From Caldilineaceae bacterium (GTDB taxonomy: Bacteria; Chloroflexota; Anaerolineae; Caldilineales; Caldilineaceae), in contig JAJEBF010000056.1 of assembly GCA_022824025.1 (NCBI GenBank), forward strand, positions 1 to 64,000: DNA of 64,000 nt. The letters are read 5' to 3'. A model generated the notes under the pieces. It searched no databases. It saw only the letters and a program-made list of their open reading frames with translations, and was not told the origin of the DNA. Of the stretch, positions 1 through 64,000 are shown in pieces (within the stretch, counting starts at the first letter, position 1; each line of letters opens with the position of its first letter). The translations under genes and the position numbers were made by a program.

Positions 1-1139
1 TCCAACCATTCCGACACCAACGCCTGGTGTCGCCGCACACCGGCCTCCCCTTTCGACGCAGAGGGACCGTGCTCGAAGAACGGGCTCGCAAGCGACCGCT
101 GCTGCTGTTCGCACGCATAGATATCCTCCTGCATAAAGTCGCCCGACGCCATCGGGTCGTCACCGCCATCGCCGTCATACTTGCCCCGCACCCGCTTCGC
201 CCAGAAGCTGTAAGAACGAATCGACTGCGATGCGAAGGCCAGCACTGAAGCGTCAGCCATTTTGGTGCGCGTGACGACCCGCGTGCGGTCGGGCGCCAGC
301 GGCGTCACATGAAACACCGACCACGAGTCCTCGTTCTCTGCCAGTCCAATGCCCGGAAACAGCATCGGCACCCACGCGCCCGCCTGCTCTGCCGGGATAA
401 CCAGCGGCGACGGCGCGTTCCTCTCCACGTCCGCCGCGTATTCCGGGCTAAGCGGCTCCCAAAAGTAGAAGTGCGGCCCGGCGAAACCGGATTCGATGCG
501 CTTGTGATCGTACATCGACAAAGTCCCGGAGTGCAGATGCGCCAGGTGATAACTGTCAATATAGTTCTCAACCACGATCTTCCAGTTGGCGGCAATTTCG
601 TATTCCGCGCGCCCCTTCTTGTACTCCACCAACTCTTCGACCTTGTGAGGGCCAAGGCGGGGTTCCACGCCGCCGAACCATTCCTCCACGGGCGCGGCGT
701 TCTCGTCAGGGTGGACCCACAGCATGCCTCGCCAGCTGGACACCGACGCCTTTTTCAGTCCGAGACTCGCCATATCCAAGTCAGGAAACTGGTTTTTCCT
801 GTCCGGAACAGATAGCAGACAACCCTCCAGACTGTAGGTCCAGTCGTGGTAGGGGCAGGTGATGACCTTCTTCGTGTTGCCGACGGCGCGCAGCAACTGC
901 GTCCCCCGGTGGCGGCAGATATTGTGAAAGGCCCGCAGCTGCCCGTCCTCCCCCATCACGATGAAGATGTTGTTCAGCCCCGCCTGCACGGCCACATACT
1001 GCCCCGGTTCGCTGACGTCCCCCACCAACCCGGCAAAAGCCCACGTTCGCGAAAAGATAAGCTCCTGCTCGCGGTCGAACCAGTCCTGTGATGTGTAGGC
1101 CTCGACCGGCAGGACCGGCATGGCTCCCTTACGATTCAT
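1..1139 (-). CDS. Rieske-type aromatic-ring-hydroxylating oxygenase, large subunit (partial)
   Basis: An open frame of about 379 codons runs from an ATG at 1139 to the window edge without a stop, so the C-terminus is missing. The N-terminal half carries the Rieske [2Fe-2S] motif as CRHRG followed about 17 residues later by CPYH. The catalytic half begins with NYIDSYHLAHLH, the D-x2-H-x3-H type mononuclear iron site of the alpha subunits. The family oxidises aromatic rings, quaternary amines or carnitine-like substrates using an NAD(P)H-fed reductase; the substrate cannot be told here and no reductase or ferredoxin gene is in the window. The ATG is preceded by a purine-rich GAAAGGAAG; a second ATG lies at 1121. 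The family is usually about 400-450 residues, so only a short tail is lost. Confidence 0.88.
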   Translation of the reverse strand, partial: MNRKGAMPVLPVEAYTSQDWFDREQELIFSRTWAFAGLVGDVSEPGQYVAVQAGLNNIFIVMGEDGQLRAFHNICRHRGTQLLRAVGNTKKVITCPYHDWTYSLEGCLLSVPDRKNQFPDLDMASLGLKKASVSSWRGMLWVHPDENAAPVEEWFGGVEPRLGPHKVEELVEYKKGRAEYEIAANWKIVVENYIDSYHLAHLHSGTLSMYDHKRIESGFAGPHFYFWEPLSPEYAADVERNAPSPLVIPAEQAGAWVPMLFPGIGLAENEDSWSVFHVTPLAPDRTRVVTRTKMADASVLAFASQSIRSYSFWAKRVRGKYDGDGGDDPMASGDFMQEDIYACEQQQRSLASPFFEHGPSASKGEAGVRRHQALVSEWL

Positions 1140-1311
1140 TCGAAAGTCTTCCTTTCTTCCGGTTGTCCGGCGCGGTGAACTCCCGGGTTGCCGGCAACAG
1201 TGGCTATGGCGCTTCACCGTATCGCCGGAGAGTGCATATTGAAACGAAGGCGACTCGCCTTCAATAACGCAATACGCAAGGTGGAAAAGGGGGTTTCAAT
1301 AAGAACGAATA

Positions 1312-2523
1312 CTAGCTGTCGACGGCCTTTCGCGCCGCTTCCGCCGCCGCGCCGAGCGCATCTGACAGCTCTTCCGCCGCCACGCCCCCGCCCTGCGCAA
1401 AATCCGGCCGGCCGCCGCCTCCGCCGCCAAACTGCCGCAACGTGTCCCGCAGGAGATTGCCAACGTGCAACGAACAGTCCTCGGACCGGGCAAAAACGAC
1501 CGTCCCCTTACCCCGTTGCGCGCAGCCAAGCAGAGCGACGACACCGGTCTCGGCCACTAGCGCCCTCGCCAGCCCCTGCACCGCCGCCGGATCGCTATCC
1601 TCCACCTCCCGCGCCACCAGCCGTAGACCGCGCGTGACCTCCGCCTCCGCCAGCAGCTCACGCGCCCGGTATTCGACAAGCTCTTCCCGCAGGGCTTTCA
1701 GCTCCCGCTGCGCGGCCCGCAGCGCCTCCTGCTGTTTCGACACCAGCGCCGGCACGTCCTGCACGCCACTGTCCAGCAGGCCCGCCGTCTCCGCCAGCAA
1801 CGCGCGGCGCGCCGCCGCATCCGCCAGCGCCCGCCCGCCGCACACAAAATGCACGCGGCTTCTGCCCCGGTGCTTCTCGAGCCGCGCCAGCGAAATGAGC
1901 CCGATCTCCCCTGTCCTCCGCACGTGCGTGCCGCCGCACGCAGACCAGTCGAACTTGCCGATTTCCACGATGCGGGTCGCGCCCTGCACCGCGGGCGCCC
2001 GGCGCAGCGGCGCCTTCGCCCGCGCCTCCTCATCGACCCAGTAGGCCCGTATCGGCCGGTTCTCCCACACGATCTCGTTGGCCGCCGTCTCAATATCCGC
2101 CAGCTGCGCGGCCGAAAGGGCGGGGCCCTCCAGGTCCACCGTATTCAGCGCATCGCCGAAATGCACGCTCACCGTCTCCAGGCCCAGAAGCCGGAAAAAC
2201 ACCTGCGACAGCAGATGCTGACCCGAATGCTGCTGCATGTGATCATAGCGCCGCGGCCAGTCGATTTGTCCCCGAACGTTCCTCGTCTCCTCCGGCAGCG
2301 GCTCCTCCAGGAGGTGCAGCACAGCCCCATCCGCCCCAACCTGTACGTCAACCACGGCGGTCCCGTTCAAAGTTCCCGTGTCATGCGGCTGCCCGCCCGA
2401 TGTCGGATAGAAAGCCGACCGGTCCAGCCGCACTGCCGGTTGGGCCTGATGCACAAGCCGCCCGGTGACCTGCGCGGCAAAGTCAGCGCAGTAAGCGTCT
2501 TTGTAGTAGAGTCTCTCGTTCAT
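1312..2523 (-). CDS. AlaX-type alanyl-tRNA editing protein with DHHA1 domain
   Basis: This 403-aa protein is related to the editing half of alanyl-tRNA synthetase, without the aminoacylation core. It would hydrolyse Ser- or Gly-mischarged tRNA-Ala in trans. Visible zinc/active-site motifs are HSGQH (His99, His103) and CGGTH (Cys196, His200), the two signatures of the AlaRS editing domain. The segment after about residue 240 is helical and charged. It ends in a glycine-rich GGGGGGRPDFAQGGG stretch typical of the DHHA1 C-terminal domain, so this is the long AlaX form. It lies 63 bases downstream of recF on the same strand and may be cotranscribed. The ATG at 2523 matches the usual start of the family. 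Confidence 0.9.
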   Translation of the reverse strand: MNERLYYKDAYCADFAAQVTGRLVHQAQPAVRLDRSAFYPTSGGQPHDTGTLNGTAVVDVQVGADGAVLHLLEEPLPEETRNVRGQIDWPRRYDHMQQHSGQHLLSQVFFRLLGLETVSVHFGDALNTVDLEGPALSAAQLADIETAANEIVWENRPIRAYWVDEEARAKAPLRRAPAVQGATRIVEIGKFDWSACGGTHVRRTGEIGLISLARLEKHRGRSRVHFVCGGRALADAAARRALLAETAGLLDSGVQDVPALVSKQQEALRAAQRELKALREELVEYRARELLAEAEVTRGLRLVAREVEDSDPAAVQGLARALVAETGVVALLGCAQRGKGTVVFARSEDCSLHVGNLLRDTLRQFGGGGGGRPDFAQGGGVAAEELSDALGAAAEAARKAVDS

Positions 2524-2586
2524 GGGGTCACGTGTCAGAACCAGGGTGGGTGGGCGCGGGCCGCCGGCGGATGCAGGCCCGGCAGG

Positions 2587-3825
2587 TCACATGCCGGCGG
2601 CCGCGGGCGCAGCCGTGCCGGCCACGACATGGAGCCGCTGCGCCGCCATCTGGAAATCGTTGGAAAACTGCGCCCAGTCGGTCGTCGTCACGATTCCCTG
2701 GCGCACATCAGCCAGCGCGCCCAGCAGAGCGCCCCGCCGCTGCGCGTCCAATTCGCTCATCACGTCATCCAACAGCAGGATCGGCTTCTCGCCCGTCGCC
2801 TCCGCCATCGCCTGCAGTTCCGCCAGCTTCAGGGCGAGCGCGCCGGTGCGCTGCTGCCCGCGGCTGCCGTACGTGCGCAGATTCCAGCCGTTGACGAGAA
2901 AGACCAACTCGTCCCGGTGCGGGCCGTAGAGCGAGTTGCCCGCGCGCAACTCCACGCTCCGCCGCTCCTCCAGCCGTTCGCGGAAGCGCCGGCCGATCAT
3001 CGCCGCGTCGACCTCCTGGCGCGCCAAGCTGTCGGCGTCTACCTCTTCGCCGTCCCGCAACCGCTGGTAGGAAAGCTCCGAGTAGAGCCCGGTGTTGAAG
3101 CTCGGAAGATACAGCAGCGCCAAGGCCTCCTGCTGCCCCGACAGGTCCGCGTGCGCGCGGCGCGCGATCGGGGCCAGGTCGGCCAGATAGGCATGCCGCC
3201 GGGTGTACACTTGCGTGCCAAGTTCGATCAGCTGATCGTCCCAGAATCCGAGTTCCGCCGCGACCGCGGCGCTGTCGCCCTGCTCGCGTTCCTGCAGCTG
3301 TTTCAGCAGGCTGTTGCGCTGCGTCACCACTTTCTGATAGCGGGAGAGCGCCTGGCAGTAGCCGCGATCGATCTGGCATAGGGCGACGTCGATATAGCGC
3401 CGCCGCTCACTGGGGCTGCCGGCGACAAGCGTGAGGTCTTCCGGCAGGAAGAGGACCGCCCGCAGGTGGCCGATCAGGTCCATGCTGCGCCGCGGCGCGC
3501 CGTTCACGCGGGCCTGCTTCGTGTAGTTAAAGCCGTCTCCCCGCAGCGTGAACAGAATCTCAAGCGTTGTTGACTCCTCCCCGCGCAATACTTCTCCCCG
3601 GATGCGGGCGTAGGGGATCGGTTCGTCCGCCGCGGCCCTGTCAACCGCTTCCCGCTCCGTCCGAACATGGCGGGATTTGCTCGTCGCCAAATAGTAGACC
3701 GCTTCGAGCAGGTTCGTCTTGCCCTGCCCGTTGCGGCCCTGGACAAGCGTCACCGGCGCGCCGAAGGAGAGGTCCAGCTCTCTGTAGTTACGAAAGTGCT
3801 CCAGTTGCAGCCGGGATAGAAACAT
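2587..3825 (-). CDS. recF: DNA replication and repair protein RecF
   Basis: RecF is an SMC-like ATPase that loads RecA at single-strand gaps with RecO and RecR. The 412-aa product begins MFLSRLQLEHFRNYREL, the classic RecF N-terminus. It has Walker A at about residues 30-37 (GRNGQGKT), an ABC-like signature SRGQQRT and a Walker B ILLLDDVMSELD near the C-terminus. The length is slightly above the usual 360-370 residues, from a somewhat longer C-terminus. It is not next to dnaA, dnaN or gyrB as in many bacteria; here it follows an M16 peptidase gene by 34 bases and precedes alaX. Confidence 0.96.
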   Translation of the reverse strand: MFLSRLQLEHFRNYRELDLSFGAPVTLVQGRNGQGKTNLLEAVYYLATSKSRHVRTEREAVDRAAADEPIPYARIRGEVLRGEESTTLEILFTLRGDGFNYTKQARVNGAPRRSMDLIGHLRAVLFLPEDLTLVAGSPSERRRYIDVALCQIDRGYCQALSRYQKVVTQRNSLLKQLQEREQGDSAAVAAELGFWDDQLIELGTQVYTRRHAYLADLAPIARRAHADLSGQQEALALLYLPSFNTGLYSELSYQRLRDGEEVDADSLARQEVDAAMIGRRFRERLEERRSVELRAGNSLYGPHRDELVFLVNGWNLRTYGSRGQQRTGALALKLAELQAMAEATGEKPILLLDDVMSELDAQRRGALLGALADVRQGIVTTTDWAQFSNDFQMAAQRLHVVAGTAAPAAAGM

Positions 3826-3859
3826 GGATCAGCGATCAGGATGTGAAAAACGTCCCTCT

Positions 3860-5212
3860 TTACAGTTCGGGCAGATACCAGCCAACCGTCTGCTTGTTGC
3901 GGCCAAACCACGTCTGGGCGACCCGCTGTATATCGTCAGCCGTGACCGCCTCCAGGTTTTCCAGCCATCCTTCAAACCATTCGCTGTCAGCGATCATTTC
4001 GCTGAAGCCCAGCCAGTACGCCTGATTTGTTACGCTTTCACTGCTGTAGGCGAACTGCGCCTTGGTCTGCTTGATCGCCTTGTCCAACTCCTCAGCCGAC
4101 ACCGCTTCCTTCTGCACACGCTCGATCTCCGCCCAGATCGCGTCCTCCACCTCCTGGTGCGTCACATCATGGGCAAGCGTAGCGCTGAAGCCGAACAGAT
4201 AGGGATCAATCGTCGGCATAAACGACGATGTAACGCCCACCGTCAGCTCTTTGTCCACCAGCGCACGGTACAGCCGGTTGCTGCGGTTGGACGAGCCCCC
4301 GCCGAACAGCCCCATCCCTTTCGCGCCGCTCAGGATGCTGTCCAGCACGGTCAGGGGGAAGAAATCCTTATGTTGCGCGGCCGGCGCATGGAATGCCAGG
4401 CCAATATAGGAGGTCTGGTCGGCGCCCCGCAACACGATTCGCCGCTCGGCCCGCTGCTCCGGCTCCTGCAAACGCATGACCGGCACAGTCGGTCCCTTCT
4501 CGAGGCCTCCAAAGTACTGCTCGATGCGATCCACCATCTCTCCCCAGTCAAAGCTGCCCACCGCCACCGCCACCGCATTGTTGGGCGTGTAGAAGGTCCT
4601 ATAGTGCTCGTAGAGTTCGGCGCGGCCCATCGTCAGCAGATCCTGCTTCCAGCCAATGACCGGATGCCGGTACGGGTGTGTCTGGAACGCGGCCGCCTGC
4701 ATCTCCGTATTCAATAGCCAGCGGTAGCTGTTCTCGCTGCCCTCACGCTCGCTGATGATCACCGTGCGCTCCGATTCGGTCTCCTCCGCGTCGAAAATGG
4801 CGTTCGCCATCCGGTCGCTTTCCACGTCCAGCGCCAGCTCGATGCGCTCCGCCGGAAACGTTTCGAAATAGGTCGTCCAGTCCTGCCAGGTCATGCCGTT
4901 GAACGCGCCGCCGGCGCGGGCCACGGCCTTGTCAAATGCCCCCTGCGGGTACTTCTCAGTTCCCTTGAAGAGCATATGCTCCACCCAATGGCTGATTCCG
5001 GTCACGCCGGGCGCCTCGTTACGGCTTCCCACCTGGTAGTAGATCCAGAAACTGGCGACCGGCGCCAGGTGGCTTTCTTTGAGGATGACCTGCAGGCCAT
5101 TGTCAAGGCATGTCTTCTGAACGCCGCCATTCTCGCGCGCCCGCTCTCTGCTCTCTGCACCCATCGCTTCTGGCTCCTGTTCCTTTTGAACTGTCACGGT
5201 CTTCTTTGTCAT
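3860..5212 (-). CDS. M16 family zinc metallopeptidase (insulinase-like)
   Basis: This protein of about 450 residues has the inverted zinc motif HWVEH (HxxEH) in its first quarter, followed by the conserved [17 protein letters not shown] strand and a downstream glutamate-rich segment ([13 protein letters not shown]) that supplies the third zinc ligand. The second half ([11 protein letters not shown], then a long helix and [13 protein letters not shown] at the end) matches the inactive M16_C repeat. No signal peptide is seen, so it is probably cytoplasmic. The frame can be extended to a TTG at 5236, but I chose the ATG at 5212. It starts a few dozen bases after the flippase-like gene, so the two are likely cotranscribed with recF. 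Confidence 0.88.
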
Positions 5213-5248
5213 GTCTTGGCTGCATCCAGCCGGCAATACAGCCGCGTC

Positions 5249-6268
5249 TCATTCTACCGCCGTCTCGATCTGCGCCTCCCGGTCCGCCTGCTTCCGGGCC
5301 CTGTTGAAATCACTCCAACGCAGCTGCACGCGCCAGAAATAGTAGGCCCCCAGCGCGGTCACCGGCGCCCACAGCGCCGCGTGAAGCGTCAGCGTATAGC
5401 TGGCCGCCAGCTGGGGATCGATCCCGTAGGCGGCCAGCGTCTCGATCGCCGGCGTATCGAATGTGCCGATGTACCCGGGCGCCGACGGCAGTGTTGTCGC
5501 CAGATTGACGAGGCCGTTGATTAACATCAACGCCAGAAAGCTGACACTGAAGGCAAATGCGTGCATGACAAACCAATACTTGACCGTCTCCATCAACCAC
5601 ACCACGATACTCGTGGCAAAGATCAGGATCAGGTCGCGGCCGCTGCGCAGGCTGCCCAGCCCCTCCATAAAGCGGTCAAAGAGGCCGTCCGTCCGTTCGC
5701 GGATTCGGTCCGGCAGCAGGTTTTCCGCCAGCCAGCCATAGAGGGCGGCGATCCGCCGCGGCCGCACCGTCATCCAAATGAAGAGCGCGGTGACGACCAG
5801 CAGCAGGAAGGTCACAAAGACGACAAACTGCTGGAAGGCCGCCGGGATCGGCGCAAAGGGCAGCGCCAGGAACACGAACAGCAGCATCACCAGCCCGTCG
5901 AAGACACGCTCGATGATCACCGTCGCCAGGCTGGAGCTGATCGGGATTTCTTCCCGCTGCCACAACACGTAAGCCCGCATCACCTCCCCGGCGCGAAAGG
6001 GATAAACATTGTTGCCGAAATAACCGATGCACACCACTGGAAAGAGCCTGCTCAGCGAGACCGGTTTCAGATGCCGCAGCATATAGTGCCAGCGCCACGT
6101 GCGCGCCCACAGCCCCACCATGTAGACCGCCACGCCGGGCGCAATCCACCAGTAGTTGGCCTGCCCCATCGCCCGCCACACTTCCGGCAGATGCAGCCCC
6201 GGCAAAATCAGATAAAGAAAAAAGAGGCTGATCAGAAGCCCGATCAGCAGCTGCGCCGCACGTTTCAT
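5249..6268 (-). CDS. Lysylphosphatidylglycerol synthase TM-region / UPF0104-like flippase family membrane protein
   Basis: This 339-aa polytopic protein has about seven to eight hydrophobic segments. It contains the family motif NNVYPFRAGEVMRAY near residue 90 and the SAPGYIGTFD-type segment near residue 280, characteristic of the membrane domain found in MprF and in stand-alone AglD-like proteins (COG0392). Family members move or modify glycolipids and phospholipids at the membrane; the stand-alone form lacks the aminoacyl-transferase domain, so lysine transfer is not implied. It is first in a minus-strand run with the M16 peptidase, recF and alaX. The GC-rich 6269-6394 stretch upstream shows no clear promoter. 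Confidence 0.82.
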   Translation of the reverse strand: MKRAAQLLIGLLISLFFLYLILPGLHLPEVWRAMGQANYWWIAPGVAVYMVGLWARTWRWHYMLRHLKPVSLSRLFPVVCIGYFGNNVYPFRAGEVMRAYVLWQREEIPISSSLATVIIERVFDGLVMLLFVFLALPFAPIPAAFQQFVVFVTFLLLVVTALFIWMTVRPRRIAALYGWLAENLLPDRIRERTDGLFDRFMEGLGSLRSGRDLILIFATSIVVWLMETVKYWFVMHAFAFSVSFLALMLINGLVNLATTLPSAPGYIGTFDTPAIETLAAYGIDPQLAASYTLTLHAALWAPVTALGAYYFWRVQLRWSDFNRARKQADREAQIETAVE

Positions 6269-6394
6269 CCATCCCTCTTGTCACTGCCTATCCCGCTATT
6301 ATTCCACAGGTCCCGCGCCCGCTGAAATCCGCCCCCGATCCCGCGTCATGCCCCGATGCCCCCGCCGCCGGCCGCCGCAGCTCAACTGACCGGC

Positions 6395-6427
6395 AAAAAA
6401 AGTGCCAGGCCAACCGGCCTGGCACTT
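6395..6427 (-). terminator. Intrinsic terminator of the SWIM gene
   Basis: A perfect 12-bp inverted repeat (AAGTGCCAGGCC, 4-base loop) lies at 6400-6427. On the minus strand it is followed by a run of seven T residues (complement of 6395-6401). It sits 33 bases after the stop of the small SWIM-domain gene, so that gene is transcribed separately from the flippase/recF run. Confidence 0.85.
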
Positions 6428-6460
6428 GAGCAGTAAACTATCTGGACCTTCTTGTCTGCG

Positions 6461-6712
6461 CTATCCCGGGATAGGGAGCATCGCAGGCTCAACTGCCTCA
6501 CCGAGAATCTCTTCCATCGCCATTACATGGGCACATATGCTTCTGCGCTGAAACTCCTCGCAATCACAATCCCAGGCACCCTGATCATAGCAGACGTAGT
6601 GATCAGAGTGCTCGCCTTGGATCTTCACCTTAAAAGTGTTGAACCACAAGCGTTTGTCACGCTCGGCTGCGTACTGGCGGGCTTTGATGATACGGCTGGC
6701 AATCGCGTCCAT
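6461..6712 (-). CDS. Small SWIM-type zinc-finger protein
   Basis: This 83-residue protein is essentially a lone SWIM domain. The zinc motif is CDCEEFQRRSICAH, i.e. C-x-C-x8-C-x-H, preceded by a beta-strand region (WFNTFKVKIQGEHSDHYVCY). SWIM domains bind DNA or protein partners and occur in SWI/SNF helicases, MULE transposases and small stand-alone bacterial proteins; the partner is not known here. The frame is open further upstream, but the ATG at 6712 has a good AGAAAGGAAAACAG ribosome-binding site and fits the domain edge. It has its own terminator downstream and a promoter plus leader hairpin upstream. Confidence 0.75.
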   Translation of the reverse strand: MDAIASRIIKARQYAAERDKRLWFNTFKVKIQGEHSDHYVCYDQGAWDCDCEEFQRRSICAHVMAMEEILGEAVEPAMLPIPG

Positions 6713-6793
6713 TCTGTTTTCCTTTCTCTGGGGTGCTAAGCGCTGAGGAAACGAAACAGTACCGAATACGGACCCCGCATGATGCGCGTGCGT

Positions 6794-6832
6794 AAAAGAC
6801 GAAAACACCCGGGCATAACGCGAGCCCAGGTG
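6794..6832 (-). terminator. Terminator-like hairpin in the SWIM leader
   Basis: On the minus strand CACCTGGGC pairs with GCCCGGGTG across an 9-base loop. One G-U wobble makes the stem fully paired only in the minus-strand RNA. It is followed by TTTTCGTCTTTT. It lies about 80 bases before the SWIM start codon, so it would either end a short RNA or act as an attenuator. Confidence 0.6.
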
Positions 6833-7017
6833 CTTGCAAACAATGTTTCCCAATCGGGTTTCCGGCTACAACAGCAAATATGAAAGGCGTCCACGCTCAT
6901 CCTTGAGGGTCAACTGTGGTTTGACCGGCCCAATGAACGGTCCAACTGACGGACGGATCTGGTCCCTTTTTGTGGATTTGTCCGGAGCCGCTCGTCGTGG
7001 GGGGCACGGCTGTTGAC

Positions 7018-7046
7018 AGTATATGCTCTTGCCGAATGGCTGTCAA
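7018..7046 (-). promoter_or_regulatory. Sigma70-type promoter, minus strand
   Basis: On the minus strand TTGACA (complement of 7041-7046) is followed after exactly 17 bases by TATACT (complement of 7018-7023). The elements sit within a perfect 8-bp inverted repeat, GTTGACAG ... CTGTCAAC (7012-7019 and 7040-7047), which could also be an operator. The predicted transcript starts near 7011 and reads toward the SWIM gene. Confidence 0.65.
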
Positions 7047-7236
7047 CCGGGCAAAGCCACTCCGGAACCGTTCCCCGACAGGGTTATCCCACCAAATCCG
7101 CCGGGATTTACTCTGGTAGGAACCACCGAGACTGCTTGGCCGCGAACCAAAAATGCCGAAACCTACGGGTCAGACAATTCTCCTACGATCCGCCTACGAT
7201 CTGCCTGAAAGGCGGAAATTCCCGGCCGCCTGCACC

Positions 7237-7623
7237 CTATTCCACAAAAATCTCAACCAGCTCCTCTTCATCGCGGACCTCCAGGATCTTCCCATTGAGC
7301 CCGGATCGCAGCGCGTCGCGAATTTCGTCTACGTCCAGTTCAGCTACGTCCGGCACAAACCGCGCCCCCACCGCCAACCCCATGTCGACCAGCCCGATCG
7401 GGAGCGTCAGATTGACCCGCGTCTTGCCGCTCCTTGTATCAGAGACGCGCAGACGCAACCATCGTCCTCTTCCCTCTCCGCCCGCTTCTCCCGACCCCCG
7501 CTGGCGGCGGGCTCGTTCGGGTCTTTGGCCCAGCGTCTCCAGCAGGCGCGCGCCCTCCTGCGCGGAGATCTTTCCTTCTTCGATCATCTTCAAGACCCGC
7601 ATTCGCTCTTCCGCTGTTGCCAT
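7237..7623 (-). CDS. SHOCT-like domain protein (YvlB/LiaX-N type)
   Basis: This 128-residue protein starts with a short helical hairpin, EERMRVLKMIEEGKISAQEGARLLETLG, the SHOCT-like/YvlB N-terminal domain that accompanies envelope-stress proteins. After a Gly/Arg-rich linker comes a predicted alpha/beta domain (LRVSDT, KTRVNLTLPIGLV, GKILEV, LVEIFVE) usual in this family. The ATG at 7623 has an AAGAGG ribosome-binding site 6 bases away; the longer frame to 7656 is less likely. It is the last gene of the minus-strand stress-type operon but lies 208 bases beyond the ABC permease, so it may have its own promoter. The same helical motif occurs at the C-terminus of the 501-aa protein and, more divergent, of the DUF2089 protein. 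Confidence 0.75.
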   Translation of the reverse strand: MATAEERMRVLKMIEEGKISAQEGARLLETLGQRPERARRQRGSGEAGGEGRGRWLRLRVSDTRSGKTRVNLTLPIGLVDMGLAVGARFVPDVAELDVDEIRDALRSGLNGKILEVRDEEELVEIFVE

Positions 7624-7831
7624 ATCAACCTCTTCCCCCAAATCGCAACGACCCAACCTTGGTCACATCCCGGCACTGAACGAGACGGGCGCATCCGCTT
7701 CTCTCTCCGCGCCTCCATCCTCTCCCCCAGAAAGGCGCTTTATGCTACTTTAAGCGGTCGGGCTTTCGGCCCTCCCTTGTGCGGGGGGATTTCCCCCGCA
7801 ACGCCCCCCTGTCCTTCCCCGCAGTTCCCCC

Positions 7832-8620
7832 TCAATACTGCCCCAGCAAGCCCCGCTTTCGGGCAACCCGCTCTCCCCACAGGAATGCGCCCCACCCGGC
7901 CAAAAGAAAGAAAGCCGTATGCGCCGTCAGCCACATCAGGCTTCCGTCATGCCACACGCTGGCCAGGGACAGATTGTCCAAAACCACACTGCGCAATACA
8001 TCGATTCCCTGCGTCGAGGGCAGGCTGCGGGCGAACCCCTCCAGCCAGCCCGGCATGCGTTCGACCGTCAGAAAGGAGCCGTTCAGGAACAACAGCATAT
8101 TCGTGAGCAGATTGCCCAGCGCATTCACCTGCTTGAATACCAACGTGGCCCCGCCCATGAAGAAGGCGAACCCGTACAGCCCCGCCAGCGTAAGGGCAAA
8201 GACCGGCGCCCCCGCCAGCCGCACCGGAATCCGGATCCCCAGCGCCAGCATCAGGATCCCGCCAACCAGGGCAACCATGCCGGTGCTGATGAACAGTGAC
8301 GCCACCGAGCGCCCCGCCAGCAGAAGACCCGACGGCAGCGGGCTCATGTACATCTGCTCCAGCGTTCCCGTCTGGGTTTCCTCCCGGATCCCCTGACTCA
8401 TATCCGAAATCGCGAACACCGCGTAGAACCAGGTCAGATATCCCAACAGCGCCGGCGCCATCTGCTCGGGCGTGGGCCTGCCGCCCGACACGAAAAAGCT
8501 GATGCCGACGAACAGGAATCCGATCATGAACGTCTCGAGCATGAAATTGAATCTGTACGACCACATGATGATCAGTCGCTTCTGGCATTCGTTCAACAAA
8601 ACCGTTCCCGTCGCCATCAT
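7832..8620 (-). CDS. ABC-2 type transporter permease
   Basis: This 262-aa membrane protein has about six hydrophobic segments and the ABC-2 topology. There is an N-terminal amphipathic stretch (NECQKRLIIMWSYRFNFM), a central EETQTGTLEQMYMSPLP coupling segment, and a C-terminal hydrophobic helix. With the adjacent ATPase it would form a dimeric exporter for a lipid, drug or polysaccharide; the substrate is unknown. The gene starts 4 bases after the ATPase stop with GAGGG upstream of tandem ATGs at 8620 and 8617. The two genes are therefore translationally linked. Confidence 0.87.
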   Translation of the reverse strand: MMATGTVLLNECQKRLIIMWSYRFNFMLETFMIGFLFVGISFFVSGGRPTPEQMAPALLGYLTWFYAVFAISDMSQGIREETQTGTLEQMYMSPLPSGLLLAGRSVASLFISTGMVALVGGILMLALGIRIPVRLAGAPVFALTLAGLYGFAFFMGGATLVFKQVNALGNLLTNMLLFLNGSFLTVERMPGWLEGFARSLPSTQGIDVLRSVVLDNLSLASVWHDGSLMWLTAHTAFFLLAGWGAFLWGERVARKRGLLGQY

Positions 8621-8624
8621 TGTC

Positions 8625-9650
8625 TTACCCTCTGCTCCTGACGCCAGCGGGCCTGTGCCCCGCCTTCCGTTCCAGTCCACCGTCCTGCCCAACCGTCTCC
8701 TCCGCCCGCTCGATCAGTTCGACAAATATCTCCTCCAGATTCGGCTCCCCCGGCGAAACGCTGATCAGGTCCATACCCGCGGTCCGCGCCCGCTCCACCA
8801 GGTCGAACACCGACATGTCGTCGCCAACCTCGCCGGAAAGGACCGTGTGCCCGTTCTCCTGGCTGGCCGCGAAGCCGGGGAAAACGCCGTTCTTCTCCAT
8901 ATCGACCACGCCCCGCAGCCGCACCTGATAGAACTCCCGCCGGAACAGGTCCAGCAGCTCCGCGGTGGGGCGGTGGGCCAGCAGCTTTCCATGGCTCATG
9001 ATCGCAACCTGGTCGCAGAGATTCTCGGCCATGTCCAGCTGATGCGTCGTCAGCACAACCGTCTTGCCCCGCTCCTTTGCCAGCTGAACGATCCATTCCT
9101 GAACTGTGCGCGACGCATGCACGTCCAACCCCAACGTCGGCTCGTCCAGCAGGACGATCGGCGGGTCCGCGATCAGCGCCGCCGCGATCGCCACCTTCTG
9201 CTGCATGCCCCGGCTGAATTCGCCCACCGGGTCTTTGCGCCGCTCCCAAAGGTCCAGCTCCCGCAACAGCTGTTCCGCCCTCGCCTTCAGCAATCCGCTC
9301 GACGAGATTCCCTTGATCCGGCCAAAGTAGAGCAGGTTCTGCCACGCGTTCATGCGCCAGTAGACGTTGCGCGTCCCCTCCAACACCGCGCCGATCTGCC
9401 GCATCGCCTGGCCCCGCTGCTTCAGCACGTCGTAGCCGTTCAGTCGAACCGTGCCCGTTGTCGGCTGCACCAGCCCGCAGGCCATCTTGATCGTCGTTGT
9501 CTTGCCAGCTCCATTTGAGCCCAGGAAACCGAACACCTGCCCAGCCTCCACCGTCAGGTTCAACAGGCTCACGGCCTCAACGTCGTTGCCTCCGCGGCTG
9601 CGGAATGTTTTGCTTAGAGATTCGATCTCGATCGCTGCCTTCATCTTCAT
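8625..9650 (-). CDS. ABC transporter ATP-binding protein (ABC-2 exporter)
   Basis: This ATPase of about 341 residues has Walker A GSNGAGKTT, signature FSRGMQQK (a variant of LSGGQ), Walker B IVLLDEPTLGLD and switch histidine TTHQLD. The extra 100 residues after the nucleotide-binding domain are typical of CcmA/NodI/DrrA-like exporters. I chose the ATG at 9650; a TTG at 9656 and an ATG at 9644 are alternatives. It is sandwiched between an unknown protein (7-base gap) and the permease (4-base gap) in the DUF2089 operon, suggesting that the exporter works with the envelope-stress proteins encoded upstream. Confidence 0.92.
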   Translation of the reverse strand: MKMKAAIEIESLSKTFRSRGGNDVEAVSLLNLTVEAGQVFGFLGSNGAGKTTTIKMACGLVQPTTGTVRLNGYDVLKQRGQAMRQIGAVLEGTRNVYWRMNAWQNLLYFGRIKGISSSGLLKARAEQLLRELDLWERRKDPVGEFSRGMQQKVAIAAALIADPPIVLLDEPTLGLDVHASRTVQEWIVQLAKERGKTVVLTTHQLDMAENLCDQVAIMSHGKLLAHRPTAELLDLFRREFYQVRLRGVVDMEKNGVFPGFAASQENGHTVLSGEVGDDMSVFDLVERARTAGMDLISVSPGEPNLEEIFVELIERAEETVGQDGGLERKAGHRPAGVRSRG

Positions 9651-9657
9651 CGTCAAT

Positions 9658-10116
9658 TCAGTCCAATCCGATCACTAAGAGCTCTTCTTTTTCGTTCTTC
9701 CCCTCGTACATGCGCACGAACTCCAGAGGCATGCAAGATTCCAGGAATCGCTCCGGCGGCACCCCTTGCGGTCGGCGGCTCTCTTCGATAAAGCGAAATG
9801 CCTGCGACCAGCTCAGTTTCTGTTGGAAGAGCGCGCCGATCAGGGGCAAGGGGACTGGAATGCGAAGGTCCAACACGCTGGACTTTTCGTTCGCCACATG
9901 TTCGTACTTGTATATGCGCAGCCAGAAAAAGAGTAGCCTGCGCCAGAATACGCTCGGTCCCTGGTGGCTGTTCTCCTGGACCTGGCGCACAATCTCAGGT
10001 AACGTCTCCTGTCTTCCTTGCCGCGTCTCCGCCAAGAGGCTGTCACTTCGGACAGCAATCGCGGACGAGGAACGAGTTGACAATGGCCGGCCGTCATTCT
10101 GATCGTCTCTCTCCAT
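9658..10116 (-). CDS. Hypothetical protein of the DUF2089 / ABC operon
   Basis: This 152-aa protein is not recognised. The first half is charged and low-complexity. The middle holds an aromatic, basic stretch (FWRRLLFFWLRIYKY), possibly membrane-associated. The C-terminal part (LDLRIPVPLPLIGALF ... LLVIGLD) resembles in pattern the C-terminal strands of the SHOCT-like protein at 7237-7623, though no helical EGKI motif is present. The start at 10116 follows GGAGGAAGAGG; the frame continues upstream into the preceding gene. Its position between the repeat protein and the ATPase, with a 7-base gap to the latter, shows it belongs to the operon. Confidence 0.6.
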   Translation of the reverse strand: MERDDQNDGRPLSTRSSSAIAVRSDSLLAETRQGRQETLPEIVRQVQENSHQGPSVFWRRLLFFWLRIYKYEHVANEKSSVLDLRIPVPLPLIGALFQQKLSWSQAFRFIEESRRPQGVPPERFLESCMPLEFVRMYEGKNEKEELLVIGLD

Positions 10117-10171
10117 CCTCTTCCTCCATGCTTTCCCGCGCCGCCCCGCCAGGCGGCGCGTCTTACGGTTC

Positions 10172-11677
10172 TCACGTCTCACTGCCCAGTGCATTCAACA
10201 ACTGTTCCGCCTCTGCGGCTGTGATCTTGCCCTCCGCCAGCATACGCAGAACCGTCATCCGCTCCTCCTCGGAGACCGGCTCGACGTCCGCCCCGCTCTC
10301 AACGTCCAACTCCACATTCACGTCCACTTCCTCAAAGTCAGTCAGCGGCTTCTCGTCTCGCGCCGCAGAACCGTGCGCCGACGCATCCGTATCGAAGCTG
10401 AAGCTCCAGCTGCGTGCATCCTCCCAATTGCCTTCAGCCGCCCTCTTTCCCGCCGCCCGCAGCGTCCTCCGCAGCGTCTTGCCCAGCGAGCGGGAGGCGC
10501 GGCGTTGCGCGCGCGCCGCGTGACGTGCTCCTCTCACGCCCTCTTCCTCGCCAAGACCTTTCAATATGCCGGCGGACTCGAGGTGCATGCTGCCTCCGGC
10601 GATAAGGGAATAACTGCTCTGCCCCGCACCAGCACGGAACGTATGCACGCCCGGACCGCGCGCGACCAGCGTGGGGCCGCCTTCGACCGTGAGCGCACCG
10701 CCGCAGACCGCTTTGAAGGACCCCCCTTCCTTTTCGTCCAAACGGCACCGCACATCCCCGCCTGCAGTAACGTTGACATTTCCACGGATCCCCGCCAGCG
10801 CGACACTGCCGCCGCATTTGGCCGAAAGCGAGCCGCCGCATCCCTCTACGACGAGGTCGCCGCCCACTCCGCCCAGCGAGACCGACCCGCCCACTTCGCG
10901 CAGCGTCGCCCCCCCGTGCGCTTTCCGGCAGGCCAGCGCGCCCCGCACGCTCTCAGCTGTGAGATCGCCCATCACCCGCCTCGCGGCAACCTCGCCGACG
11001 TCCGTGAGATGCAACGACCCATTCACCGCGTCGCAGGCGACATTGCCCCGCACCTCGCGCAGGCTGACCTGTCCTCGCGCCTTGCCGACCGCGGCCGCGC
11101 CATCGACGTTGATGAACTCCACCGAGCCGTCCGCTCTCTCGACCACTGCGTTTCCGCCCGCGTTCAGCACGTCCATGTCCGCGCGCGCCCGCTCTACGCG
11201 TACGCTGGAGACATTTCGCAGTGTCAATCGTCCTGAAGCCTCGGCAATTGAGATTCCGCCCCCTATGTGCTCGGCCGTCAGATCGCCCTGCGCGCGCGCC
11301 GTCACATCCACGCCGCCGGCCACGTTCGTCAGGTTCACCCGTCCCGCCGCGCGCTCGATGCACACACTGCCGACATTCTCAACCAGCAGATCGCCGCCGG
11401 CCTGCGTCAGCGCCACGCCGCCCTGCAGGTTGCTTACCTTCACCTGTCCTCTCGCCGCGCTCTCGACCAGTGCGCTCGCCAGCGGCAGGCGCACCGTACA
11501 CGCAGATTCAGCCTCGATCTCGATCCGCTCATCCCCGGCCTCCACCACCGGAGACCCGTGCTCTCCCTCCGCCTCAATCAGCGCCCGGTCCCACCCCTCG
11601 ACATGCAGATCCCCTCCGCAACGGATCCGTACCCGCGGCTCGGGAGATTCCGGCTCCACCTGAATCAGCTCGCTCAT
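10172..11677 (-). CDS. Repeat-rich beta-helix-like protein with C-terminal SHOCT-like domain
   Basis: This 501-residue protein has residues about 20-370 built of roughly twenty short repeats of 18-22 residues, each a pair of strands with the pattern LTVEHVGG-V-L--V-G (for example GGISIAEASGRLTLRNV, GDLVVEGCGGSLSAKCGG). This fits a right-handed beta-solenoid like the DUF4097 adhesin-like proteins. A basic linker (about 380-430) leads to an acidic stretch and a final EERMTVLRMLAEGKITAAEAEQLLNALG helical hairpin, the same domain as in the protein at 7237-7623. No signal peptide or transmembrane segment is seen. In Bacillus the YvlB/LiaX relatives respond to cell-envelope damage. It lies 66 bases downstream of the DUF2089 gene. 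Confidence 0.75.
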   Translation of the reverse strand: MSELIQVEPESPEPRVRIRCGGDLHVEGWDRALIEAEGEHGSPVVEAGDERIEIEAESACTVRLPLASALVESAARGQVKVSNLQGGVALTQAGGDLLVENVGSVCIERAAGRVNLTNVAGGVDVTARAQGDLTAEHIGGGISIAEASGRLTLRNVSSVRVERARADMDVLNAGGNAVVERADGSVEFINVDGAAAVGKARGQVSLREVRGNVACDAVNGSLHLTDVGEVAARRVMGDLTAESVRGALACRKAHGGATLREVGGSVSLGGVGGDLVVEGCGGSLSAKCGGSVALAGIRGNVNVTAGGDVRCRLDEKEGGSFKAVCGGALTVEGGPTLVARGPGVHTFRAGAGQSSYSLIAGGSMHLESAGILKGLGEEEGVRGARHAARAQRRASRSLGKTLRRTLRAAGKRAAEGNWEDARSWSFSFDTDASAHGSAARDEKPLTDFEEVDVNVELDVESGADVEPVSEEERMTVLRMLAEGKITAAEAEQLLNALGSET

Positions 11678-11743
11678 TTGGTTCCCCTCTCCATGCTTCT
11701 CATCTTTCCCTGCCCATTTCGCCAGTCCGCCGCGCCGGAAACC

Positions 11744-12127
11744 CTATCGGCTTTGCAGCTGCGCCATCGCCGCTTCATAGTTTATTTCGCCGGCCTCCAG
11801 CTGTGCCAGAATTTGCCGCCGCGCCTTCTCCGGCAGCGGCGCGGGCTCATCACGACCAGGCTCAAAGCCCATCGCGCGGATCATTTCATGCAGCCGTCCG
11901 CGCAGCGTCGGGTACGAGAGGCCCAGCTCCTCCTCCATCCGGTTAAACTTTCCTTCACAGCGGATAAACGTGGCCGCGAACGCCAGCTGCTCTTGCGTCA
12001 GGCCGCGAAACGGCGTCTCCACCAGGAATCGCCCCTCCACCTTCGTGTCACACTCACGGCAGAAAAACCCCGTTACCGTCAGGTCTTGGGCCTTACAGAT
12101 TGGACAGGCGGTCGGTAGAGGATTCAT
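11744..12127 (-). CDS. DUF2089 domain protein (zinc-ribbon, helix-turn-helix-like)
   Basis: This 127-aa protein has an N-terminal zinc ribbon (CPICKAQ ... CRECD), then LTQEQLAFAATFIRCEGKFNRMEEELGLSYPTLRGRLHEMIRAMGF, the helix-turn-helix-like core of DUF2089. A C-terminal ARRQILAQLEAGEINYEAAMAQLQS hairpin resembles a SHOCT-like domain. Family members are probable DNA-binding regulators that precede YvlB-type and ABC genes, so this is the likely regulator of the operon. The ATG overlaps the stop of the upstream small gene in an ATGA junction, pointing to coupled translation. Confidence 0.85.
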   Translation of the reverse strand: MNPLPTACPICKAQDLTVTGFFCRECDTKVEGRFLVETPFRGLTQEQLAFAATFIRCEGKFNRMEEELGLSYPTLRGRLHEMIRAMGFEPGRDEPAPLPEKARRQILAQLEAGEINYEAAMAQLQSR

Positions 12128-12369
12128 AGCGTCCCCTCCATTCCGTCATGTCTCGAATATGCGGGCAAAACCAGCTTCGCTTCGGCCCGCCGGTAACGCC
12201 GCTGCAGAGCGACGCCCCACGCCACCAGCGACTCACCGATACGCGCGAACAACAGCGCCTGCCAGCGCGGCGTGCGCCGGTACGGCCGAAGTCCCTGGTA
12301 CGCCGGCGCCTCCGATGTCAGCCTCTCCATCCGCAGCTTCTGCTCCAACGCCATCCTTTCGATAAACAT
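12124..12369 (-). CDS. Small hypothetical protein, first gene of the DUF2089 operon
   Basis: This 81-residue basic protein (many Arg, one short hydrophobic stretch ARIGESLVAWGVALQRRYR) has no recognised domain. The ATG at 12369 follows GAGGG at good spacing and lies about 50 bases downstream of a near-consensus promoter. Its stop overlaps the DUF2089 start by four bases. These signals argue that it is a real gene even though it is short. It could be a membrane-surface adaptor for the regulator; that is speculation. Confidence 0.65.
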   Translation of the reverse strand: MFIERMALEQKLRMERLTSEAPAYQGLRPYRRTPRWQALLFARIGESLVAWGVALQRRYRRAEAKLVLPAYSRHDGMEGTL

Positions 12370-12418
12370 TCCGCACCCTCACTTCCAATTTCTTAATGAA
12401 GAATCACATATAATCAAG

Positions 12419-12447
12419 ATAATACTTCACTATTTTACATTTGTCAA
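12419..12447 (-). promoter_or_regulatory. Strong sigma70-type promoter of the DUF2089 operon
   Basis: On the minus strand TTGACA (complement of 12442-12447) is followed by a 17-base spacer and TATTAT (complement of 12419-12424). This is one mismatch from consensus, in an AT-rich island of about 100 bases unlike the GC-rich surroundings. The start of transcription would be near 12412, about 43 bases before the 12369 ATG. Confidence 0.75.
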
Positions 12448-12858
12448 TACCAATTCTTTATTTTTCTAATATTTCAGTTGAAATCCCAGGAATTCATCCG
12501 TTTCCTTATGTCTTGCTATGATTCCGAACGAAAAAAGTATAGAATCCTGTAATCCAAGAGCATTTGCGCATTCGTCTTTCAAGGCTTGGTCGTCAACATG
12601 CACTGCCAGCGATCCCCTGAAATAGGCGCGTTGCATGTTCGCAACTGTTTTCGCGCCCTTGCGGGGTCCTCGCCTTCTGACCATCTGCTATACTGAACCG
12701 CCGGACCGGCTCTGTGTTGTTCCCGGAAGCGCATCGAGACCGGCTAAAGTACCTGCGCTCGTCCTCCGGCGGTTGCCATTGCATCGTCCCGCGCAAAGGT
12801 CACGGAACCCTTGGCACTGTCCCTGACTTCTCACATTCGAATTGAAGAGTGCAATAAA
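12448..12858. other. Divergent intergenic region
   Basis: These 411 bases separate the minus-strand DUF2089 operon from the plus-strand Gfo/Idh gene. The part next to the promoter is AT-rich. I see no RNA gene. A short hairpin (GTTGC ... GCAAC near 12632) and an extended -10 element at 12686-12694 are the only signals. A 72-codon minus-strand frame (12466-12684) is judged too weak to call. Confidence 0.5.
12686..12694 (+). promoter_or_regulatory. Possible extended -10 promoter for the Gfo/Idh gene
   Basis: TGCTATACT fits the extended -10 pattern TGnTATAAT with one mismatch. No good -35 element lies 17 bases upstream. It would give a leader of about 160 bases before the 12859 ATG. Confidence 0.3.
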
Positions 12859-13974
12859 ATGGGCGAATCCACCTTAATACAAGATGCCGCGAAGAGCGCA
12901 CCAATCCGCGTCGGCGTGCTTGGCCTCGGACAAGGCCGCTCCCACCTGCGCGCCTTCCAGATGTTGGACGGATCAGCCGTATCGGCCGTCTGCGACCAGG
13001 ATGAACGCCTGGCCGAGCGCGTGGCGCAAGAGTTCGAGGTCAGTACGCGCCACACCACCTACGCGGCCATGCTCGAAGACAACAGTATCGACCTGATCGT
13101 CGTCGCAACCCCCGACCACCTGCACGGGCAGCACGCCATCATGGCCCTGGAGGCGGGCAAACACGTCCTCTCCGAAATCCCCATGGCCACCACGCTGGAC
13201 GAATGCCGGCGCATCGTCGAGCTCACCGACCGTCACGGGCTCAAATATCACATGGGCAACCAGGTCCGCTATGCCTTCTGCCTGCGCGACGTGCAGCGCA
13301 TGATCCGCGCCGGCGACCTCGGCGAGGTCTTCTACGGCGAGGGCGAGTACCTCCACGCCATGGACGACATCGTCAGCCACCGCCCGCCCGATCACTGGCG
13401 CATCCATCCCCAGACGCCCCAGACCACCCTCCTCGGCGGCGGCCCCCACGCCATCGACACGCTCCGCTGGCTGATGGGCGTCGACTTTGTCGAAGCGCAG
13501 GCCTACAACGCGGAACTACCTTCCCGCTGGCAGACTACACACACCACCGTCGCCATTTTCAAAGCCAGCAACGGCGGCGTCGCCAAAGTAACCGTATCCT
13601 ACGGCATGGCGCGCCCCTACTGCCTCTACTACTCCGTTTACGGCAGCGCCGGATCCTTCGAGCGCACGCGCGACCAGGGCGGCGCGGTCGAAGATACCAT
13701 CAACTTTCACTATCACACCAAAATCGAAGGGGCACGGCGCATGGCGCCCGTCACCGTCCCCAACTGGAGCAATCCCGCGATTCAGAGGCAGCACGCGCTC
13801 GGACACGGCACCATGGAGATCGAGCAGGCCCAACAGTTTCTTCATGCCATCATCACCGACGAGGAACCCGAAATCGGGCCGCGCGAGGCCGCCCGTTCCA
13901 CCGCCGCCGGAATCTGCGCACTCCAGTCCGCTCAGCAAGGAGGCGGTCCGGTCGCAGTCCCGGCTTTCGATTGA
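12859..13974 (+). CDS. Gfo/Idh/MocA family oxidoreductase
   Basis: This 371-aa NAD(P)-dependent sugar or cyclitol dehydrogenase starts with a Rossmann motif (IRVGVLGLGQGRSHLRAF) and ends with the two-domain Gfo/Idh/MocA beta-sheet domain. The usual EKP dinucleotide-binding triad appears as EIP (LSEIPMATT), so the catalytic-lysine position is Ile here. This is unusual and could change or abolish dehydrogenase chemistry. A conserved GGGPHAID helix follows. The frame extends to a TTG at 12811, but the ATG at 12859 with GAAGAG upstream is preferred. It heads a plus-strand group with the deacetylase-like fusion and the enolase-superfamily gene. Confidence 0.88.
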   Translation: MGESTLIQDAAKSAPIRVGVLGLGQGRSHLRAFQMLDGSAVSAVCDQDERLAERVAQEFEVSTRHTTYAAMLEDNSIDLIVVATPDHLHGQHAIMALEAGKHVLSEIPMATTLDECRRIVELTDRHGLKYHMGNQVRYAFCLRDVQRMIRAGDLGEVFYGEGEYLHAMDDIVSHRPPDHWRIHPQTPQTTLLGGGPHAIDTLRWLMGVDFVEAQAYNAELPSRWQTTHTTVAIFKASNGGVAKVTVSYGMARPYCLYYSVYGSAGSFERTRDQGGAVEDTINFHYHTKIEGARRMAPVTVPNWSNPAIQRQHALGHGTMEIEQAQQFLHAIITDEEPEIGPREAARSTAAGICALQSAQQGGGPVAVPAFD

Positions 13975-14062
13975 GGCGCAACCTTTCTGCGCGGCGCCGT
14001 GAACACGCTCCACCGCGGCCTTTCCGCGACCCGGCCAGCATCCGCAAGACGAGGCGCCAACG

Positions 14063-15781
14063 ATGCTCCTGTTCCATCATGTAGGGGAAGCGCGCAGCCG
14101 TTACAGCCGCTATCTGGCTGAAATTCTGCGCATGGAAGGGTTTGTTGATTTTGCCGAAGAGGATATCAGCGCGCTTGAGGGCAGCCTGTTGGCCCAGCAT
14201 GATCTGGTCATTTTGCCGCGCGTCGCGCTCCGCCGCGTCCAGGCGGGCCAGATGGTCGACTATGTGGGCCATGGCGGGCGGCTCATCGCCTTTCAGCCCG
14301 AGCCGCAGCTCTCTGAAGAGCTGGGTCTGCGCCCTTCATACCGCGGCCTCGACGGCGGGCTGCTTCATATCGATTCCCGCCATCCCGCCCTCACCGGTCT
14401 TTGCCCCGAATCCGTCCAGGTCGTCACCCCTGCCATTGCCTGGTCTCCAGACGCCTCCGATGGACTGAGCCGGCTGGCCGCCATCCACCCAGCCGGGAAC
14501 GAGGATGAGGAGAGCTCGCCCGCCGTCGTCTTCGCAACCGTCGGCCGCGGCGCGGCAGTCCTGGTTTCCTATGACCTTCCCTACACCGTGGCCCGCCTGC
14601 GGCAAGGCAACCCCGAACATGTTGATCTCTGTTTCGCCGGCCTCGATGGCATCTACCGCCCCAGCGAGCTCTTCGTAGGACAGCTTCCCCTCGAACAGAT
14701 GCTGATTCCTCAGGCCGATCTGCACTGCGCGCTGCTGGCCCGGCTCATCGAAGAGCTGGCGCCCCGGCCCCGCCTCTGGTACTATCCCCGCGCTGAGCAG
14801 ACCAGCGTCATGATCATGACCAGCGACGACGACTGGTCCACCCTGGAGCAGTTCGATCAACTGCTCGACGCGTTGCGCCGCCGGAATGCCGGCTGCACCT
14901 TCTATGTCGTCCCCAACACCAATCTCACGCGGGACAGGATCGACGCCTGGGAGGCCGAAGGCCATACCTTCAGCGTCCACCCTGCCCTCGAAGCCGACAC
15001 CGTGCGCGGGATGAAGATCGAGGAGCCGCAGAGCGCCCTGGTTGGCCCCATGCTGACCGAAAACATCGCCCGCTTCCAGGCCGAGTTCGGCCGCCCGGTC
15101 CGCACCGTTCGCCAGCACGCCGTGCGCTGGCTCGGCTATGTCGACGCGGCCCGCGAACTGGCCGACCTGGGCGTGCGCATGGACCTGAACTACCTCGCGG
15201 TCTCGCCATTCCTCGGCTACATGTGCGGCTCTGGCCGGCCGCTCCGCTTCGTCGACGAAACCGGCGCCCTCATCGACTGCTTCCAGCAACCCACCCACTG
15301 GACCGAAGAGTGCCTGATCCATCCGGAATTCGTCTTCAGTTTCAAGTGGACGGTCGAACGGGCGCTGGCAGAGACCGGCGCCATCATCCGCCGCGCCGCC
15401 CGCCGCTACTACACGCCCGTCGCTCTCAACTCCCACCCGGTCAGCTTTGCCACCTACTCCAGCCCCCTTATCGAAGGCAACTGGAACGCCGCCGCAGAAG
15501 AGGGGATGCCCATCCTCTCCGCTGACGACTGGCTCGACTGGACTCAGTCTCGCGACCAGGTCCGCATTGCTTTGGACGCCGAAGGGGGGACACTCTACAC
15601 CGATTCTCCATTGCCCGCATTGACTCTTCTCCTGCCGCCGGCCCTGGATGCGGGCCCAACGGAAGGGCAAACCGGCATGCGGGAACGCTGGGGCCGCCGC
15701 TATGCAACCATCACATTCAGCGACCTCTCCCCAGGCGTACCCTATCGATTCGACTATTCCAGCGGAGCAGCTTCAAAATGA
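14063..15781 (+). CDS. GATase-like / polysaccharide-deacetylase-like fusion protein
   Basis: In this 572-residue protein, residues 1 to about 215 look like a class I glutamine-amidotransferase-like fold (MLLFHHVG..., DLVILPRVALRR, GHGGRLIAFQPE, GAAVLVSYDLPYTVARLRQG), as found beside glycosidase domains, without an obvious nucleophile Cys. Residues about 245-500 show a NodB-like deacetylase pattern: IMTSDDDWS (DDD at 255-257), FSVHP for a metal His, and RTVRQHAVRW. A short beta-rich tail follows. No signal peptide is seen. The stop overlaps the next gene by ATGA. The likely role is removal of an N- or O-acyl group from a saccharide, but the substrate is unknown. Confidence 0.75.
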   Translation: MLLFHHVGEARSRYSRYLAEILRMEGFVDFAEEDISALEGSLLAQHDLVILPRVALRRVQAGQMVDYVGHGGRLIAFQPEPQLSEELGLRPSYRGLDGGLLHIDSRHPALTGLCPESVQVVTPAIAWSPDASDGLSRLAAIHPAGNEDEESSPAVVFATVGRGAAVLVSYDLPYTVARLRQGNPEHVDLCFAGLDGIYRPSELFVGQLPLEQMLIPQADLHCALLARLIEELAPRPRLWYYPRAEQTSVMIMTSDDDWSTLEQFDQLLDALRRRNAGCTFYVVPNTNLTRDRIDAWEAEGHTFSVHPALEADTVRGMKIEEPQSALVGPMLTENIARFQAEFGRPVRTVRQHAVRWLGYVDAARELADLGVRMDLNYLAVSPFLGYMCGSGRPLRFVDETGALIDCFQQPTHWTEECLIHPEFVFSFKWTVERALAETGAIIRRAARRYYTPVALNSHPVSFATYSSPLIEGNWNAAAEEGMPILSADDWLDWTQSRDQVRIALDAEGGTLYTDSPLPALTLLLPPALDAGPTEGQTGMRERWGRRYATITFSDLSPGVPYRFDYSSGAASK

Positions 15782-16896
15782 AAATAACGCGGATTGAGAC
15801 CATTCCCGTAAACGTGCCCATCAATCCTGAACGGGCCATCCGCGGCGGACGCGGCGGCCATACTGAGTCCCCCTTTCTCCTCGTTAGAATCCACACCGAC
15901 GAGGGTCTTGAAGGGCTTGGCGAGGTCTCCTGCACCCCAATCTGGAGCGGCGAGGACCAGTTCACCGCCGCCCACCTGATCCAGCGCATTCTCGCGCCGC
16001 TGCTGACAGGCCAGGACCCAACCGCAATCGAACGTCTGATGGCCGCGGTCAACGCCGCTGTTGCCAACAACCCCTTCACCAAATCCGCTATCGAGATGGC
16101 TCTGTGGGATATCCTCGGCAAGGTCGCCGGCCTGCCGCTCTACCGTCTCCTCGGCGGCCCCGTGCGCGACGAGATCAAAACCAAATTCTCAGTGTCCGGA
16201 TTGGCCCCGGCCAGGGCCGCCGCCATCGCAGCCTGGGCCGTGGAGCAGGGCTTCGACACCATGAAGGTCAAGGTCGGTCTCGAGCCCGCCGAAGACATCG
16301 CCCGCGTCGCCGCGGTGCGCGACGCCGTCGGCCCCGATGTGCGCCTCGGCGTGGACGCCAACGGGGGCTGGTCCGTCCGCGCCGCCGTCCAGACCATCCA
16401 CCAGCTCTACCAGTACGACATCTACTTCGTCGAGCAGCCGACCCCCGACCAGGACGTGACCTGGCTCGCCGACGTGCGCCGCCGCACCCACCTGCCCGTC
16501 ATGGCCGACGAGATCGTCTACTCTCCCCAGGACGCGATGGCCGTCGCCCGCGCCCAGGCCGCCGACGTTTTCTCCATCTACGTCGGCAAAGGCGGCATCT
16601 CGCCCGCCCGCGACGTTGCCGCCGTGGCCCAGGCAGCAGGACTCGTCTGCACCGTGGGCAGCAACCTCGAACTGGGCATCGGCAACGCCGCCATGTGCCA
16701 TCTCGCCGTCTCTACCCTCGCGATCGACGCCGACACCTTTCCCTGCGATATCCTCAGCCCCTTTTTCTACGAGACCGACCTGCTCCAGGATCCCCTCCCC
16801 ATCCGCGCCGGCTGGGCCAGCCCGCCCACAGGCCCAGGGCTCGGCGTGCGACTCGACGAAGACAAAGTCGCCTTCTACCGCGCCGACAAAGGCTGA
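15778..16896 (+). CDS. Mandelate racemase / muconate-lactonizing enzyme family protein
   Basis: This 372-aa enolase-superfamily protein has an N-terminal capping domain (about 1-125) and a modified TIM barrel with KVK (Lys163, Lys165), metal ligands Asp193 (DANGG), Glu219 (VEQP) and the ADE at 243-245, plus GKGG (Lys271). The KxK plus later Lys pattern marks the MLE subgroup (cycloisomerase, dipeptide epimerase, N-succinylamino-acid racemase and similar). The exact reaction is not inferable. It starts inside the stop of the deacetylase-like gene. A dipeptide-epimerase role would fit the peptide transporters nearby but is only a guess. Confidence 0.9.
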   Translation: MKITRIETIPVNVPINPERAIRGGRGGHTESPFLLVRIHTDEGLEGLGEVSCTPIWSGEDQFTAAHLIQRILAPLLTGQDPTAIERLMAAVNAAVANNPFTKSAIEMALWDILGKVAGLPLYRLLGGPVRDEIKTKFSVSGLAPARAAAIAAWAVEQGFDTMKVKVGLEPAEDIARVAAVRDAVGPDVRLGVDANGGWSVRAAVQTIHQLYQYDIYFVEQPTPDQDVTWLADVRRRTHLPVMADEIVYSPQDAMAVARAQAADVFSIYVGKGGISPARDVAAVAQAAGLVCTVGSNLELGIGNAAMCHLAVSTLAIDADTFPCDILSPFFYETDLLQDPLPIRAGWASPPTGPGLGVRLDEDKVAFYRADKG

Positions 16897-16975
16897 CCCC
16901 GGCCCAGCATCACCCCCCCCAAATTCACAGTGCAGACAGAGTCGGCCCAGAATCCAATCCGCCAAGCTGGACAAC

Positions 16976-16999
16976 AAAAAACCCCGCTCAATAGCGGGG
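16976..16999 (-). terminator. Intrinsic terminator of peptide-transporter cassette A
   Basis: CCCCGCT and AGCGGGG (16982-16988 and 16993-16999) form a 7-bp stem with a 4-base loop. On the minus strand it is followed by a run of six T residues (complement of 16976-16981). It lies about 100 bases after the stop of the permease gene at 17101. Confidence 0.8.
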
Positions 17000-17100
17000 C
17001 CAACAAGAGATATAAGGGACCTGGAACCTTCCGTCCCACCAACCACCGCATACGCGGCAGCCGACACGCAGCTACGATCCGACCGCCAGAAACGGAACGC

Positions 17101-18087
17101 CTACTCCAGCCGAATCCGCGGGTCCACAATCGCCAGCAGAATATCCGACAGCAGTGTCCCAACGATCGTAAGCGCGCTGAGCAGAAACAGAAAACTTCCG
17201 GCCAGATACATGTCCTGCGACGTGAGCGAACGCAGCAGCATCGGCCCTGTGGTCGGCAAACTCAACACCATCGCCACCAGCGTTGTCCCCGAAACCAGGC
17301 TCGCCAAAGACCAGCCAACCGTGCTGAAAAAGGGGTTGAGCGCAACCCGCACCGGGTACTTCCAGACCAGCGCGCCCTCCTTCACTCCCTTCGCCCGCGC
17401 CGTCTCGACATAGGGCTTGTTGAGCTCATCCAGCAGATTGGCGCGCGTGATACGGATGTTCCCGGCCGTGCCATTGACCGCCACAATCAACAACGGCACC
17501 CAGATATGCTTCAGCATATCCACAACTTTGCCCCAGCTCCACGGCGCCAGCATATATTCATCAGAGAAAAGGCCACCTACATTCATGCCTAGCCAGGATT
17601 GGACCAGAAACAGGATGATCAACGCCAGCAAAAAGCCCGGCGTCCCCAGCCCGATGAAGCTGAACGTCGTCATCACGTAGTCGAGCCACGAGTATTGATG
17701 GGTCGCTGAATAGACCCCCACCGGTATGGCAATAAACCAGCCCACCAGCAGCGCCCCCATCGAAAGCGCCATCGTCAGGCCCAGCCTCTCCCAGATCAGT
17801 TCCTTCACCGGTTTCTGCCACTCGAATGACTGTCCCCAGTCTCCCTTCGCCAGCACACCGTAAATCCATTTGAAATACTGGACATGGACCGGTTGGCCCA
17901 GGCCGTAGCGCTGACGCAGAGACTCCAGCTCCGCCTCGTCCACTTCATCCCCTTCCTGCCGCAACTGGGCAACATAAGAGGTCAGAAAGTCTCCGGGCGG
18001 AAGTTGGATGATGAGAAAGGAGAGTACCGAGATCGCAACCAGCGTTGGGATCATTAAGAGTATGCGCTGAACAATGTATTGGAGCAT
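17101..18087 (-). CDS. Peptide-type ABC transporter permease (DppB/OppB family), cassette A
   Basis: This 328-aa permease has six transmembrane segments. It starts MLQYIVQRILLMIPTL, has the IQLPPGDF and RYGLGQP motifs of the B-type permeases, and a cytoplasmic coupling loop with NLLDELNKPYVETARAKG. The final DPRIRLE is shared with the other two DppB copies here. The ATG at 18087 follows AGGAG at good spacing. It would pair with a C-type permease, but none is encoded in this cassette; the nearest unpaired C gene is at 44568-45758. A stem-loop separates it from the binding-protein gene. Confidence 0.93.
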   Translation of the reverse strand: MLQYIVQRILLMIPTLVAISVLSFLIIQLPPGDFLTSYVAQLRQEGDEVDEAELESLRQRYGLGQPVHVQYFKWIYGVLAKGDWGQSFEWQKPVKELIWERLGLTMALSMGALLVGWFIAIPVGVYSATHQYSWLDYVMTTFSFIGLGTPGFLLALIILFLVQSWLGMNVGGLFSDEYMLAPWSWGKVVDMLKHIWVPLLIVAVNGTAGNIRITRANLLDELNKPYVETARAKGVKEGALVWKYPVRVALNPFFSTVGWSLASLVSGTTLVAMVLSLPTTGPMLLRSLTSQDMYLAGSFLFLLSALTIVGTLLSDILLAIVDPRIRLE

Positions 18088-18114
18088 GAATTCTCCTGAA
18101 TCAAGAAGATCGGC

Positions 18115-18155
18115 AAGGAAGGAGCGAGCCGCTCTCGCATCCCGCTCCCTCCCTT
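18115..18155 (-). promoter_or_regulatory. Intercistronic stem-loop after binding-protein gene A
   Basis: AAGGAAGGAGCG (18115-18126) can pair with CGCTCCCTCCCTT (18143-18155) with one bulge, around a 16-base loop. No T-run follows on the minus strand. The position between binding-protein stop and permease start matches the other three binding-protein genes. Confidence 0.55.
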
Positions 18156-18168
18156 ACTTTTTGCCGAA

Positions 18169-20196
18169 CTATGTGCTCTGCGTGTCCGGGTCTTCCCAGA
18201 AGTAGGTCTCGGTGTGCAGCAGATGCTCATCACCGGTCGTATCATCCAACGGGAAGCCAGGCAGGTAGTTGCGAACGCCGTTCTTGACGATAATCGGCGC
18301 CGGGCGCTCGCCTAGGTAGCCAATCATCGGCAACTCTTCCGCCCAGATGTCCAGAATCTGGTGGAACATTGCCGTCTGCTTGTCGGGATCCGGCTCGATC
18401 TTGATCGCATCCCAGATCTCCCAGATGGTCCATACCCAGTGGCCCGCCGGCGGCTCGACGCCTGCCGGGCTGGTTCCGCCGCTGTTGCGCCAGTGCGCCC
18501 AGCCGGCTGCCCATGGGCGATCCGGTTGCTCGCACGTCCAGATCGTCGGGTTGACCAGCGGCACGACCGTGCGGTCGCCGCCCCACCACGCAGCCTCGAT
18601 CTCGTTGGCGCCATGGTGCTCTTCATAGAGCGAGCGCTCGAAACCCTTGTAGGCCGCCTTGACGCCCACAGCCGCGAAGTACTTGATCACTTCCTGGACC
18701 GTGTCTTCGTCCGTCGTGCCCGGCTGCGCCGTGCCTTCAATGACGAAGCTCAACGTTTCGCCGCTGCCGTCGTTCCACAAGCGGAAACCTTCGCCGTCCT
18801 TCTCCGCGTAGCCGGCATCGTCCAGAAGCTGGTTGGCCAGATCGGGGTCGTACTGGATCCACGCGTTGGCCTGCTTGGGGTAAGCCTGCGCCGAGCTTTC
18901 CAGTGGGCTGTACTGCCGCGGTGTCATCAACCCATCCCAGACCAGCTCGTTGATCGCCACGCGGTCGACCGCGACTGAAAGCGCGATGCGCACGTCGCGG
19001 ATGTTGAAGAACTCGTTCAGGCGCTCGTTCTTTGTCGACTGGTTGAGCTGAATGGCAGAGTGGCCCGAGGCCGAGCCAAGGAACACCTTATAGTCTCCCG
19101 ACTCTTCGTTTTCCTTGTAGAGCGTGAAGTTCCCGATATTCACATGGCGGGCCTGGAAGTCGATCTCGCCATTGATGATGCGCAGGTCGAAGACGTCATT
19201 CGTTTCGAACAAGCGATGGCTTACGTCGTCAATGTACGGCAACTGCTTGCCGTCGGAGTCGACGCCGAAGAAGTAGGGGTTGCGCTCCATCAGGAACAGC
19301 TCGCTGGAGAGCTCATTCTTCGCGATCCACGGGCCGAAGCTTGGCAGATCCGGGTTGAGATACCACCAGCGCCGGTCGATATAGTACTCTTCCCAACTGT
19401 TGAAGCCGGCCTCTTCCACCTGTGCCTGCAAGCCTTCCGGATCGTCGGTCAACTCCATGTGGAACTGTTGCAGGTAGTGACCAGGCACGTAGAGGTCTCT
19501 GGTCTGGCGGCCAATCCTGTATACGAACAGAGGATTCGGCAGGGAGAAGCTGAAGGTGATCGTTGTGTCGTCGGCCGCGTTGACTTCCATGGGGGTGCGG
19601 TCTGGGCCGGATACAAAAATGCGGCCCATGCTGGGAGAAATGGCAGCATTCTGCTCATCGTTCTCCCACCACCATGTGATCGCCTCTGTCGTGAAGGGCG
19701 TACCGTCCGACCAGCTCATCCCTTCGCGCAGATGGAACGTCCACTCGGAGGCGTCATCGTTGACTTCCCACGATTCGGCCATACGCGGCTGCATGTTCAG
19801 GTTCTGATCATACCAGGACAGTCCGCGATCCTGCATCTTTGTCGGGCCCCAGCGGTCGGAGACGCCCTTGAAGCCGCGGCGGAACGTGCCGCCGTAGTTG
19901 CCGTTCATCTCAGCAACCGGCATCACCATCGGGTTCACAGGCAGACGCTCGTCCACGGGCGGCAGATCGCCAGCGGCAACCATCTCCGCCAGCATCGGCG
20001 CCTCGCTGTATTGGGACGCCGGTGTCGCCGGCGCGGCCTCAGAAGAGTCGGCCGCGCTTTCCGCAGGCGCCGCCTCTTCCATCGGCTCCGGCTCGCCGCT
20101 CGCGCCGCAGGCCACAGCCACCGCTCCCGCGGCCGCCACGCCCGACACGCGCATGAACTCGCGCCGGGAAATCGATTTTGGTGCAATCCTTCGCAT
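18169..20196 (-). CDS. ABC transporter substrate-binding lipoprotein (SBP family 5), cassette A
   Basis: This 675-aa binding protein is larger than DppA/OppA-type proteins (about 540). The N-terminus has a twin-arginine motif SRREFM, a short hydrophobic stretch and a lipobox-like AVACG, so it is likely Tat-exported and lipid-anchored. An acidic Ala/Glu/Ser linker follows, then the conserved PMLAEMVAAGDLPPVDERLPVNP element shared by all four binding proteins here. SBP_bac_5 landmarks such as WTFHLREGMSWSDGTPFT and WIQYDPDLANQLLDDAGY are present. AAGGAGAG precedes the ATG at 20196. It probably binds peptides or other small oligomers. Confidence 0.92.
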   Translation of the reverse strand: MRRIAPKSISRREFMRVSGVAAAGAVAVACGASGEPEPMEEAAPAESAADSSEAAPATPASQYSEAPMLAEMVAAGDLPPVDERLPVNPMVMPVAEMNGNYGGTFRRGFKGVSDRWGPTKMQDRGLSWYDQNLNMQPRMAESWEVNDDASEWTFHLREGMSWSDGTPFTTEAITWWWENDEQNAAISPSMGRIFVSGPDRTPMEVNAADDTTITFSFSLPNPLFVYRIGRQTRDLYVPGHYLQQFHMELTDDPEGLQAQVEEAGFNSWEEYYIDRRWWYLNPDLPSFGPWIAKNELSSELFLMERNPYFFGVDSDGKQLPYIDDVSHRLFETNDVFDLRIINGEIDFQARHVNIGNFTLYKENEESGDYKVFLGSASGHSAIQLNQSTKNERLNEFFNIRDVRIALSVAVDRVAINELVWDGLMTPRQYSPLESSAQAYPKQANAWIQYDPDLANQLLDDAGYAEKDGEGFRLWNDGSGETLSFVIEGTAQPGTTDEDTVQEVIKYFAAVGVKAAYKGFERSLYEEHHGANEIEAAWWGGDRTVVPLVNPTIWTCEQPDRPWAAGWAHWRNSGGTSPAGVEPPAGHWVWTIWEIWDAIKIEPDPDKQTAMFHQILDIWAEELPMIGYLGERPAPIIVKNGVRNYLPGFPLDDTTGDEHLLHTETYFWEDPDTQST

Positions 20197-20271
20197 TGAG
20201 TCTCTCCTTGGTGAAGAAAAATGGTCGTTTACTGCAGTGCGCAGTCCTCAGCGTTCAGGTTCGGCTTAACC

Positions 20272-20306
20272 GACCACTGACCACTGACGACTGACCACTG
20301 ATCACT
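20272..20306 (-). repeat. Five tandem 7-bp repeats at the 3' end of the radical SAM gene
   Basis: On the plus strand the units are GACCACT, GACCACT, GACGACT, GACCACT and GATCACT, back to back. They begin within the radical SAM stop codon region and extend into the spacer before the binding-protein gene. No function is known; they could form by slippage. Confidence 0.8.
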
Positions 20307-22227
20307 GCTGTGCGATCCCTTCCTCCGGCACCAACCAGGGCGGATGCGGAAGGCCCCGCTCGCTCAAATGGCTGGCGTACAAAAACCGGTACACGTCACT
20401 GATATAAAATTGCGGGTATCGCTTGGCGGGCAAAGACTCCAGAAACCTGTCGTGGACCATCTCGGCCATCTGCTCGCTCATGCCCGCGCTCACCTCAAAG
20501 TCGAAATAGATCGCCAGATCCTTCGACGGGTCCTCAATCACGCGCTTTACGCCGAAAGATTCCGGGTACTTGTGCGCCGGCGAGTCGCGCTCCATGAGAA
20601 AGGTTCCCATCGCCGCCGAATGGATGAATTCCTTATGCCCGTACAGAAAGTTGACCGTCTCCTGGGCGTCTTCGATCGTTTCGCCCGGAAAGCCGAAAAA
20701 GAAAAAGGTATGGTTCCAGATACCTGCTGTCGCGCTTTCTCTCAATATCCGGCTCATATGGGGCAGCTGTGTGCCTTTGATCATATGGTCGATGATCGCG
20801 GCCGACGCGCTCTCCAGCCCGAACAGGATCATCCTGCACCCGCCGGCATCCATATCCTCCAGCAGCTGCCCTGAAATCACCTTCTCAAAGCGGACGCAGC
20901 CGCCCCAATGCAGCGTCTCGTCGCGCTCGCGCATGATCTTCGAAAGATCGCGCAGATTGCGCGGCGTCACCGCCTCGTCCGAGAAGAAGATATGCCGCAC
21001 ACCGTACTTCTCGTGCAGCGCCAGCATCTGGTCTGCCAACTGCTGCGCCCGCAGCTGGCTGAAGGATTCCGGTTCGCCGTAGCCCACGTTGCAAAATGCG
21101 CATTTGCCGAAATAACAGCCCCGCGCCGTCAGCAGCGGCAGCGCCAGCTCCGGCGCCAGATACCGGTCCAGGGGCAGGCCATCGAAGTCCGGCATCGGCA
21201 GATTGGCGATCTTCTCCGGCTCCTTGCGCTCGTTCACCCGGATCTCTCTGCCGTCTTTGTAAATCAGGTTGGGAATGCCGGCCAGGCTCTCCTCCGCCGC
21301 AACTGCCCTGGATAGCTGCAGCAGCGGCAGCTCCCCATCAAAAACAATTGCGCTGTCAATCAACTCGAACAGCCCGGGCGCGTCCGGCAGTTGCGCGCGA
21401 AGCATGCTGATATGCGGTCCGCCCACTGTCACGTGGCAGTCCAGCCCGGCCTCCTTCACGAGGTAGGCAGCCGTCAACCCCGGCAACATCTGCGCCATTG
21501 ACGGGATCGAAATGCCCACCACGTCCGGCTTCTCCCGTACAATGTCCGGCAACAGCAGGCGCCGGTAGATGTCGAGAAACATGTTGCTCTCGTCGTCGCG
21601 CACGCCGTGCAGCAAAAAGCGGCTGTTGTCGGGCGGGCCGGCCGCGTCATACCCCTGAAAATGCAGGCTGGCAGGATAGAAGGGCAGATTGGCGATCTCA
21701 AGACAGTCCAGCAGCGTGCTCAACATCTCCAGGCCGATGGGGCCGTCATAAAAGGCCGATGACCGTATCCCCGCCTTGGCCCGTTCCACCTGTTTGGCCA
21801 GCCGCGGGCCCGCCTCCAAGGCCCAGTTTATCCTGTCAGGGCTCGCCCGCTCAGCCCCTGACGACTGCCTGTGCCCCAGGCCCGCGCCGCCCTTGGACCC
21901 GCCGCGCATACGCCGCAGCCGCGCCAGCGAAGCCGTCAGATAGCGCCGGCTCAAAATCTCATCGAAAACCTCTACATTCAGATCACGCTGCAGCGTCTCA
22001 ACACCATGCTGGCGCAGATAGGCCGTCAGTGTCGGAAGCGCCAAATGAGGCATCGTCGGCGTCCAATTGGGCGGGAAAAGCAGCATCACTTTGGGCCTCT
22101 TCCGGCCCTCGTTCCGCCGAGTTGCCCCCGCGTCCATCAGGCCAGGCGCATCCAGCTCGATATTGAACTGCGTATGATCCAGTTGCGCGCCATTTGCCTG
22201 GGCGCCGGGTACCCTGTTTTTTTCCAT
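20302..22227 (-). CDS. Radical SAM protein with N-terminal B12-binding-like domain
   Basis: This protein of about 641 residues has residues about 45-300 resembling the cobalamin-binding fold of B12-dependent radical SAM enzymes (KVMLLFPPNW, DVVGISIPSM, HVTVGGPHIS), but a DxHxxG cobalt-binding motif is not evident. The radical SAM core starts at RGCYFGKCAFC (Cys371, Cys376, Cys379), a C-x4-C-x2-C spacing rather than the canonical C-x3-C-x2-C. It continues with FFSDEAV, LFGLESAS and FFFFGFPGET. These enzymes perform methylations or other radical reactions on peptides, lipids and natural products. The ATG at 22227 has no good Shine-Dalgarno; a TTG at 22254 is possible. It lies between a peptide-binding protein gene and an oppF gene. 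Confidence 0.85.
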   Translation of the reverse strand: MEKNRVPGAQANGAQLDHTQFNIELDAPGLMDAGATRRNEGRKRPKVMLLFPPNWTPTMPHLALPTLTAYLRQHGVETLQRDLNVEVFDEILSRRYLTASLARLRRMRGGSKGGAGLGHRQSSGAERASPDRINWALEAGPRLAKQVERAKAGIRSSAFYDGPIGLEMLSTLLDCLEIANLPFYPASLHFQGYDAAGPPDNSRFLLHGVRDDESNMFLDIYRRLLLPDIVREKPDVVGISIPSMAQMLPGLTAAYLVKEAGLDCHVTVGGPHISMLRAQLPDAPGLFELIDSAIVFDGELPLLQLSRAVAAEESLAGIPNLIYKDGREIRVNERKEPEKIANLPMPDFDGLPLDRYLAPELALPLLTARGCYFGKCAFCNVGYGEPESFSQLRAQQLADQMLALHEKYGVRHIFFSDEAVTPRNLRDLSKIMRERDETLHWGGCVRFEKVISGQLLEDMDAGGCRMILFGLESASAAIIDHMIKGTQLPHMSRILRESATAGIWNHTFFFFGFPGETIEDAQETVNFLYGHKEFIHSAAMGTFLMERDSPAHKYPESFGVKRVIEDPSKDLAIYFDFEVSAGMSEQMAEMVHDRFLESLPAKRYPQFYISDVYRFLYASHLSERGLPHPPWLVPEEGIAQQ

Positions 22228-22262
22228 TGAGAGTCGTAACCAAAGGTCCTTCAAGCGTAAAC

Positions 22263-22297
22263 AAAAAAAGGGGCCGAAGCCTGAGCTAGGCGACCCC
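22263..22297 (-). terminator. Intrinsic terminator overlapping the end of oppF-A
   Basis: The minus-strand sequence forms GGGG ... CCCC with an inner GCCT/AGGC helix (22270-22297), followed by a run of seven T residues (complement of 22263-22269). The stem includes the TAG stop of the ATPase gene. It would end the 23817-22286 transcript just before the radical SAM gene, so the two units are probably separately controlled or linked by read-through. Confidence 0.75.
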
Positions 22298-23353
22298 TGT
22301 CAGATCCAATTCACCCGCATAATGACAGCGTACGAAGTGGCCCTGCTCCACCTCCCGCAATTCCGGTGTCTCCTCCGTACAGCGTTCGTTGTCGTTGTAC
22401 AGGCACCGGGGATGGAAATAGCAGCCGCTGGGCGGGTTCGCCGGGTCGGCCACGTCACCCTCCAGGACGATCGGCTCAGCCCTGTTGCGCGGATCCGGCT
22501 TCGGCACCGACGAAAGCAGCGCTTCCGTATACGGATGCATCGGGTTGCGGTACAGTATTTCCGTGCGCGCGCTCTCCACGAGCATGCCCACATACATGAC
22601 CGCGACCCGGTCGCTGATGTGTTCCACCACGCTCAGATCGTGGGCGATAAACAGGTAGGTGAGGTCGAACTCCTCCTGCAGATCCTGCAGCAAGTTCAGG
22701 ATCTGCGCCTGCACCGACACGTCCAGCGCGGACACCGGCTCGTCCAGGACGATTAGCTGCGGGTTCAATGCCAGGGCGCGTGCGACGCCGATGCGCTGGC
22801 GCTGGCCGCCGCTGAAGGCGTGCGGATAGCGGTTCAAATACTCGGGCCGCAGCCCCACGACTCGCAGCAGTTCCGCAACCCGGTCCTCCAACTCCTGGCC
22901 TCTGGCAATTTCGTTGACCAGCAGGGGCTCACCCACGTTCTGCAGCAGATTCATACGCGGATTGAGCGAGGAGTAGGGGTCCTGAAAGACCATCTGCATG
23001 TTGCGCCGCAGCCGCTTCAACTGCTGACTGTCCACCTTGGCGATATTGACCTGACCCAACTCCTGGTCGTCAAACAGAATATCTCCTGCCGTCGGTGGGA
23101 ACGCATGCATGATCAGACGGCCCGTCGTGGTTTTGCCGCAGCCGCTCTCACCGACGAGCCCCAAAGTTTCACCTGGCCGTACGTAGAAGCTTACCCCGTC
23201 CACAGCCTTCACCTGCCCGACCGTGCGCGAAAAGAAGCCCCTCTGGATGGGGAACCACTTTCTCAGATCCGTTACTTCAAGCAACGGTGGACGACGCGTG
23301 TCGTCGCCATTTCCCCCTGTTGCGGCAACAGCTTGGTTGTCGTTCTGAGACAA
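22286..23353 (-). CDS. Oligopeptide ABC transporter ATP-binding protein (OppF/DppF type), cassette A
   Basis: This 355-aa ATPase has Walker [10 protein letters not shown], signature FSGGQRQR, Walker [13 protein letters not shown] and switch His AHDLSVV. The C-terminal oligopeptide domain carries four cysteines ([17 protein letters not shown] ... CHYAG), which hold an iron-sulfur cluster in OppD/OppF relatives. I place the start at a TTG at 23353 because AGGAGGT sits six bases upstream; the open frame otherwise runs into the preceding gene, and no ATG fits. No OppD partner lies in this cassette. The small membrane protein gene is upstream by 80 bases. Confidence 0.92.
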
Positions 23354-23433
23354 AGCGCTACCTCCTGCAAAAGTAGGAATTCGGCCGGGAAATACTGCGC
23401 CCCGAGTGCTGACGTCTCCGTCTGCACAGCCGC

Positions 23434-23817
23434 TCAAAACAAAATTAGGTCTCTGATATTCCGAAAATAAAGCGCAGCCGCGCACATGGCGATCAACGCC
23501 AGCTGGATCGAAAACACCCGCAACGACGCGCCAAGCAATCGGCCCTCACGCCGTGATCGCCGAAAATGACCCTCAATCAGATACATGCATACCATGAGCG
23601 CCATCCCCAAGATGAAAATCGACCACACCCTGTACGCGCGCAGATGCCAGGGATTGACGCGCAAAAACAGGACCACTTCCAGAATCTCGTGGAACAGCAG
23701 AATCAGCCCAATTCCAAGGGCAAAGCTGAGAAACCAGAGAATATAGTGCGATAGCTGTATTCCGGCCTGTCTGAAAACATCCAAGACAGATTCGGATTCT
23801 GAGGGCAGTCTGTCCAT
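23434..23817 (-). CDS. Small membrane protein associated with the oppF gene, copy 1
   Basis: This 127-aa protein has three strongly hydrophobic segments (about 22-50, 63-85 and 98-120). Between the second and third comes a basic stretch FRRSRREGR. It shows segmental similarity to the 125-aa protein at 30874-31251: the second transmembrane segment runs into IEGHFRR here and VEHYLRT there, with an ILG just before and the same arrangement of helices. Both lie next to an OppF-type ATPase gene. I recognise no named family. It may be an accessory membrane subunit of the transporter or an independent protein; the first view is inference from the repeated context. Confidence 0.65.
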
Positions 23818-24285
23818 TCGCGTCTCTATCTAATTGCAATAAGGCAGCACGCGGACTTAAAGGGGTGAAGGGGATTGTACTTGAAAAGCTGTCAATACGC
23901 CAATTCTGGCCGGACGAATGCGGAGGCGCCCCCAAATCCTGCGTCACCATGGAGGCGTCTACACCGAAATCATCCCATACATCCCGGCCCAGTGTCATGC
24001 GCGCAGGTTGGCCGTTCTCCAAATTTTGCTCTGGGCCACTTCTTAGCTATAATATGCCCGCCCCGAACCCGAATTACCGTTCGCCAAACGGCGCAATAGA
24101 AGGTTTACGACCCCTCCTGCGCAGCGCAACGGCTTATGCACGCTACGACGCGTCCAAAAGCAACGAATATCGCGTATCCGACGCAGCCTCGCAGTCGTGG
24201 CGCGGCATCATATCGAAGCATACGGCATTCATCTCCATCATATTTTTCGTTTGCCCACTGAAAAACCCATCAAAGGAGAAAGTCA
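23818..24285. other. Divergent intergenic region between cassettes A and B
   Basis: These 468 bases separate two divergent transporter units. There is a good plus-strand promoter at 24026-24053. No clear minus-strand promoter for the small membrane protein gene and no RNA gene are seen. Confidence 0.5.
24026..24053 (+). promoter_or_regulatory. Promoter of peptide-transporter cassette B
   Basis: TTGCTC (24026-24031) is followed after 16 bases by TATAAT (24048-24053), the exact -10 consensus. The leader to the 24286 ATG would be about 225 bases. The same TTGCTC -35 precedes cassette C. Confidence 0.55.
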
Positions 24286-26331
24286 ATGCAGAAACGGAAT
24301 TGGACATTGAGACCGGGCCGCCTGCTGGCAGTCCTGCTGATCGCCATCGTGGCAGTCGGCGTCCTTGCTGCCTGCGGCGGGGCAGAACCGGCCGCCCCGG
24401 CCGAGGAAGCCCCGGCGGCCGAAAGCGCCGCCGACGATTCCAGCGAGGCAATGGCAGATGACGGCGTCAGCCCCAACCAGGCTCCTGCACTGCAGGAGAT
24501 GGTCCGCAACGGCGACCTGCCCCCGCTTGCTGAGCGGCTGCCGGTCAACCCGGCCGTCGTCGTGCCTGTTGACGGCATCGGTCAGTACGGCGGCACCTGG
24601 AATACCGCCCTGGTCGGCGGCTCCGATACCGCCTGGCTCGTCCGCACCGTGAGTTACATTCACCCGATGGGGTGGACACCCCAGTGGGACGGCGTCGTGC
24701 CCAATGCGGTCGAAGACGTCATCGCCAGTGACGACGCCAGCGAATACACCTTCATCTTCCGCGAAGGGCAGAAATGGTCCGATGGCGCGCCCTTTACCGC
24801 CCACGACCTTGCCTTCTGGTGGAACGATCAGATCCTGAATCCCGATCTTTCCCCTGGCGGGACACCGGGCTGGATGCGGGCCGGCGAGGCTGACGCGATT
24901 TTCGAGGCCGTCGACGATCACACGCTGAAGATCACGTTCGACGCGCCCAACGGCCTTTTCCTGCAGAACCTGGCCACGCCCAGCGGCAGCATCTTCACCC
25001 GTGTTCCCATGCACTACTGCTCCCAGTTCCACGCGGACTATAACACTGAGAACCTGGACGCTCTGATCGCCGAGAACAATGCCAACGACTGGGTCCATCT
25101 CTACCAGATGAAGTGCGCCAGCGTGCCCGGCACACCGTCCGACTCGCGCTGGTTCAACGGCGATCTGCCTACCCTGATGCCCTGGCGAGTTGCCGTGGCC
25201 TACGGCGAAGGCGCCCAGATGATCCTGGAGCGCAATCCCTACTACTGGAAGGTCGACACAGAGGGCAACCAGCTTCCTTACATCGACCGCGTCGTCTATG
25301 ATATTCTCGAAGATCGCGAAGTCCTGCTGCTGAAGGTGCTCAACGGCGAAATCGACATGATGAGCCGCCACTTCAACACCAACGACAACAAGGCCGTCAT
25401 CGCCGATAATCGCGAAGCCGGCGAATATGAGTTCTTCGAGACCCGCAGCATCGGCAATACCACCGGTTTCCACTTCAACCTGACCCACAAAGACGCTCGC
25501 ATGCGGGAAATCTTCAATGACAAGAACTTCCGCATCGCCATGTCCCACTGCCTCAACCGCCAGGAGATCATCGATGTCCTGTACATCGGCCAGGGCGAAC
25601 CGATGCAGAGCGCGATTCCCAAGGACATGGCCGAATTCTATGATGAAGAGTGGTATTCACTCTACACGGAATTCGATCAGGACCTGGCGCACCAGTATCT
25701 TGCAGATGCCGGCATGACCGAGCGCGACGAGGACGGCTACTTCCTCGGCCCGGATGGCGAACCCTTCTCGTTCGTGGTGCAGGCCACCGAGGCCTTCGGC
25801 TTCCATGACCGCGCCGAGATGGCCGTGAACCAGTGGCAGGACTGCGGCGTCAACGCCCAGTTGAGCATCATCGACCGCACCCTGCTCTACCAGCGCAAAG
25901 ACGCCAATGAGCACGACGTTCATGTCTGGGGCGCCGGCACAGGCCCGCAGATCTTCCTCGACCCGCGTCACTTCTTCCCCTTCAGCGCTGAGTCCACCTT
26001 CGCCCAGTCATGGGTCACCTGGCGCACCAATCCCAGCGGCGCCGGCGCCATGACGCAACCGGAGGAACCGCCGGACATCGTCAAGCGTCAGATGGACCTC
26101 TACGCGCAGATCCTGTCCTCTGGTGACCAGGCAGTTCAGAATGAGTTGATGAAGGAGATTCTGGCGATCGCCAAGGATCAGTTCTACGTCATCGGCACGT
26201 CATCCAGCCCGCCGGGCTACGGCATCGTGAAGAACAACTTCCACAACGTGCCTACGTCCATGCCGGGCTCATGGCAGTATCCGACACCCGCGCCGACCCA
26301 GCCTGAACAGTACTGGATCAGCGGTGAATAA
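24286..26331 (+). CDS. ABC transporter substrate-binding lipoprotein (SBP family 5), cassette B
   Basis: This 681-aa binding protein has a Sec-type lipoprotein signal: basic start, hydrophobic core LLAVLLIAIVAVGV and lipobox LAACG. Unlike the other three copies it has no twin-arginine motif. An Ala/Glu-rich linker is followed by QEMVRNGDLPPLAERLPVNP, the element shared with the paralogs. Typical family strands are YTFIFREGQKWSDGAPFT and FDQDLAHQYLADAGM. AAAGGAG lies upstream of the ATG. It heads a complete transporter operon (permeases B and C, ATPases D and F, small membrane protein), so it supplies substrate to that transporter. Confidence 0.93.
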   Translation: MQKRNWTLRPGRLLAVLLIAIVAVGVLAACGGAEPAAPAEEAPAAESAADDSSEAMADDGVSPNQAPALQEMVRNGDLPPLAERLPVNPAVVVPVDGIGQYGGTWNTALVGGSDTAWLVRTVSYIHPMGWTPQWDGVVPNAVEDVIASDDASEYTFIFREGQKWSDGAPFTAHDLAFWWNDQILNPDLSPGGTPGWMRAGEADAIFEAVDDHTLKITFDAPNGLFLQNLATPSGSIFTRVPMHYCSQFHADYNTENLDALIAENNANDWVHLYQMKCASVPGTPSDSRWFNGDLPTLMPWRVAVAYGEGAQMILERNPYYWKVDTEGNQLPYIDRVVYDILEDREVLLLKVLNGEIDMMSRHFNTNDNKAVIADNREAGEYEFFETRSIGNTTGFHFNLTHKDARMREIFNDKNFRIAMSHCLNRQEIIDVLYIGQGEPMQSAIPKDMAEFYDEEWYSLYTEFDQDLAHQYLADAGMTERDEDGYFLGPDGEPFSFVVQATEAFGFHDRAEMAVNQWQDCGVNAQLSIIDRTLLYQRKDANEHDVHVWGAGTGPQIFLDPRHFFPFSAESTFAQSWVTWRTNPSGAGAMTQPEEPPDIVKRQMDLYAQILSSGDQAVQNELMKEILAIAKDQFYVIGTSSSPPGYGIVKNNFHNVPTSMPGSWQYPTPAPTQPEQYWISGE

Positions 26332-26347
26332 AGTTTAGCGAGCATTC

Positions 26348-26381
26348 AGGAGTGGGAAGCGTGTCAACGCTTCCCACTCCT
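26348..26381 (+). promoter_or_regulatory. Intercistronic stem-loop after binding-protein gene B
   Basis: AGGAGTGGGAAGCG and its exact complement form a perfect 14-bp stem with a 6-base loop between the binding-protein stop and the permease ATG. There is no T-run, so partial termination or protection of the upstream mRNA from 3' decay is more likely than full termination. Confidence 0.8.
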
Positions 26382-26414
26382 CCTTTGCAGTTCCAATATC
26401 GATAGGGCCTCGCC

Positions 26415-27401
26415 ATGCTTCAGTTCCTTCTGCGCCGCCTGATGTTCATGATCCCAACTCTGATCGCCATTTCGATCGTCGCCTTCGTCATCATCCAGCT
26501 GCCGCCCGGCGACTTTCTGACGACCATGGTGGCCTCGATGGCCGCGCAAGGCGAGGACATGGATCAGTCGGCAATGCGCGCCCTGGAGGAGCAGTACGGT
26601 CTCGGCCAACCCGTCCACATCCAGTACCTGAAATGGATGCAGGGGATCATCTTCAGAGGAGACTTTGGCGACTCCTTTGGTTGGAACAAGCCCGTTTCCG
26701 AACTGGTATGGAGCCGTCTGGCGCTGACATTCGTTCTGTCTCTGGCCAGCCTCCTCTTTGTCTGGGTCGTGGCATTCCCCATTGGCATCTATTCGGCGGT
26801 CAAGCAATATTCAATCGGCGATTATTTCGCTACCTTTATTGGTTTTCTGGGCCTCGCCACGCCAAATTTTCTGCTGGCGCTGATTTTGATGTATATCGCC
26901 TTCAGGTTCTTTAATCAGAGCGTGGGCGGCCTCTTTTCACCCGAATACCAGGAAGCGTCCTGGAGTTGGGGCAAAGTGGCCGATCTCTTCGCCCATCTGT
27001 GGGTGCCAGTGGTGATTATCGGCACCGCAGGCACCGCCAGTCTCATCCGCATCATGCGCGCCAACCTGCTCGACGAGCTGCGCAAACCTTATGTCGTGAC
27101 CGCCCGCGCCAAGGGCCTCCCGGAGTGGCGGCTCCTGTTCAAATATCCCGTGCGCATCGCCCTGAACCCGTTCGTCAGCACGGTCGGCTGGGTGCTGCCT
27201 ACGCTGGTTTCGGGCGCCGCCATCGTCTCGATCGTGTTGAGCCTGCCGACCACCGGCCCTCTGTTGATCCGGGCGCTCCTGCAGCAGGACATGTACCTGG
27301 CGGCAAGTTTCATCATGCTGCTTAGCATTCTGACCGTGATCGGCACGCTGGTGTCCGATCTGTTGCTCGCCTGGCTGGATCCCCGCATCCGCATGGAATA
27401 A
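26415..27401 (+). CDS. Peptide-type ABC transporter permease (DppB/OppB family), cassette B
   Basis: This 328-aa permease starts MLQFLLRRLMFMIPTLIAI and has the IQLPPGDF, QYGLGQP and GLATPNFLLAL landmarks of B-type permeases. The cytoplasmic EAA-like loop is NLLDELRKPYVVTARAKGLPE. It has six predicted membrane segments and ends DPRIRME. It lies 83 bases after the binding-protein gene across a stem-loop and 30 bases before the C-type permease gene. Confidence 0.94.
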   Translation: MLQFLLRRLMFMIPTLIAISIVAFVIIQLPPGDFLTTMVASMAAQGEDMDQSAMRALEEQYGLGQPVHIQYLKWMQGIIFRGDFGDSFGWNKPVSELVWSRLALTFVLSLASLLFVWVVAFPIGIYSAVKQYSIGDYFATFIGFLGLATPNFLLALILMYIAFRFFNQSVGGLFSPEYQEASWSWGKVADLFAHLWVPVVIIGTAGTASLIRIMRANLLDELRKPYVVTARAKGLPEWRLLFKYPVRIALNPFVSTVGWVLPTLVSGAAIVSIVLSLPTTGPLLIRALLQQDMYLAASFIMLLSILTVIGTLVSDLLLAWLDPRIRME

Positions 27402-27431
27402 TCGTGGGCGTAAGAGAAGAGGGAAGACCTT

Positions 27432-28595
27432 ATGGCCGTAACTGACGCCAAAACGCTGCCCCCGGAGACTGTCTCGCCAAGAGCCGCCGATGCTGAAATA
27501 GAGAGCAGCGTTTCCGTTGCCTCGCAATGGCAGTTGATGTGGTGGAAATTCCGCAAACATCGCGCTGCCATGGCGGGCGGGGTCGTCACCCTGATCATTT
27601 ACGCAATCGCAATCTTTGTCGAGTTCCTCTCGCCCTCCAGCCCCGGCGTGATCCGCGCCGACTATACCTGGGCGCCGCCCCAACAACTGCACTTCTTCCG
27701 CCAGACCGAAAATGGCATGCGTTGGGATCCCTACGTCAACGGTTATAGGGTTGAAATCGATCCGGAAGCGCTCAGGCGGACATTTGTGATCGACGAGGAG
27801 CAGATCGTAGATGTTGGCTTCTTCGTACGCGGCGAAACCTATAAAATGTGGGGCCTGTGGGAGTCGGACCTCCACTTGATAGGCTCCACCGATGAGGAAG
27901 TGCCCGTCTACTTCCTCGGCGCCGACCGCATGGGCCGCGACCTGCTGAGCAGCATGATCTACGGCACGCGCGTATCGATGTCGATCGGCCTGCTGGGTGT
28001 CTTTCTCAGTTTCTTCCTCGGCATCCTGCTCGGCGGCATCTCCGGCTTTTACGGGGGAACGGTCGACAATCTGATTCAACGCATCATCGAATTCATCCGC
28101 TCGATCCCCACCATTCCGCTCTGGATGGGTCTGGCCGCGGCGCTTCCCACCGACTGGCCGCCCCTGCGCATCTACTTCGGCATCACCATCATCCTTTCAT
28201 TTATCGGCTGGACCGGCCTGGCCCGCGTTGTGCGCGGCCGTTTCCTCTCGCTGCGCACGGAAGACTTTGTCATGGCCGCCCGCCTCGATGGAGCCAGCGA
28301 GCTGACAACCATCTGGCGCCATATGGTTCCCTCCTTCTTCAGCCACATCATCGCCTCCCTGACTCTTTCCATTCCGGGCATGATTCTGGCTGAAACATCC
28401 CTCAGCTTCCTGGGTCTCGGATTGCGCCGTCCGGTTGTCAGCTGGGGTGTCCTCCTGCAGGAGGCCCAGAACATTCGCTCCGTCGCCACCGCCCCCTGGC
28501 TGCTGATTCCTGGGCTGGCGGTACTGGTTGCCGTACTCGCGCTCAACTTCCTTGGCGACGGTCTGCGCGACGCCGCCGACCCCTACAACCGCTAA
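27432..28595 (+). CDS. Peptide-type ABC transporter permease (DppC/OppC family), cassette B
   Basis: This 387-aa C-type permease has the N-terminal OppC_N-like segment (QLMWWKFRKHRAAMAGG), then an unusually long extracytoplasmic stretch of about 110 residues between TM1 and the GADRMGRDLLSSMIYGTRVSM motif (canonical OppC proteins have about 50). The permease core contains VVRGRFLSLRTEDFVMAARLDGASE and ends with LNFLGDGLRDAADPY. It forms the heterodimeric channel with the B permease encoded 30 bases upstream. Confidence 0.94.
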   Translation: MAVTDAKTLPPETVSPRAADAEIESSVSVASQWQLMWWKFRKHRAAMAGGVVTLIIYAIAIFVEFLSPSSPGVIRADYTWAPPQQLHFFRQTENGMRWDPYVNGYRVEIDPEALRRTFVIDEEQIVDVGFFVRGETYKMWGLWESDLHLIGSTDEEVPVYFLGADRMGRDLLSSMIYGTRVSMSIGLLGVFLSFFLGILLGGISGFYGGTVDNLIQRIIEFIRSIPTIPLWMGLAAALPTDWPPLRIYFGITIILSFIGWTGLARVVRGRFLSLRTEDFVMAARLDGASELTTIWRHMVPSFFSHIIASLTLSIPGMILAETSLSFLGLGLRRPVVSWGVLLQEAQNIRSVATAPWLLIPGLAVLVAVLALNFLGDGLRDAADPYNR

Positions 28596-28644
28596 CTGTT
28601 GCGGAACTGACCAACGGCCGCTAACCGCCAACCACTAAAGTTAC

Positions 28645-29715
28645 ATGGATACTCCCGTACTGATCGAAATCAAGAACCTAAAGACCCACTTCTTCCTCGA
28701 CGAAGGCACCGTCCAGGCCGTCAACGGCGTTGACTTTACCATCCACCAGCACAAGACTCTCTGCGTCGTGGGAGAGAGCGGCTGCGGCAAGAGCGTCACC
28801 GCCCGGTCGATTCTGCAGATCGTCGATCAGCCGGGCCGCATCGTGGAAGGCGAGATCCTCTACCACCGGCCCGATCGATTGAGCGGCGTCGGGCTCAGCG
28901 AGGATCTGCCCAGCCCGAATGGCGCCGGCGGAAGTTCGTCCACGGAGATCATCGACCTGGCCGCGCTCGACCCGCGCGGCAGAGAGATTCGAGAGATCCG
29001 CGGCCAGGATATCTCGATGATCTTCCAGGAGCCGATGACCTCGCTCAGCCCCATCCATACCGTCGGCAACCAGATCACCGAAGCAATCAAGCTGCATACC
29101 GATATGCTCGACGACGAGGCCGACGAGCACGCCATCGAACTTCTGCGCCGCGTCGGCATCCCGCGCCCGGCAGAACGCCTGGAGACATACCCTTTCGAGT
29201 TGAGCGGCGGCATGCGCCAGCGCGTCATGATCGCCATGGCCCTCTCCTGCAACCCCGCTCTCCTGATCGCCGACGAACCCACCACCGCCGTTGACGTCAC
29301 CACCCAAGCCCAGATTCTTGAGCTGCTCGAAGAGTTGCAGGATGACTTTGGCATGGCCATCATGCTCATCACGCACGACCTTGGCGTCGTCGCGGAGATG
29401 GCCGACGATGTCGTCGTCATGTATTTGGGGCAGGTGGCGGAAAGAGGAGACGTGGAATCGATCTTCCACGATCCCAAACATCCCTACACACAGGCTCTGC
29501 TGAAGTCGATACCCAGGCTCGGCGTAAGCCGCACGATGCAGAGGCTGGACTCAATTCGCGGCATGGTCCCCGATCCCTACAACCGGCCAACCGGCTGTAT
29601 GTTCGGGCCGCGCTGCGATCACTTCATGCCTGGCCGTTGCGACGCCATCAACCCGCCCGCAATTCAGTTAGGGGATGGCCGCGAGGTCCACTGCCTCTTG
29701 TATGAAGACGAATAG
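28645..29715 (+). CDS. Oligopeptide ABC transporter ATP-binding protein (OppD/DppD type), cassette B
   Basis: This 356-aa ATPase has Walker [15 protein letters not shown]-loop [10 protein letters not shown], signature LSGGMRQR and Walker [13 protein letters not shown]. Between Walker A and the Q-loop it carries an insertion (about residues 70-125), longer than in most OppD proteins. A four-cysteine C-terminal motif (GCMFGPRC ... GRCDA ... HCLLY) is present. It would form the ATPase heterodimer with the OppF protein encoded 70 bases downstream. Confidence 0.93.
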   Translation: MDTPVLIEIKNLKTHFFLDEGTVQAVNGVDFTIHQHKTLCVVGESGCGKSVTARSILQIVDQPGRIVEGEILYHRPDRLSGVGLSEDLPSPNGAGGSSSTEIIDLAALDPRGREIREIRGQDISMIFQEPMTSLSPIHTVGNQITEAIKLHTDMLDDEADEHAIELLRRVGIPRPAERLETYPFELSGGMRQRVMIAMALSCNPALLIADEPTTAVDVTTQAQILELLEELQDDFGMAIMLITHDLGVVAEMADDVVVMYLGQVAERGDVESIFHDPKHPYTQALLKSIPRLGVSRTMQRLDSIRGMVPDPYNRPTGCMFGPRCDHFMPGRCDAINPPAIQLGDGREVHCLLYEDE

Positions 29716-29785
29716 GCGCGCCGGCCGCCGCGCTTGATGTCCTGCCGCCTCGCGCTGCATATCAAATGAGAGTCCCCATAAGCCA

Positions 29786-30877
29786 ATGAGCGCACAACAG
29801 ACGAACGGATCACAACATTCGACCTCTGCCAACGGCAGCGCAGCCGCTGACAACGTTCTGCTCGATGTCAAAAACCTGCAGAAGTGGTTTCCCATCACGG
29901 CTGGGTTTTTCCGCCGCACGATCGGCCACGTTAAGGCAGTGGATGATATCTCCTTCCAGGTCCTGCAGGGCGAAACCGTGGGGCTGGTGGGGGAGAGCGG
30001 CTGCGGCAAAACAACAGCCGGCCGCTGCATCCTGCGCGCCTACGACCTCACCGGCGGCCAGGTCCTGTTCCAGGACCATGACGGCAAGATGGTCGACCTG
30101 GGGCCCCTGAACAACAACGAGATGAAGCCCTATCGCCAGCAAGTGCGCATGATCTTTCAGGACCCCTTCAACTCCCTGAATCCGCGTATGCCCGTTAGCG
30201 ATATCGTTGGCGACCCGCTCAAGATCAACAAAGTCGCAGCCGGCAAGGAGTTGGAAGATCGCGTCGCTGCCCTCCTCGCCAGAGTCGGGCTTCGGCCCGA
30301 ATACATGCGCCGGTATCCCCATGCTTTCAGCGGCGGCGAAAGACAGCGCATCGGCATCGCCCGCGCCCTCGCCCTCGACCCCCGCCTCGTCGTCGCCGAC
30401 GAGGCCGTATCCGCTCTTGACGTCTCGGTCCGCGCCCAAATTCTCAACCTGATCAAGGACCTGCAGGAAGAGTTCAACCTGACCTACCTCTTCGTTTCCC
30501 ACGATCTCAGCGTGATCGAGTATATCTGCGATCGCGTTGTCGTCATGTACGTGGGCAAGATCGTCGAGGTCGCCGAAACCGAGGAGCTGTTCGCCCAACC
30601 CTTCCATCCCTATACCGAGGCGCTGCTCTCCGCGGTGCCCAACCCCGACCCCCGCATGCGGCAGCAGAAATCCCGCATCGTTCTGGAAGGTGATGTGGCC
30701 GACCCGGCCAACCCACCCAGCGGCTGTTACTTCCATCCCCGCTGTCGTTACGTCCAGGATCAGTGCAGCCTGGAAACGCCGGAACTGCGCGAGATCGCCC
30801 CCGGCCACTATGCTGCCTGCCACTTTGCCGAGGAGTTGACCCTCACCGGCGTCACCGCAAGCGGAGAACTGGGATGA
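29786..30877 (+). CDS. Oligopeptide ABC transporter ATP-binding protein (OppF/DppF type), cassette B
   Basis: This 363-aa ATPase has Walker [15 protein letters not shown]-loop [11 protein letters not shown], signature FSGGERQR and a Walker B/D-loop that reads [11 protein letters not shown]; the usual Pro after Glu is Ala. The C-terminal cysteines (GCYFHPRC ... DQCSLE ... CHFAEEL) match the cassette A copy, and long stretches of the two OppF proteins are nearly identical. The stop overlaps the start of the small membrane protein gene in an ATGA junction. Confidence 0.93.
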
Positions 30878-31251
30878 GGTCGGTTCAAGAGCAGGTCAAC
30901 GCCCAGCCCACCTGGATCATTTGGGGAAAATACGCAGTCTACTTCGTCAGTTGGGTCGCCTTCGTCGGCTTGACCTTCTATCTGATGACGAGGTTGCGGC
31001 TCAATCTGCTGCTTCTGATTGAGGCCCTGGAAGTCAATCGCTGGGCAAGATCGGCAGTGCATAACTTCAGCTTCGTCATCTTGGGCCTGGTCGGGCTCAG
31101 CATGGTGATCATAGTCGAACACTATCTTCGCACCGCGGTGCCGAAAAACCTCCTGTTCCGCCGTACCTCGATCACTCTTGGCTCGACGCTCGTTCTTCTG
31201 TTGGCATCGCTCGCCCTGTACAGGTATCTGTTCTTTCTGGTAGCGGCGTAA
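30874..31251 (+). CDS. Small membrane protein associated with the oppF gene, copy 2
   Basis: This 125-aa protein has three or four hydrophobic segments (about 15-38, 43-50, 65-82 and 98-122), separated by basic turns ([11 protein letters not shown]). The ATG at 30874 overlaps the OppF stop (ATGA), a sign of coupled translation with the ATPase. It resembles the protein at 23434-23817 in length, topology and the ILG ... E-H-Y/F-x-R segment. No known domain is recognised. Confidence 0.72.
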
Positions 31252-31328
31252 AGTTTCCACGCACGGCGAACCTTCAGCGCCTGCTGCAACACCAGATTTT
31301 GCCCGCGATGGGCGCCCCGAAAAGTCAC

Positions 31329-31357
31329 TTGCTCTTTGCAGATCCCGCGGGTATACT
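31329..31357 (+). promoter_or_regulatory. Promoter of peptide-transporter cassette C
   Basis: TTGCTC (31329-31334), a 17-base spacer and TATACT (31352-31357) lie 134 bases upstream of the first binding-protein gene. The -35 hexamer is identical to that proposed for cassette B. Confidence 0.6.
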
Positions 31358-31490
31358 TCTGCCCACGCCGGAAAATCCCCTTTCTGGCGGTCCGCGATGC
31401 GGCACGTCTCATAACTCTTCAATGTAGCTTGAGCGTATCGGTAACGATCCAGGTGATACCTGAGCTCTACCCACTCAAGGAGACGATCCC

Positions 31491-33515
31491 ATGAAAGTCC
31501 TGAAGTCAGTCAAGACTGATGTAACGCGCAGGGATTTCGTGCGCTTGTCGGCGATGGCTAGCGCCGGCACGATCCTCGCCGCCTGCGGCGCAGGCGATGC
31601 GCCCGCAGCCGAAGCCCCAATGGAAGAAGCGCCTGCCGAATCTGCCGCCGAAGCCGCTCCTGATTCGGGGTCCATGTATAACGAGGCCCCGCGGCTGGCC
31701 GAAATGGTCGCCAACGGCGAACTGCCGCCCGTGGACGAACGCCTGCCCGCCACCCCGCTTGTGCTTGAAGGGCTCGACGGCGTCGGCAACTACGGCGGCC
31801 TCTGGCGCGCCGGCCGCCGCGGCCAGGCCGACCACTTCGCAGTCAACCAGGTCATCATTCGGGGCGCCCTGTCCATCAACCAGGAACTGACCATAAATCC
31901 CATGGTCGCCGAGTCCTGGTCGGTGAGCGACGATGCCACCGAGTTCACTTTCAATCTGCGTGAAGGTATGAAATGGTCCGACGGCGCGCCCTTCACCTCC
32001 GCCGATATCAGGTTCTGGTACGACGAAGAGGTCCACAATGAGGAGTTGACCCCTGTCTTCCCGGCCTGGCTTACCAGCGTTGTGGACGGCGAAAACGTGC
32101 CCGCGGAGTTAATTACGCCCGATGACACGACCGTGGTCTTTAAGTTTGCCAGTCCCAATGCGCTCTTCCATTACAGTTCAGGCGTCCTGCTCTCTTTCCC
32201 CGTCCGCTCCGCCGAGTACATGAAGCAGTTCCATCCCGACCATACCGACGACCCGGCCGCGCTCGACCAGATGATCGCCGACGCCGACCTGGAGCTGTGG
32301 ACCGATCTCTACAATGACAAGCGCAGCGGCCGCCACGAAAACCCCGAATCGCCGATGCTCTGGCCCTGGACTGTCGGAACAGATTTCACCGAACCGCTTG
32401 TTACCGCAACCCGCAACCCCTACTTTTGGGCAGTGGACACCGACGGCAACCAGCTCCCCTACATCGATGACCTGACCTTCCGTCAATTCACCGACCCGGA
32501 CGTCTATGCACTCTGGTGCATCAACGGCGAGATCGACTGCCAGTCCCGCCATGTACGCAACACCGACATTACCGTCCTCAAGGAGAACGAGGAGGCAGGC
32601 GACTATACCCTCCAGATCTGGCGCCGCACCGCGGTCTACGGTCTGCACTTGAACATGACAGCCAAGGAACCCCGCCTGCGAGAGTTGTTCCAGGAACGTG
32701 ATTTCCGTATCGCCTGCTCAATCGGCGTTGACCGCGACGCTATCAACGAGCTCGTCTTCGACGGCACCGCCACCAATATGCAGTACGGCCCGCCCGTCGA
32801 GTCACCCCTCTACGTCGAGGAGCTCAATAACGCCCATCTCGAATTTGATCCGGACAGGGCGAACGCATTGATTGACGGCCTCGGGTACACCGAACGCGAC
32901 GACGACGGTTACCGTCTTTGGAAAGATGGCAGCGGCGAGCGTATCCGCTGGACCATGCTGGGCGGTCCGACGGTCACAGACAATGACCAGATGCTGATCG
33001 ACTTTCTCACTGATATGGGCTTTGAAATCAACTATCGCGGCGCAGAACGCGCCCTTGCCCAGGAGCTCGACCGCAACAACGACATCGAGGCACGCACCAC
33101 CTTCATGGATCGCAACCTCATCCCCCTTGCCGATCCCGTCATCTGGATCAACCGGGCCAACACTGAGCGCCCCTGGGGAAACGCCTGGCAGATGTGGTCG
33201 GTCAACCCCGACAACCCCATCGGCGAACCGCCCCCCGACGGCCACTGGCAGTGGGACCTCTGGCGCATCTGGGACGAGATCCGCGTCACCGCAGACGGCG
33301 ACAAGCAGAACGAGCTGTTCAAAGAGATACTGCGCATCTGGGGTAGAGAGTTGCCCACCGTCGGCTACTTTGGCGAACTGCCGCGACCGGTCGTCGTAAA
33401 AAACGGCTTCAAGGGCATTCACGCCGGCTACCCGTGGGACTGCTGCCGCGGTGTCTACGAGCACATTATCGACAACGCCACCTGGTATTGGGAAGATCCG
33501 GAAAACCATATGTAA
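31491..33515 (+). CDS. ABC transporter substrate-binding lipoprotein (SBP family 5), cassette C copy 1
   Basis: This 674-aa protein has a twin-arginine motif TRRDFV, a short hydrophobic core and lipobox LAACG, then an acidic linker with the MYNEAPRLAEMVANGELPPVDERLP element. Family landmarks are FNLREGMKWSDGAPFTSAD and RNPYFWAVDTDGNQLPYIDD. It is a close paralog of the next gene; many segments are identical. The C-terminus contains adjacent cysteines (PWDCCRG) that the copies at 18169 and 24286 lack. AAGGAG precedes the ATG. The cassette has two binding proteins and two permeases but no ATPase. Confidence 0.93.
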   Translation: MKVLKSVKTDVTRRDFVRLSAMASAGTILAACGAGDAPAAEAPMEEAPAESAAEAAPDSGSMYNEAPRLAEMVANGELPPVDERLPATPLVLEGLDGVGNYGGLWRAGRRGQADHFAVNQVIIRGALSINQELTINPMVAESWSVSDDATEFTFNLREGMKWSDGAPFTSADIRFWYDEEVHNEELTPVFPAWLTSVVDGENVPAELITPDDTTVVFKFASPNALFHYSSGVLLSFPVRSAEYMKQFHPDHTDDPAALDQMIADADLELWTDLYNDKRSGRHENPESPMLWPWTVGTDFTEPLVTATRNPYFWAVDTDGNQLPYIDDLTFRQFTDPDVYALWCINGEIDCQSRHVRNTDITVLKENEEAGDYTLQIWRRTAVYGLHLNMTAKEPRLRELFQERDFRIACSIGVDRDAINELVFDGTATNMQYGPPVESPLYVEELNNAHLEFDPDRANALIDGLGYTERDDDGYRLWKDGSGERIRWTMLGGPTVTDNDQMLIDFLTDMGFEINYRGAERALAQELDRNNDIEARTTFMDRNLIPLADPVIWINRANTERPWGNAWQMWSVNPDNPIGEPPPDGHWQWDLWRIWDEIRVTADGDKQNELFKEILRIWGRELPTVGYFGELPRPVVVKNGFKGIHAGYPWDCCRGVYEHIIDNATWYWEDPENHM

Positions 33516-33524
33516 AGGCCAGCG

Positions 33525-33550
33525 GCGAGTGGCCGATATCGGTCACTCGC
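33525..33550 (+). promoter_or_regulatory. Intercistronic stem-loop between the two binding-protein genes
   Basis: GCGAGTGGCCGAT pairs with ATCGGTCACTCGC; the single mismatch is a G-U wobble in the plus-strand RNA. It starts 9 bases after the first binding-protein stop. There is no T-run. Confidence 0.7.
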
Positions 33551-33588
33551 TTCCAGTTCATTCGCGCATTTCAAAAGGAGAAAACTGA

Positions 33589-35619
33589 ATGAAGAGTCTC
33601 AAACTCCCTAAAGCTGATGTAACCCGTCGCGAGTTCATGCGCGTCTCCGCATTCGCGTCGGCGGGAGCCGTCCTTGTCGCCTGCGGCGCCGGCGGAGAGC
33701 CCGCAGCCGAAGCGCCGATGGAAGAGGCGCCGGCCGATTCCGCTGCCGATTCCGCTCCCGCCGCGTCCGACTCCATGTACAACGAAGCCCCCCGGCTGGC
33801 TGAAATGGTCGCCAACGGCGAACTTCCGCCGGTGGACGAACGCCTGCCCGTCAACCCGCTTGTGCTCGAAGGGCTCGACGGCGTCGGCAACTACGGCGGC
33901 CTCTGGCGCGCCGGCTTCCGCGGCCAGGCCGATCACTTCGCGGTCCGCCAGGTGATCATCCGCGGCATCCTGTCGATTAACCAGGAACTGACCGTCAACC
34001 CCATGATCGCCGAGTCCTGGTCGGTCAGCGACGACGCCACCGAGTACACCTTCAACCTGCGCGAGGGCATGAAATGGTCCGACGGCGCACCCTTTACCAG
34101 CGCTGACTGGGTCTACTGGTTTGAGAGCGAAATGAAGAACGAAACGCTGACGCCCGTCTTCCCCGGCTGGCTTACCAGCCCAGTTGAGGGCGAAGATGTG
34201 CCAGTCGAACTCTCGGCGCCCGACGACACGACAGTCGTTTTCAAGTTCGCCGGACCCAACGCTCTCTTCCACTTGGAAGGCGGCGTCGTCCTCGACTGCC
34301 CGCTGCGTTCGTCCGCATACCTCAAGCAGTTCCACCCCGATCACACTGACGACCAGGCCGCCCTGGATCAAATGATTTCGGACGCCGGATTGGATAATTG
34401 GACGGAACTGTACAACGACAAGCGCAGTCCCCGACTCCAGAACCCCGAAAGCCCGTTGCTTTGGCCCTGGCTCCAGGACAACGACTTCTCCGAAGAAATC
34501 GTGACCTGCAGCCGCAACCCCTACTTCTGGGCTGTTGACACCGCCGGCAACCAGCTTCCCTACATCGACGACCTCTCCTTCCGCATCTTCAATGATGCCG
34601 ACGTGCATGCGCTGCGTCTGGTCAACGGCGAGATTGACTGCCAGTCGCGCCATATCCGCAACACAGACCTCACCGTGCTCAAGGAGAATGAGGATAGTGG
34701 CGATTACCAGATTCAGTTCTGGCGCTGGACGGCCGTTTACGGTGTCCATTTCAACATGACCACCAACGACGACCGCCGCCGCGAGCTTTTCCAGGAGCGC
34801 GACTTCCGCATCGCCGTCTCTCTGGGCTTCGACCGCGACAATGTCAGAGAACTGATCTACGATGGGTTCGGAACCAATATGCAATACGGTCCCCCCGCCG
34901 AGTCGCCCGTCCACAACGCAAATCTCAGCAACGCCTACCTCGACTATGATCCCGACAAGGCGAATGCGCTGATTGACGGCCTCGGTTACACCGAAAAGGA
35001 CAGCGACGGCTACCGCCTCTGGAAGGACGGCAGCGGCGAGCGCATCTCCTGGACCATGCTGGGCGGCGCCGAGCTCACCGACCTCACCCAGACCTTTATC
35101 GACTACCTCCGCGACCTCGGCTTTGAGGTGAACTATCGCGGCGTCGATCGCTCACTAAGCATCGAACTCCACCAGTCCAACGACGTCGAGTGCACGACCT
35201 CCTTCATGGATCGCAACCTCGTCCCGTTGGCCGATCCGCAGATCTGGGTCAAGCACCGCAACATCAACGACCGGCCCTGGTGCAACGCCTGGACCGCCTG
35301 GAAGCTCGACCCGACCAATCCTATCGCCCAGGAGCCGCCCGCTGGCCACTGGATCTGGACAATCTGGGACCTGTGGGATCAGATCCGCGCCACCCCCGGC
35401 GAGGAAGCGCAAGCCGGCCTCTTCCAGCAGATTCTCGATATCTGGGCTGAAGAGTTGCCTTCGGTCGGATTCTTCGGCGAGCTGCCCCGCCTCGTCATGG
35501 TCAAAAACGGTTTCAAAGGCATCCATGCCGGCAACCCGTGGGACTGCTGCCGCGGCGTCTATGAGCACATCATCGACAATGCCACCTGGTATTGGGATGA
35601 CCCGTCCATGCACATGTAA
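33589..35619 (+). CDS. ABC transporter substrate-binding lipoprotein (SBP family 5), cassette C copy 2
   Basis: This 676-aa tandem paralog of the preceding gene has a twin-arginine motif TRREFM, lipobox LVACG and the same acidic linker and LAEMVANGELPPVDERLP element. The core matches copy 1 nearly throughout. Differences cluster in the ligand-facing middle (for example SADWVYWFESEMKNETLTP here, SADIRFWYDEEVHNEELTP there), suggesting altered specificity. The same PWDCCRG vicinal-cysteine C-terminus is present. AAAAGGAG lies upstream of the ATG. Two specificity proteins feeding one permease pair is the simplest reading. Confidence 0.93.
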   Translation: MKSLKLPKADVTRREFMRVSAFASAGAVLVACGAGGEPAAEAPMEEAPADSAADSAPAASDSMYNEAPRLAEMVANGELPPVDERLPVNPLVLEGLDGVGNYGGLWRAGFRGQADHFAVRQVIIRGILSINQELTVNPMIAESWSVSDDATEYTFNLREGMKWSDGAPFTSADWVYWFESEMKNETLTPVFPGWLTSPVEGEDVPVELSAPDDTTVVFKFAGPNALFHLEGGVVLDCPLRSSAYLKQFHPDHTDDQAALDQMISDAGLDNWTELYNDKRSPRLQNPESPLLWPWLQDNDFSEEIVTCSRNPYFWAVDTAGNQLPYIDDLSFRIFNDADVHALRLVNGEIDCQSRHIRNTDLTVLKENEDSGDYQIQFWRWTAVYGVHFNMTTNDDRRRELFQERDFRIAVSLGFDRDNVRELIYDGFGTNMQYGPPAESPVHNANLSNAYLDYDPDKANALIDGLGYTEKDSDGYRLWKDGSGERISWTMLGGAELTDLTQTFIDYLRDLGFEVNYRGVDRSLSIELHQSNDVECTTSFMDRNLVPLADPQIWVKHRNINDRPWCNAWTAWKLDPTNPIAQEPPAGHWIWTIWDLWDQIRATPGEEAQAGLFQQILDIWAEELPSVGFFGELPRLVMVKNGFKGIHAGNPWDCCRGVYEHIIDNATWYWDDPSMHM

Positions 35620-35639
35620 GTTGCGCAGTGTAGAGCAAC

Positions 35640-35672
35640 GAGCGAGGAGAGAGGCCGCCTCTCTCCCCGCTC
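35640..35672 (+). promoter_or_regulatory. Intercistronic stem-loop after the second binding-protein gene
   Basis: GAGCG-A-GGAGAGAGG pairs with CCTCTCTCC-C-CGCTC around a 3-base loop, giving 14 pairs with one internal A-C mismatch. It lies between the binding-protein stop and the permease ATG at 35700. Confidence 0.75.
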
Positions 35673-35699
35673 CTCTTTACTCTCTCCTCGAGGTTCCTC

Positions 35700-36695
35700 A
35701 TGTTCTCATACATCCTCGGCCGCTTCGCCGTGATGATACCGACTCTTTTCGTCATCTCGGTCGTCACCTTTATCATCATCCAGCTCCCGCCGGGCGACTA
35801 CCTGACGACCTATGCCGCGCAGTTGCGCGAACAGGGCGACGAGGTTGACGAGGTTCTCATGGCCAGGCTGGAGAGACGGTACGGCCTGGGCCAGCCTCAG
35901 CACATCCAGTACCTCAAGTGGATCTCAGGCATCCTCCTGCGCGGCGACTGGGGTGAGTCGATGTTGTACCAGAAACCGGTGGAAGAATTGATCTGGAACC
36001 GGCTCGGCCTTACTTTCGTACTCTCCTTTACCACCCTGCTGTTCGGCTGGCTCGTTTCCATCCCTTTAGGCGTCTATTCGGCGACCCATCAATACTCCGT
36101 GATCGACTATGTCGTCACCGCGCTCAACTTCATCGGCAAAGGCATGCCCGAATTCATGCTCGCCCTCGTTATCATGTGGCTGGTGACCAGCTATTCCGAT
36201 ATGAGCGTCGGCGGCCTCTTCAGCCCCCAATACATGGACGCGCCCTGGACCGTCGACCGCGTCCTCGATCTGCTGGCGCACGTCTGGATCCCAATCGTGA
36301 TCCTGGCCGTGGGCAGCACCGCCAACGGCATCCGCATCACCCGCGCCAATCTGCTCGACGAGCTCAACAAACCCTATGTCGAGACCGCACGGGCCAAGGG
36401 CGTCAAAGAGACCCGGCTGATCTGGAAGTACCCAACCCGTGTCGCCCTCAACCCCTTCTTCAGCACTGTGGGCTGGTCGCTGGCCGACCTGATCTCGGGC
36501 ACAACCATCGTGGCCATCGTTCTTAGTCTGCAGACGACCGGTCCAATGCTCTTCCAGGCGTTGATCAACCAGGATATGTTTCTCGCCGGCAGTTTCATCA
36601 TGATGCTCAGCGTGCTGACGGTCATCGGCACACTGTTGTCCGATCTCCTGTTGGCATGGGTAGATCCCCGCATTCGCCTGGAAGAAGCGGGGTAG
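35700..36695 (+). CDS. Peptide-type ABC transporter permease (DppB/OppB family), cassette C
   Basis: This 331-aa B-type permease starts MFSYILGRFAVMIPTLFVI and has IQLPPGDY, RYGLGQP, GMPEFMLALV and coupling loop NLLDELNKPYVETARAKGVKE, ending DPRIRLEEAG. It is closer in sequence to the cassette A copy (shared ARAKGVKE and KYP-RVALNPFFSTVGWSL) than to cassette B. It would pair with the C-type permease encoded 95 bases downstream. Confidence 0.94.
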   Translation: MFSYILGRFAVMIPTLFVISVVTFIIIQLPPGDYLTTYAAQLREQGDEVDEVLMARLERRYGLGQPQHIQYLKWISGILLRGDWGESMLYQKPVEELIWNRLGLTFVLSFTTLLFGWLVSIPLGVYSATHQYSVIDYVVTALNFIGKGMPEFMLALVIMWLVTSYSDMSVGGLFSPQYMDAPWTVDRVLDLLAHVWIPIVILAVGSTANGIRITRANLLDELNKPYVETARAKGVKETRLIWKYPTRVALNPFFSTVGWSLADLISGTTIVAIVLSLQTTGPMLFQALINQDMFLAGSFIMMLSVLTVIGTLLSDLLLAWVDPRIRLEEAG

Positions 36696-36790
36696 TCAGT
36701 TCATGTATTGCCTGATTGCTGTAAGCTCGAATGAGTCGAATGTATGAATCCTTCGCAAATTGAGCGCTTTCAAATGGAACGGAACAAACG

Positions 36791-37972
36791 ATGACGACTG
36801 AGGAACAACGACCGGCCGTCCTTGACGACGACCCTGAAGATGAAGAACGTTACCTGGAAGCTCGGGACGACGAAGCAAACTTTGCTGTCGCTTCCTTCTG
36901 GCAACTGATCTGGTGGCGTTACCGCCGCCACCGTGTAGCCGTTTTCAGCACTGTTGTCGTAATTGTCTTCTATCTGATCGCGGCTTTCAGCGAATTCGTC
37001 GCGCCCTACGATCCGGAGGCCAAGTTCGTCAAATATAAATTGCACCCACCGACGCCAATTCACATCGTCGACGCCGACGGCAATTTGCGCATGCCCTTCA
37101 TCTACCAGACCGTGCGCGAGCGCGATCCGGAAACCTTCCGCAATACCTACCACGAAGATAGCACCATCATCCATCCCATCCGCTTCCTTCCCAAGAGCGA
37201 AGAGTATAAGCTCTGGGGTGAAGTTACTGTGACCACAAAGCTCTTCGGCCTCGACGTGCCCCATGAAGAACAGGGCTTCTTCGTGCTGGGCACTGACCGG
37301 CTCGGCCGCGATATGTTCTCCCGCGTCTCCTACGGCGCCCGCCTATCCCTCTCTATCGGCCTCATCGGCGTCGTCATCAGTCTGGTGCTCGGCATCCTTC
37401 TGGGCGGCCTTTCAGGCTACTACGGCGGTACAATCGATAACATCATCCAGCGCATCATCGAGTTCCTCCGTTCCATCCCCTCGATCCCGCTCTGGATGGG
37501 GCTCAGCGCCGCGCTGCCGCCCGGTTGGCCCATCCTCTATGTCTATTTCAGCATTACCGTCATTCTCTCCTTCATCGGCTGGACCGGCATGGCCCGCGTG
37601 GTGCGCGGCAAGTTCCTGCAGCTGCGGGAGGAAGAGTTTGTTATGGCTGCGCGTTTCGCCGGCAGCAGCGAGCTCCGCATCATCCTTCGTCACATGCTGC
37701 CCTCCTTCCTCAGCCACATCATCGCCTCCATGACCCTGGCCATACCCACCATGATTCTCAGCGAGACCGCACTCAGCTTCCTCGGCCTCGGCCTGCGCCC
37801 GCCCGCAATCAGCTGGGGCGTCCTCCTGCAGGAAGCCCAGAACATCAGCGCCGTCGCCATTGCACCGTGGACCATGGTCGCGCCGGCCCTCATGGTCGTG
37901 ATCGCCGTCACCGCCTTCAACTTCATGGGCGACGGCATGCGCGACGCCGCCGACCCCTACGCCACCCTATAG
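36791..37972 (+). CDS. Peptide-type ABC transporter permease (DppC/OppC family), cassette C
   Basis: This 393-aa C-type permease has an acidic N-terminus (DDDPEDEERYLEARDDEAN) before TM1, then a long extracytoplasmic insert (about residues 72-165) with VRERDPETFRNTYHED and FGLDVPHEEQGFFVLGTDRLGRDMFSR. The core shows VVRGKFLQLREEEFVMAARFAGSSE and ends FNFMGDGMRDAADPYATL. It is highly similar along its length to the cassette D protein at 44568-45758, including the insert. No ATPase gene follows; the next genes encode a cupin and an oxidoreductase. Confidence 0.94.
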   Translation: MTTEEQRPAVLDDDPEDEERYLEARDDEANFAVASFWQLIWWRYRRHRVAVFSTVVVIVFYLIAAFSEFVAPYDPEAKFVKYKLHPPTPIHIVDADGNLRMPFIYQTVRERDPETFRNTYHEDSTIIHPIRFLPKSEEYKLWGEVTVTTKLFGLDVPHEEQGFFVLGTDRLGRDMFSRVSYGARLSLSIGLIGVVISLVLGILLGGLSGYYGGTIDNIIQRIIEFLRSIPSIPLWMGLSAALPPGWPILYVYFSITVILSFIGWTGMARVVRGKFLQLREEEFVMAARFAGSSELRIILRHMLPSFLSHIIASMTLAIPTMILSETALSFLGLGLRPPAISWGVLLQEAQNISAVAIAPWTMVAPALMVVIAVTAFNFMGDGMRDAADPYATL

Positions 37973-38064
37973 CTGACGCCACTGCCCAAGGGGCAGGAAC
38001 AGTCTCAGGCAGCAGTGACCAGGAACCGGATACCGACTACGAAAAGCGAGCAGGTCTCACCACT

Positions 38065-38358
38065 ATGATTATCAAAGGCAGCGCCATCCCCGAACTGAAC
38101 AACCGCAAAGGATATGAAATCCGCGACGTGCAGGACCAGATCGACCATTTCGCGGTGCGCATTACAACACCGGCCAACCCCTTTGAACCGGAGAAGCACG
38201 GGGAGCGGCGCTTCTGGTATATCCTGGAAGGCGAGGCCACCGTCACCATCGATGGCGAGAGCGCCGCGGTCGGGCCGACCGACCTGATCCTGCTCGCTCC
38301 CTGGACCGACCACAGCCTGCGCGCCGACAAGTGGGCGCGCTGGATCTGCTTTGGATAG
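38065..38358 (+). CDS. Small cupin-domain protein
   Basis: This 97-aa single cupin barrel has a first metal-binding-like segment (KHGERRFWYILEGEATVTIDGE) and second segment (GPTDLILLAPWTDHSLRADKWARWICFG). The histidine pattern is incomplete relative to canonical cupins, so metal binding is uncertain. The ATG at 38065 has only a weak CAGGT upstream; the frame runs further back but overlaps the permease. It is followed 53 bases later by a Gfo/Idh gene, suggesting a shared role in sugar-derivative metabolism or sensing. Confidence 0.75.
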   Translation: MIIKGSAIPELNNRKGYEIRDVQDQIDHFAVRITTPANPFEPEKHGERRFWYILEGEATVTIDGESAAVGPTDLILLAPWTDHSLRADKWARWICFG

Positions 38359-38411
38359 CCCCGCCAGGCCCAACACGCACTGTTCTCCTCTCTGACAAAG
38401 GAAACCACACA

Positions 38412-39614
38412 ATGACACGCAAGTTGAAGTTGGCTCTGATTGGTCTGGGCCGCCGAGGTCGCGGCTCTCACCTGCCTATCTACCCAAGACTCAAGGATGT
38501 GTTCGATTTCGTCGCCGTCTGCGACAAGGAGGAGGACGTCCTGCGCGAAGTGGCCGCCGAGTACGGGGTCAACGCCTATACCAGCGTGCGCGACCTGGTG
38601 GCGGGCGAGGATCTGGACGTCGTCGACGTCGTCGTTCCCGGTGACGCCCACCACCCCATCTGCTGCTACCTCGCCGAAAATGGCATCAACATCATCGTCG
38701 AAACCCCGGTCTCCGTCACCCGGCCCATGACCGACCTGATGATCGAAGCCGCCGAGCGCAATAACGTCAAGCTGGAGGTGGCTGAAAACTATCACCGCGT
38801 CCCCATGGCCCGTTTCCAGGCCAAGGTGATCGATTCCGGCGTGATCGGCGAGGTCGGCCGCATCTACCGCATCTTCTACGAGGGCGGCTACCACGGCATG
38901 AGCATGCTGCGCCTGCTCGCGGGCAGCCCCCCCAAGTCGATCCTCGGCGTTACCCACGTCACCGACGTCGTGCCCATCATCGACCGCATGAAGCGCCACC
39001 ATTCCCAGGAACGGTGTATCAGCAGCTTCCTGGAGTTCGAAAATGGCGCGGCCGCCACCATGATCTACTCCAACGTGATCCATGCCCGCTCTCTGGGCCG
39101 GAAGACAACCGGCATCTCGCAGATCGACGGCACGCGCGGCGCCATCGTCGGCGACACCGTCTACTACACCGACCCCGCAACCTATCAGAGCGGCGCGCTC
39201 GCCGCCGCTTACGAGCCGCAGCGCTCGATCATCGACGTTGACGGGCGGCAGGTCCTCCAACGCATCAGCCTGGAACTGCCCGATCAGGAGATCGTTTGGG
39301 AAAATCCCTACGCCCATCTCGGTGTCGGCGAAAACAACGGCCGCGGCGTCGACATGGCAGACCAGCTCATGAGCATCGCCAACGCCGTTCTTGAAGACAC
39401 CGACCCCACCTACGGCGTCCACGAAGCCCGACTCGACCAGGAAATGTCCCTGGCTGCATCCGAATCCGCGCTCATGAACAAGCAGGCGCTGGATTTCCCC
39501 CTGCGCTCGCCTTCGCAGGCCGAGGAGCAGATCCAGGAGCGCTTCAAAGAGACCCACGGTTACGAATATACCGACATCGAACCCCTGCTCGACGTCTTCT
39601 ACCCCCGCCGCTAA
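38412..39614 (+). CDS. Gfo/Idh/MocA family oxidoreductase
   Basis: This 400-aa protein has the Rossmann motif ALIGLGRRGRGSHLPIY at the N-terminus. The EKP triad is replaced by ETP (VETPVSV), and NYHRVPMARFQAKVIDSGVIGEVG is the hallmark of the family's central region. The C-terminus is longer than usual (YGVHEARLDQEMSLAASESALMNKQALDFPL) and ends FYPRR. An AAAGGAAA ribosome-binding site precedes the ATG at 38412. It would be a dehydrogenase of a sugar or cyclitol; the Lys to Thr change in the triad makes the redox role less certain. Confidence 0.87.
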   Translation: MTRKLKLALIGLGRRGRGSHLPIYPRLKDVFDFVAVCDKEEDVLREVAAEYGVNAYTSVRDLVAGEDLDVVDVVVPGDAHHPICCYLAENGINIIVETPVSVTRPMTDLMIEAAERNNVKLEVAENYHRVPMARFQAKVIDSGVIGEVGRIYRIFYEGGYHGMSMLRLLAGSPPKSILGVTHVTDVVPIIDRMKRHHSQERCISSFLEFENGAAATMIYSNVIHARSLGRKTTGISQIDGTRGAIVGDTVYYTDPATYQSGALAAAYEPQRSIIDVDGRQVLQRISLELPDQEIVWENPYAHLGVGENNGRGVDMADQLMSIANAVLEDTDPTYGVHEARLDQEMSLAASESALMNKQALDFPLRSPSQAEEQIQERFKETHGYEYTDIEPLLDVFYPRR

Positions 39615-39747
39615 GATAACGGGAAGGTGTGGAGAAGGGAATAGGAGGCGACGCGGTCTGCGTAAGCGGCCGTACGCCTTTCTCTCCTGCCATCCGCAAC
39701 CGCCCGCGAATCGTACGGAGCGGTTTAATTCAGAAAGGAAGTGAACT

Positions 39748-40065
39748 GTGCAGTTTATGGATATGGACAAAAAGGGGATTTCGCGCTATCTTCTTGACGC
39801 CGACGTGGAAGGCGAGCCGCTGCGAGTTCACATCTCGGAGGTCGAAGCCGGCCAGCGCTCCCATCCCCCTCACAAACACGGGGGTTTTGAAGCCTTCTAT
39901 ATGATTGAAGGAGAGGGGACGCTGGAGATCGACGGTGAGCGCCATCCACTGCGCGCCAACGAAGCGGTCGTTTTCGATCCGCGCAAACTGCATGGGCTGA
40001 TCAATACCAGCCAGGCGCCCATGCGCTACATGGTCATCATTCGCCCCGAGGAAGACGGCAAATGA
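39748..40065 (+). CDS. Cupin-domain protein (KdgF-like small cupin)
   Basis: This 105-aa cupin has a clear metal site: HPPHKHGGFEAFYMIEGEG in motif 1 (G-x5-H-x-H-x3-4-E pattern) and the His of RKLHGLINTS in motif 2. Proteins of this type act on unsaturated uronates or serve as small isomerases and dioxygenases. The start is a GTG at 39748 with AAAGGAAG at good spacing; an in-frame ATG at 39757 is an alternative. Confidence 0.85.
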   Translation: MQFMDMDKKGISRYLLDADVEGEPLRVHISEVEAGQRSHPPHKHGGFEAFYMIEGEGTLEIDGERHPLRANEAVVFDPRKLHGLINTSQAPMRYMVIIRPEEDGK

Positions 40066-40117
40066 TGTCGTCGATCATGATGCATCGAGGCGCAAGCCGA
40101 AACGGAAGCCGAGAACG

Positions 40118-40432
40118 ATGAGCGAGAAATATCGCCAATTGAACTTACACGTACCGGAAACGATTGTTCAAGGGTTGGACGAAATTGCCGGCAAAGAGCA
40201 AATTGACCGGACCGCGCTTGCGAGGAAAATGCTGACTGAGGCAATCCAGCAGTGGAAGAAGGACGACGCAATCGCTGCCTGCCAACGCGGCGAAATCACA
40301 AAAGCGCGCGCCGCGGAGCTGGCAGGCATATCGGTTTACGACATCATGGATGAAGTGCGCCGGCGCGGCGCTCCGCCAAGTTACACACTTGATGAACTGA
40401 GTCAGGACCTGAAACTGCTGCTCCCATCTTAA
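40118..40432 (+). CDS. UPF0175 family protein, antitoxin-like
   Basis: This 104-aa protein has an N-terminal ribbon-helix-helix-like segment (RQLNLHVPETIVQGLDEIAGKEQIDRTALARKMLTEAI) followed by the UPF0175 helical part (AAELAGISVYDIMDEVRRRGAP). UPF0175 proteins are usually the antitoxin partner of a PIN-domain or DUF3368 toxin encoded just downstream. Here no toxin gene follows: a terminator and a convergent gene lie within 110 bases. It is therefore an orphan, possibly a simple transcription regulator. Confidence 0.85.
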   Translation: MSEKYRQLNLHVPETIVQGLDEIAGKEQIDRTALARKMLTEAIQQWKKDDAIAACQRGEITKARAAELAGISVYDIMDEVRRRGAPPSYTLDELSQDLKLLLPS

Positions 40433-40499
40433 CGCAAGATGGACGAGCAATCTGTCAGGGCGGGGATATCGGTCCCCAGTTTTCGCGTAGGCAAAGTGT

Positions 40500-40529
40500 A
40501 AGGCGCAATGGGACATCCCATTGCGCCTT
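40500..40529 (+). terminator. Terminator-like hairpin between convergent genes
   Basis: AAGGCGCAATGGG and CCCATTGCGCCTT form a perfect 13-bp stem with a 4-base loop, followed on the plus strand by CTTCGTTCT. It separates the UPF0175 gene from the convergent 905-aa gene. The T-run is poor, so it may be only a partial terminator. Confidence 0.65.
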
Positions 40530-40536
40530 CTTCGTT

Positions 40537-43254
40537 CTAGGAAAAATCAAGCTGCATCAGCAGGTCCATGAACTGAATGCTCATCTTCTCCGAGCCCAGT
40601 TCCGTGTTGGAGTAGGGATTGTCGAAGTGGAGGAAGTCCCTGATCGGCTGCTCCTCTTCGTTTACCAGCAACGGTCCTTGCCAGCCAAAGTCGACGCTTT
40701 CGCCTCGCAGGCTGTTCAGGTGTACGCTGTCCTCCCCGAACGTGACGTCCAGCGACGTCACCTTCTCTACAAATTCGGCAAAACTTCCGTCCAGATCGGC
40801 CCGTCCCATCTGCGCCACCCAGATGTTGTTCTGCCCGTGCGAGCGCAACTCTCGAAACGCGCTCTTTCCTTCCTGCGTGAGCGTCAGCCCCGCCGACGCC
40901 GTAATCGCCAGATACCCTTCGCCGACGCGGGCACACGCCCAGCCGTCGCGGATTTCGTGCTCATCAAATGCATAGATCGGGAAATAGGCGTGCGTAAAGC
41001 CCAGCCAGTCATCCGCCGGCAACCGGTGAACTGCCACCAGAAGGTCCCTCCACTGGGCGACCCTGGGCAGCACGACGTTCCCATGCCAGAAATTCGGGCG
41101 GTGTGAGCCGTCTTCACTGATGCACGGTGGATGGGTGACGAATACGACAGCTTCCGGTGAGAGAGTCGCCTGCCAGATATGCTGCTGGTAACCGGGTTCA
41201 CCGGGCCGGAAATCCTGCGCCGAACACAGCATGTAGTCCGGCGTCTTATAGGTGACCTTGTTTACCTCCCATTCGCCCTCTTCCCGGTCACACCACGCCT
41301 CCATCTGGCCGGCATGACGTTCCCGGCTCCAGATCTCGTCAGCCGGGTCAATCGCTATCGCCTCGATTACCGGCGGCAACTGATAGTTGATGGCGCAGGC
41401 CAGGCTGACCGTTCCCCGGATACTCCGGTTGAAGATTCCCTTGCCCCACAACAGCCGCGCGATGCCCGACGTTGGCTCCCGGAAGGCATCCTTGATGTAG
41501 GGCGAATACGTACGCCCATGGCTGGAGCCGAACACCCCCTTGAAGGAGTTGACCGCCAGCCCGAAGAACATCTTGTCCAATACAACCGCTGCCAGTTCGC
41601 GCACGTTGTCGTTTTCGGCCAGATCGACCAGATGGCTGAGCGCCAGCACGTCCTCCTCAAAATAGGTGTTGGAATCCCACTCCCGGAACCCCCCTGCGGC
41701 CCGCTTGCGCAGCCACGAGAGCGCCCGCTCCTCGCCCTTCTCGCGATGCTGCCTTCCAGTCAGGCCCGCATTCGCGAACAGATCGTCCGGCAAGAGCTGT
41801 CCAGCCAGAATCTCACACGTGTGAAACAGAATCTGATGGTTCTCCGACCAGAAGCACATCGCATCCGCGCCGGGCTGGTCCATCCAATAGCGGAAGTTGA
41901 GAAAACAGTTCTGCAGCGGCTCGACCAGCGACTGCGGGAAGTCGGGCTCCTCAATATAGCGCCCCGCCATGCCCAGAAGACCGACCAGATCGAAGTCGCT
42001 GCAGTCGGCCCGCTCGTTGATCGTCTCGATACATTCCAGAATGACCTTTTCGTTGAGGTTATTCCACATGCCCAGTTCCATCGCCGCAATTTCGGAATAG
42101 ACGCTGCCCTCGGCCCCGCGTCGCGCCGCATTGAGCAGGGCTTCCCTCCGCCGGGCCTGATACGTGCCGTAGCGTTCGGTCGAATACTCGTTGTTGCCGA
42201 CGATGTGAACATCCAGCCGCCGCTCAACGCGCAGATCGTTGACATAGTAGTGCTCTGGATTGGGAAAGAGCATGATTTGATAGTCATCCTGCGGAAACTG
42301 GAAGGCCGTCCCCAGGATCACCTCGTCACGCGGTTCGCCCTTCGTGTGGTGTTCACTGTAGATGCGCCCTCCTTCTCGCGTCAGCCGCAAGGCGAAGTCA
42401 TCGGTCACCGGTTGATCCCCTGGCCAGCGCACAGTCACCTTGGCATGGCGGCTGTATACATCCCGATCCAGGTAGGCTTGGGCGAAGAGCGATTCCAACG
42501 CCTTCCTCCGGCTCTCCGGCCGCACAGATGTCGGCAGGAGCGCCTTGATGTCATCCAGGCTGTTCCCGTCCCCATTTGAGGGCGCGGCGCCGGCGTCTCG
42601 AGGCGCCGCCAACTGCAATGCCATCACATAGGGACACTCCCGCATGGCAACGGCCTCAAAACAGATGCCAATCTCGTTACGCCCTTCCCTCAACATGGCC
42701 GGGAAGGAAACGGTTTCAGGCAACTGGTGATGGAAATGCTCCACTCGGTGACAGTGCGCCCCGTTGACCCAGATGTCCGCCGGGCCGTTGGTCGTCACCG
42801 AAAAGGTCATTTCACGCGCGCTGGCAACGTCCAGCGCGCAGTAGGCCCACGACTGGAGAAAGTGGGGCGTATGGTGGAATGTGGACAGGTCCACGAAGTG
42901 GTCGTCCAGGCAGCGAACGACGCGCCATGTACTTTCCTTGCAATCGGGAATGAACGCGCGGCGCTCCAGGGCAGTCGCGAAAACGTCCAATGACGCGGGG
43001 ACTGCGGGCTCCTTGCCCTCTCTGTTTGCCGCCGAGGCGGCCCTGAATTCAGCCGCGACCTGTTTCTTGAAACTCGGGCCTGGGTAGCCGTCAATGTCCG
43101 TTAGCGGCGTTGCCACCGGGCCCGCCACCAGCCAGTCATGGATAAAACCGGCCCGCAGGGCGGACTCCTGCCAGACCGGCGACAAAGCCATTTGACCCTC
43201 AACCCCCGACTCTTCCGAGCCGCCGGCCGGCTGAGCGTCCGTTTGTGTGCTCAT
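40537..43254 (-). CDS. Large protein of unknown function, jelly-roll plus alpha/alpha-toroid-like architecture
   Basis: This 905-aa protein has no signal peptide. Residues about 30-230 look like a beta-sandwich carbohydrate-binding module (FIHDWLVAGP, WAYCALDVASAREMTFSV, ADIWVNGAHCHRVEHF, MLREGRNEIGICFEAVA). Residues about 360-660 are helical with an aromatic-rich WSENHQILFHTCEILAG and GGFREWDSNTYFEEDVLAL, reminiscent of the alpha/alpha toroid of heparinase/alginate-lyase-type enzymes. NSFKGVFGSSHGRTYSPYIKD is the most striking conserved-looking segment. The remaining C-terminus is beta-rich (HPPCISEDGSHRPNFWHGNVVLPRVAQW). I do not assign a catalytic residue. It follows the cassette D terminator and faces the cupin/Gfo/Idh genes. 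Confidence 0.7.
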   Translation of the reverse strand: MSTQTDAQPAGGSEESGVEGQMALSPVWQESALRAGFIHDWLVAGPVATPLTDIDGYPGPSFKKQVAAEFRAASAANREGKEPAVPASLDVFATALERRAFIPDCKESTWRVVRCLDDHFVDLSTFHHTPHFLQSWAYCALDVASAREMTFSVTTNGPADIWVNGAHCHRVEHFHHQLPETVSFPAMLREGRNEIGICFEAVAMRECPYVMALQLAAPRDAGAAPSNGDGNSLDDIKALLPTSVRPESRRKALESLFAQAYLDRDVYSRHAKVTVRWPGDQPVTDDFALRLTREGGRIYSEHHTKGEPRDEVILGTAFQFPQDDYQIMLFPNPEHYYVNDLRVERRLDVHIVGNNEYSTERYGTYQARRREALLNAARRGAEGSVYSEIAAMELGMWNNLNEKVILECIETINERADCSDFDLVGLLGMAGRYIEEPDFPQSLVEPLQNCFLNFRYWMDQPGADAMCFWSENHQILFHTCEILAGQLLPDDLFANAGLTGRQHREKGEERALSWLRKRAAGGFREWDSNTYFEEDVLALSHLVDLAENDNVRELAAVVLDKMFFGLAVNSFKGVFGSSHGRTYSPYIKDAFREPTSGIARLLWGKGIFNRSIRGTVSLACAINYQLPPVIEAIAIDPADEIWSRERHAGQMEAWCDREEGEWEVNKVTYKTPDYMLCSAQDFRPGEPGYQQHIWQATLSPEAVVFVTHPPCISEDGSHRPNFWHGNVVLPRVAQWRDLLVAVHRLPADDWLGFTHAYFPIYAFDEHEIRDGWACARVGEGYLAITASAGLTLTQEGKSAFRELRSHGQNNIWVAQMGRADLDGSFAEFVEKVTSLDVTFGEDSVHLNSLRGESVDFGWQGPLLVNEEEQPIRDFLHFDNPYSNTELGSEKMSIQFMDLLMQLDFS

Positions 43255-43306
43255 TTACTGTTCACTCCGATTGACAAATCTTCTCGTGAAAGTTCTGGCG
43301 TATTGC

Positions 43307-43331
43307 AAAAGAGGCCGCGACACGCGGCCTC
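43307..43331 (-). terminator. Intrinsic terminator of cassette D
   Basis: GAGGCCGCG and CGCGGCCTC form a perfect 9-bp stem with a 3-base loop (43311-43331). On the minus strand it is followed by TTTT (complement of 43307-43310). It lies 37 bases after the OppD stop and upstream of the 905-aa gene. Confidence 0.75.
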
Positions 43332-43368
43332 GAGGAAAAAAATCCGGCGAAGATGCAGATCTGGCCCG

Positions 43369-44451
43369 CTACTCGTACAAAACACAGCGGACCATATGAC
43401 CGCCTTCCAATTCCAGGAGGGGAGGGTTGCGGGTGTCGCACACGCCAGCGATCGCCTTGCGGCAACGCGGGTGGAAGGGACATCCTTCGGGGATCGAGTA
43501 AGGATCCGGCACCGAGCCGCGAATCGCGGTCAACTGACTGGTAATGCCCTGGGATGACTTGCGGCCCAACAGGGGTATGGACCGCAGCAGCGCCTGCGTG
43601 TAGGGATGCTTGGGATCATAGAAGATGGTATCGACGTCGGCCATCTCCACGACTTCCCCAAGATACATGACCACCACATAGTCGACCATCTGGGCAATCA
43701 CACCCAGGTCATGCGTGATGAAAATGATCGCCATTCCCAGTTCATCCTGCAGATCACGCATGAGCGTCAAAATCTGCGCCTGCGTCGTGACGTCCAGCGC
43801 AGTTGTCGGTTCATCGGCAATCAGCAAACTGGGCTGACAGGAAAGGGCCATTGCAATCATCGCGCGCTGACGCATCCCGCCGCTCAACTGATGGGGATAA
43901 CGGTCAATTGTGCGTTCCGGCTGGGGCATGCCCACCTTGTTGAGGACGTCAATTGCCTGGGCGCGGGCCTCATCCTTGTCTACCTCCTGGTGCAGCAGAA
44001 TCGCCTCAATAATCTGATTCCCGATTGTATGCACCGGGCTCAGAGACGTCATCGGCTCCTGAAAAACCATCGAGATTTCGCCGCCGCGAATAGAACGGGC
44101 CTGCGTGCCCATGGCGTCAATCTTGGTCATATCGACGACCTGGTCGGTTACGCTTCCGTTCTCCTCCCTCTGCAGGTGGAACAGAACCTCGCCCTCTACA
44201 ACCCGTCCCGGAGATGGCACAATCGCCATGATTGAGCGGGCCGTAATCGACTTTCCGCAGCCGCTTTCGCCAACCAGGCCGACAGTCTGGCCGCGTCGTA
44301 CGGTGAAATCAACGCCCTCCAAGGCCCGGACAATCCCCTGCGCCAGGAAGAAGTGCGTCTTCAACCCCCGGACGTCCAGCAGCATCTCCCGAGAATCGGC
44401 CTCTGCGCCAGCTTCGGTCACGTTGTCAATTTGCGAAGTTGAAATTGTCAT
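43369..44451 (-). CDS. Oligopeptide ABC transporter ATP-binding protein (OppD/DppD type), cassette D
   Basis: This 360-aa ATPase has Walker [15 protein letters not shown]-loop [13 protein letters not shown], signature LSGGMRQR and Walker [13 protein letters not shown]. The C-terminal cysteine motif is GCPFHPRC ... GVCDT ... RCVLY. It carries the same type of insertion between Walker A and Q-loop as the cassette B OppD, but shorter. No OppF lies beside it; the only unpaired OppF is in cassette A. It follows the DppC gene of cassette D by 116 bases. Confidence 0.93.
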
Positions 44452-44567
44452 GAGTGATATCCGTTCCCGTCTTGTATATGCGGTCGCCGCTCTGTTTTCA
44501 TTTCCCCGGCGCCCATCTGTGCGCCGCGACCGGCCCGCTTCTCAAAAAGCGATTTCTTTCCTTCCGA

Positions 44568-45758
44568 CTACCTGGCATATGGATCGGCGGCGTCGCGAAT
44601 GCCGTCGCCCAGAAAATTGAAGGCCAGTACTGCCAAAACCACCGCCAGACCAGGGGTCAGCACCCACGGCGCAAGCGCCACGGAACGCACATTCTGGGCC
44701 TCCTGCAACAAGACACCCCAACTGATTGCCGGCGCTCGCAGACCCAGACCAATGAAGCTGAGTCCCGTTTCCGACAGAATAATGCCCGGAATCGCCAATG
44801 TCAAGGAAGCGATAATATGGCTCAGGAACGACGGGACCATGTGCCGCAGAATGATTCTCATTTCACTCGAGCCGCTGAACCGGGCCGCCATCACGAAATC
44901 CTCTTCCCGCATGCTCAAGAAGCGCCCGCGCACAACCCGGGCCAAGCCCGTCCACCCCACGAACGATAGCAGAATCGTTACCCCGAAATAGAGCCGGACC
45001 ACCGGCCAGTCGGCGGGGAGGGCCGCTGCAAGCGCCATGATCAGCGGAATCTCCGGGATTGAGCGAATGAACTCGATCAGACGCTGTATGGCGTTGTCGA
45101 GGGCGCCCCCGTAGAAGCCCGAGACGCCGCCAAGCAAAATGCCGATAACCAGACTGAGGACAACACTCACCAATCCAATCGTCAGCGAGATGCGGGCGCC
45201 GTAACACAACCGCGAAAAGAGATCGCGCCCCAGACGGTCCGCCCCTAACAGAAAGACTCCCTGCTCCTCATGCGGCACATCCAACCCGTAAAGGTGCCAC
45301 GAGGAGGCAAACTGCCCCCACAACTCGTACTCGGTCCCCTTCACAAAAAATCGTATCGGATGGATCGTCGATTCGTCCTCAATGTAGATGTTGCGCAGCG
45401 TCTCCGGGTCCCGCTCTCGAATTATCTTGTAGACAAAAGGCCGCCGCAGATTCCCTTCCGCATCAATGATTCGGATATTCATTGGCGGCACAAACTTGTA
45501 CTGCACAAAGGACTGCTCCGGATCATAGGGCGCAACGAATTCGGCGAAGGCGGCTATCCCATACAGTATGACGACCAGAAATCCCGAAAGAACTGCCATC
45601 CGATGCTTCCGAAATCGCCACCACATCAGTTGCGAATATGACGCGACGAAAATGTCCTCATCTTCGATGATTTCCAGATCGAGATTCGCCTCGTCGTCGC
45701 GAAATGCGTCCTCGTCCTCGCCAGACCTTTCGATCCAGGACCGTTGCAGGGTTTCCAT
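44568..45758 (-). CDS. Peptide-type ABC transporter permease (DppC/OppC family), cassette D
   Basis: This 396-aa protein is a close paralog of the cassette C DppC, with the same acidic N-terminus, WWRFRKHRMAVLSG before TM1, and the long extracytoplasmic insert with IRERDPETLRNIY and YGLDVPHEEQGVFLLGADRLGRDLFSR. The core shows VVRGRFLSMREEDFVMAARFSGSSE and ends FNFLGDGIRDAADPYAR. No B-type permease is encoded alongside it; the unpaired B gene is in cassette A (17101-18087). The ATG at 45758 has no strong Shine-Dalgarno (GAATCTCAT upstream). Confidence 0.93.
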   Translation of the reverse strand: METLQRSWIERSGEDEDAFRDDEANLDLEIIEDEDIFVASYSQLMWWRFRKHRMAVLSGFLVVILYGIAAFAEFVAPYDPEQSFVQYKFVPPMNIRIIDAEGNLRRPFVYKIIRERDPETLRNIYIEDESTIHPIRFFVKGTEYELWGQFASSWHLYGLDVPHEEQGVFLLGADRLGRDLFSRLCYGARISLTIGLVSVVLSLVIGILLGGVSGFYGGALDNAIQRLIEFIRSIPEIPLIMALAAALPADWPVVRLYFGVTILLSFVGWTGLARVVRGRFLSMREEDFVMAARFSGSSEMRIILRHMVPSFLSHIIASLTLAIPGIILSETGLSFIGLGLRAPAISWGVLLQEAQNVRSVALAPWVLTPGLAVVLAVLAFNFLGDGIRDAADPYAR

Positions 45759-45959
45759 ATGAGATTCTCCAGGTATCCGCTAAGCCCACTGTACGCGATG
45801 GGTGAACGGTACCCTCTGTTGCGGCTTTACAGGACAAGCCTATCGACTATGTTTTCACTTCATCCAGTCACGACTCTGTTCGACCGGCCAGGCATGAATC
45901 CGGAAACCGGAACAAACTTCATTCAAGTCCAGCTTCTCGCCAACCCCGGCGCGGCCTTC

Positions 45960-46910
45960 TTACATCAATATCAGCTTCTTTGAAATGCTGCGGCCCTGGT
46001 GGATTCGATTGATTATGTCCGCCAGCATCGGCGCAATCGACAACACCTCCACTTTTTCAGACCGCTTTTCCGGGGGCACGGGAAGTGTATTGGACACGAC
46101 CAACTTGGCGATGCGATCGTCTGACTCAAGATGCGCCAGCGCAGAGGGCAACAGCACCGGGTGCGTCACCGCGAACGCGGCGGTCCCTTCCGCTCCCGCT
46201 TCGTACAGAGCGTCGATCTGTTTGAGAACGCTCCCACCGGCCATTATGTCGTCAATGATGATCGGGCGGATTCCGGCGATTTCACCAACCACGTGGGTCG
46301 TCTCAGTCACGCTGACGCTCGTCCGCCTCTTGTGCATGACCACCAGCGGCAAATTCAACAGCTGCGCATACCGGCCCGCCAAGCTCGCTCGGCCTACATC
46401 CGGACTCACGACGGCCGCGTTTTCCCACTCTTCCTGACGAAAATAGTCCGCCAGAATCGGCAGCGCCGAAAGCGGATCAACAGGTATATTGAAGAATCCC
46501 TGGATCGCCCGCGCATGTATATCCACAAAGATGACCCGGTGCGCACCCATCATCTCCAGCATATTGGCGATCACCCGGGCGCTGACCGCTTCGCGGCCGT
46601 GCGCCATCCGCTCCTGACGCGCATACGGAAAATAGGGGACCACCACACTGACGCTATGGGCGCTGGCCCGCCTGAATGCATCCAGGTACAGCATCAACTC
46701 CATCACATGATCGTTCACAGGCTGGCAACAGGATTGCACCAGGAAAATGTCCTGATCCCGAACCACCTCATCGATCATGACGTGGATCTCACTGTCCGGG
46801 AGACGGCGAGTGGTCGACTGACCGAGTTCCACCCCAAGTGTTTGGGCTATCTCCAGCGCTAACTCCTTATGAGCAGAACCACTGAAAATGCGTAAAGGGT
46901 GGTACGACAA
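45960..46910 (-). CDS. prs: Ribose-phosphate pyrophosphokinase (PRPP synthetase)
   Basis: This enzyme of about 316 residues converts ribose-5-phosphate and ATP to PRPP for nucleotide and amino-acid synthesis. It begins [17 protein letters not shown] and shows the N-terminal [22 protein letters not shown], the [11 protein letters not shown] metal-binding segment and a PRPP loop [13 protein letters not shown]. Some signature positions differ from canonical class I enzymes: [15 protein letters not shown] instead of RQDRK-x-REPISAK, and AGGS instead of a T-G-T type loop. It is thus a divergent Prs. I place the start at a TTG (46910) because AGGAG sits seven bases upstream; a GTG at 46916 would overlap that site. 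Confidence 0.9.
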
Positions 46911-47014
46911 GGTCACTCTCTCCTGTCTTGGGGCGCCCGGGGCCTGCTCGAAGCAACAGCTGCCAGCCCCCCTATCATAGCCTCACACCACTGAAATGGC
47001 AAGAGAAGCGCCCT

Positions 47015-47345
47015 CTGCTATCCACTCAGGCGATTCGTATCTATGAACGCGCCGCGCGGCTCACCCATCGCCTCAAACAGTCTCTGGGCGCCATACCGGG
47101 CGATACGCTCTCGACCCCTTTTGAAGCCGAATATTTCGCCGCGCTCGCCGCCTTTTTCCGGCGCCAACTGGGATGGCGAGGAGTTGACCAGCGGCCGGCG
47201 CCCGCGCAGGCCCAAGCCTGTCAGCGGGCGCACGCTGACCATCGCTCAAAATGGCATGCGCGCCAGCGTTCCATTCTTTCTGTTGAAGGAGGAGATCGAC
47301 CTGCTGGCGGATGATGTGGGAGGCCTGGCTGAGAGCCGGCCCTAG
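47015..47345 (+). pseudogene. C-terminal remnant of a class V aminotransferase-like gene
   Basis: Two different plus-strand frames carry recognisable pieces. The first (from about 47015) reads AIRIYERAARLTHRLKQSLG followed by AIPGDTLSTP, matching the late helix and strand of class V aminotransferases (pattern RI-ELT--L-EGL--IPGV-L-TP). The other, ending at a TAG at 47345, reads RASVPFFLLKEEIDLLADDVG, matching the family's C-terminal RVS-HFYNTEEEID-L motif. The segment that should join them is missing, and there is no start, so this is a frameshifted, deleted relic. Each match is short, so confidence is moderate. Confidence 0.42.
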
Positions 47346-47464
47346 CGGGCCCGCGTTGCAACTTCCCTGCATTTTGGACCAATTCAGGTCTCAAATAGGG
47401 CGTTCACCCTGATTGAGCGAGCAAAACTGGGTAATATGGGCACATTCTCGCCCAGAATTGTGCC

Positions 47465-47493
47465 TTTCCAGCGCCGTGTGTGTATAGTATACT
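47465..47493 (+). promoter_or_regulatory. Possible promoter for the coiled-coil gene
   Basis: TTTCCA, a 17-base spacer and TATACT lie about 135 bases before the coiled-coil gene. The -35 is weak (four of six positions). Confidence 0.4.
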
Positions 47494-47628
47494 TCTGACA
47501 GCAGGTGAACACGGGTAGACGCTGGCCCCCAAAGTGGGCGCCGCCGGCACCTTGGCACGGGACACTTCTCACTATGCCCGGGCCGCAAAGCCCCCGGACC
47601 CGAAACACGTAGCTGAATTGAGACGGCA

Positions 47629-48123
47629 ATGACAATGGCAACCGAGAGTGAACGGATCGCCCGCATTGAGGGCGCCTACGAGCATCTGGCGACAAAAGCC
47701 GATGTGGAATCCATTAAGACCGAAGTGCATGACGTCAAAGCGGAGGTGCAAACGGTCAAAGCGGACGTGCAGTCGGTCAAAACGGACGTGCAGTCAGTCA
47801 AAACTGAGTTGCATGACGTCAAGGCGAATGTGCAGTCGGTCAATACCGAGTTGAAGGAAGAGATACAATCTGTCAGGTCGGAGGCGCAGACATTCAAGAC
47901 CGAGCTGCAAAATGAGATACAAGCGGCCAAGTCTGACCTGCGAGAGGAGATGCATACTCTCAAGTCCGATCTGCAGACGGAGATATACGCAGTCAGAACC
48001 GAACTGAAAAGTGATAATGCCGTGATGAGGAACGATCTCCGGTGGATGAAATGGGCCCTCGGCATTGTAATGCTAGGCGTCCTGCTGCCGTTCCTGCAAA
48101 CATTGCTTGAAAGCTTGCCCTGA
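47629..48123 (+). CDS. Heptad-repeat coiled-coil protein with C-terminal membrane anchor
   Basis: This 164-aa protein has residues about 27-130 as one long coiled coil. Seven consecutive seven-residue units of the type S-V-K-T-D-V-Q (27-75) are followed by more divergent heptads and 11-residue units ([22 protein letters not shown]). A short basic turn (RNDLRWMKW) leads to one transmembrane helix ([18 protein letters not shown]). The topology is therefore a cytoplasmic or extracellular stalk with a C-terminal anchor. Similar tail-anchored coiled-coil proteins (DUF1640/CCDC90-like) are widespread and poorly understood. There are two ATG candidates, 47629 and 47635. Confidence 0.8.
47707..47853 (+). 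repeat. Seven 21-bp coding repeats of the coiled-coil gene
   Basis: Seven consecutive 21-base units encode the heptads SIKTEV(H) through VNTEL. Units four and five differ at only a few bases, so the array is recent enough to vary in length by slippage. Confidence 0.75.
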
Positions 48124-48704
48124 CGCACAGGTATCACTGTCGTGCGCCACCCCTCTTTGCGCCGCCAGCCCAAACAGACACACTCTTACGGGAACATGCA
48201 GGTCGGATCAGACCTTGGACCAATCTGCTCTGTCTTCTGAAGACAAGCTGCTGACGCGTAAACGTTTCATCAATGAGACCATGGTTGACCAACTCAAGAA
48301 TATCTCCCCGATTGAACACACCCGTCACCCCAGCATGACCCACTTTCTCGTCAATCTCATCGCCGGTTTGATCGCTTTCACCTGGCAACCCAGATAGCCT
48401 TCGTTCCATCTCTCTGAAAGAGATGTGGCTCTACTGCCAGCCACCATCTGACTCCGAATTGAGGTGAGGCAATCATCAGTTAAGGGCCTAATTCCTTCAA
48501 TTCGATTCGTAGTACCCCTCTGTTCGTTTCCCCAAGATAACGCCTTCAAGCTCAAGCGGGGCCGCCCCCGCACTCACCCCATGCCTGCCGACCCTGTCCC
48601 CGTGCTTGTCGGACTGACATAACAGGTGGTAAAAAGATCGGGGACAGGTCAACAAATTGGGCCGCCAACCGGGCAGGTGAAGCCCGCTCCCTGAGGAGGC
48701 AATC
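48124..48704. other. Intergenic region containing an IS remnant
   Basis: These 581 bases hold the tail of an IS982-type transposase (48227-48397) and a short hairpin just after it (CATCTCT ... AGAGATG, 48407-48425). The rest (48426-48690) shows nothing but the strong Shine-Dalgarno for the next gene. Confidence 0.55.
48227..48397 (+). mobile_element. IS982-family transposase C-terminal remnant
   Basis: The frame ending at 48397 reads [19 protein letters not shown] followed by [11 protein letters not shown] and [15 protein letters not shown]. This is the C-terminal signature of IS982-family DDE transposases (RKR-IIET--DQLKNI--IEHSRHRS ... NL-AGLIAY), including the catalytic Glu of INETMVDQ. 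No start, no upstream DDE core and no matching inverted repeats are found nearby, so only the last 55 or so residues survive. Confidence 0.7.
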
Positions 48705-49307
48705 TTGAAAAACCGTGAACTGCTGGTCGCGACCCATAACCAGGGCAAGTTGCAGGAGTACCGCATACTTCTTCGCGACCTGCCGCTGACACTCACCTAT
48801 CTCGCCGAAATTGGCGTCCAGGAAGAGGTCGCAGAAACAGAAAATACTTTCGCAGCCAATGCCGTACTCAAAGCCAGGCACTACGCTGGACTGACCGGAC
48901 TCTGGACCTGGGCCGACGACAGCGGCCTGGAAGTGGATGCCTTGCACGGCGCGCCCGGCGTGCATTCCGCCCGCTATGCCGGCCCACAAGCATCCGACCG
49001 GGACAGAAACGATAAACTGCTCACAGAACTCCAGCCGCACCCCCGCCCTTGGACCGCGCGATTCCAGTGCGTAGTGGCCATCGCCCGCCCTCAGGCCTCT
49101 ACCGAAACCTGCACTGGGACTTTGAAGGGACTGATCACTGGAGTGCCGCGAGGGGCACGCGGCTTCGGCTATGATCCCGTTTTCTTCGTGCCCGAAGTCG
49201 GGCGAACGCTGGCAGAGCTGCCTACGTCGGTCAAGAACAGGATCAGCCATCGTGGAAGGGCTTCGGCTCAGGCAAAGCTGCTGCTTGCCTGCCTTTTGAA
49301 CGAATAG
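48705..49307 (+). CDS. rdgB: XTP/dITP pyrophosphatase (RdgB/HAM1 family)
   Basis: This 200-aa house-cleaning enzyme hydrolyses XTP, dITP and ITP to monophosphates and so keeps deaminated purines out of DNA and RNA. Motifs are THNQGKLQEY (substrate and Mg binding, N-terminal), WADDSGLEVDALHGAPGVHSARYAG (catalytic Asp), GFGYDPVFFVPEVGRTLAEL and KNRISHRGRA. The start codon is TTG, supported by GAGGAGG six bases upstream; no in-frame ATG lies near. It is a stand-alone gene with a long spacer on the left and a 219-base gap before the small membrane proteins. Confidence 0.95.
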   Translation: MKNRELLVATHNQGKLQEYRILLRDLPLTLTYLAEIGVQEEVAETENTFAANAVLKARHYAGLTGLWTWADDSGLEVDALHGAPGVHSARYAGPQASDRDRNDKLLTELQPHPRPWTARFQCVVAIARPQASTETCTGTLKGLITGVPRGARGFGYDPVFFVPEVGRTLAELPTSVKNRISHRGRASAQAKLLLACLLNE

Positions 49308-49526
49308 CTCACCGAACCGCACGCCAAGCTTGGCTTGACGTCACTTCGGCGATATTCTGGTTGGGAGAGGACCGCAGTGTATTTTTCTGCAAACGGACGC
49401 TTATCCAACGCAACGACTTCACCGCCAAACCAAGTCCTCTTTCCCAAGGACAAGAGTGCAATTTACTGCCCCAGATTCATACTTGGTTACAGTAAGGCTG
49501 GAGCGCCAACATGAGGAGAACGCAAC

Positions 49527-49883
49527 ATGAAAGACACCATGCTCCAACCCGTGGTTTACAACATCATTACGATTGTGGCGCTGTTATTTTCTCTGTTCCA
49601 GATCGTGACGGGCGCTTCGGGGCGCTTGGTCAGAACCTCTGAGGCAATCCAGGTTCTCGAAGAGTTTGTCGCCGAAGGCGTTCTCGACGACGAAACGATT
49701 GTCCAGGGCCTCTCGGCCGACCAGGCGATACGCGGACGGCTTGATAACTATCTCATCGTCACCATGCTGATCGCGATCCTGGCCAATGTCGTCGCCAACT
49801 ATCTTGGCAGGGGCAGACACTTTACAAACACTGCCAGGGTTCGTGAACTGGAGGCAGAACTGCGCGCACTAAGAGAAGATTAG
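49527..49883 (+). CDS. Small two-TM membrane protein, tandem copy 1
   Basis: This 118-aa protein has two hydrophobic segments (about 9-28 and 74-92), a soluble loop rich in acidic residues between them, and a cytoplasmic-looking tail NYLGRGRHFTNTARVRELEAELR predicted as a helix. The same length, topology and tail occur in the protein at 50182-50538. It belongs to no family I recognise. GAGGAGAACGCAAC precedes the ATG. The long segment before it has no clear promoter. Confidence 0.7.
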   Translation: MKDTMLQPVVYNIITIVALLFSLFQIVTGASGRLVRTSEAIQVLEEFVAEGVLDDETIVQGLSADQAIRGRLDNYLIVTMLIAILANVVANYLGRGRHFTNTARVRELEAELRALRED

Positions 49884-50113
49884 CGCGCGCGGCCTCCTTG
49901 GGCAGACCCGGACCTGTGGCGTTGTTTCCTGGGCCGTGCTATTTCAATCAGAAACGGACTTGAGGTCTTGGTCGGTGCAGACGGCGTCCCGGAATCAGCG
50001 CCGACGCCCCTGGCCAGCCCAACCCCTTTCACCTCCTTCGCGGGCTAACCAGCTTGGCCTTTGGCATCCTGGTCTAAACGTCAACCCGGCAGGCAACGGC
50101 GGCAAATTGTCAA

Positions 50114-50141
50114 TTGACAGGTAGATGCGTTACCTTAGAAC
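50114..50141 (+). promoter_or_regulatory. Probable promoter of the second small membrane protein
   Basis: TTGACA (50114-50119), a 16-base spacer and TAGAAC (50136-50141) lie just upstream of the 50182 ATG. The -35 sits within a 12-base perfect palindrome TGTCAATTGACA (50108-50119) that could bind a dimeric regulator. Confidence 0.5.
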
Positions 50142-50181
50142 ATGAGGTCACATCGGAACGCTTGGAAAGAGAGGATGAAAA

Positions 50182-50538
50182 ATGAAAGGCAAACTCTTAC
50201 CGCCCGTAGTCTTCAACGTAATTACGATTGTGGCAATGTTGTTTGCCTTGAGCCAAATGGTCACTGAGGTGCCAAGGCTTCTGGCCAGTTCGACCATGAT
50301 CATGTTGGCGCTTGAGGAACTCGCACAAGAAAGTGATCAGGTGGATGAATCCTTAATCGAGACGTTTGCAGCCGACCAGGATCAACGCACGGGACTGTTC
50401 AACGAAATAATCGTGGTCATGGTTATTGCCATTGTGGCCAACGTCATCGCCAACTATCTTGGTCGGGGGAGGCATTTCGCCAATACCGCCCGGATTCGCG
50501 AGTTGGAGGCGGAGTTGCGGGTGGTGCGAGGGGAATAA
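50182..50538 (+). CDS. Small two-TM membrane protein, tandem copy 2
   Basis: This 118-aa paralog of the 49527-49883 protein has the identical length, the N-terminal PPVVFNVITIVAMLF membrane segment, a second hydrophobic segment VVMVIAIVANVIANYL, and the tail GRGRHFANTARIRELEAELR. The middle loop differs, so only membrane parts and tail are conserved. It appears to be a tandem duplication with separate promoters. The function is unknown. Confidence 0.72.
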   Translation: MKGKLLPPVVFNVITIVAMLFALSQMVTEVPRLLASSTMIMLALEELAQESDQVDESLIETFAADQDQRTGLFNEIIVVMVIAIVANVIANYLGRGRHFANTARIRELEAELRVVRGE

Positions 50539-50631
50539 CGCCTCCGATGCTGCCTGCCATTCACAGACAATCGGGACTTGCTGCGTGAAGCCGCGTGAGG
50601 GCCATAAACGCCCCGAATCGTACGCGGCCTA

Positions 50632-51363
50632 TTAGACGCCCCTCTCGCGCCGCCATTTCTCGAACTCTGCCAGCGTCTCGTCGTCGGGCGGATAGACGCC
50701 CACTATGCTGGCCCCGCCGGCCACTTTCTCCTCAAAAAACTTTTCCCTGATCTCCTGCTCGTAGCCGCCGTGGGCAACTTCCTCCGCCAGATGGGCCGGT
50801 ATGACCACCACGCCCTCGGAGTCGCCTACGAGCAGATCCCCCGGCATCACAGCCACACCTGCGCAACCAATAGGAACCTGCATTTCGACCGGGTGATGGA
50901 CGACAAATGACGTCGTGGCGTGGGCCGCTCCGATGTAGGTCGGCAGCTCCAGGCTTCGAAAGCCCGGTGTATCACGCAGCGCGCCGTCGGTGACGAAACC
51001 CGCAGCGCCCCGCTGCGTGATGCGCGTGCCCAGAATGTGGCCGAGGGAGGCCGCGCCGACCTCCCCGCGCGCATCAACGACGAGGATATCTTCCGGTCCA
51101 ACGGCCTCCACCGCCAACCTCTGCACGTTCTTCGTATTGTCGTACCGTTCATCCGCCAGGTCTTCGCGCGCTGGGATATAGCGCAGCGTGAAGGCGTAGC
51201 CCACCATGCGCAGATCGGGCCGCAACGGTGTCAGTCCCGCCAAAAATGTGTTGCGCAACCCATGTTTCTGCAACTGGCTGGTGAGCGTGGCCGTTGAAAT
51301 CGAACGCAGCTTCCTCTTCGCGTCCTCTGAAATCTCATGTGTTCGGACTGATTTCGTCGTCAT
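50632..51363 (-). CDS. RraA-like protein (RraA / HMG aldolase family)
   Basis: This 243-aa protein has the RraA/dimethylmenaquinone-methyltransferase-like fold. Key segments are ISTATLTSQLQKHG (N-terminal), LVVDARGEVGAASLGHILGTRITQRGAAGFVTDGALRD (ligand-binding loop with conserved Arg/Asp) and GCAGVAVMPGDLLVGDSEGVVVIP. Members are either RNase E inhibitors or class II pyruvate aldolases (HMG/CHA aldolase). The catabolic setting makes the aldolase or decarboxylase reading more likely. The ATG at 51363 is chosen over the upstream extension because of its GGGAAAAGG. Confidence 0.85.
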   Translation of the reverse strand: MTTKSVRTHEISEDAKRKLRSISTATLTSQLQKHGLRNTFLAGLTPLRPDLRMVGYAFTLRYIPAREDLADERYDNTKNVQRLAVEAVGPEDILVVDARGEVGAASLGHILGTRITQRGAAGFVTDGALRDTPGFRSLELPTYIGAAHATTSFVVHHPVEMQVPIGCAGVAVMPGDLLVGDSEGVVVIPAHLAEEVAHGGYEQEIREKFFEEKVAGGASIVGVYPPDDETLAEFEKWRRERGV

Positions 51364-51457
51364 CCTTTTCCCAGTTCGCCTGTCTTTTCGCTGTCCGATA
51401 ATGCGAAGCTGCCCCGCTGGACACATCGCTTATGCAAGATCTGCTTGTCGCCCGCCC

Positions 51458-52594
51458 TTACTGCTCCAGCCACTTGGCCCGGCCATATTTGGCCTGAAAG
51501 TAGACAAACTCATCCTGACGCGGCGTGGACACGTTACCCGTGGAAGGATAGTGGGCGATCGCCTCTTCCACGATATCCACCCCCAGTCCCGGACTGTCCG
51601 GCACGACGATCGCGCCGTCCACGATCTCCGGCTGCGGCTGCATTACCTCATACCTCTGCGGCGCATCGTCCTCCAGATGTTCCAGAATCAGGAAGTTCGG
51701 CAAGGTGGCCAACAGATGGACAGCGGCCATCTCCGCCACCGGCCCCAAAGAGCCGTCATGCGGGGCAAAGCCAATCCCGTGGGCTTCCGCCATCGCCGCC
51801 ATCTTCTTCATCTGCAGCAAGCCCCCGGCCCGCCCTGTGTCCGGCTGGATCACGTCCACAATCTCCCGCTCAATCAACTCCCGCACACCGTAGATGTGCG
51901 AATGGCGCTCGCCCGCCGCGATGGGCAGATTGACATGACGGGCAACTTTGGCCAGGTTCTCGATATGCTCAGGCGGTACCGGATCCTCATAGAAAAGCAG
52001 GTCGAACTCCTCAAGCGCCTGGCCAACGCGAATGGCATCCCGCACGCTGAACCACGGCGGCCCGTGTACGTCGGCCATCAGGTCGATCTCCGATCCCACC
52101 GCCTCGCGCAAGGTGCGAATCTTGGCGATCGGGTTCTCAACGCCTCCGGTTTTGAGGCCGCTGAAACCCCGTTCCACCAGATCCTGCGCTCTTTCCGCCG
52201 TCTGCGCGTGCGCATAGAGCCGGATTCGGTCCCGGATCTTTCCACCTAGCAGATTCCACACCGGCACGCCCAGCGCCTTCCCCTTGATGTCCCACAGCGC
52301 CATCTCGATGCCGGTCAGCGCGCCCCCGCCAACGATTCCGGTCATTCCATGACCCATCATCGCCAGATACATCTTCTGCCAGATGCGCTCGATTTGAAAC
52401 GGGTCCTCGCCAATCAGGACCTCGCGCAGATCCTGAATTGCCGTCTCCACCACACGCGGCCAACCGGATGCCTCGCCGACGCCGTAAATCCCCTCATCGG
52501 TGAAGACCTTGACGAAAAGCCAGTTGCGCTTCGTCCATCCGCCGCCCGGCACGCCGGCGTGCATTAGGTAGGTCTTGATGTCACTGATTTTCAT
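51458..52594 (-). CDS. Mandelate racemase / muconate-lactonizing family protein, sugar-acid dehydratase-like
   Basis: This 378-aa enolase-superfamily enzyme has barrel residues Lys148 in GLKTGG (single Lys, not KxK), Asp175 and His177 in ADVHGPPWF, Glu203 in YEDPVPPE, Glu229 in AAGERHSH, and a catalytic-type His in FAPHDGSLGP near residue 278. A single Lys with a DVHG motif and a later His is typical of the D-galactonate/mannonate-type acid-sugar dehydratases rather than MLE. The likely reaction is dehydration of a sugar acid to a 2-keto-3-deoxy acid. The RraA-like aldolase encoded next door could cleave the product. Confidence 0.9.
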   Translation of the reverse strand: MKISDIKTYLMHAGVPGGGWTKRNWLFVKVFTDEGIYGVGEASGWPRVVETAIQDLREVLIGEDPFQIERIWQKMYLAMMGHGMTGIVGGGALTGIEMALWDIKGKALGVPVWNLLGGKIRDRIRLYAHAQTAERAQDLVERGFSGLKTGGVENPIAKIRTLREAVGSEIDLMADVHGPPWFSVRDAIRVGQALEEFDLLFYEDPVPPEHIENLAKVARHVNLPIAAGERHSHIYGVRELIEREIVDVIQPDTGRAGGLLQMKKMAAMAEAHGIGFAPHDGSLGPVAEMAAVHLLATLPNFLILEHLEDDAPQRYEVMQPQPEIVDGAIVVPDSPGLGVDIVEEAIAHYPSTGNVSTPRQDEFVYFQAKYGRAKWLEQ

Positions 52595-52606
52595 AGCCTG
52601 TCTACC

Positions 52607-53371
52607 CTATCCTCCGTTGATTCCGGGCCAATCCCGCCACATATCGCTCGGCGGCGGCTCGTCCTGTACCTTTCTGAGATCGGCCCGGCAAAAATCATAT
52701 AAAACCGCCTGACGCACCTGCCGCGACCGGTTGTGGCCCGCGCCGTGGCCAATGCGGTGATGCCACAACACGACATCGCCAGCCGAACCGTACGTGTGCA
52801 CCGGGTCGATCTGCAGCGCGGCGCGCCACGCATCCGTATCCCGAATCTCCTTCTCCTCTTCCCGCGGATTGAACGTGTAGGCAGTCTTGAACGAATGATA
52901 GAACTGTTTGTGGCTGCCCGGCCAGACCGTGAAGCCGCCCCCATCCGGCGGCACATCGTCCACGTAGCCCACCACGCCCAAATGAAACGCGTGCGCGTCA
53001 ACGTGGAATCGGGCCGGCCGCGGCGTGTCGTCCGTATCCGGAAAGACACAGTAAATGCCCCGAATCCGCTCCGGGACCTCCAACGCCGGGCCAAGCAACT
53101 GCTTGGCCGCCGCCTGCAACTTGGGATTGCCGTACAGAAGCTCGATCATCCAGGCTTCCCTGCTGCGATCCCGGTATTTCCATGTGAACCGGGATTCTGC
53201 AAATGCGCCCACCCACGAATCCGGATCGTCCCGTTTCAACTCCTTGGGCGCCGCATCCCACCACGCATCCCGCGTTTGCGCCATCAACTCAGGCTCCAGA
53301 ACCTTTCGCAGGATCAGGTAACCGTTGTCTCGAAAAAACTCGACCTGCTCGGACGTCAGTGGTTGACTCAT
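52607..53371 (-). CDS. Phytanoyl-CoA dioxygenase (PhyH) family protein
   Basis: This 254-aa Fe(II)/2-oxoglutarate-dependent oxygenase has the metal triad as HVD (RFHVDAHAFH) and a distal His in HHRIGHGAGHNRS, with the 2-OG-binding Arg shortly after (NRSRQVRQAV). The N-terminal segment LTSEQVEFFRDNGYLILRKVLEPE is typical for the family. PhyH-like proteins hydroxylate diverse small molecules including phytanic acid, ectoine and natural products; the substrate is unknown here. The start is ATG 53371 with AAGGG; the longer frame to 53392 is less likely. It is 12 bases from the dehydratase gene. Confidence 0.88.
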   Translation of the reverse strand: MSQPLTSEQVEFFRDNGYLILRKVLEPELMAQTRDAWWDAAPKELKRDDPDSWVGAFAESRFTWKYRDRSREAWMIELLYGNPKLQAAAKQLLGPALEVPERIRGIYCVFPDTDDTPRPARFHVDAHAFHLGVVGYVDDVPPDGGGFTVWPGSHKQFYHSFKTAYTFNPREEEKEIRDTDAWRAALQIDPVHTYGSAGDVVLWHHRIGHGAGHNRSRQVRQAVLYDFCRADLRKVQDEPPPSDMWRDWPGINGG

Positions 53372-53448
53372 AGTAACCCTTACTCTCTCCAATATGTCTG
53401 AACTCTGCTATGTCGCATTCAGCAAACCCATGCAATTGCCGAAGTTAC

Positions 53449-54870
53449 TCACAACTGCAAACTCGAAGCTAATAACTGTCCTGGCCCTTCGGCTGCAATC
53501 CGCATCGACGGATAGAAAGTGTTGACGAGACTGTGATCCCCCGCCTCAACCACGATTTTCCACATCTGCCGCGTCATCGCCTTTACTCTCTCGGCATGTG
53601 CCGGATCCTGCGCCAGATTGTTCATTTCGAAGGGATCGTCGGCCAGATTATAGAGTTCGTCATAGTCGAAGCCGTTGTGGACGAATTTCCAGTCTCCGTC
53701 CCACAGGAGCCGCTGACTGACAATATACCGCCCGCCGTAGTATTCAGCAAAGCCCTGCTGGTAGGCCGCCGTCTCTTGCGGTCTGGCCAGCGCCGGCGCG
53801 AAGGAACGGCCGTCGATCTCGCCCAGCGGCTGCGCCCCGACCAGCTCCAGCAACGTCTCACCCACATCCTGCAACCCGACGCGGGCGTCGCTCACCTCCC
53901 CCTCCGCCGCGCCCGGCCCTGCCACCACGAGCGGAATGTTGTACGCTTCCTCAAACGCACCGACATTCTTGCAATATAGCCCGTGCGCGCCCAGAAAATC
54001 GCCGTGATCCGATGTCAGCACGACGATCGTGTTTTCTAGCTGCCCCGCACTCTCCACCCGATCCAGCAGGCGCCCGAACTGCTCGTCGATCTCGCTGATG
54101 GAGGCATAGTAGCAGGCCGCAGCCTCCTGATGTTCCCGGTCCGTCCAGTCGCTCCATACCTGCGCCGTCCGCTTGTAGAGATTCGGCTGGCCCTCGAGGT
54201 CATTGTGGACATTTGGCTGCAGCGGAATCGAGTCCACATCGTACTGCGCGAACGCGTCCTCGTGGCAATAGAAGGGGTCGTGCGGTTCGGTGAAACTGAC
54301 AAAACAGCACCACGGCGTATCGCCTTCCACCGCCGAATCCAGGAACGCGAGCGCCGCATCCGTCTTCTTCCCCATCGGACGAGCGCTGGCCGGTTGATCA
54401 CAGACGCCGTAAAAGCGGTTTGGCATATAACCGGGCGGGCTGTCCAGGAAGCGCTCCAACGAAAAGTTCATGTCGCTCCCGTCCATGTAGCCGCCCAGTT
54501 CTCCCTGCTGCTGCCAGCCGAACTGGGCCAGTTCGTTCGAACGCTCCACATGCCACTTGCCGAAGTAACCTGTTCGATACCCGGCCTCCGTCAGTCGCTC
54601 CGCCCAGTGCGGATGTTGTGTGCGCAGCACCGCCTGATCGTCGTCTACCGTATGCACAACATAGAGGACGCCGTGGTTGCTAGGCAGCAACCCGGTCATC
54701 AGGCTCGCTCGCGCCGGCGAGCAGACCGCATTCGGCGTATAGGCCCTGCGAAAGCGCACACCCCTGGCCGCCAGCCTGTCCAGATTCGGCGTCTGGCACG
54801 GATTGTCCGGCTCCAGCACGCGGCCCTGCATCTGGTCCGTCATCAAGAAAAGAATATTGGGTGTAGACAT
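53449..54870 (-). CDS. Sulfatase, Cys-type (alkaline-phosphatase superfamily)
   Basis: This 473-aa arylsulfatase-like protein has Asp12 and Gln13 in LMTDQMQG and the sulfatase signature CSPARASLMTG with Cys50 as the residue to be converted to formylglycine. Further landmarks are HWAERLTEAGYRTGYFGKWH and TSDHGDFLGAHGLY. It has no signal peptide, so it acts inside the cell unless exported otherwise. Function requires a formylglycine-generating or radical SAM maturase, which is not in the window (the radical SAM gene at 20302 is not of the anSME type). The start is ATG 54870 with GAGGA upstream. Likely substrates are sulfated sugars or choline sulfate. Confidence 0.93.
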   Translation of the reverse strand: MSTPNILFLMTDQMQGRVLEPDNPCQTPNLDRLAARGVRFRRAYTPNAVCSPARASLMTGLLPSNHGVLYVVHTVDDDQAVLRTQHPHWAERLTEAGYRTGYFGKWHVERSNELAQFGWQQQGELGGYMDGSDMNFSLERFLDSPPGYMPNRFYGVCDQPASARPMGKKTDAALAFLDSAVEGDTPWCCFVSFTEPHDPFYCHEDAFAQYDVDSIPLQPNVHNDLEGQPNLYKRTAQVWSDWTDREHQEAAACYYASISEIDEQFGRLLDRVESAGQLENTIVVLTSDHGDFLGAHGLYCKNVGAFEEAYNIPLVVAGPGAAEGEVSDARVGLQDVGETLLELVGAQPLGEIDGRSFAPALARPQETAAYQQGFAEYYGGRYIVSQRLLWDGDWKFVHNGFDYDELYNLADDPFEMNNLAQDPAHAERVKAMTRQMWKIVVEAGDHSLVNTFYPSMRIAAEGPGQLLASSLQL

Positions 54871-55074
54871 AGTTCGCATTCCTCGCTTGCAGAAAGCATC
54901 AGGCCTCCGCATGCGGCTGCCCCAAAACTTTCCTGTTCATACAGCAATTGTTATGGAATGGGGATAACGGAAGACTCTCGCGTGGAATCAGATGTGGCCC
55001 CCACGAACCTGGAGGCAACTTCGACCTCGGTTACGCCAAAATAACCTCGCTGCCCGCCCCAAACGCCTACTGAC

Positions 55075-56712
55075 CTAATATCCGACCGCATACCCGTCCC
55101 GCCGCGGGTCGGAACCCCCAATCAACGCGCCCGACTCCGGATGTACCCTGATCGCCTGCGCGCTCCCCGGGCCGCCCCAATCCCCCACTATTTCGAGCTC
55201 GTGCCCTCGCCGCGCCAGCTCCTGCTGAACTTCCGCAGGCAAACGGTCCTCCAACTGCAGGTTGTTGCTGCAGACGTGCGGGATCGTCGACTCCATCGGG
55301 TTCTGCAAACTACGCCAGCGCGGCGCCGAGACCGCCTCCTGCGGCGTCATACCGAAATCAAGCATATGCGTCACCAGTTGCAGGTTCGTCTGCACCTGCG
55401 TATCCGCGCCCGGCGTCCCGCAGGTCAAGACCGGCCTTCCATCCTTCGTTATGATCACCGGGTTCATCGTATGCCGTACCCGCTTGCCCGGCATCAGGCA
55501 GTTCGGATGCCCCTCCTCCAGATGCCAGTATGTCATCCGGTTGTTCAACAGGATGCCCGTTTCGCCTGCAATCAAGCTGGAGCCGAAACCCGATTGAATG
55601 CTCTGCAGTATGCAGACCAGGTTCCCCGCACGGTCCGCCGTACAGAAGCAGGTCGTGTCTTCGTGCGCCTCCGGCGCCCCAGCCGGCACGTCATACGCCG
55701 CCCGCTCCTTGTCGATCCGTTCGGCCTGCTCAGCCGCATACTCTTTCGACAACATGCCCGCCAGCGGAATATCGACCCACTCCGGGTCGGCCATAAACTT
55801 CTCCCGGTCGGCGAACGCAAGCTTCTTGGCCTCCACCATCAGATGGATGGTTTCGGCCGTATTGCATCCTGAACGTTGCAGATCGAACAGTTCCACGATA
55901 TTCAACTCCTGCAACAGGATATGCCCGCTCGAATTCGGCGGCATCTCGTAGACCTCGTAGCCGCGATAGTTGACGTGGATCGGCTCTGCCCAGTGGGCGT
56001 GGTAGTTGCCAAGGTCCTCCTCTGTCAGCAAGCCGTCGCGCGCCCGGCTGAAGGCAGCGATTTCCCTGGCGATTTCGCCCTCATAAAAGCTCCTTCTGCC
56101 GTCCTGGGCGATCCTGCGCAGGGTCTCGCCCAGGTTCGCGTTGCAGAGAATCCCGCCCGCCGCGATTGGGGCGCCGTCGTTTGTATAGATGGCCCGCGTG
56201 TACGGGTCGGACGCGAAACGCTCGCGCTCCCCCTGCATGGCGCCTGCCAGCAGATGGCTGACCGGGAAACCGTCCTCACACAGCGAAATTGCGGGCCGGA
56301 ATACCTCTTCCAGCGGCAGGTCTCCGTACCGTTCATGCGCCAGCAGCCACCCATCAACCAGCCCCGGCGCCGAAACGCTGCGAATCCCCTTCATCGGGAT
56401 CCCGCCATCCTGCAGATAGCGTTCGCGCGTGGCGGCGGCAGGGGCGGGTCCCGTCGCGTTCACCGCGCTGACCTCCCCGGTCTCCGCCCAATAGATCAGA
56501 ATAAAGCCGTCGCCGCCCACGCCGGAACCGGCCGGCTCGACCACGCCCAGCGCGGCTGCCGTCGCAATCGCCGCGTCCACCGCATTGCCCCCGCCCATCA
56601 GCGTGCGAATCCCCGCCTGCGATGCGAGCGCGTGTCCTGATGTTACCATCCCGTTCCTGCCCATCACCGACGGCCGAAACGCCGAAGCTGTGACTCCGTG
56701 TGGCGATCGCAT
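55075..56712 (-). CDS. Gamma-glutamyltransferase family protein, copy 1
   Basis: This 545-aa Ntn-hydrolase precursor has the autoprocessing/nucleophile Thr353 in EDTTCFCTADRAGN. Further motifs are GGNAVDAAIATAAALGVVEPAGSGVGGDGF (large subunit), the LLNNRMTYWHLEEGHPNCLMPGKR lid region, and CGTPGAD. It has no signal peptide, unlike GGTs of the periplasm, so a role as a cytoplasmic cephalosporin- or peptide-acylase-like enzyme is possible. It lies 90 bases downstream of the second GGT-family gene and probably shares its transcript. GGAGGGG precedes the ATG. Confidence 0.92.
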   Translation of the reverse strand: MRSPHGVTASAFRPSVMGRNGMVTSGHALASQAGIRTLMGGGNAVDAAIATAAALGVVEPAGSGVGGDGFILIYWAETGEVSAVNATGPAPAAATRERYLQDGGIPMKGIRSVSAPGLVDGWLLAHERYGDLPLEEVFRPAISLCEDGFPVSHLLAGAMQGERERFASDPYTRAIYTNDGAPIAAGGILCNANLGETLRRIAQDGRRSFYEGEIAREIAAFSRARDGLLTEEDLGNYHAHWAEPIHVNYRGYEVYEMPPNSSGHILLQELNIVELFDLQRSGCNTAETIHLMVEAKKLAFADREKFMADPEWVDIPLAGMLSKEYAAEQAERIDKERAAYDVPAGAPEAHEDTTCFCTADRAGNLVCILQSIQSGFGSSLIAGETGILLNNRMTYWHLEEGHPNCLMPGKRVRHTMNPVIITKDGRPVLTCGTPGADTQVQTNLQLVTHMLDFGMTPQEAVSAPRWRSLQNPMESTIPHVCSNNLQLEDRLPAEVQQELARRGHELEIVGDWGGPGSAQAIRVHPESGALIGGSDPRRDGYAVGY

Positions 56713-56802
56713 TCTGCCCCTCCGTTTATCTGTTGCTCAATGGCTGTTCCATGCAACAATTGGCCGCTATATTTCCAGCCGCAATCCACGGGCCACTGCC
56801 GT

Positions 56803-58539
56803 TCATCGCCCCATCGCATAGGCAATCTGCCCGCGCGGCGAAGCCCCGCCCGCGATCAGACCGCTCGCAGGGTCAAATGTGATCGCGAGGACCTTCCCGT
56901 GGCTCCACTCTCCGCCCACCGTCACCTCGTGTCCCCGCTCGCTCAGCGCCTCTCGCACAGATTCGGGTATGCGCGCCTCCAGCGTAAGGCTGCCCGGCTT
57001 TGCGTTGTGCGGATAGAAAGAGTTGGGAAAGTGGTGCGTGTGGAAGGTGGGCGCATCGATCGCCTCTTGCAAGTTCATGCCGAAGTCGATCACGTTCAAG
57101 AAGAACTGCAGCGTCCACTGGTCCTGGCAGTCGCCCCCAGGGGTGCCGAAAGCCATGTACGGCTTGCCGTCCTTCATTGCCAGTGACGGCGTCAGCGTCG
57201 TGCGCGGCCGCTTGCGCGGCGCCAGCGCATTGGCGTGATCCGGGTCCAGGTAGAACATCTGCCCCCGCGTCCCCAGCGGGAAGCCCAGCCCCTCGATCAC
57301 CGGCGACGACGGGATCCAGCCGCCGCTCGGCGTTGCCGCAAACAAATTGCCCTCGTGGTCAACCGCATCGGCGTGCGTCGTATCGCCTGTGTAGACCCTC
57401 GGATCCGCTTCCGCATGCGTGGGTCTGCTGGCCGGAGCATCACCGGGGCGCAATTCCAAGGACGCGCTGCTGGCATCGATCAGTTCTCGACGCGCGGCTG
57501 CATACTCCTTTGAAAGGAGGCGGTCGAGCGGCACCTCTACGAAGTCCGGATCACCGTAGTACTGCTCACGGTCGGCGAATGCCAGCTTGGACGCTTCGAC
57601 CACGGTGTGGACGTAGTCGGCTGAATTGTGTTCGAACCCGCCGAGGTCATAGCCTTCCAGCAGCGCCAACTGCTGTAGGAAGACAGGGCCCTGGCACCAG
57701 GTATTGCATTTGTGCACATCGTAACCGCGATAATTGAATGTGACCGGCGACTCTACCTTGGTCGTGTATTCGTGAAAGTCGGCCTCTGCCAGGAGGCCGG
57801 CGTTGCACTGGCCGCTGGCGTCGCTCACCTTCGTATCGCGCTGAAAGGCGACTATCTTTTCGGCCACGGGCCCCTTGTAAAAGTAGTCGCGGCCCGCCGC
57901 AATCCCCGCCTCGCGACCAAGGTGGCTGTTGCGTAACTCGGCGTCAACCGTTCCCTTGAACGTCTCCGCCCAGTCCGGATTGGCCAGGATCTCGCCCACC
58001 TCAGGCACCCGCCCGTTCGGCAAATAGGCCCGCGCCGAACTCGGCCATTCGTTCTCGAATTTCTCCTTGAGATTGGTCAATGAACCGCGCAGCCCCGGGT
58101 AGACTGGAAACCCTTCTTCCGTCAACTCGATCGTCGGCTCCAGAACATCCTTGAGCCGCAAGCGCCCAAACTGCTCTAGCGCCGTCGTCCACGAGCCGAA
58201 CGCACCCGGCACCGTCGCCGGCAAAAAACCGTCTCCCGGTATAATCTCGATCTCCCGTGAACGGAACCACGCGATGGTGGCGGCCTTCGGCGCGTAGCCC
58301 TGCCCGTTGATGGCGTAGGCTCGCTTCTGCCGCGCGCTATAGATCAGGATCGGGACCTCGCCGCCGATGCCGTTCGACTGTGGCTCAAGCACGTTGAGCG
58401 CAAGTCCTGCCGCTACACCGGCATCGATCGCATTGCCCCCTTTATCGAGCATGCGTGCGCCGGCCTCCGCCGCTAAGTAATGTCCCGCCGTGACGACACC
58501 ATGGCGGCCCATGAAGACCGGGCGTGTTGTGAATGACAT
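56803..58539 (-). CDS. Gamma-glutamyltransferase family protein, copy 2
   Basis: This 578-aa relative of the preceding product has the catalytic Thr in YTGDTTHADAVDHEGN, with GGNAIDAGVAAGLALNVLEPQSNGIGGEVP near the N-terminus and the lid-like FPLGTRGQMFYLDPDHANALAPRKRPR. Compared with copy 1 the sequence is clearly diverged, so it is an old duplication or separate acquisition. The start is ATG 58539 (AGGGAGA spacing 7); the frame to 58575 has a poor ribosome-binding site. It is probably also cytoplasmic. Confidence 0.92.
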   Translation of the reverse strand: MSFTTRPVFMGRHGVVTAGHYLAAEAGARMLDKGGNAIDAGVAAGLALNVLEPQSNGIGGEVPILIYSARQKRAYAINGQGYAPKAATIAWFRSREIEIIPGDGFLPATVPGAFGSWTTALEQFGRLRLKDVLEPTIELTEEGFPVYPGLRGSLTNLKEKFENEWPSSARAYLPNGRVPEVGEILANPDWAETFKGTVDAELRNSHLGREAGIAAGRDYFYKGPVAEKIVAFQRDTKVSDASGQCNAGLLAEADFHEYTTKVESPVTFNYRGYDVHKCNTWCQGPVFLQQLALLEGYDLGGFEHNSADYVHTVVEASKLAFADREQYYGDPDFVEVPLDRLLSKEYAAARRELIDASSASLELRPGDAPASRPTHAEADPRVYTGDTTHADAVDHEGNLFAATPSGGWIPSSPVIEGLGFPLGTRGQMFYLDPDHANALAPRKRPRTTLTPSLAMKDGKPYMAFGTPGGDCQDQWTLQFFLNVIDFGMNLQEAIDAPTFHTHHFPNSFYPHNAKPGSLTLEARIPESVREALSERGHEVTVGGEWSHGKVLAITFDPASGLIAGGASPRGQIAYAMGR

Positions 58540-58595
58540 CGGTTTTCTCCCTATGCTCGGGCCCATGCCCATCATTTAGAGGTGCTGGCGCAGCG

Positions 58596-58916
58596 TTACT
58601 TACCCCAGTCTTCGGCGGGCGGCCAGATGATCGACGCGCCGATGGCTCTGCCTTCCGGCCGCTCTGCGACCCAATCTTCGGTCGTATCCCGCCACCTGAT
58701 GAAATGGGGCGTCTGCATATGCGCCTGAAACGCAGCCTCGTCGACATAGACCTCATACAGCCAGATCTTGTTGGGATTGTCGCCGTCCCGGATCACATCA
58801 AATCGCAGACATCCGGGCTCATTCTTCATCGAACCCTGGGCGTCCAGGGTAATCTCTTCGATGAACCGGTCAATGAACTCCTCTTTGATGACTAAGGGGG
58901 CGATGATGACATACAT
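58596..58916 (-). CDS. Antibiotic biosynthesis monooxygenase (ABM/YgiN-like) family protein
   Basis: This 106-aa ferredoxin-like fold protein has MYVIIAPLVIKEEFIDRFIEEI at the N-terminus, EPGCLRFDVIRDGDNPNKIWLYEVYVDEAAFQAHMQTPHFIRW in the middle and a short tail. These small dimeric proteins oxidise quinols or act as isomerases. It sits 56 bases upstream of the GGT-family gene. GAGGAG lies upstream of the ATG at 58916. Confidence 0.88.
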   Translation of the reverse strand: MYVIIAPLVIKEEFIDRFIEEITLDAQGSMKNEPGCLRFDVIRDGDNPNKIWLYEVYVDEAAFQAHMQTPHFIRWRDTTEDWVAERPEGRAIGASIIWPPAEDWGK

Positions 58917-59032
58917 GCGAGTCTTTCTCCTCTATACGATTTGGGGACTGATACGGCTGTTGGTTGACTGCCTGAGGAAGGGGGCTGGCATTTCAATATG
59001 GTAGCCTATCACAATCTGCAACAGAGTGCGAT

Positions 59033-59983
59033 TCAAACCGCGGTGTCCGCAAGCGACGCCCGCCGGACCTCGTCCAGTTCACCCGCACTGAAAACGCCCG
59101 CCTGGTAGAGGTTGCGATACTCGTCAGAGACGCTCTGATCAAATATCATTGGATCGTCCGTGTTGACCGTGACCGGAACACCGTTATCAAAAAGGGCGCG
59201 GATCGGGTGGCGCGCCAGGTCAGGCGCCGCATCCAGCATCACGTTGCTCGTCGGGCAAACATTCAGCCGAATCCGGTTCTCTGCCAGCCAGCGCATCACC
59301 TCCACCGACTCGGCCGCGCCAATGCCGTGCTGAACTTCGTCCAGGCCGAGCAGCTCGACCGTCCGCCGCACCTCCTCCCCGCCTCCGAATTCGCCCACGT
59401 GCGCCTTCCGCTTCATCCCCGCAGCGCCAGCCTTCGCATACAGGTCCTCGACAGCCTCCGGCTCACACGCCTCCTGGTGGTCGTACAGGTCTATCGACTG
59501 AAAAAAGCCCGACTCGATCGCCTCATGCGCAAGCGTCATCAGCTCAGGGTCGGATGCGGCCTGGCGGGGAATGCCCAGCTCCGGCCGCAGATCAATCTGC
59601 GGCCGGTACTGGTCGGCCAGAGCGCGGATATGGTTCTCGACGCCGGCCAGACCGTCTGCATAGTAGGCAGCGCGCCGGATATCCAAACTCATTTCCAGGA
59701 TAACCACGCCATCCTTGATCGCGCCGCGCACCGCAGACTCCACCACGAACTCGATGGTTTCCCGGTTTCGCAAGTGGGGGTCCAGTACATCCATCGCGTA
59801 CACGATCATCCCCCCCAGCTTATTCATCCTGGCCGGAGGAGGCTCAAGGCTGCATCCCAGCCGACTCTCCAGATTGCGGCGCCGTGCGCTGAAAAAGGCA
59901 TGGCAGTGCAGGTCTACCTTGGGGGCGGCTCGCAAAGCAGCCGGGTCATCTTCTTTGAGCGCGTCTACGAAACTGATCGCCAT
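59033..59983 (-). CDS. Adenosine-deaminase-like amidohydrolase
   Basis: This 316-aa metal-dependent hydrolase has zinc ligands His26 and His28 in DLHCHAFF, the catalytic Glu in KAHVGEFGGG, His in QHGIGAAESV, and Asp-Asp in VNTDDPMIFD. It also has NVCPTSNVML of the adenosine/AMP deaminase family. The substrate may be adenosine, or another amino-purine or adenosyl compound as in MTA/SAH deaminase relatives. Its place among sugar-acid and isomerase-like genes hints at nucleoside catabolism, but this is inference. The nearest AGGAG lies about 20 bases upstream of the ATG, so ribosome binding is weak. Confidence 0.88.
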   Translation of the reverse strand: MAISFVDALKEDDPAALRAAPKVDLHCHAFFSARRRNLESRLGCSLEPPPARMNKLGGMIVYAMDVLDPHLRNRETIEFVVESAVRGAIKDGVVILEMSLDIRRAAYYADGLAGVENHIRALADQYRPQIDLRPELGIPRQAASDPELMTLAHEAIESGFFQSIDLYDHQEACEPEAVEDLYAKAGAAGMKRKAHVGEFGGGEEVRRTVELLGLDEVQHGIGAAESVEVMRWLAENRIRLNVCPTSNVMLDAAPDLARHPIRALFDNGVPVTVNTDDPMIFDQSVSDEYRNLYQAGVFSAGELDEVRRASLADTAV

Positions 59984-60045
59984 GTCGCGTTTTTTGCTGA
60001 TTTTTCTCCTGTCAAAAGCTCATTTGCAGGGGGCCTGTTCGCGCC

Positions 60046-60900
60046 TCACGCGGTCCAGGCGGCGCTGTCGCCGAGCGCCGTTTCAAGATACTGGCGGCTC
60101 ATTCTGGCCGCCTCCCGCGCCGGCCTCGGCGCGCGCGGCGTTCCATCCAGTTCGACGTTGACCCACCCGCCAAAGCCGCCGCCCTCTGCAAGAATGTCAA
60201 AAATCTCCGGCATGGGCAGGGCGCCGCTGCCGATCGGCTCGTAGTTTACATAGCCGCTGTGGTCGATCTCCTTGCCATCCGCGTCGCGTTCGTAACGCCC
60301 ATTCCAGTCCTTAAGATGCACGTGGACAATGCGGTCGCGGTAGGTGCTCATTACCTCAAGAATGTCGCTGCCCCCCTTGGCGATCTGCCCGGTATCGGGC
60401 GCGAATCCGATCAGCGATGCATCGACCAGGCCCAGAATCGTGTCGATGTCCTCACGGGTCTCGATAGCCGTCCCCGTATGGGGGTGCAGCCCTGCCGCAA
60501 GTCCATTGTCGCGGCAATACTCGCCGATCCGGTTCAGCGCGTCAGCCAGCCGCCGAAACTGGTCCGGGGTATAGCCGTCCGCAGGGCGCGGACCGCCTTG
60601 TAGTACCAGAGTCTCCCCGCCAGGCAGCGCACGCAGCCCATCAGCCTCCCGGCGGGCCTCCTCCAGATCGGCGGCCGCCGTCTCCGGGTTGATCCACTCC
60701 TTGTAACAGTAAGCCGCTCCCGTAGGGATGCCAACGCTTTCGACCAGACCGCGATACCCTCCCGGCAGGCTCTCGTTGAGTTCAAGAATCTTGAACGCAA
60801 ACGTCTCAAAGCCCTGGTACCCGAGTTCGGCAGTTTCCCGGTACGCCTGCTCAACATCACCCGGAATGCCCCAGGTGATTCCAGTATGACCGATCTTCAT
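60046..60900 (-). CDS. Sugar phosphate isomerase/epimerase family protein (IolE-like)
   Basis: This 284-aa AP-endonuclease-2/xylose-isomerase-like TIM barrel starts MKIGHTGITWGIPGDVEQAYRETAELGYQGFETFA. Metal-binding segments are seen in LHPHTGTAIET, DTGQIAKGG and HVHLKDWNGRY, closest to inosose dehydratase or related isomerases. It has a well-defined ATG at 60900 and no partner gene inside the same family except the one at 62977. It precedes an SDR gene by 59 bases, supporting a role in cyclitol or sugar oxidation. Confidence 0.9.
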   Translation of the reverse strand: MKIGHTGITWGIPGDVEQAYRETAELGYQGFETFAFKILELNESLPGGYRGLVESVGIPTGAAYCYKEWINPETAAADLEEARREADGLRALPGGETLVLQGGPRPADGYTPDQFRRLADALNRIGEYCRDNGLAAGLHPHTGTAIETREDIDTILGLVDASLIGFAPDTGQIAKGGSDILEVMSTYRDRIVHVHLKDWNGRYERDADGKEIDHSGYVNYEPIGSGALPMPEIFDILAEGGGFGGWVNVELDGTPRAPRPAREAARMSRQYLETALGDSAAWTA

Positions 60901-60959
60901 TTTCCTCTCCTCAATCGATGTGCCCAGCCGAATATCCTGCAGCCGGCAATCGCCGCCAT

Positions 60960-61718
60960 CTACATGATGCGGAATCCACCGTCCACGTACAGCGACTGGC
61001 CCGTCACGTAGCTTGCCTTGTCCGAAGCCAGAAATGCCGCCACCTGCCCGATCTCGTCCGGGGCGCCCGCGCGTTTCAGCGCGATGCTCTCCAGGACAAC
61101 CGGCAGAATCTCAGGATCCTTCATCACCCAGCTCGTCATATCCGTATCGATCAGACCCGGGTTGATGCAGTTGACGCGTATGTTGTGCTCCGCCAGCTCG
61201 ACCGCCAGGTTTGCGGTCAGCGCTTCAACGCCCCGTTTGCTCGGGGCATAGTGCGCCCGCCCAGGCAGCACCATGCCCGCCTGCACCGAGCCAATGTTGA
61301 CGATTGCGCCGCCCTTCCCGCCGGCGATCATCTGTCGCGTCGCCGCCTGCGCGCACAGAAACTCGCCGCGCAGATTGATGTTCGTCACCCGCTCCCACTC
61401 CTCCGGCGTAATATCCAAAAAAGGAACGATCGACTCCACACCGGCATTGTTCACCAAAATATCCAAACCGCCCAGCTCTCCCACCACACGGTCCACCATT
61501 GCCTGCACCTGCTCCGGATCGGCAACATCAGCCATCGCGACCAGCGCGCGGCCGCCCAAATCGCGCACCTCCTGCGCCACTGTCTCAGCCTGCTCCGCGC
61601 CCTCCACATCATTGACGGCCACGTCAGCGCCCTCCGCGGCCATCGCCAGGCAGATGCCGCGTCCAATCCCTCGGCGCGCGCCCGTTACCAGCGCAACCTT
61701 ACCCTGTAGAATACCCAT
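60960..61718 (-). CDS. Short-chain dehydrogenase/reductase (SDR)
   Basis: This 252-aa NAD(P)-dependent enzyme has TGARRGIGRG for the cofactor Gly motif, NNAGVES, catalytic Ser in NIGSVQAGM, and YAPSK (Tyr and Lys of YxxxK), ending GQSLYVDGGF. It is of the classical SDR type and FabG-like in length. The start is ATG 61718, overlapping the stop of the upstream oxidoreductase by one base (TAATG). It likely oxidises a hydroxyl of a sugar or polyol. Confidence 0.93.
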   Translation of the reverse strand: MGILQGKVALVTGARRGIGRGICLAMAAEGADVAVNDVEGAEQAETVAQEVRDLGGRALVAMADVADPEQVQAMVDRVVGELGGLDILVNNAGVESIVPFLDITPEEWERVTNINLRGEFLCAQAATRQMIAGGKGGAIVNIGSVQAGMVLPGRAHYAPSKRGVEALTANLAVELAEHNIRVNCINPGLIDTDMTSWVMKDPEILPVVLESIALKRAGAPDEIGQVAAFLASDKASYVTGQSLYVDGGFRIM

Positions 61719-62908
61719 TACGATGCTCCTTTTCCTTTTTCGGTTCCAGATCGGACACGCCACCTCTCACGCTCGTTCGGGGAAACGTGACTCCCCGTCT
61801 CATCCCCTTGCGGCGGGAAATCCCCTGTTTCGCACATCGAAAGGAACGGATTGTCCCGCGCCTCGACCGGGAATCTGATTACTGAGCGGCGCCGCGCCGA
61901 TTCATAAATTCCGATCATCACCTCAGTCACCTTGCGGCCGTTCGCGCCATCCAGTGGGTGAGGCGCTCCGCTCTCGATCGTCTCGATCAAATCCTTGACC
62001 TCGAGCCCGATCGCGCTGACCTCACCCGGCCATTCAAACGCTACTTCTTCAATTTCCCCGCCCCGGATGATGCGCAACACGGGCTTTGCGTCCAGATCGG
62101 CGCCGGAAAAGATGTCACCATATAGTTCCAGCCTGCCCGCATCGCCGTGAATGACAAAATTGTGGTACCGATGAACTTCATCATTCCAACTGGGATCCAG
62201 CGAATGCTGCCGTCTCATTCTCCCTTCAGAGGCAGCTGAACGCGCCATCCAGCCCCACACCATGCTCGCTCTTAGCCCGTTCGTGAACGCCAGAAACGCG
62301 ATCCCCGCGTTTTCGCAACGGTGACCGTAGTACTCATAGCCTTCATGCCCGTCCACCTGCCCCAGCAGATGCTCCACCTCCGGCTCGCCCAGCAGCGCCA
62401 GCAGCATGTGGATCGTGTGCGTCCCGTCCGTCATCAGGCAGCCGGCCTTGAGCGAGGCCTCCGCTGATATGACCTGGCCAATCGCGCCGTCTGCGATCAG
62501 GGACCGGGCGCGCGTGTACTGGGGCATATAGTAGCGCTGGTGGCTGACCGTCAGTCGTGAACCGGACGCCTGGCAGGCCGCCAGCATCTCGTCAGCCTCC
62601 GTCAAGTTCAGGGCCATCGGCTTTTCGCACACAATGCCCTTCGTTCCCGCCTGCGCCGCGGCCACCACCATCTCACAATGCAATGCATCATGTGTCACGA
62701 CAGACACCAACTCCGGCTTCACCTCAGCCAGCATCTTCCTGTGGTCGGTGAACAATCCCTCGGCGCCCGTCTCCTCGGCGAACGCCTGCAGAGCCTCCTC
62801 AGAAATATCGGCCCCCGCAACAATCGGAATGCCCAACTCCTTGTACGCCCGCATATGTCCCCGGGCCATGCGTCCACAACCGATCACCGCGGCTCTATAC
62901 TCTGTCAT
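61718..62908 (-). CDS. Gfo/Idh/MocA family oxidoreductase
   Basis: This 396-aa sugar dehydrogenase has AAVIGCGRMARGHMRAYKELG (Rossmann), intact EKP (VCEKPMALN), and SHQRYYMPQYTRARSLIADGAIGQV with the usual central region. The second half (RVRSGTEKGKGAS at the very end) is rather charged. Unlike the Gfo/Idh genes at 12859 and 38412, the catalytic lysine of EKP is preserved. Its stop is shared with the SDR start, so both are cotranslated. Confidence 0.92.
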   Translation of the reverse strand: MTEYRAAVIGCGRMARGHMRAYKELGIPIVAGADISEEALQAFAEETGAEGLFTDHRKMLAEVKPELVSVVTHDALHCEMVVAAAQAGTKGIVCEKPMALNLTEADEMLAACQASGSRLTVSHQRYYMPQYTRARSLIADGAIGQVISAEASLKAGCLMTDGTHTIHMLLALLGEPEVEHLLGQVDGHEGYEYYGHRCENAGIAFLAFTNGLRASMVWGWMARSAASEGRMRRQHSLDPSWNDEVHRYHNFVIHGDAGRLELYGDIFSGADLDAKPVLRIIRGGEIEEVAFEWPGEVSAIGLEVKDLIETIESGAPHPLDGANGRKVTEVMIGIYESARRRSVIRFPVEARDNPFLSMCETGDFPPQGDETGSHVSPNERERWRVRSGTEKGKGAS

Positions 62909-62976
62909 TGCATCATCTCCCCGTTAAACCGTTCAATTGGATCCTATGTGCGCACAACCTGATTGCGGGCCGCCGC

Positions 62977-63972
62977 TTATGAGCTGCCGTTGAATCGCGC
63001 CACCGTCTCGTCTCGCAGACGCCGCGCGTAGTCGACATTGTACGGTAGGCGGGCCGGAATGACCGCGGCCCAATCGATATCCTTGCTTTCCTCCGGGCGC
63101 GGATGGAGGCCGGCCCGCACCTGCCGCTCGCCGCGCCACAGATGGCGCACAAAGCGGGCCATCCGGGTCGGCGTCAGATCGGTGAAGCTGTTGAGAAATG
63201 CCTCGTCATACATGGGAATCGGGATAAACCCCCCGCTGTCTTCAATGTTCAGATGAACGTCTGGATTGGCCTGGTAAAGTATCTCGACGACAGCGGGCAG
63301 ATCGACCAGCCCGCGGCCCAGGGGCGCGCCCCCCTGCCAGTTATATCCCTCCTCCGTCGGGTAGATGCACGTGTCCTTGAAATGGGTCGTGTGGACGTAA
63401 GGCGCCAGCACTCTCGCCGCGTCGACGGGATCTTCGAGCAGCCCCAAGGCGTTGGCCGTGTCCAGATTGACGCGCACGTGCTTCGAGTCTACATCCTCAA
63501 TGATCCGGACGAGTTCAAGCGACGTCAAATCGACATGGAGCTCCATCGTGATCGTCACGTCATAGTCCGCCGCGATCAGGCTCAGCTCGCGCAGCGCCTG
63601 TGTGGTCAGTTCAATCTGTTCCGCCAGGGTGGGCGAGGCGAAAGTCCGCTCCCTGAGCAGGCCAAAACAGGTATTCAGGATCGGCGCATTCAGTTTTCTC
63701 GCCAGCGTGAAGACCGGCTTCCAATCCGCCACCATTTCGGCCGCGGTCCGGCCGCTCTGCCGCGGGTTGACGCCGCCTCCGGCCAGTTCCAGATAGAGCC
63801 CGTGCGCCTGTGCCTCCGCCGCCAGCCTCTCCACATAGGCATCGTCGCAACCCTCCAACAAACGGGCCGAAAAGTGCAGACCCTCCAAACTGTGCGCTCT
63901 GGTCAGTTCCAGTAGCTCCAGCGGGTCGAGGCTAACCGTCTTAAGTGTCAATGCGTCAAGTCCGACCTTCAT
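62977..63972 (-). CDS. Sugar phosphate isomerase/epimerase family protein
   Basis: This 331-aa TIM-barrel protein starts MKVGLDALTLKTVSLDPLELLEL. Metal-binding positions lie in MELHVDLTS, VNLDTANALG and HTTHFKDT. The C-terminal tail (about 290-331) is longer than in many family members. It is the most upstream gene of the minus-strand run in this window, with GGAGG 5 bases before the ATG at 63972. The paralog at 60046 is distant. Confidence 0.9.
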   Translation of the reverse strand: MKVGLDALTLKTVSLDPLELLELTRAHSLEGLHFSARLLEGCDDAYVERLAAEAQAHGLYLELAGGGVNPRQSGRTAAEMVADWKPVFTLARKLNAPILNTCFGLLRERTFASPTLAEQIELTTQALRELSLIAADYDVTITMELHVDLTSLELVRIIEDVDSKHVRVNLDTANALGLLEDPVDAARVLAPYVHTTHFKDTCIYPTEEGYNWQGGAPLGRGLVDLPAVVEILYQANPDVHLNIEDSGGFIPIPMYDEAFLNSFTDLTPTRMARFVRHLWRGERQVRAGLHPRPEESKDIDWAAVIPARLPYNVDYARRLRDETVARFNGSS

Positions 63973-64000
63973 AACGCCTCCAATCTTTGGGGGCCGGCTA

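Follow-up and report, generated by a model that had tools for sequence, protein, structure and literature searches.

In Escherichia coli pyrBI, the leader ORF overlaps the attenuator, and the terminator is directly kept from forming by a ribosome whose translation extends up to it or through it; special codons are not involved, and UTP is sensed through polymerase pausing. At tnaC, termination depends on a ribosome located at the stop codon of the leader and is Rho-dependent and tryptophan-specific. For Listeria and Bacillus, the reports on hflXr (leader rli80, PMC6310831) and bmrCD (leader bmrB, PMC4191407) describe a short leader ORF, a premature terminator and translation-dependent read-through, with both systems making use of alternative RNA structures and antibiotic-affected translation; a constitutive short RNA is also described for hflXr and an RLR motif in rli80 (PMC6310831).

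Here, we analysed the leader of a small SWIM zinc-finger gene on a 64-kb stretch of Caldilineaceae DNA (hereafter the window) together with its relatives in Chloroflexota. We conclude, with a probability of roughly two in three, that transcription attenuation takes place in this region and is governed by a ribosome occupying a short leader ORF, and the kind of regulation predicted from the comparison is ribosome-mediated transcription attenuation. pyrBI is the closest system in geometry, although the gene controlled here encodes a zinc-finger protein. As for tnaC, a ribosome at the leader stop is proposed to control termination, whereas the terminator of the SWIM leader is intrinsic and the C-terminal residues of the leader peptides are not conserved. 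With hflXr and bmrCD, the SWIM leader shares the short ORF and the premature terminator and would share the translation-dependent read-through, but it differs from them in having neither an evident antiterminator nor a stalling motif, RLR being found in 0/71 leader peptides.

An initial annotation, made from the sequence of the window, had described a TTGACA-17-TATACT promoter about 300 bases from a small SWIM-finger gene and a hairpin between the two, all of which we recovered (Table 1). The promoter on the minus strand (7046-7018), whose -10 element ends ~305 nt before the SWIM ATG (6712), is the only sigma-70-like site within 6200-7700 on both strands (1 vs. 0.4 expected), and only four sites in the whole window reach 10/12. 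The hairpin at 6835-6803 folds in the minus-strand RNA with 12 pairs, including U-G, and a 9-nt loop, and is followed by TTTTCGTCTTTT (6805-6794); it was missed by a simple terminator scan because loops larger than 8 nt are not listed by that scan. An intrinsic terminator is thus located between promoter and gene, as is general for attenuators. A second terminator begins ~34 nt past the SWIM stop and, as it comes after the gene, the SWIM gene is considered a single-gene transcript. The search for promoter-hairpin pairs on both strands of the window returned only two, the SWIM locus and a TTGACA-17-TATTCT promoter at 44804 (minus strand), 40 nt downstream of which lies a weak terminator-like hairpin. 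The SWIM frame is also open 5' of its ATG through part of the leader (6713-6853, minus strand; 130-aa ORF), which may mislead gene callers.

Table 1 Features of the SWIM locus in the window.
Feature	Position	Strand	Basis
Promoter: -35 TTGACA 7046-7041, 17-nt spacer, -10 TATACT 7023-7018	7018..7046	-	11 of 12
5' hairpin AGCCGU...AGCGGCU with C-rich loop, presumed transcript start, genus only	6986..7011	-	genus alignment
Shine-Dalgarno-like AAGGA of the candidate leader ORF	6900..6904	-	sequence; 5 nt before GTG
Small hairpin GUUGAC-CUCA(AGGA)UGAG-GUGGAC, SD-like AAGGA in and beside the loop	6889..6914	-	genus alignment
Candidate leader ORF, frame 0: GTG start, in-frame ATG 6900, through the terminator, stop TAG 6738-6736	6736..6894	-	
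Alternative candidate ORF, frame 1: peptide VAG... in relatives	6657..6896	-	pair counts of synonymous changes
Intrinsic terminator (attenuator): stem-loop 6835-6803 and T-rich tail to 6794	6794..6835	-	fold, compensatory changes
Shine-Dalgarno region GAGAAAGGA of the SWIM gene	6720..6728	-	sequence
SWIM zinc-finger gene, 83 aa	6461..6712	-	Pfam match, conserved motif, predicted fold (mean pLDDT 90)
Terminator 3' of the SWIM gene	6400..6427	-	12 pairs, T-rich tail

The assignment of the gene product as a SWIM-finger protein was borne out by a match to PF04434 (23.1 bits, cutoff 19.6) and by the CxCx(n)CxH motif, in which C49, C51, C60 and H62 are invariant in 17/17. Structure prediction yielded a confident small alpha-beta model, for which Foldseek returned no PDB match with E <= 0.001; likewise, a search of the PDB with the protein sequence gave no match, and NCBIfam holds no fitting name, so that the SWIM domain is the only named family to which the protein could be assigned. 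Named relatives come from Caldilineaceae and other Anaerolineae. The protein is encoded in 344/396 genomes of the class Anaerolineae (259/285 among those of good quality) and in 161/201 genomes of the phylum Chloroflexota, the class itself being counted in. In loci L279-L308 (genus g126 of family f20) and in genomes G020 and G026, a tandem SWIM duplication is found inside one longer ORF, with two SWIM matches each. A search of one open-access library with the terms used yielded no paper dealing with the leader or with SWIM proteins of Chloroflexi, and the retrieved sections of PMC5552922, PMC6310831, PMC4191407 and PMC12121999 contain no description of the leader.

Within the genus of the window, a DNA match to the leader was obtained in 16/17 genomes, self included, showing the leader to be conserved; the 17th genome is 81% complete and without a SWIM match. 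The alignment of the 16 leaders shows the promoter, the 5' hairpin and the small AAGGA hairpin as well as the terminator and the ribosome site of SWIM, with AGAAAGGAA in the Shine-Dalgarno region of the SWIM gene being nearly invariant. The promoter is aligned in 15/16 leaders, the exception (L013 in genome G004) having an unrelated sequence as its 5' leader half, a retained terminator and gene, and a promoter located 499 nt upstream instead. A search of the window's own genome for further copies of the leader DNA gave the locus itself and only two weak matches (E 0.45 and 0.84). For covariation, the 15 genus leaders of alignment A2 were used. In the terminator stem, 4/12 pairs carry changes on both sides, amounting to nine cells, a number reached in 0/500 shuffles, which argues that the terminator covaries in this genus. 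The 5' hairpin is paired in 92% of cells with 0 pairs changed on both sides, while the small hairpin is paired in 100% of cells with 8/9 pairs invariant and, because its pairs hardly vary, has no proof from covariation. Thus, the covariation anticipated for the proposed stems was found for the terminator and almost not at all for the other hairpins.

The conservation of two small hairpins besides the terminator within the genus could point to a metabolite riboswitch or a protein-binding leader acting on the terminator, for example through SWIM autoregulation. However, the fold of the whole leader is no more stable than that of shuffled sequences (z −0.50 and +0.12), a search of Rfam with the leader gave 0 matches at the gathering threshold and, at E <= 10, only a meaningless one to SNORA74 (E 9.4), and, apart from the terminator, no leader core common to distant genera was seen. 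Given that the conserved hairpins are also almost free of covariation, we regard such a leader as very unlikely, and the idea of an aptamer-like structured leader was dropped on the grounds of the fold and the missing Rfam family. The earlier decision not to call a c-di-GMP-I riboswitch despite a loose resemblance agrees with these results, while the structured leader proposed at the same time does not.

The attenuator reading is strengthened considerably by the comparison across Anaerolineae, in which a locus was counted if a promoter of at least 10/12 starting with TTGAC was followed by a terminator-like hairpin before the SWIM gene. This order was detected in 141/172 unique class loci with enough upstream sequence, compared to 2/1720 shuffled and 1/172 reverse-complemented sequences. 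Among 139 mutually dissimilar loci, 109 have both promoter and terminator (shuffles 7/1390), and the hexamers are almost fixed in these 109, with TTGACA in 75, TTGACT in 28 and TATACT in 97 of them; the remaining 30 loci showed no such combination at the thresholds used. A conserved attenuator consisting of a near-consensus promoter, a leader, a terminator and a small SWIM zinc-finger gene is therefore strongly supported at the level of sequence comparison. Several individual loci depart from this arrangement or add to it. Genus g16 has neither promoter nor leader (L055, L056), and in this Caldilineales lineage (L055, L056, L106-L109) the SWIM gene either lost or never had them; in L067 the promoter immediately precedes the SWIM gene; in L069 (genome G042) the gene that follows promoter and terminator encodes a DUF5661 protein (PF18905, E 5.7e-25), and SWIM is located downstream on the same strand. 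Direct (G)TTAAC repeats ~11 nt apart occur right behind the -10 element of the SWIM promoter in L023, L025, L027, L029, L032 and L053; these repeats of several Caldilineaceae resemble PHO boxes and are possibly a transcription-factor operator on the SWIM promoter.

Promoter and terminator alone predict a terminated RNA of ~200 nt, and the locus could accordingly be read as a gene for a free small RNA or for a micropeptide with an ordinary terminator, unrelated to the SWIM gene; the common peptide starts MRV and MRLF within family f27 would suit the latter. Against this speaks that leader sequence and peptide vary between genera, yet promoter, terminator and SWIM gene stay together. Moreover, the distance from terminator end to SWIM start is at most 45 nt in 45/109 loci, which in many cases leaves no room for another promoter, and a second promoter-like site was seen in just 3/109 loci (shuffled 26/545), from which it follows that in such loci the SWIM gene has to be transcribed from the upstream promoter and through the terminator. 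An unrelated small gene therefore appears highly improbable. For the attenuator, the short terminated RNA would be the product of its off-state, so that the two options left by the initial annotation, a regulated leader or an RNA of about 200 bases, become two outcomes of one device.

Across the class, the most telling feature appears to be a short leader reading frame, which was absent from the initial annotation, as was the class-wide and partly phylum-wide architecture. In 44 of the 109 dissimilar loci, an ORF led by a Shine-Dalgarno (SD) site stops at positions -4 to +6 of the terminator, compared to 6.0 ± 2.6 (maximum 13) in shuffled leaders, and the profile of stop positions over these 109 loci has a sharp peak at the terminator foot. 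A stop at or within the hairpin was found in 58/109 loci vs. 9.3 ± 2.8 upon shuffling. The other 65/109 are without a stop-at-terminator ORF having a good SD site, part of them reading through or having a weak SD; in other lineages, the leader frame continues through the terminator towards the SWIM gene, and in many leaders of family f20, judged by eye, a clear short ORF is missing. The median length of the 71 stop-at-terminator peptides is 12 residues, and each of the three stop codons is found among them. In genus g44, where peptides such as MRLFHGxP and similar ones are preceded by the SD site GAGGTAACGCC, changes are in excess at third codon positions, with 22/17/40 events at positions 1/2/3 of codons 2-7 (p = 0.004) and 40/31/57 when codons 2-9 are counted (p = 0.017). 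The codon differences in the TIPHK block of genus g7 likewise lie mainly at third positions.

A short SD-led ORF abutting or overlapping the terminator is hence found class-wide, while the window's own genus is ambiguous in this respect. In 15/15 aligned genus rows, frame 0 extends into the terminator without a stop, and it draws no support from synonymous changes. Frame 1 stops directly before the terminator in 6/15 genus rows; in the window's own sequence this frame crosses the terminator uninterrupted and has no canonical start before TTG 6839. The late part of frame 1 shows 189 synonymous changes vs. 110 expected, counted over pairs that are non-independent. The event test for coding in this genus was not significant (p = 0.26). 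For the window's genus, frames 0 and 1 thus both stay candidates, and we claim neither. A third candidate, frame 2 from the TTG in GTTGAC..., was rejected for having no SD site and a stop far from the terminator.

Based on these observations, we propose the following mechanism. A strong, constitutive-looking promoter would start RNA synthesis 100-350 nt before the SWIM gene, and by default the polymerase would halt at the intrinsic terminator of the leader, releasing a short RNA. A ribosome translating the leader ORF would either arrive at its stop codon, located at the base of the terminator stem, or, in some lineages (that of the window among them), continue through the terminator. Judged by known ribosome footprints, about ten bases at the start of the stem would lie under a ribosome positioned at the leader stop. 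With the 5' arm of the terminator covered by a ribosome at or past the stop, the hairpin could not form and the polymerase would read into the SWIM gene, whereas with the ribosome absent or late the terminator would form, leaving SWIM off and the short RNA freed. The leader ORF would accordingly be translated, with ribosome occupancy serving as the on-signal, and this occupancy may be changed by the initiation rate, elongation, slow release or antibiotics.

A leader ORF combined with a terminator is also the hallmark of trp-type or antibiotic-type attenuators, in which stalling of a ribosome at special codons permits the formation of an antiterminator hairpin. In g7, the TIPHK codons are closely followed by a GCACC/GGTGC hairpin that is nearly invariant and could indeed compete with the terminator arm, and proline occupies positions 5-9 in 49% of the 71 peptides vs. 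24% in shuffled controls, a difference uncorrected for shared ancestry. Yet leaders pair with the 5' arm of the terminator less than shuffled sequences do (mean z +0.40, s.e.m. 0.06, n = 194), the g7 hairpin being a possible exception, which makes a general antiterminator unlikely; the antiterminator pairing of this type was thus not found. Regulatory codon runs as in trp-type leaders were not found either: the 71 peptides contain no recurrent special codons, no RLR motif and no PP or WW, and runs of three identical residues occur in only 3/71, none of them recurrent. We consequently judge a codon-specific switch of this type to be unlikely, and the low pairing with the 5' arm favours direct occlusion by the ribosome.

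Outside the class, promoter and terminator are present in 17/39 loci (shuffled 2/390). An SD-led ORF stops at or within the hairpin in 7 of these 17, compared to 1.4 expected, with a stop exactly at the terminator foot in only 1/17. Based on these few loci, the architecture is probably older than the class, with a looser geometry outside it. Overall, the SWIM leader looks like an old, previously undescribed switch that would read the state of translation. Tentatively, and with more doubt than confidence, one may go further and picture an attenuator without antiterminator or regulatory codons, whose bare stop-at-terminator-foot geometry reports ribosome occupancy and has guarded the SWIM gene since early Chloroflexota, the SWIM protein then being a phylum-specific translation or translation-stress factor with its supply set by the ribosome itself. 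Knowledge of attenuators stems largely from a small number of model bacteria and concerns mainly amino-acid or antibiotic genes. The one proposed here would control a gene that is widespread in a whole phylum and has no name; its geometry is maintained despite sequence turnover, and the position of a ribosome appears to be all that it needs. With it, an uncharacterised core protein and its regulation become testable in cultured Chloroflexota.
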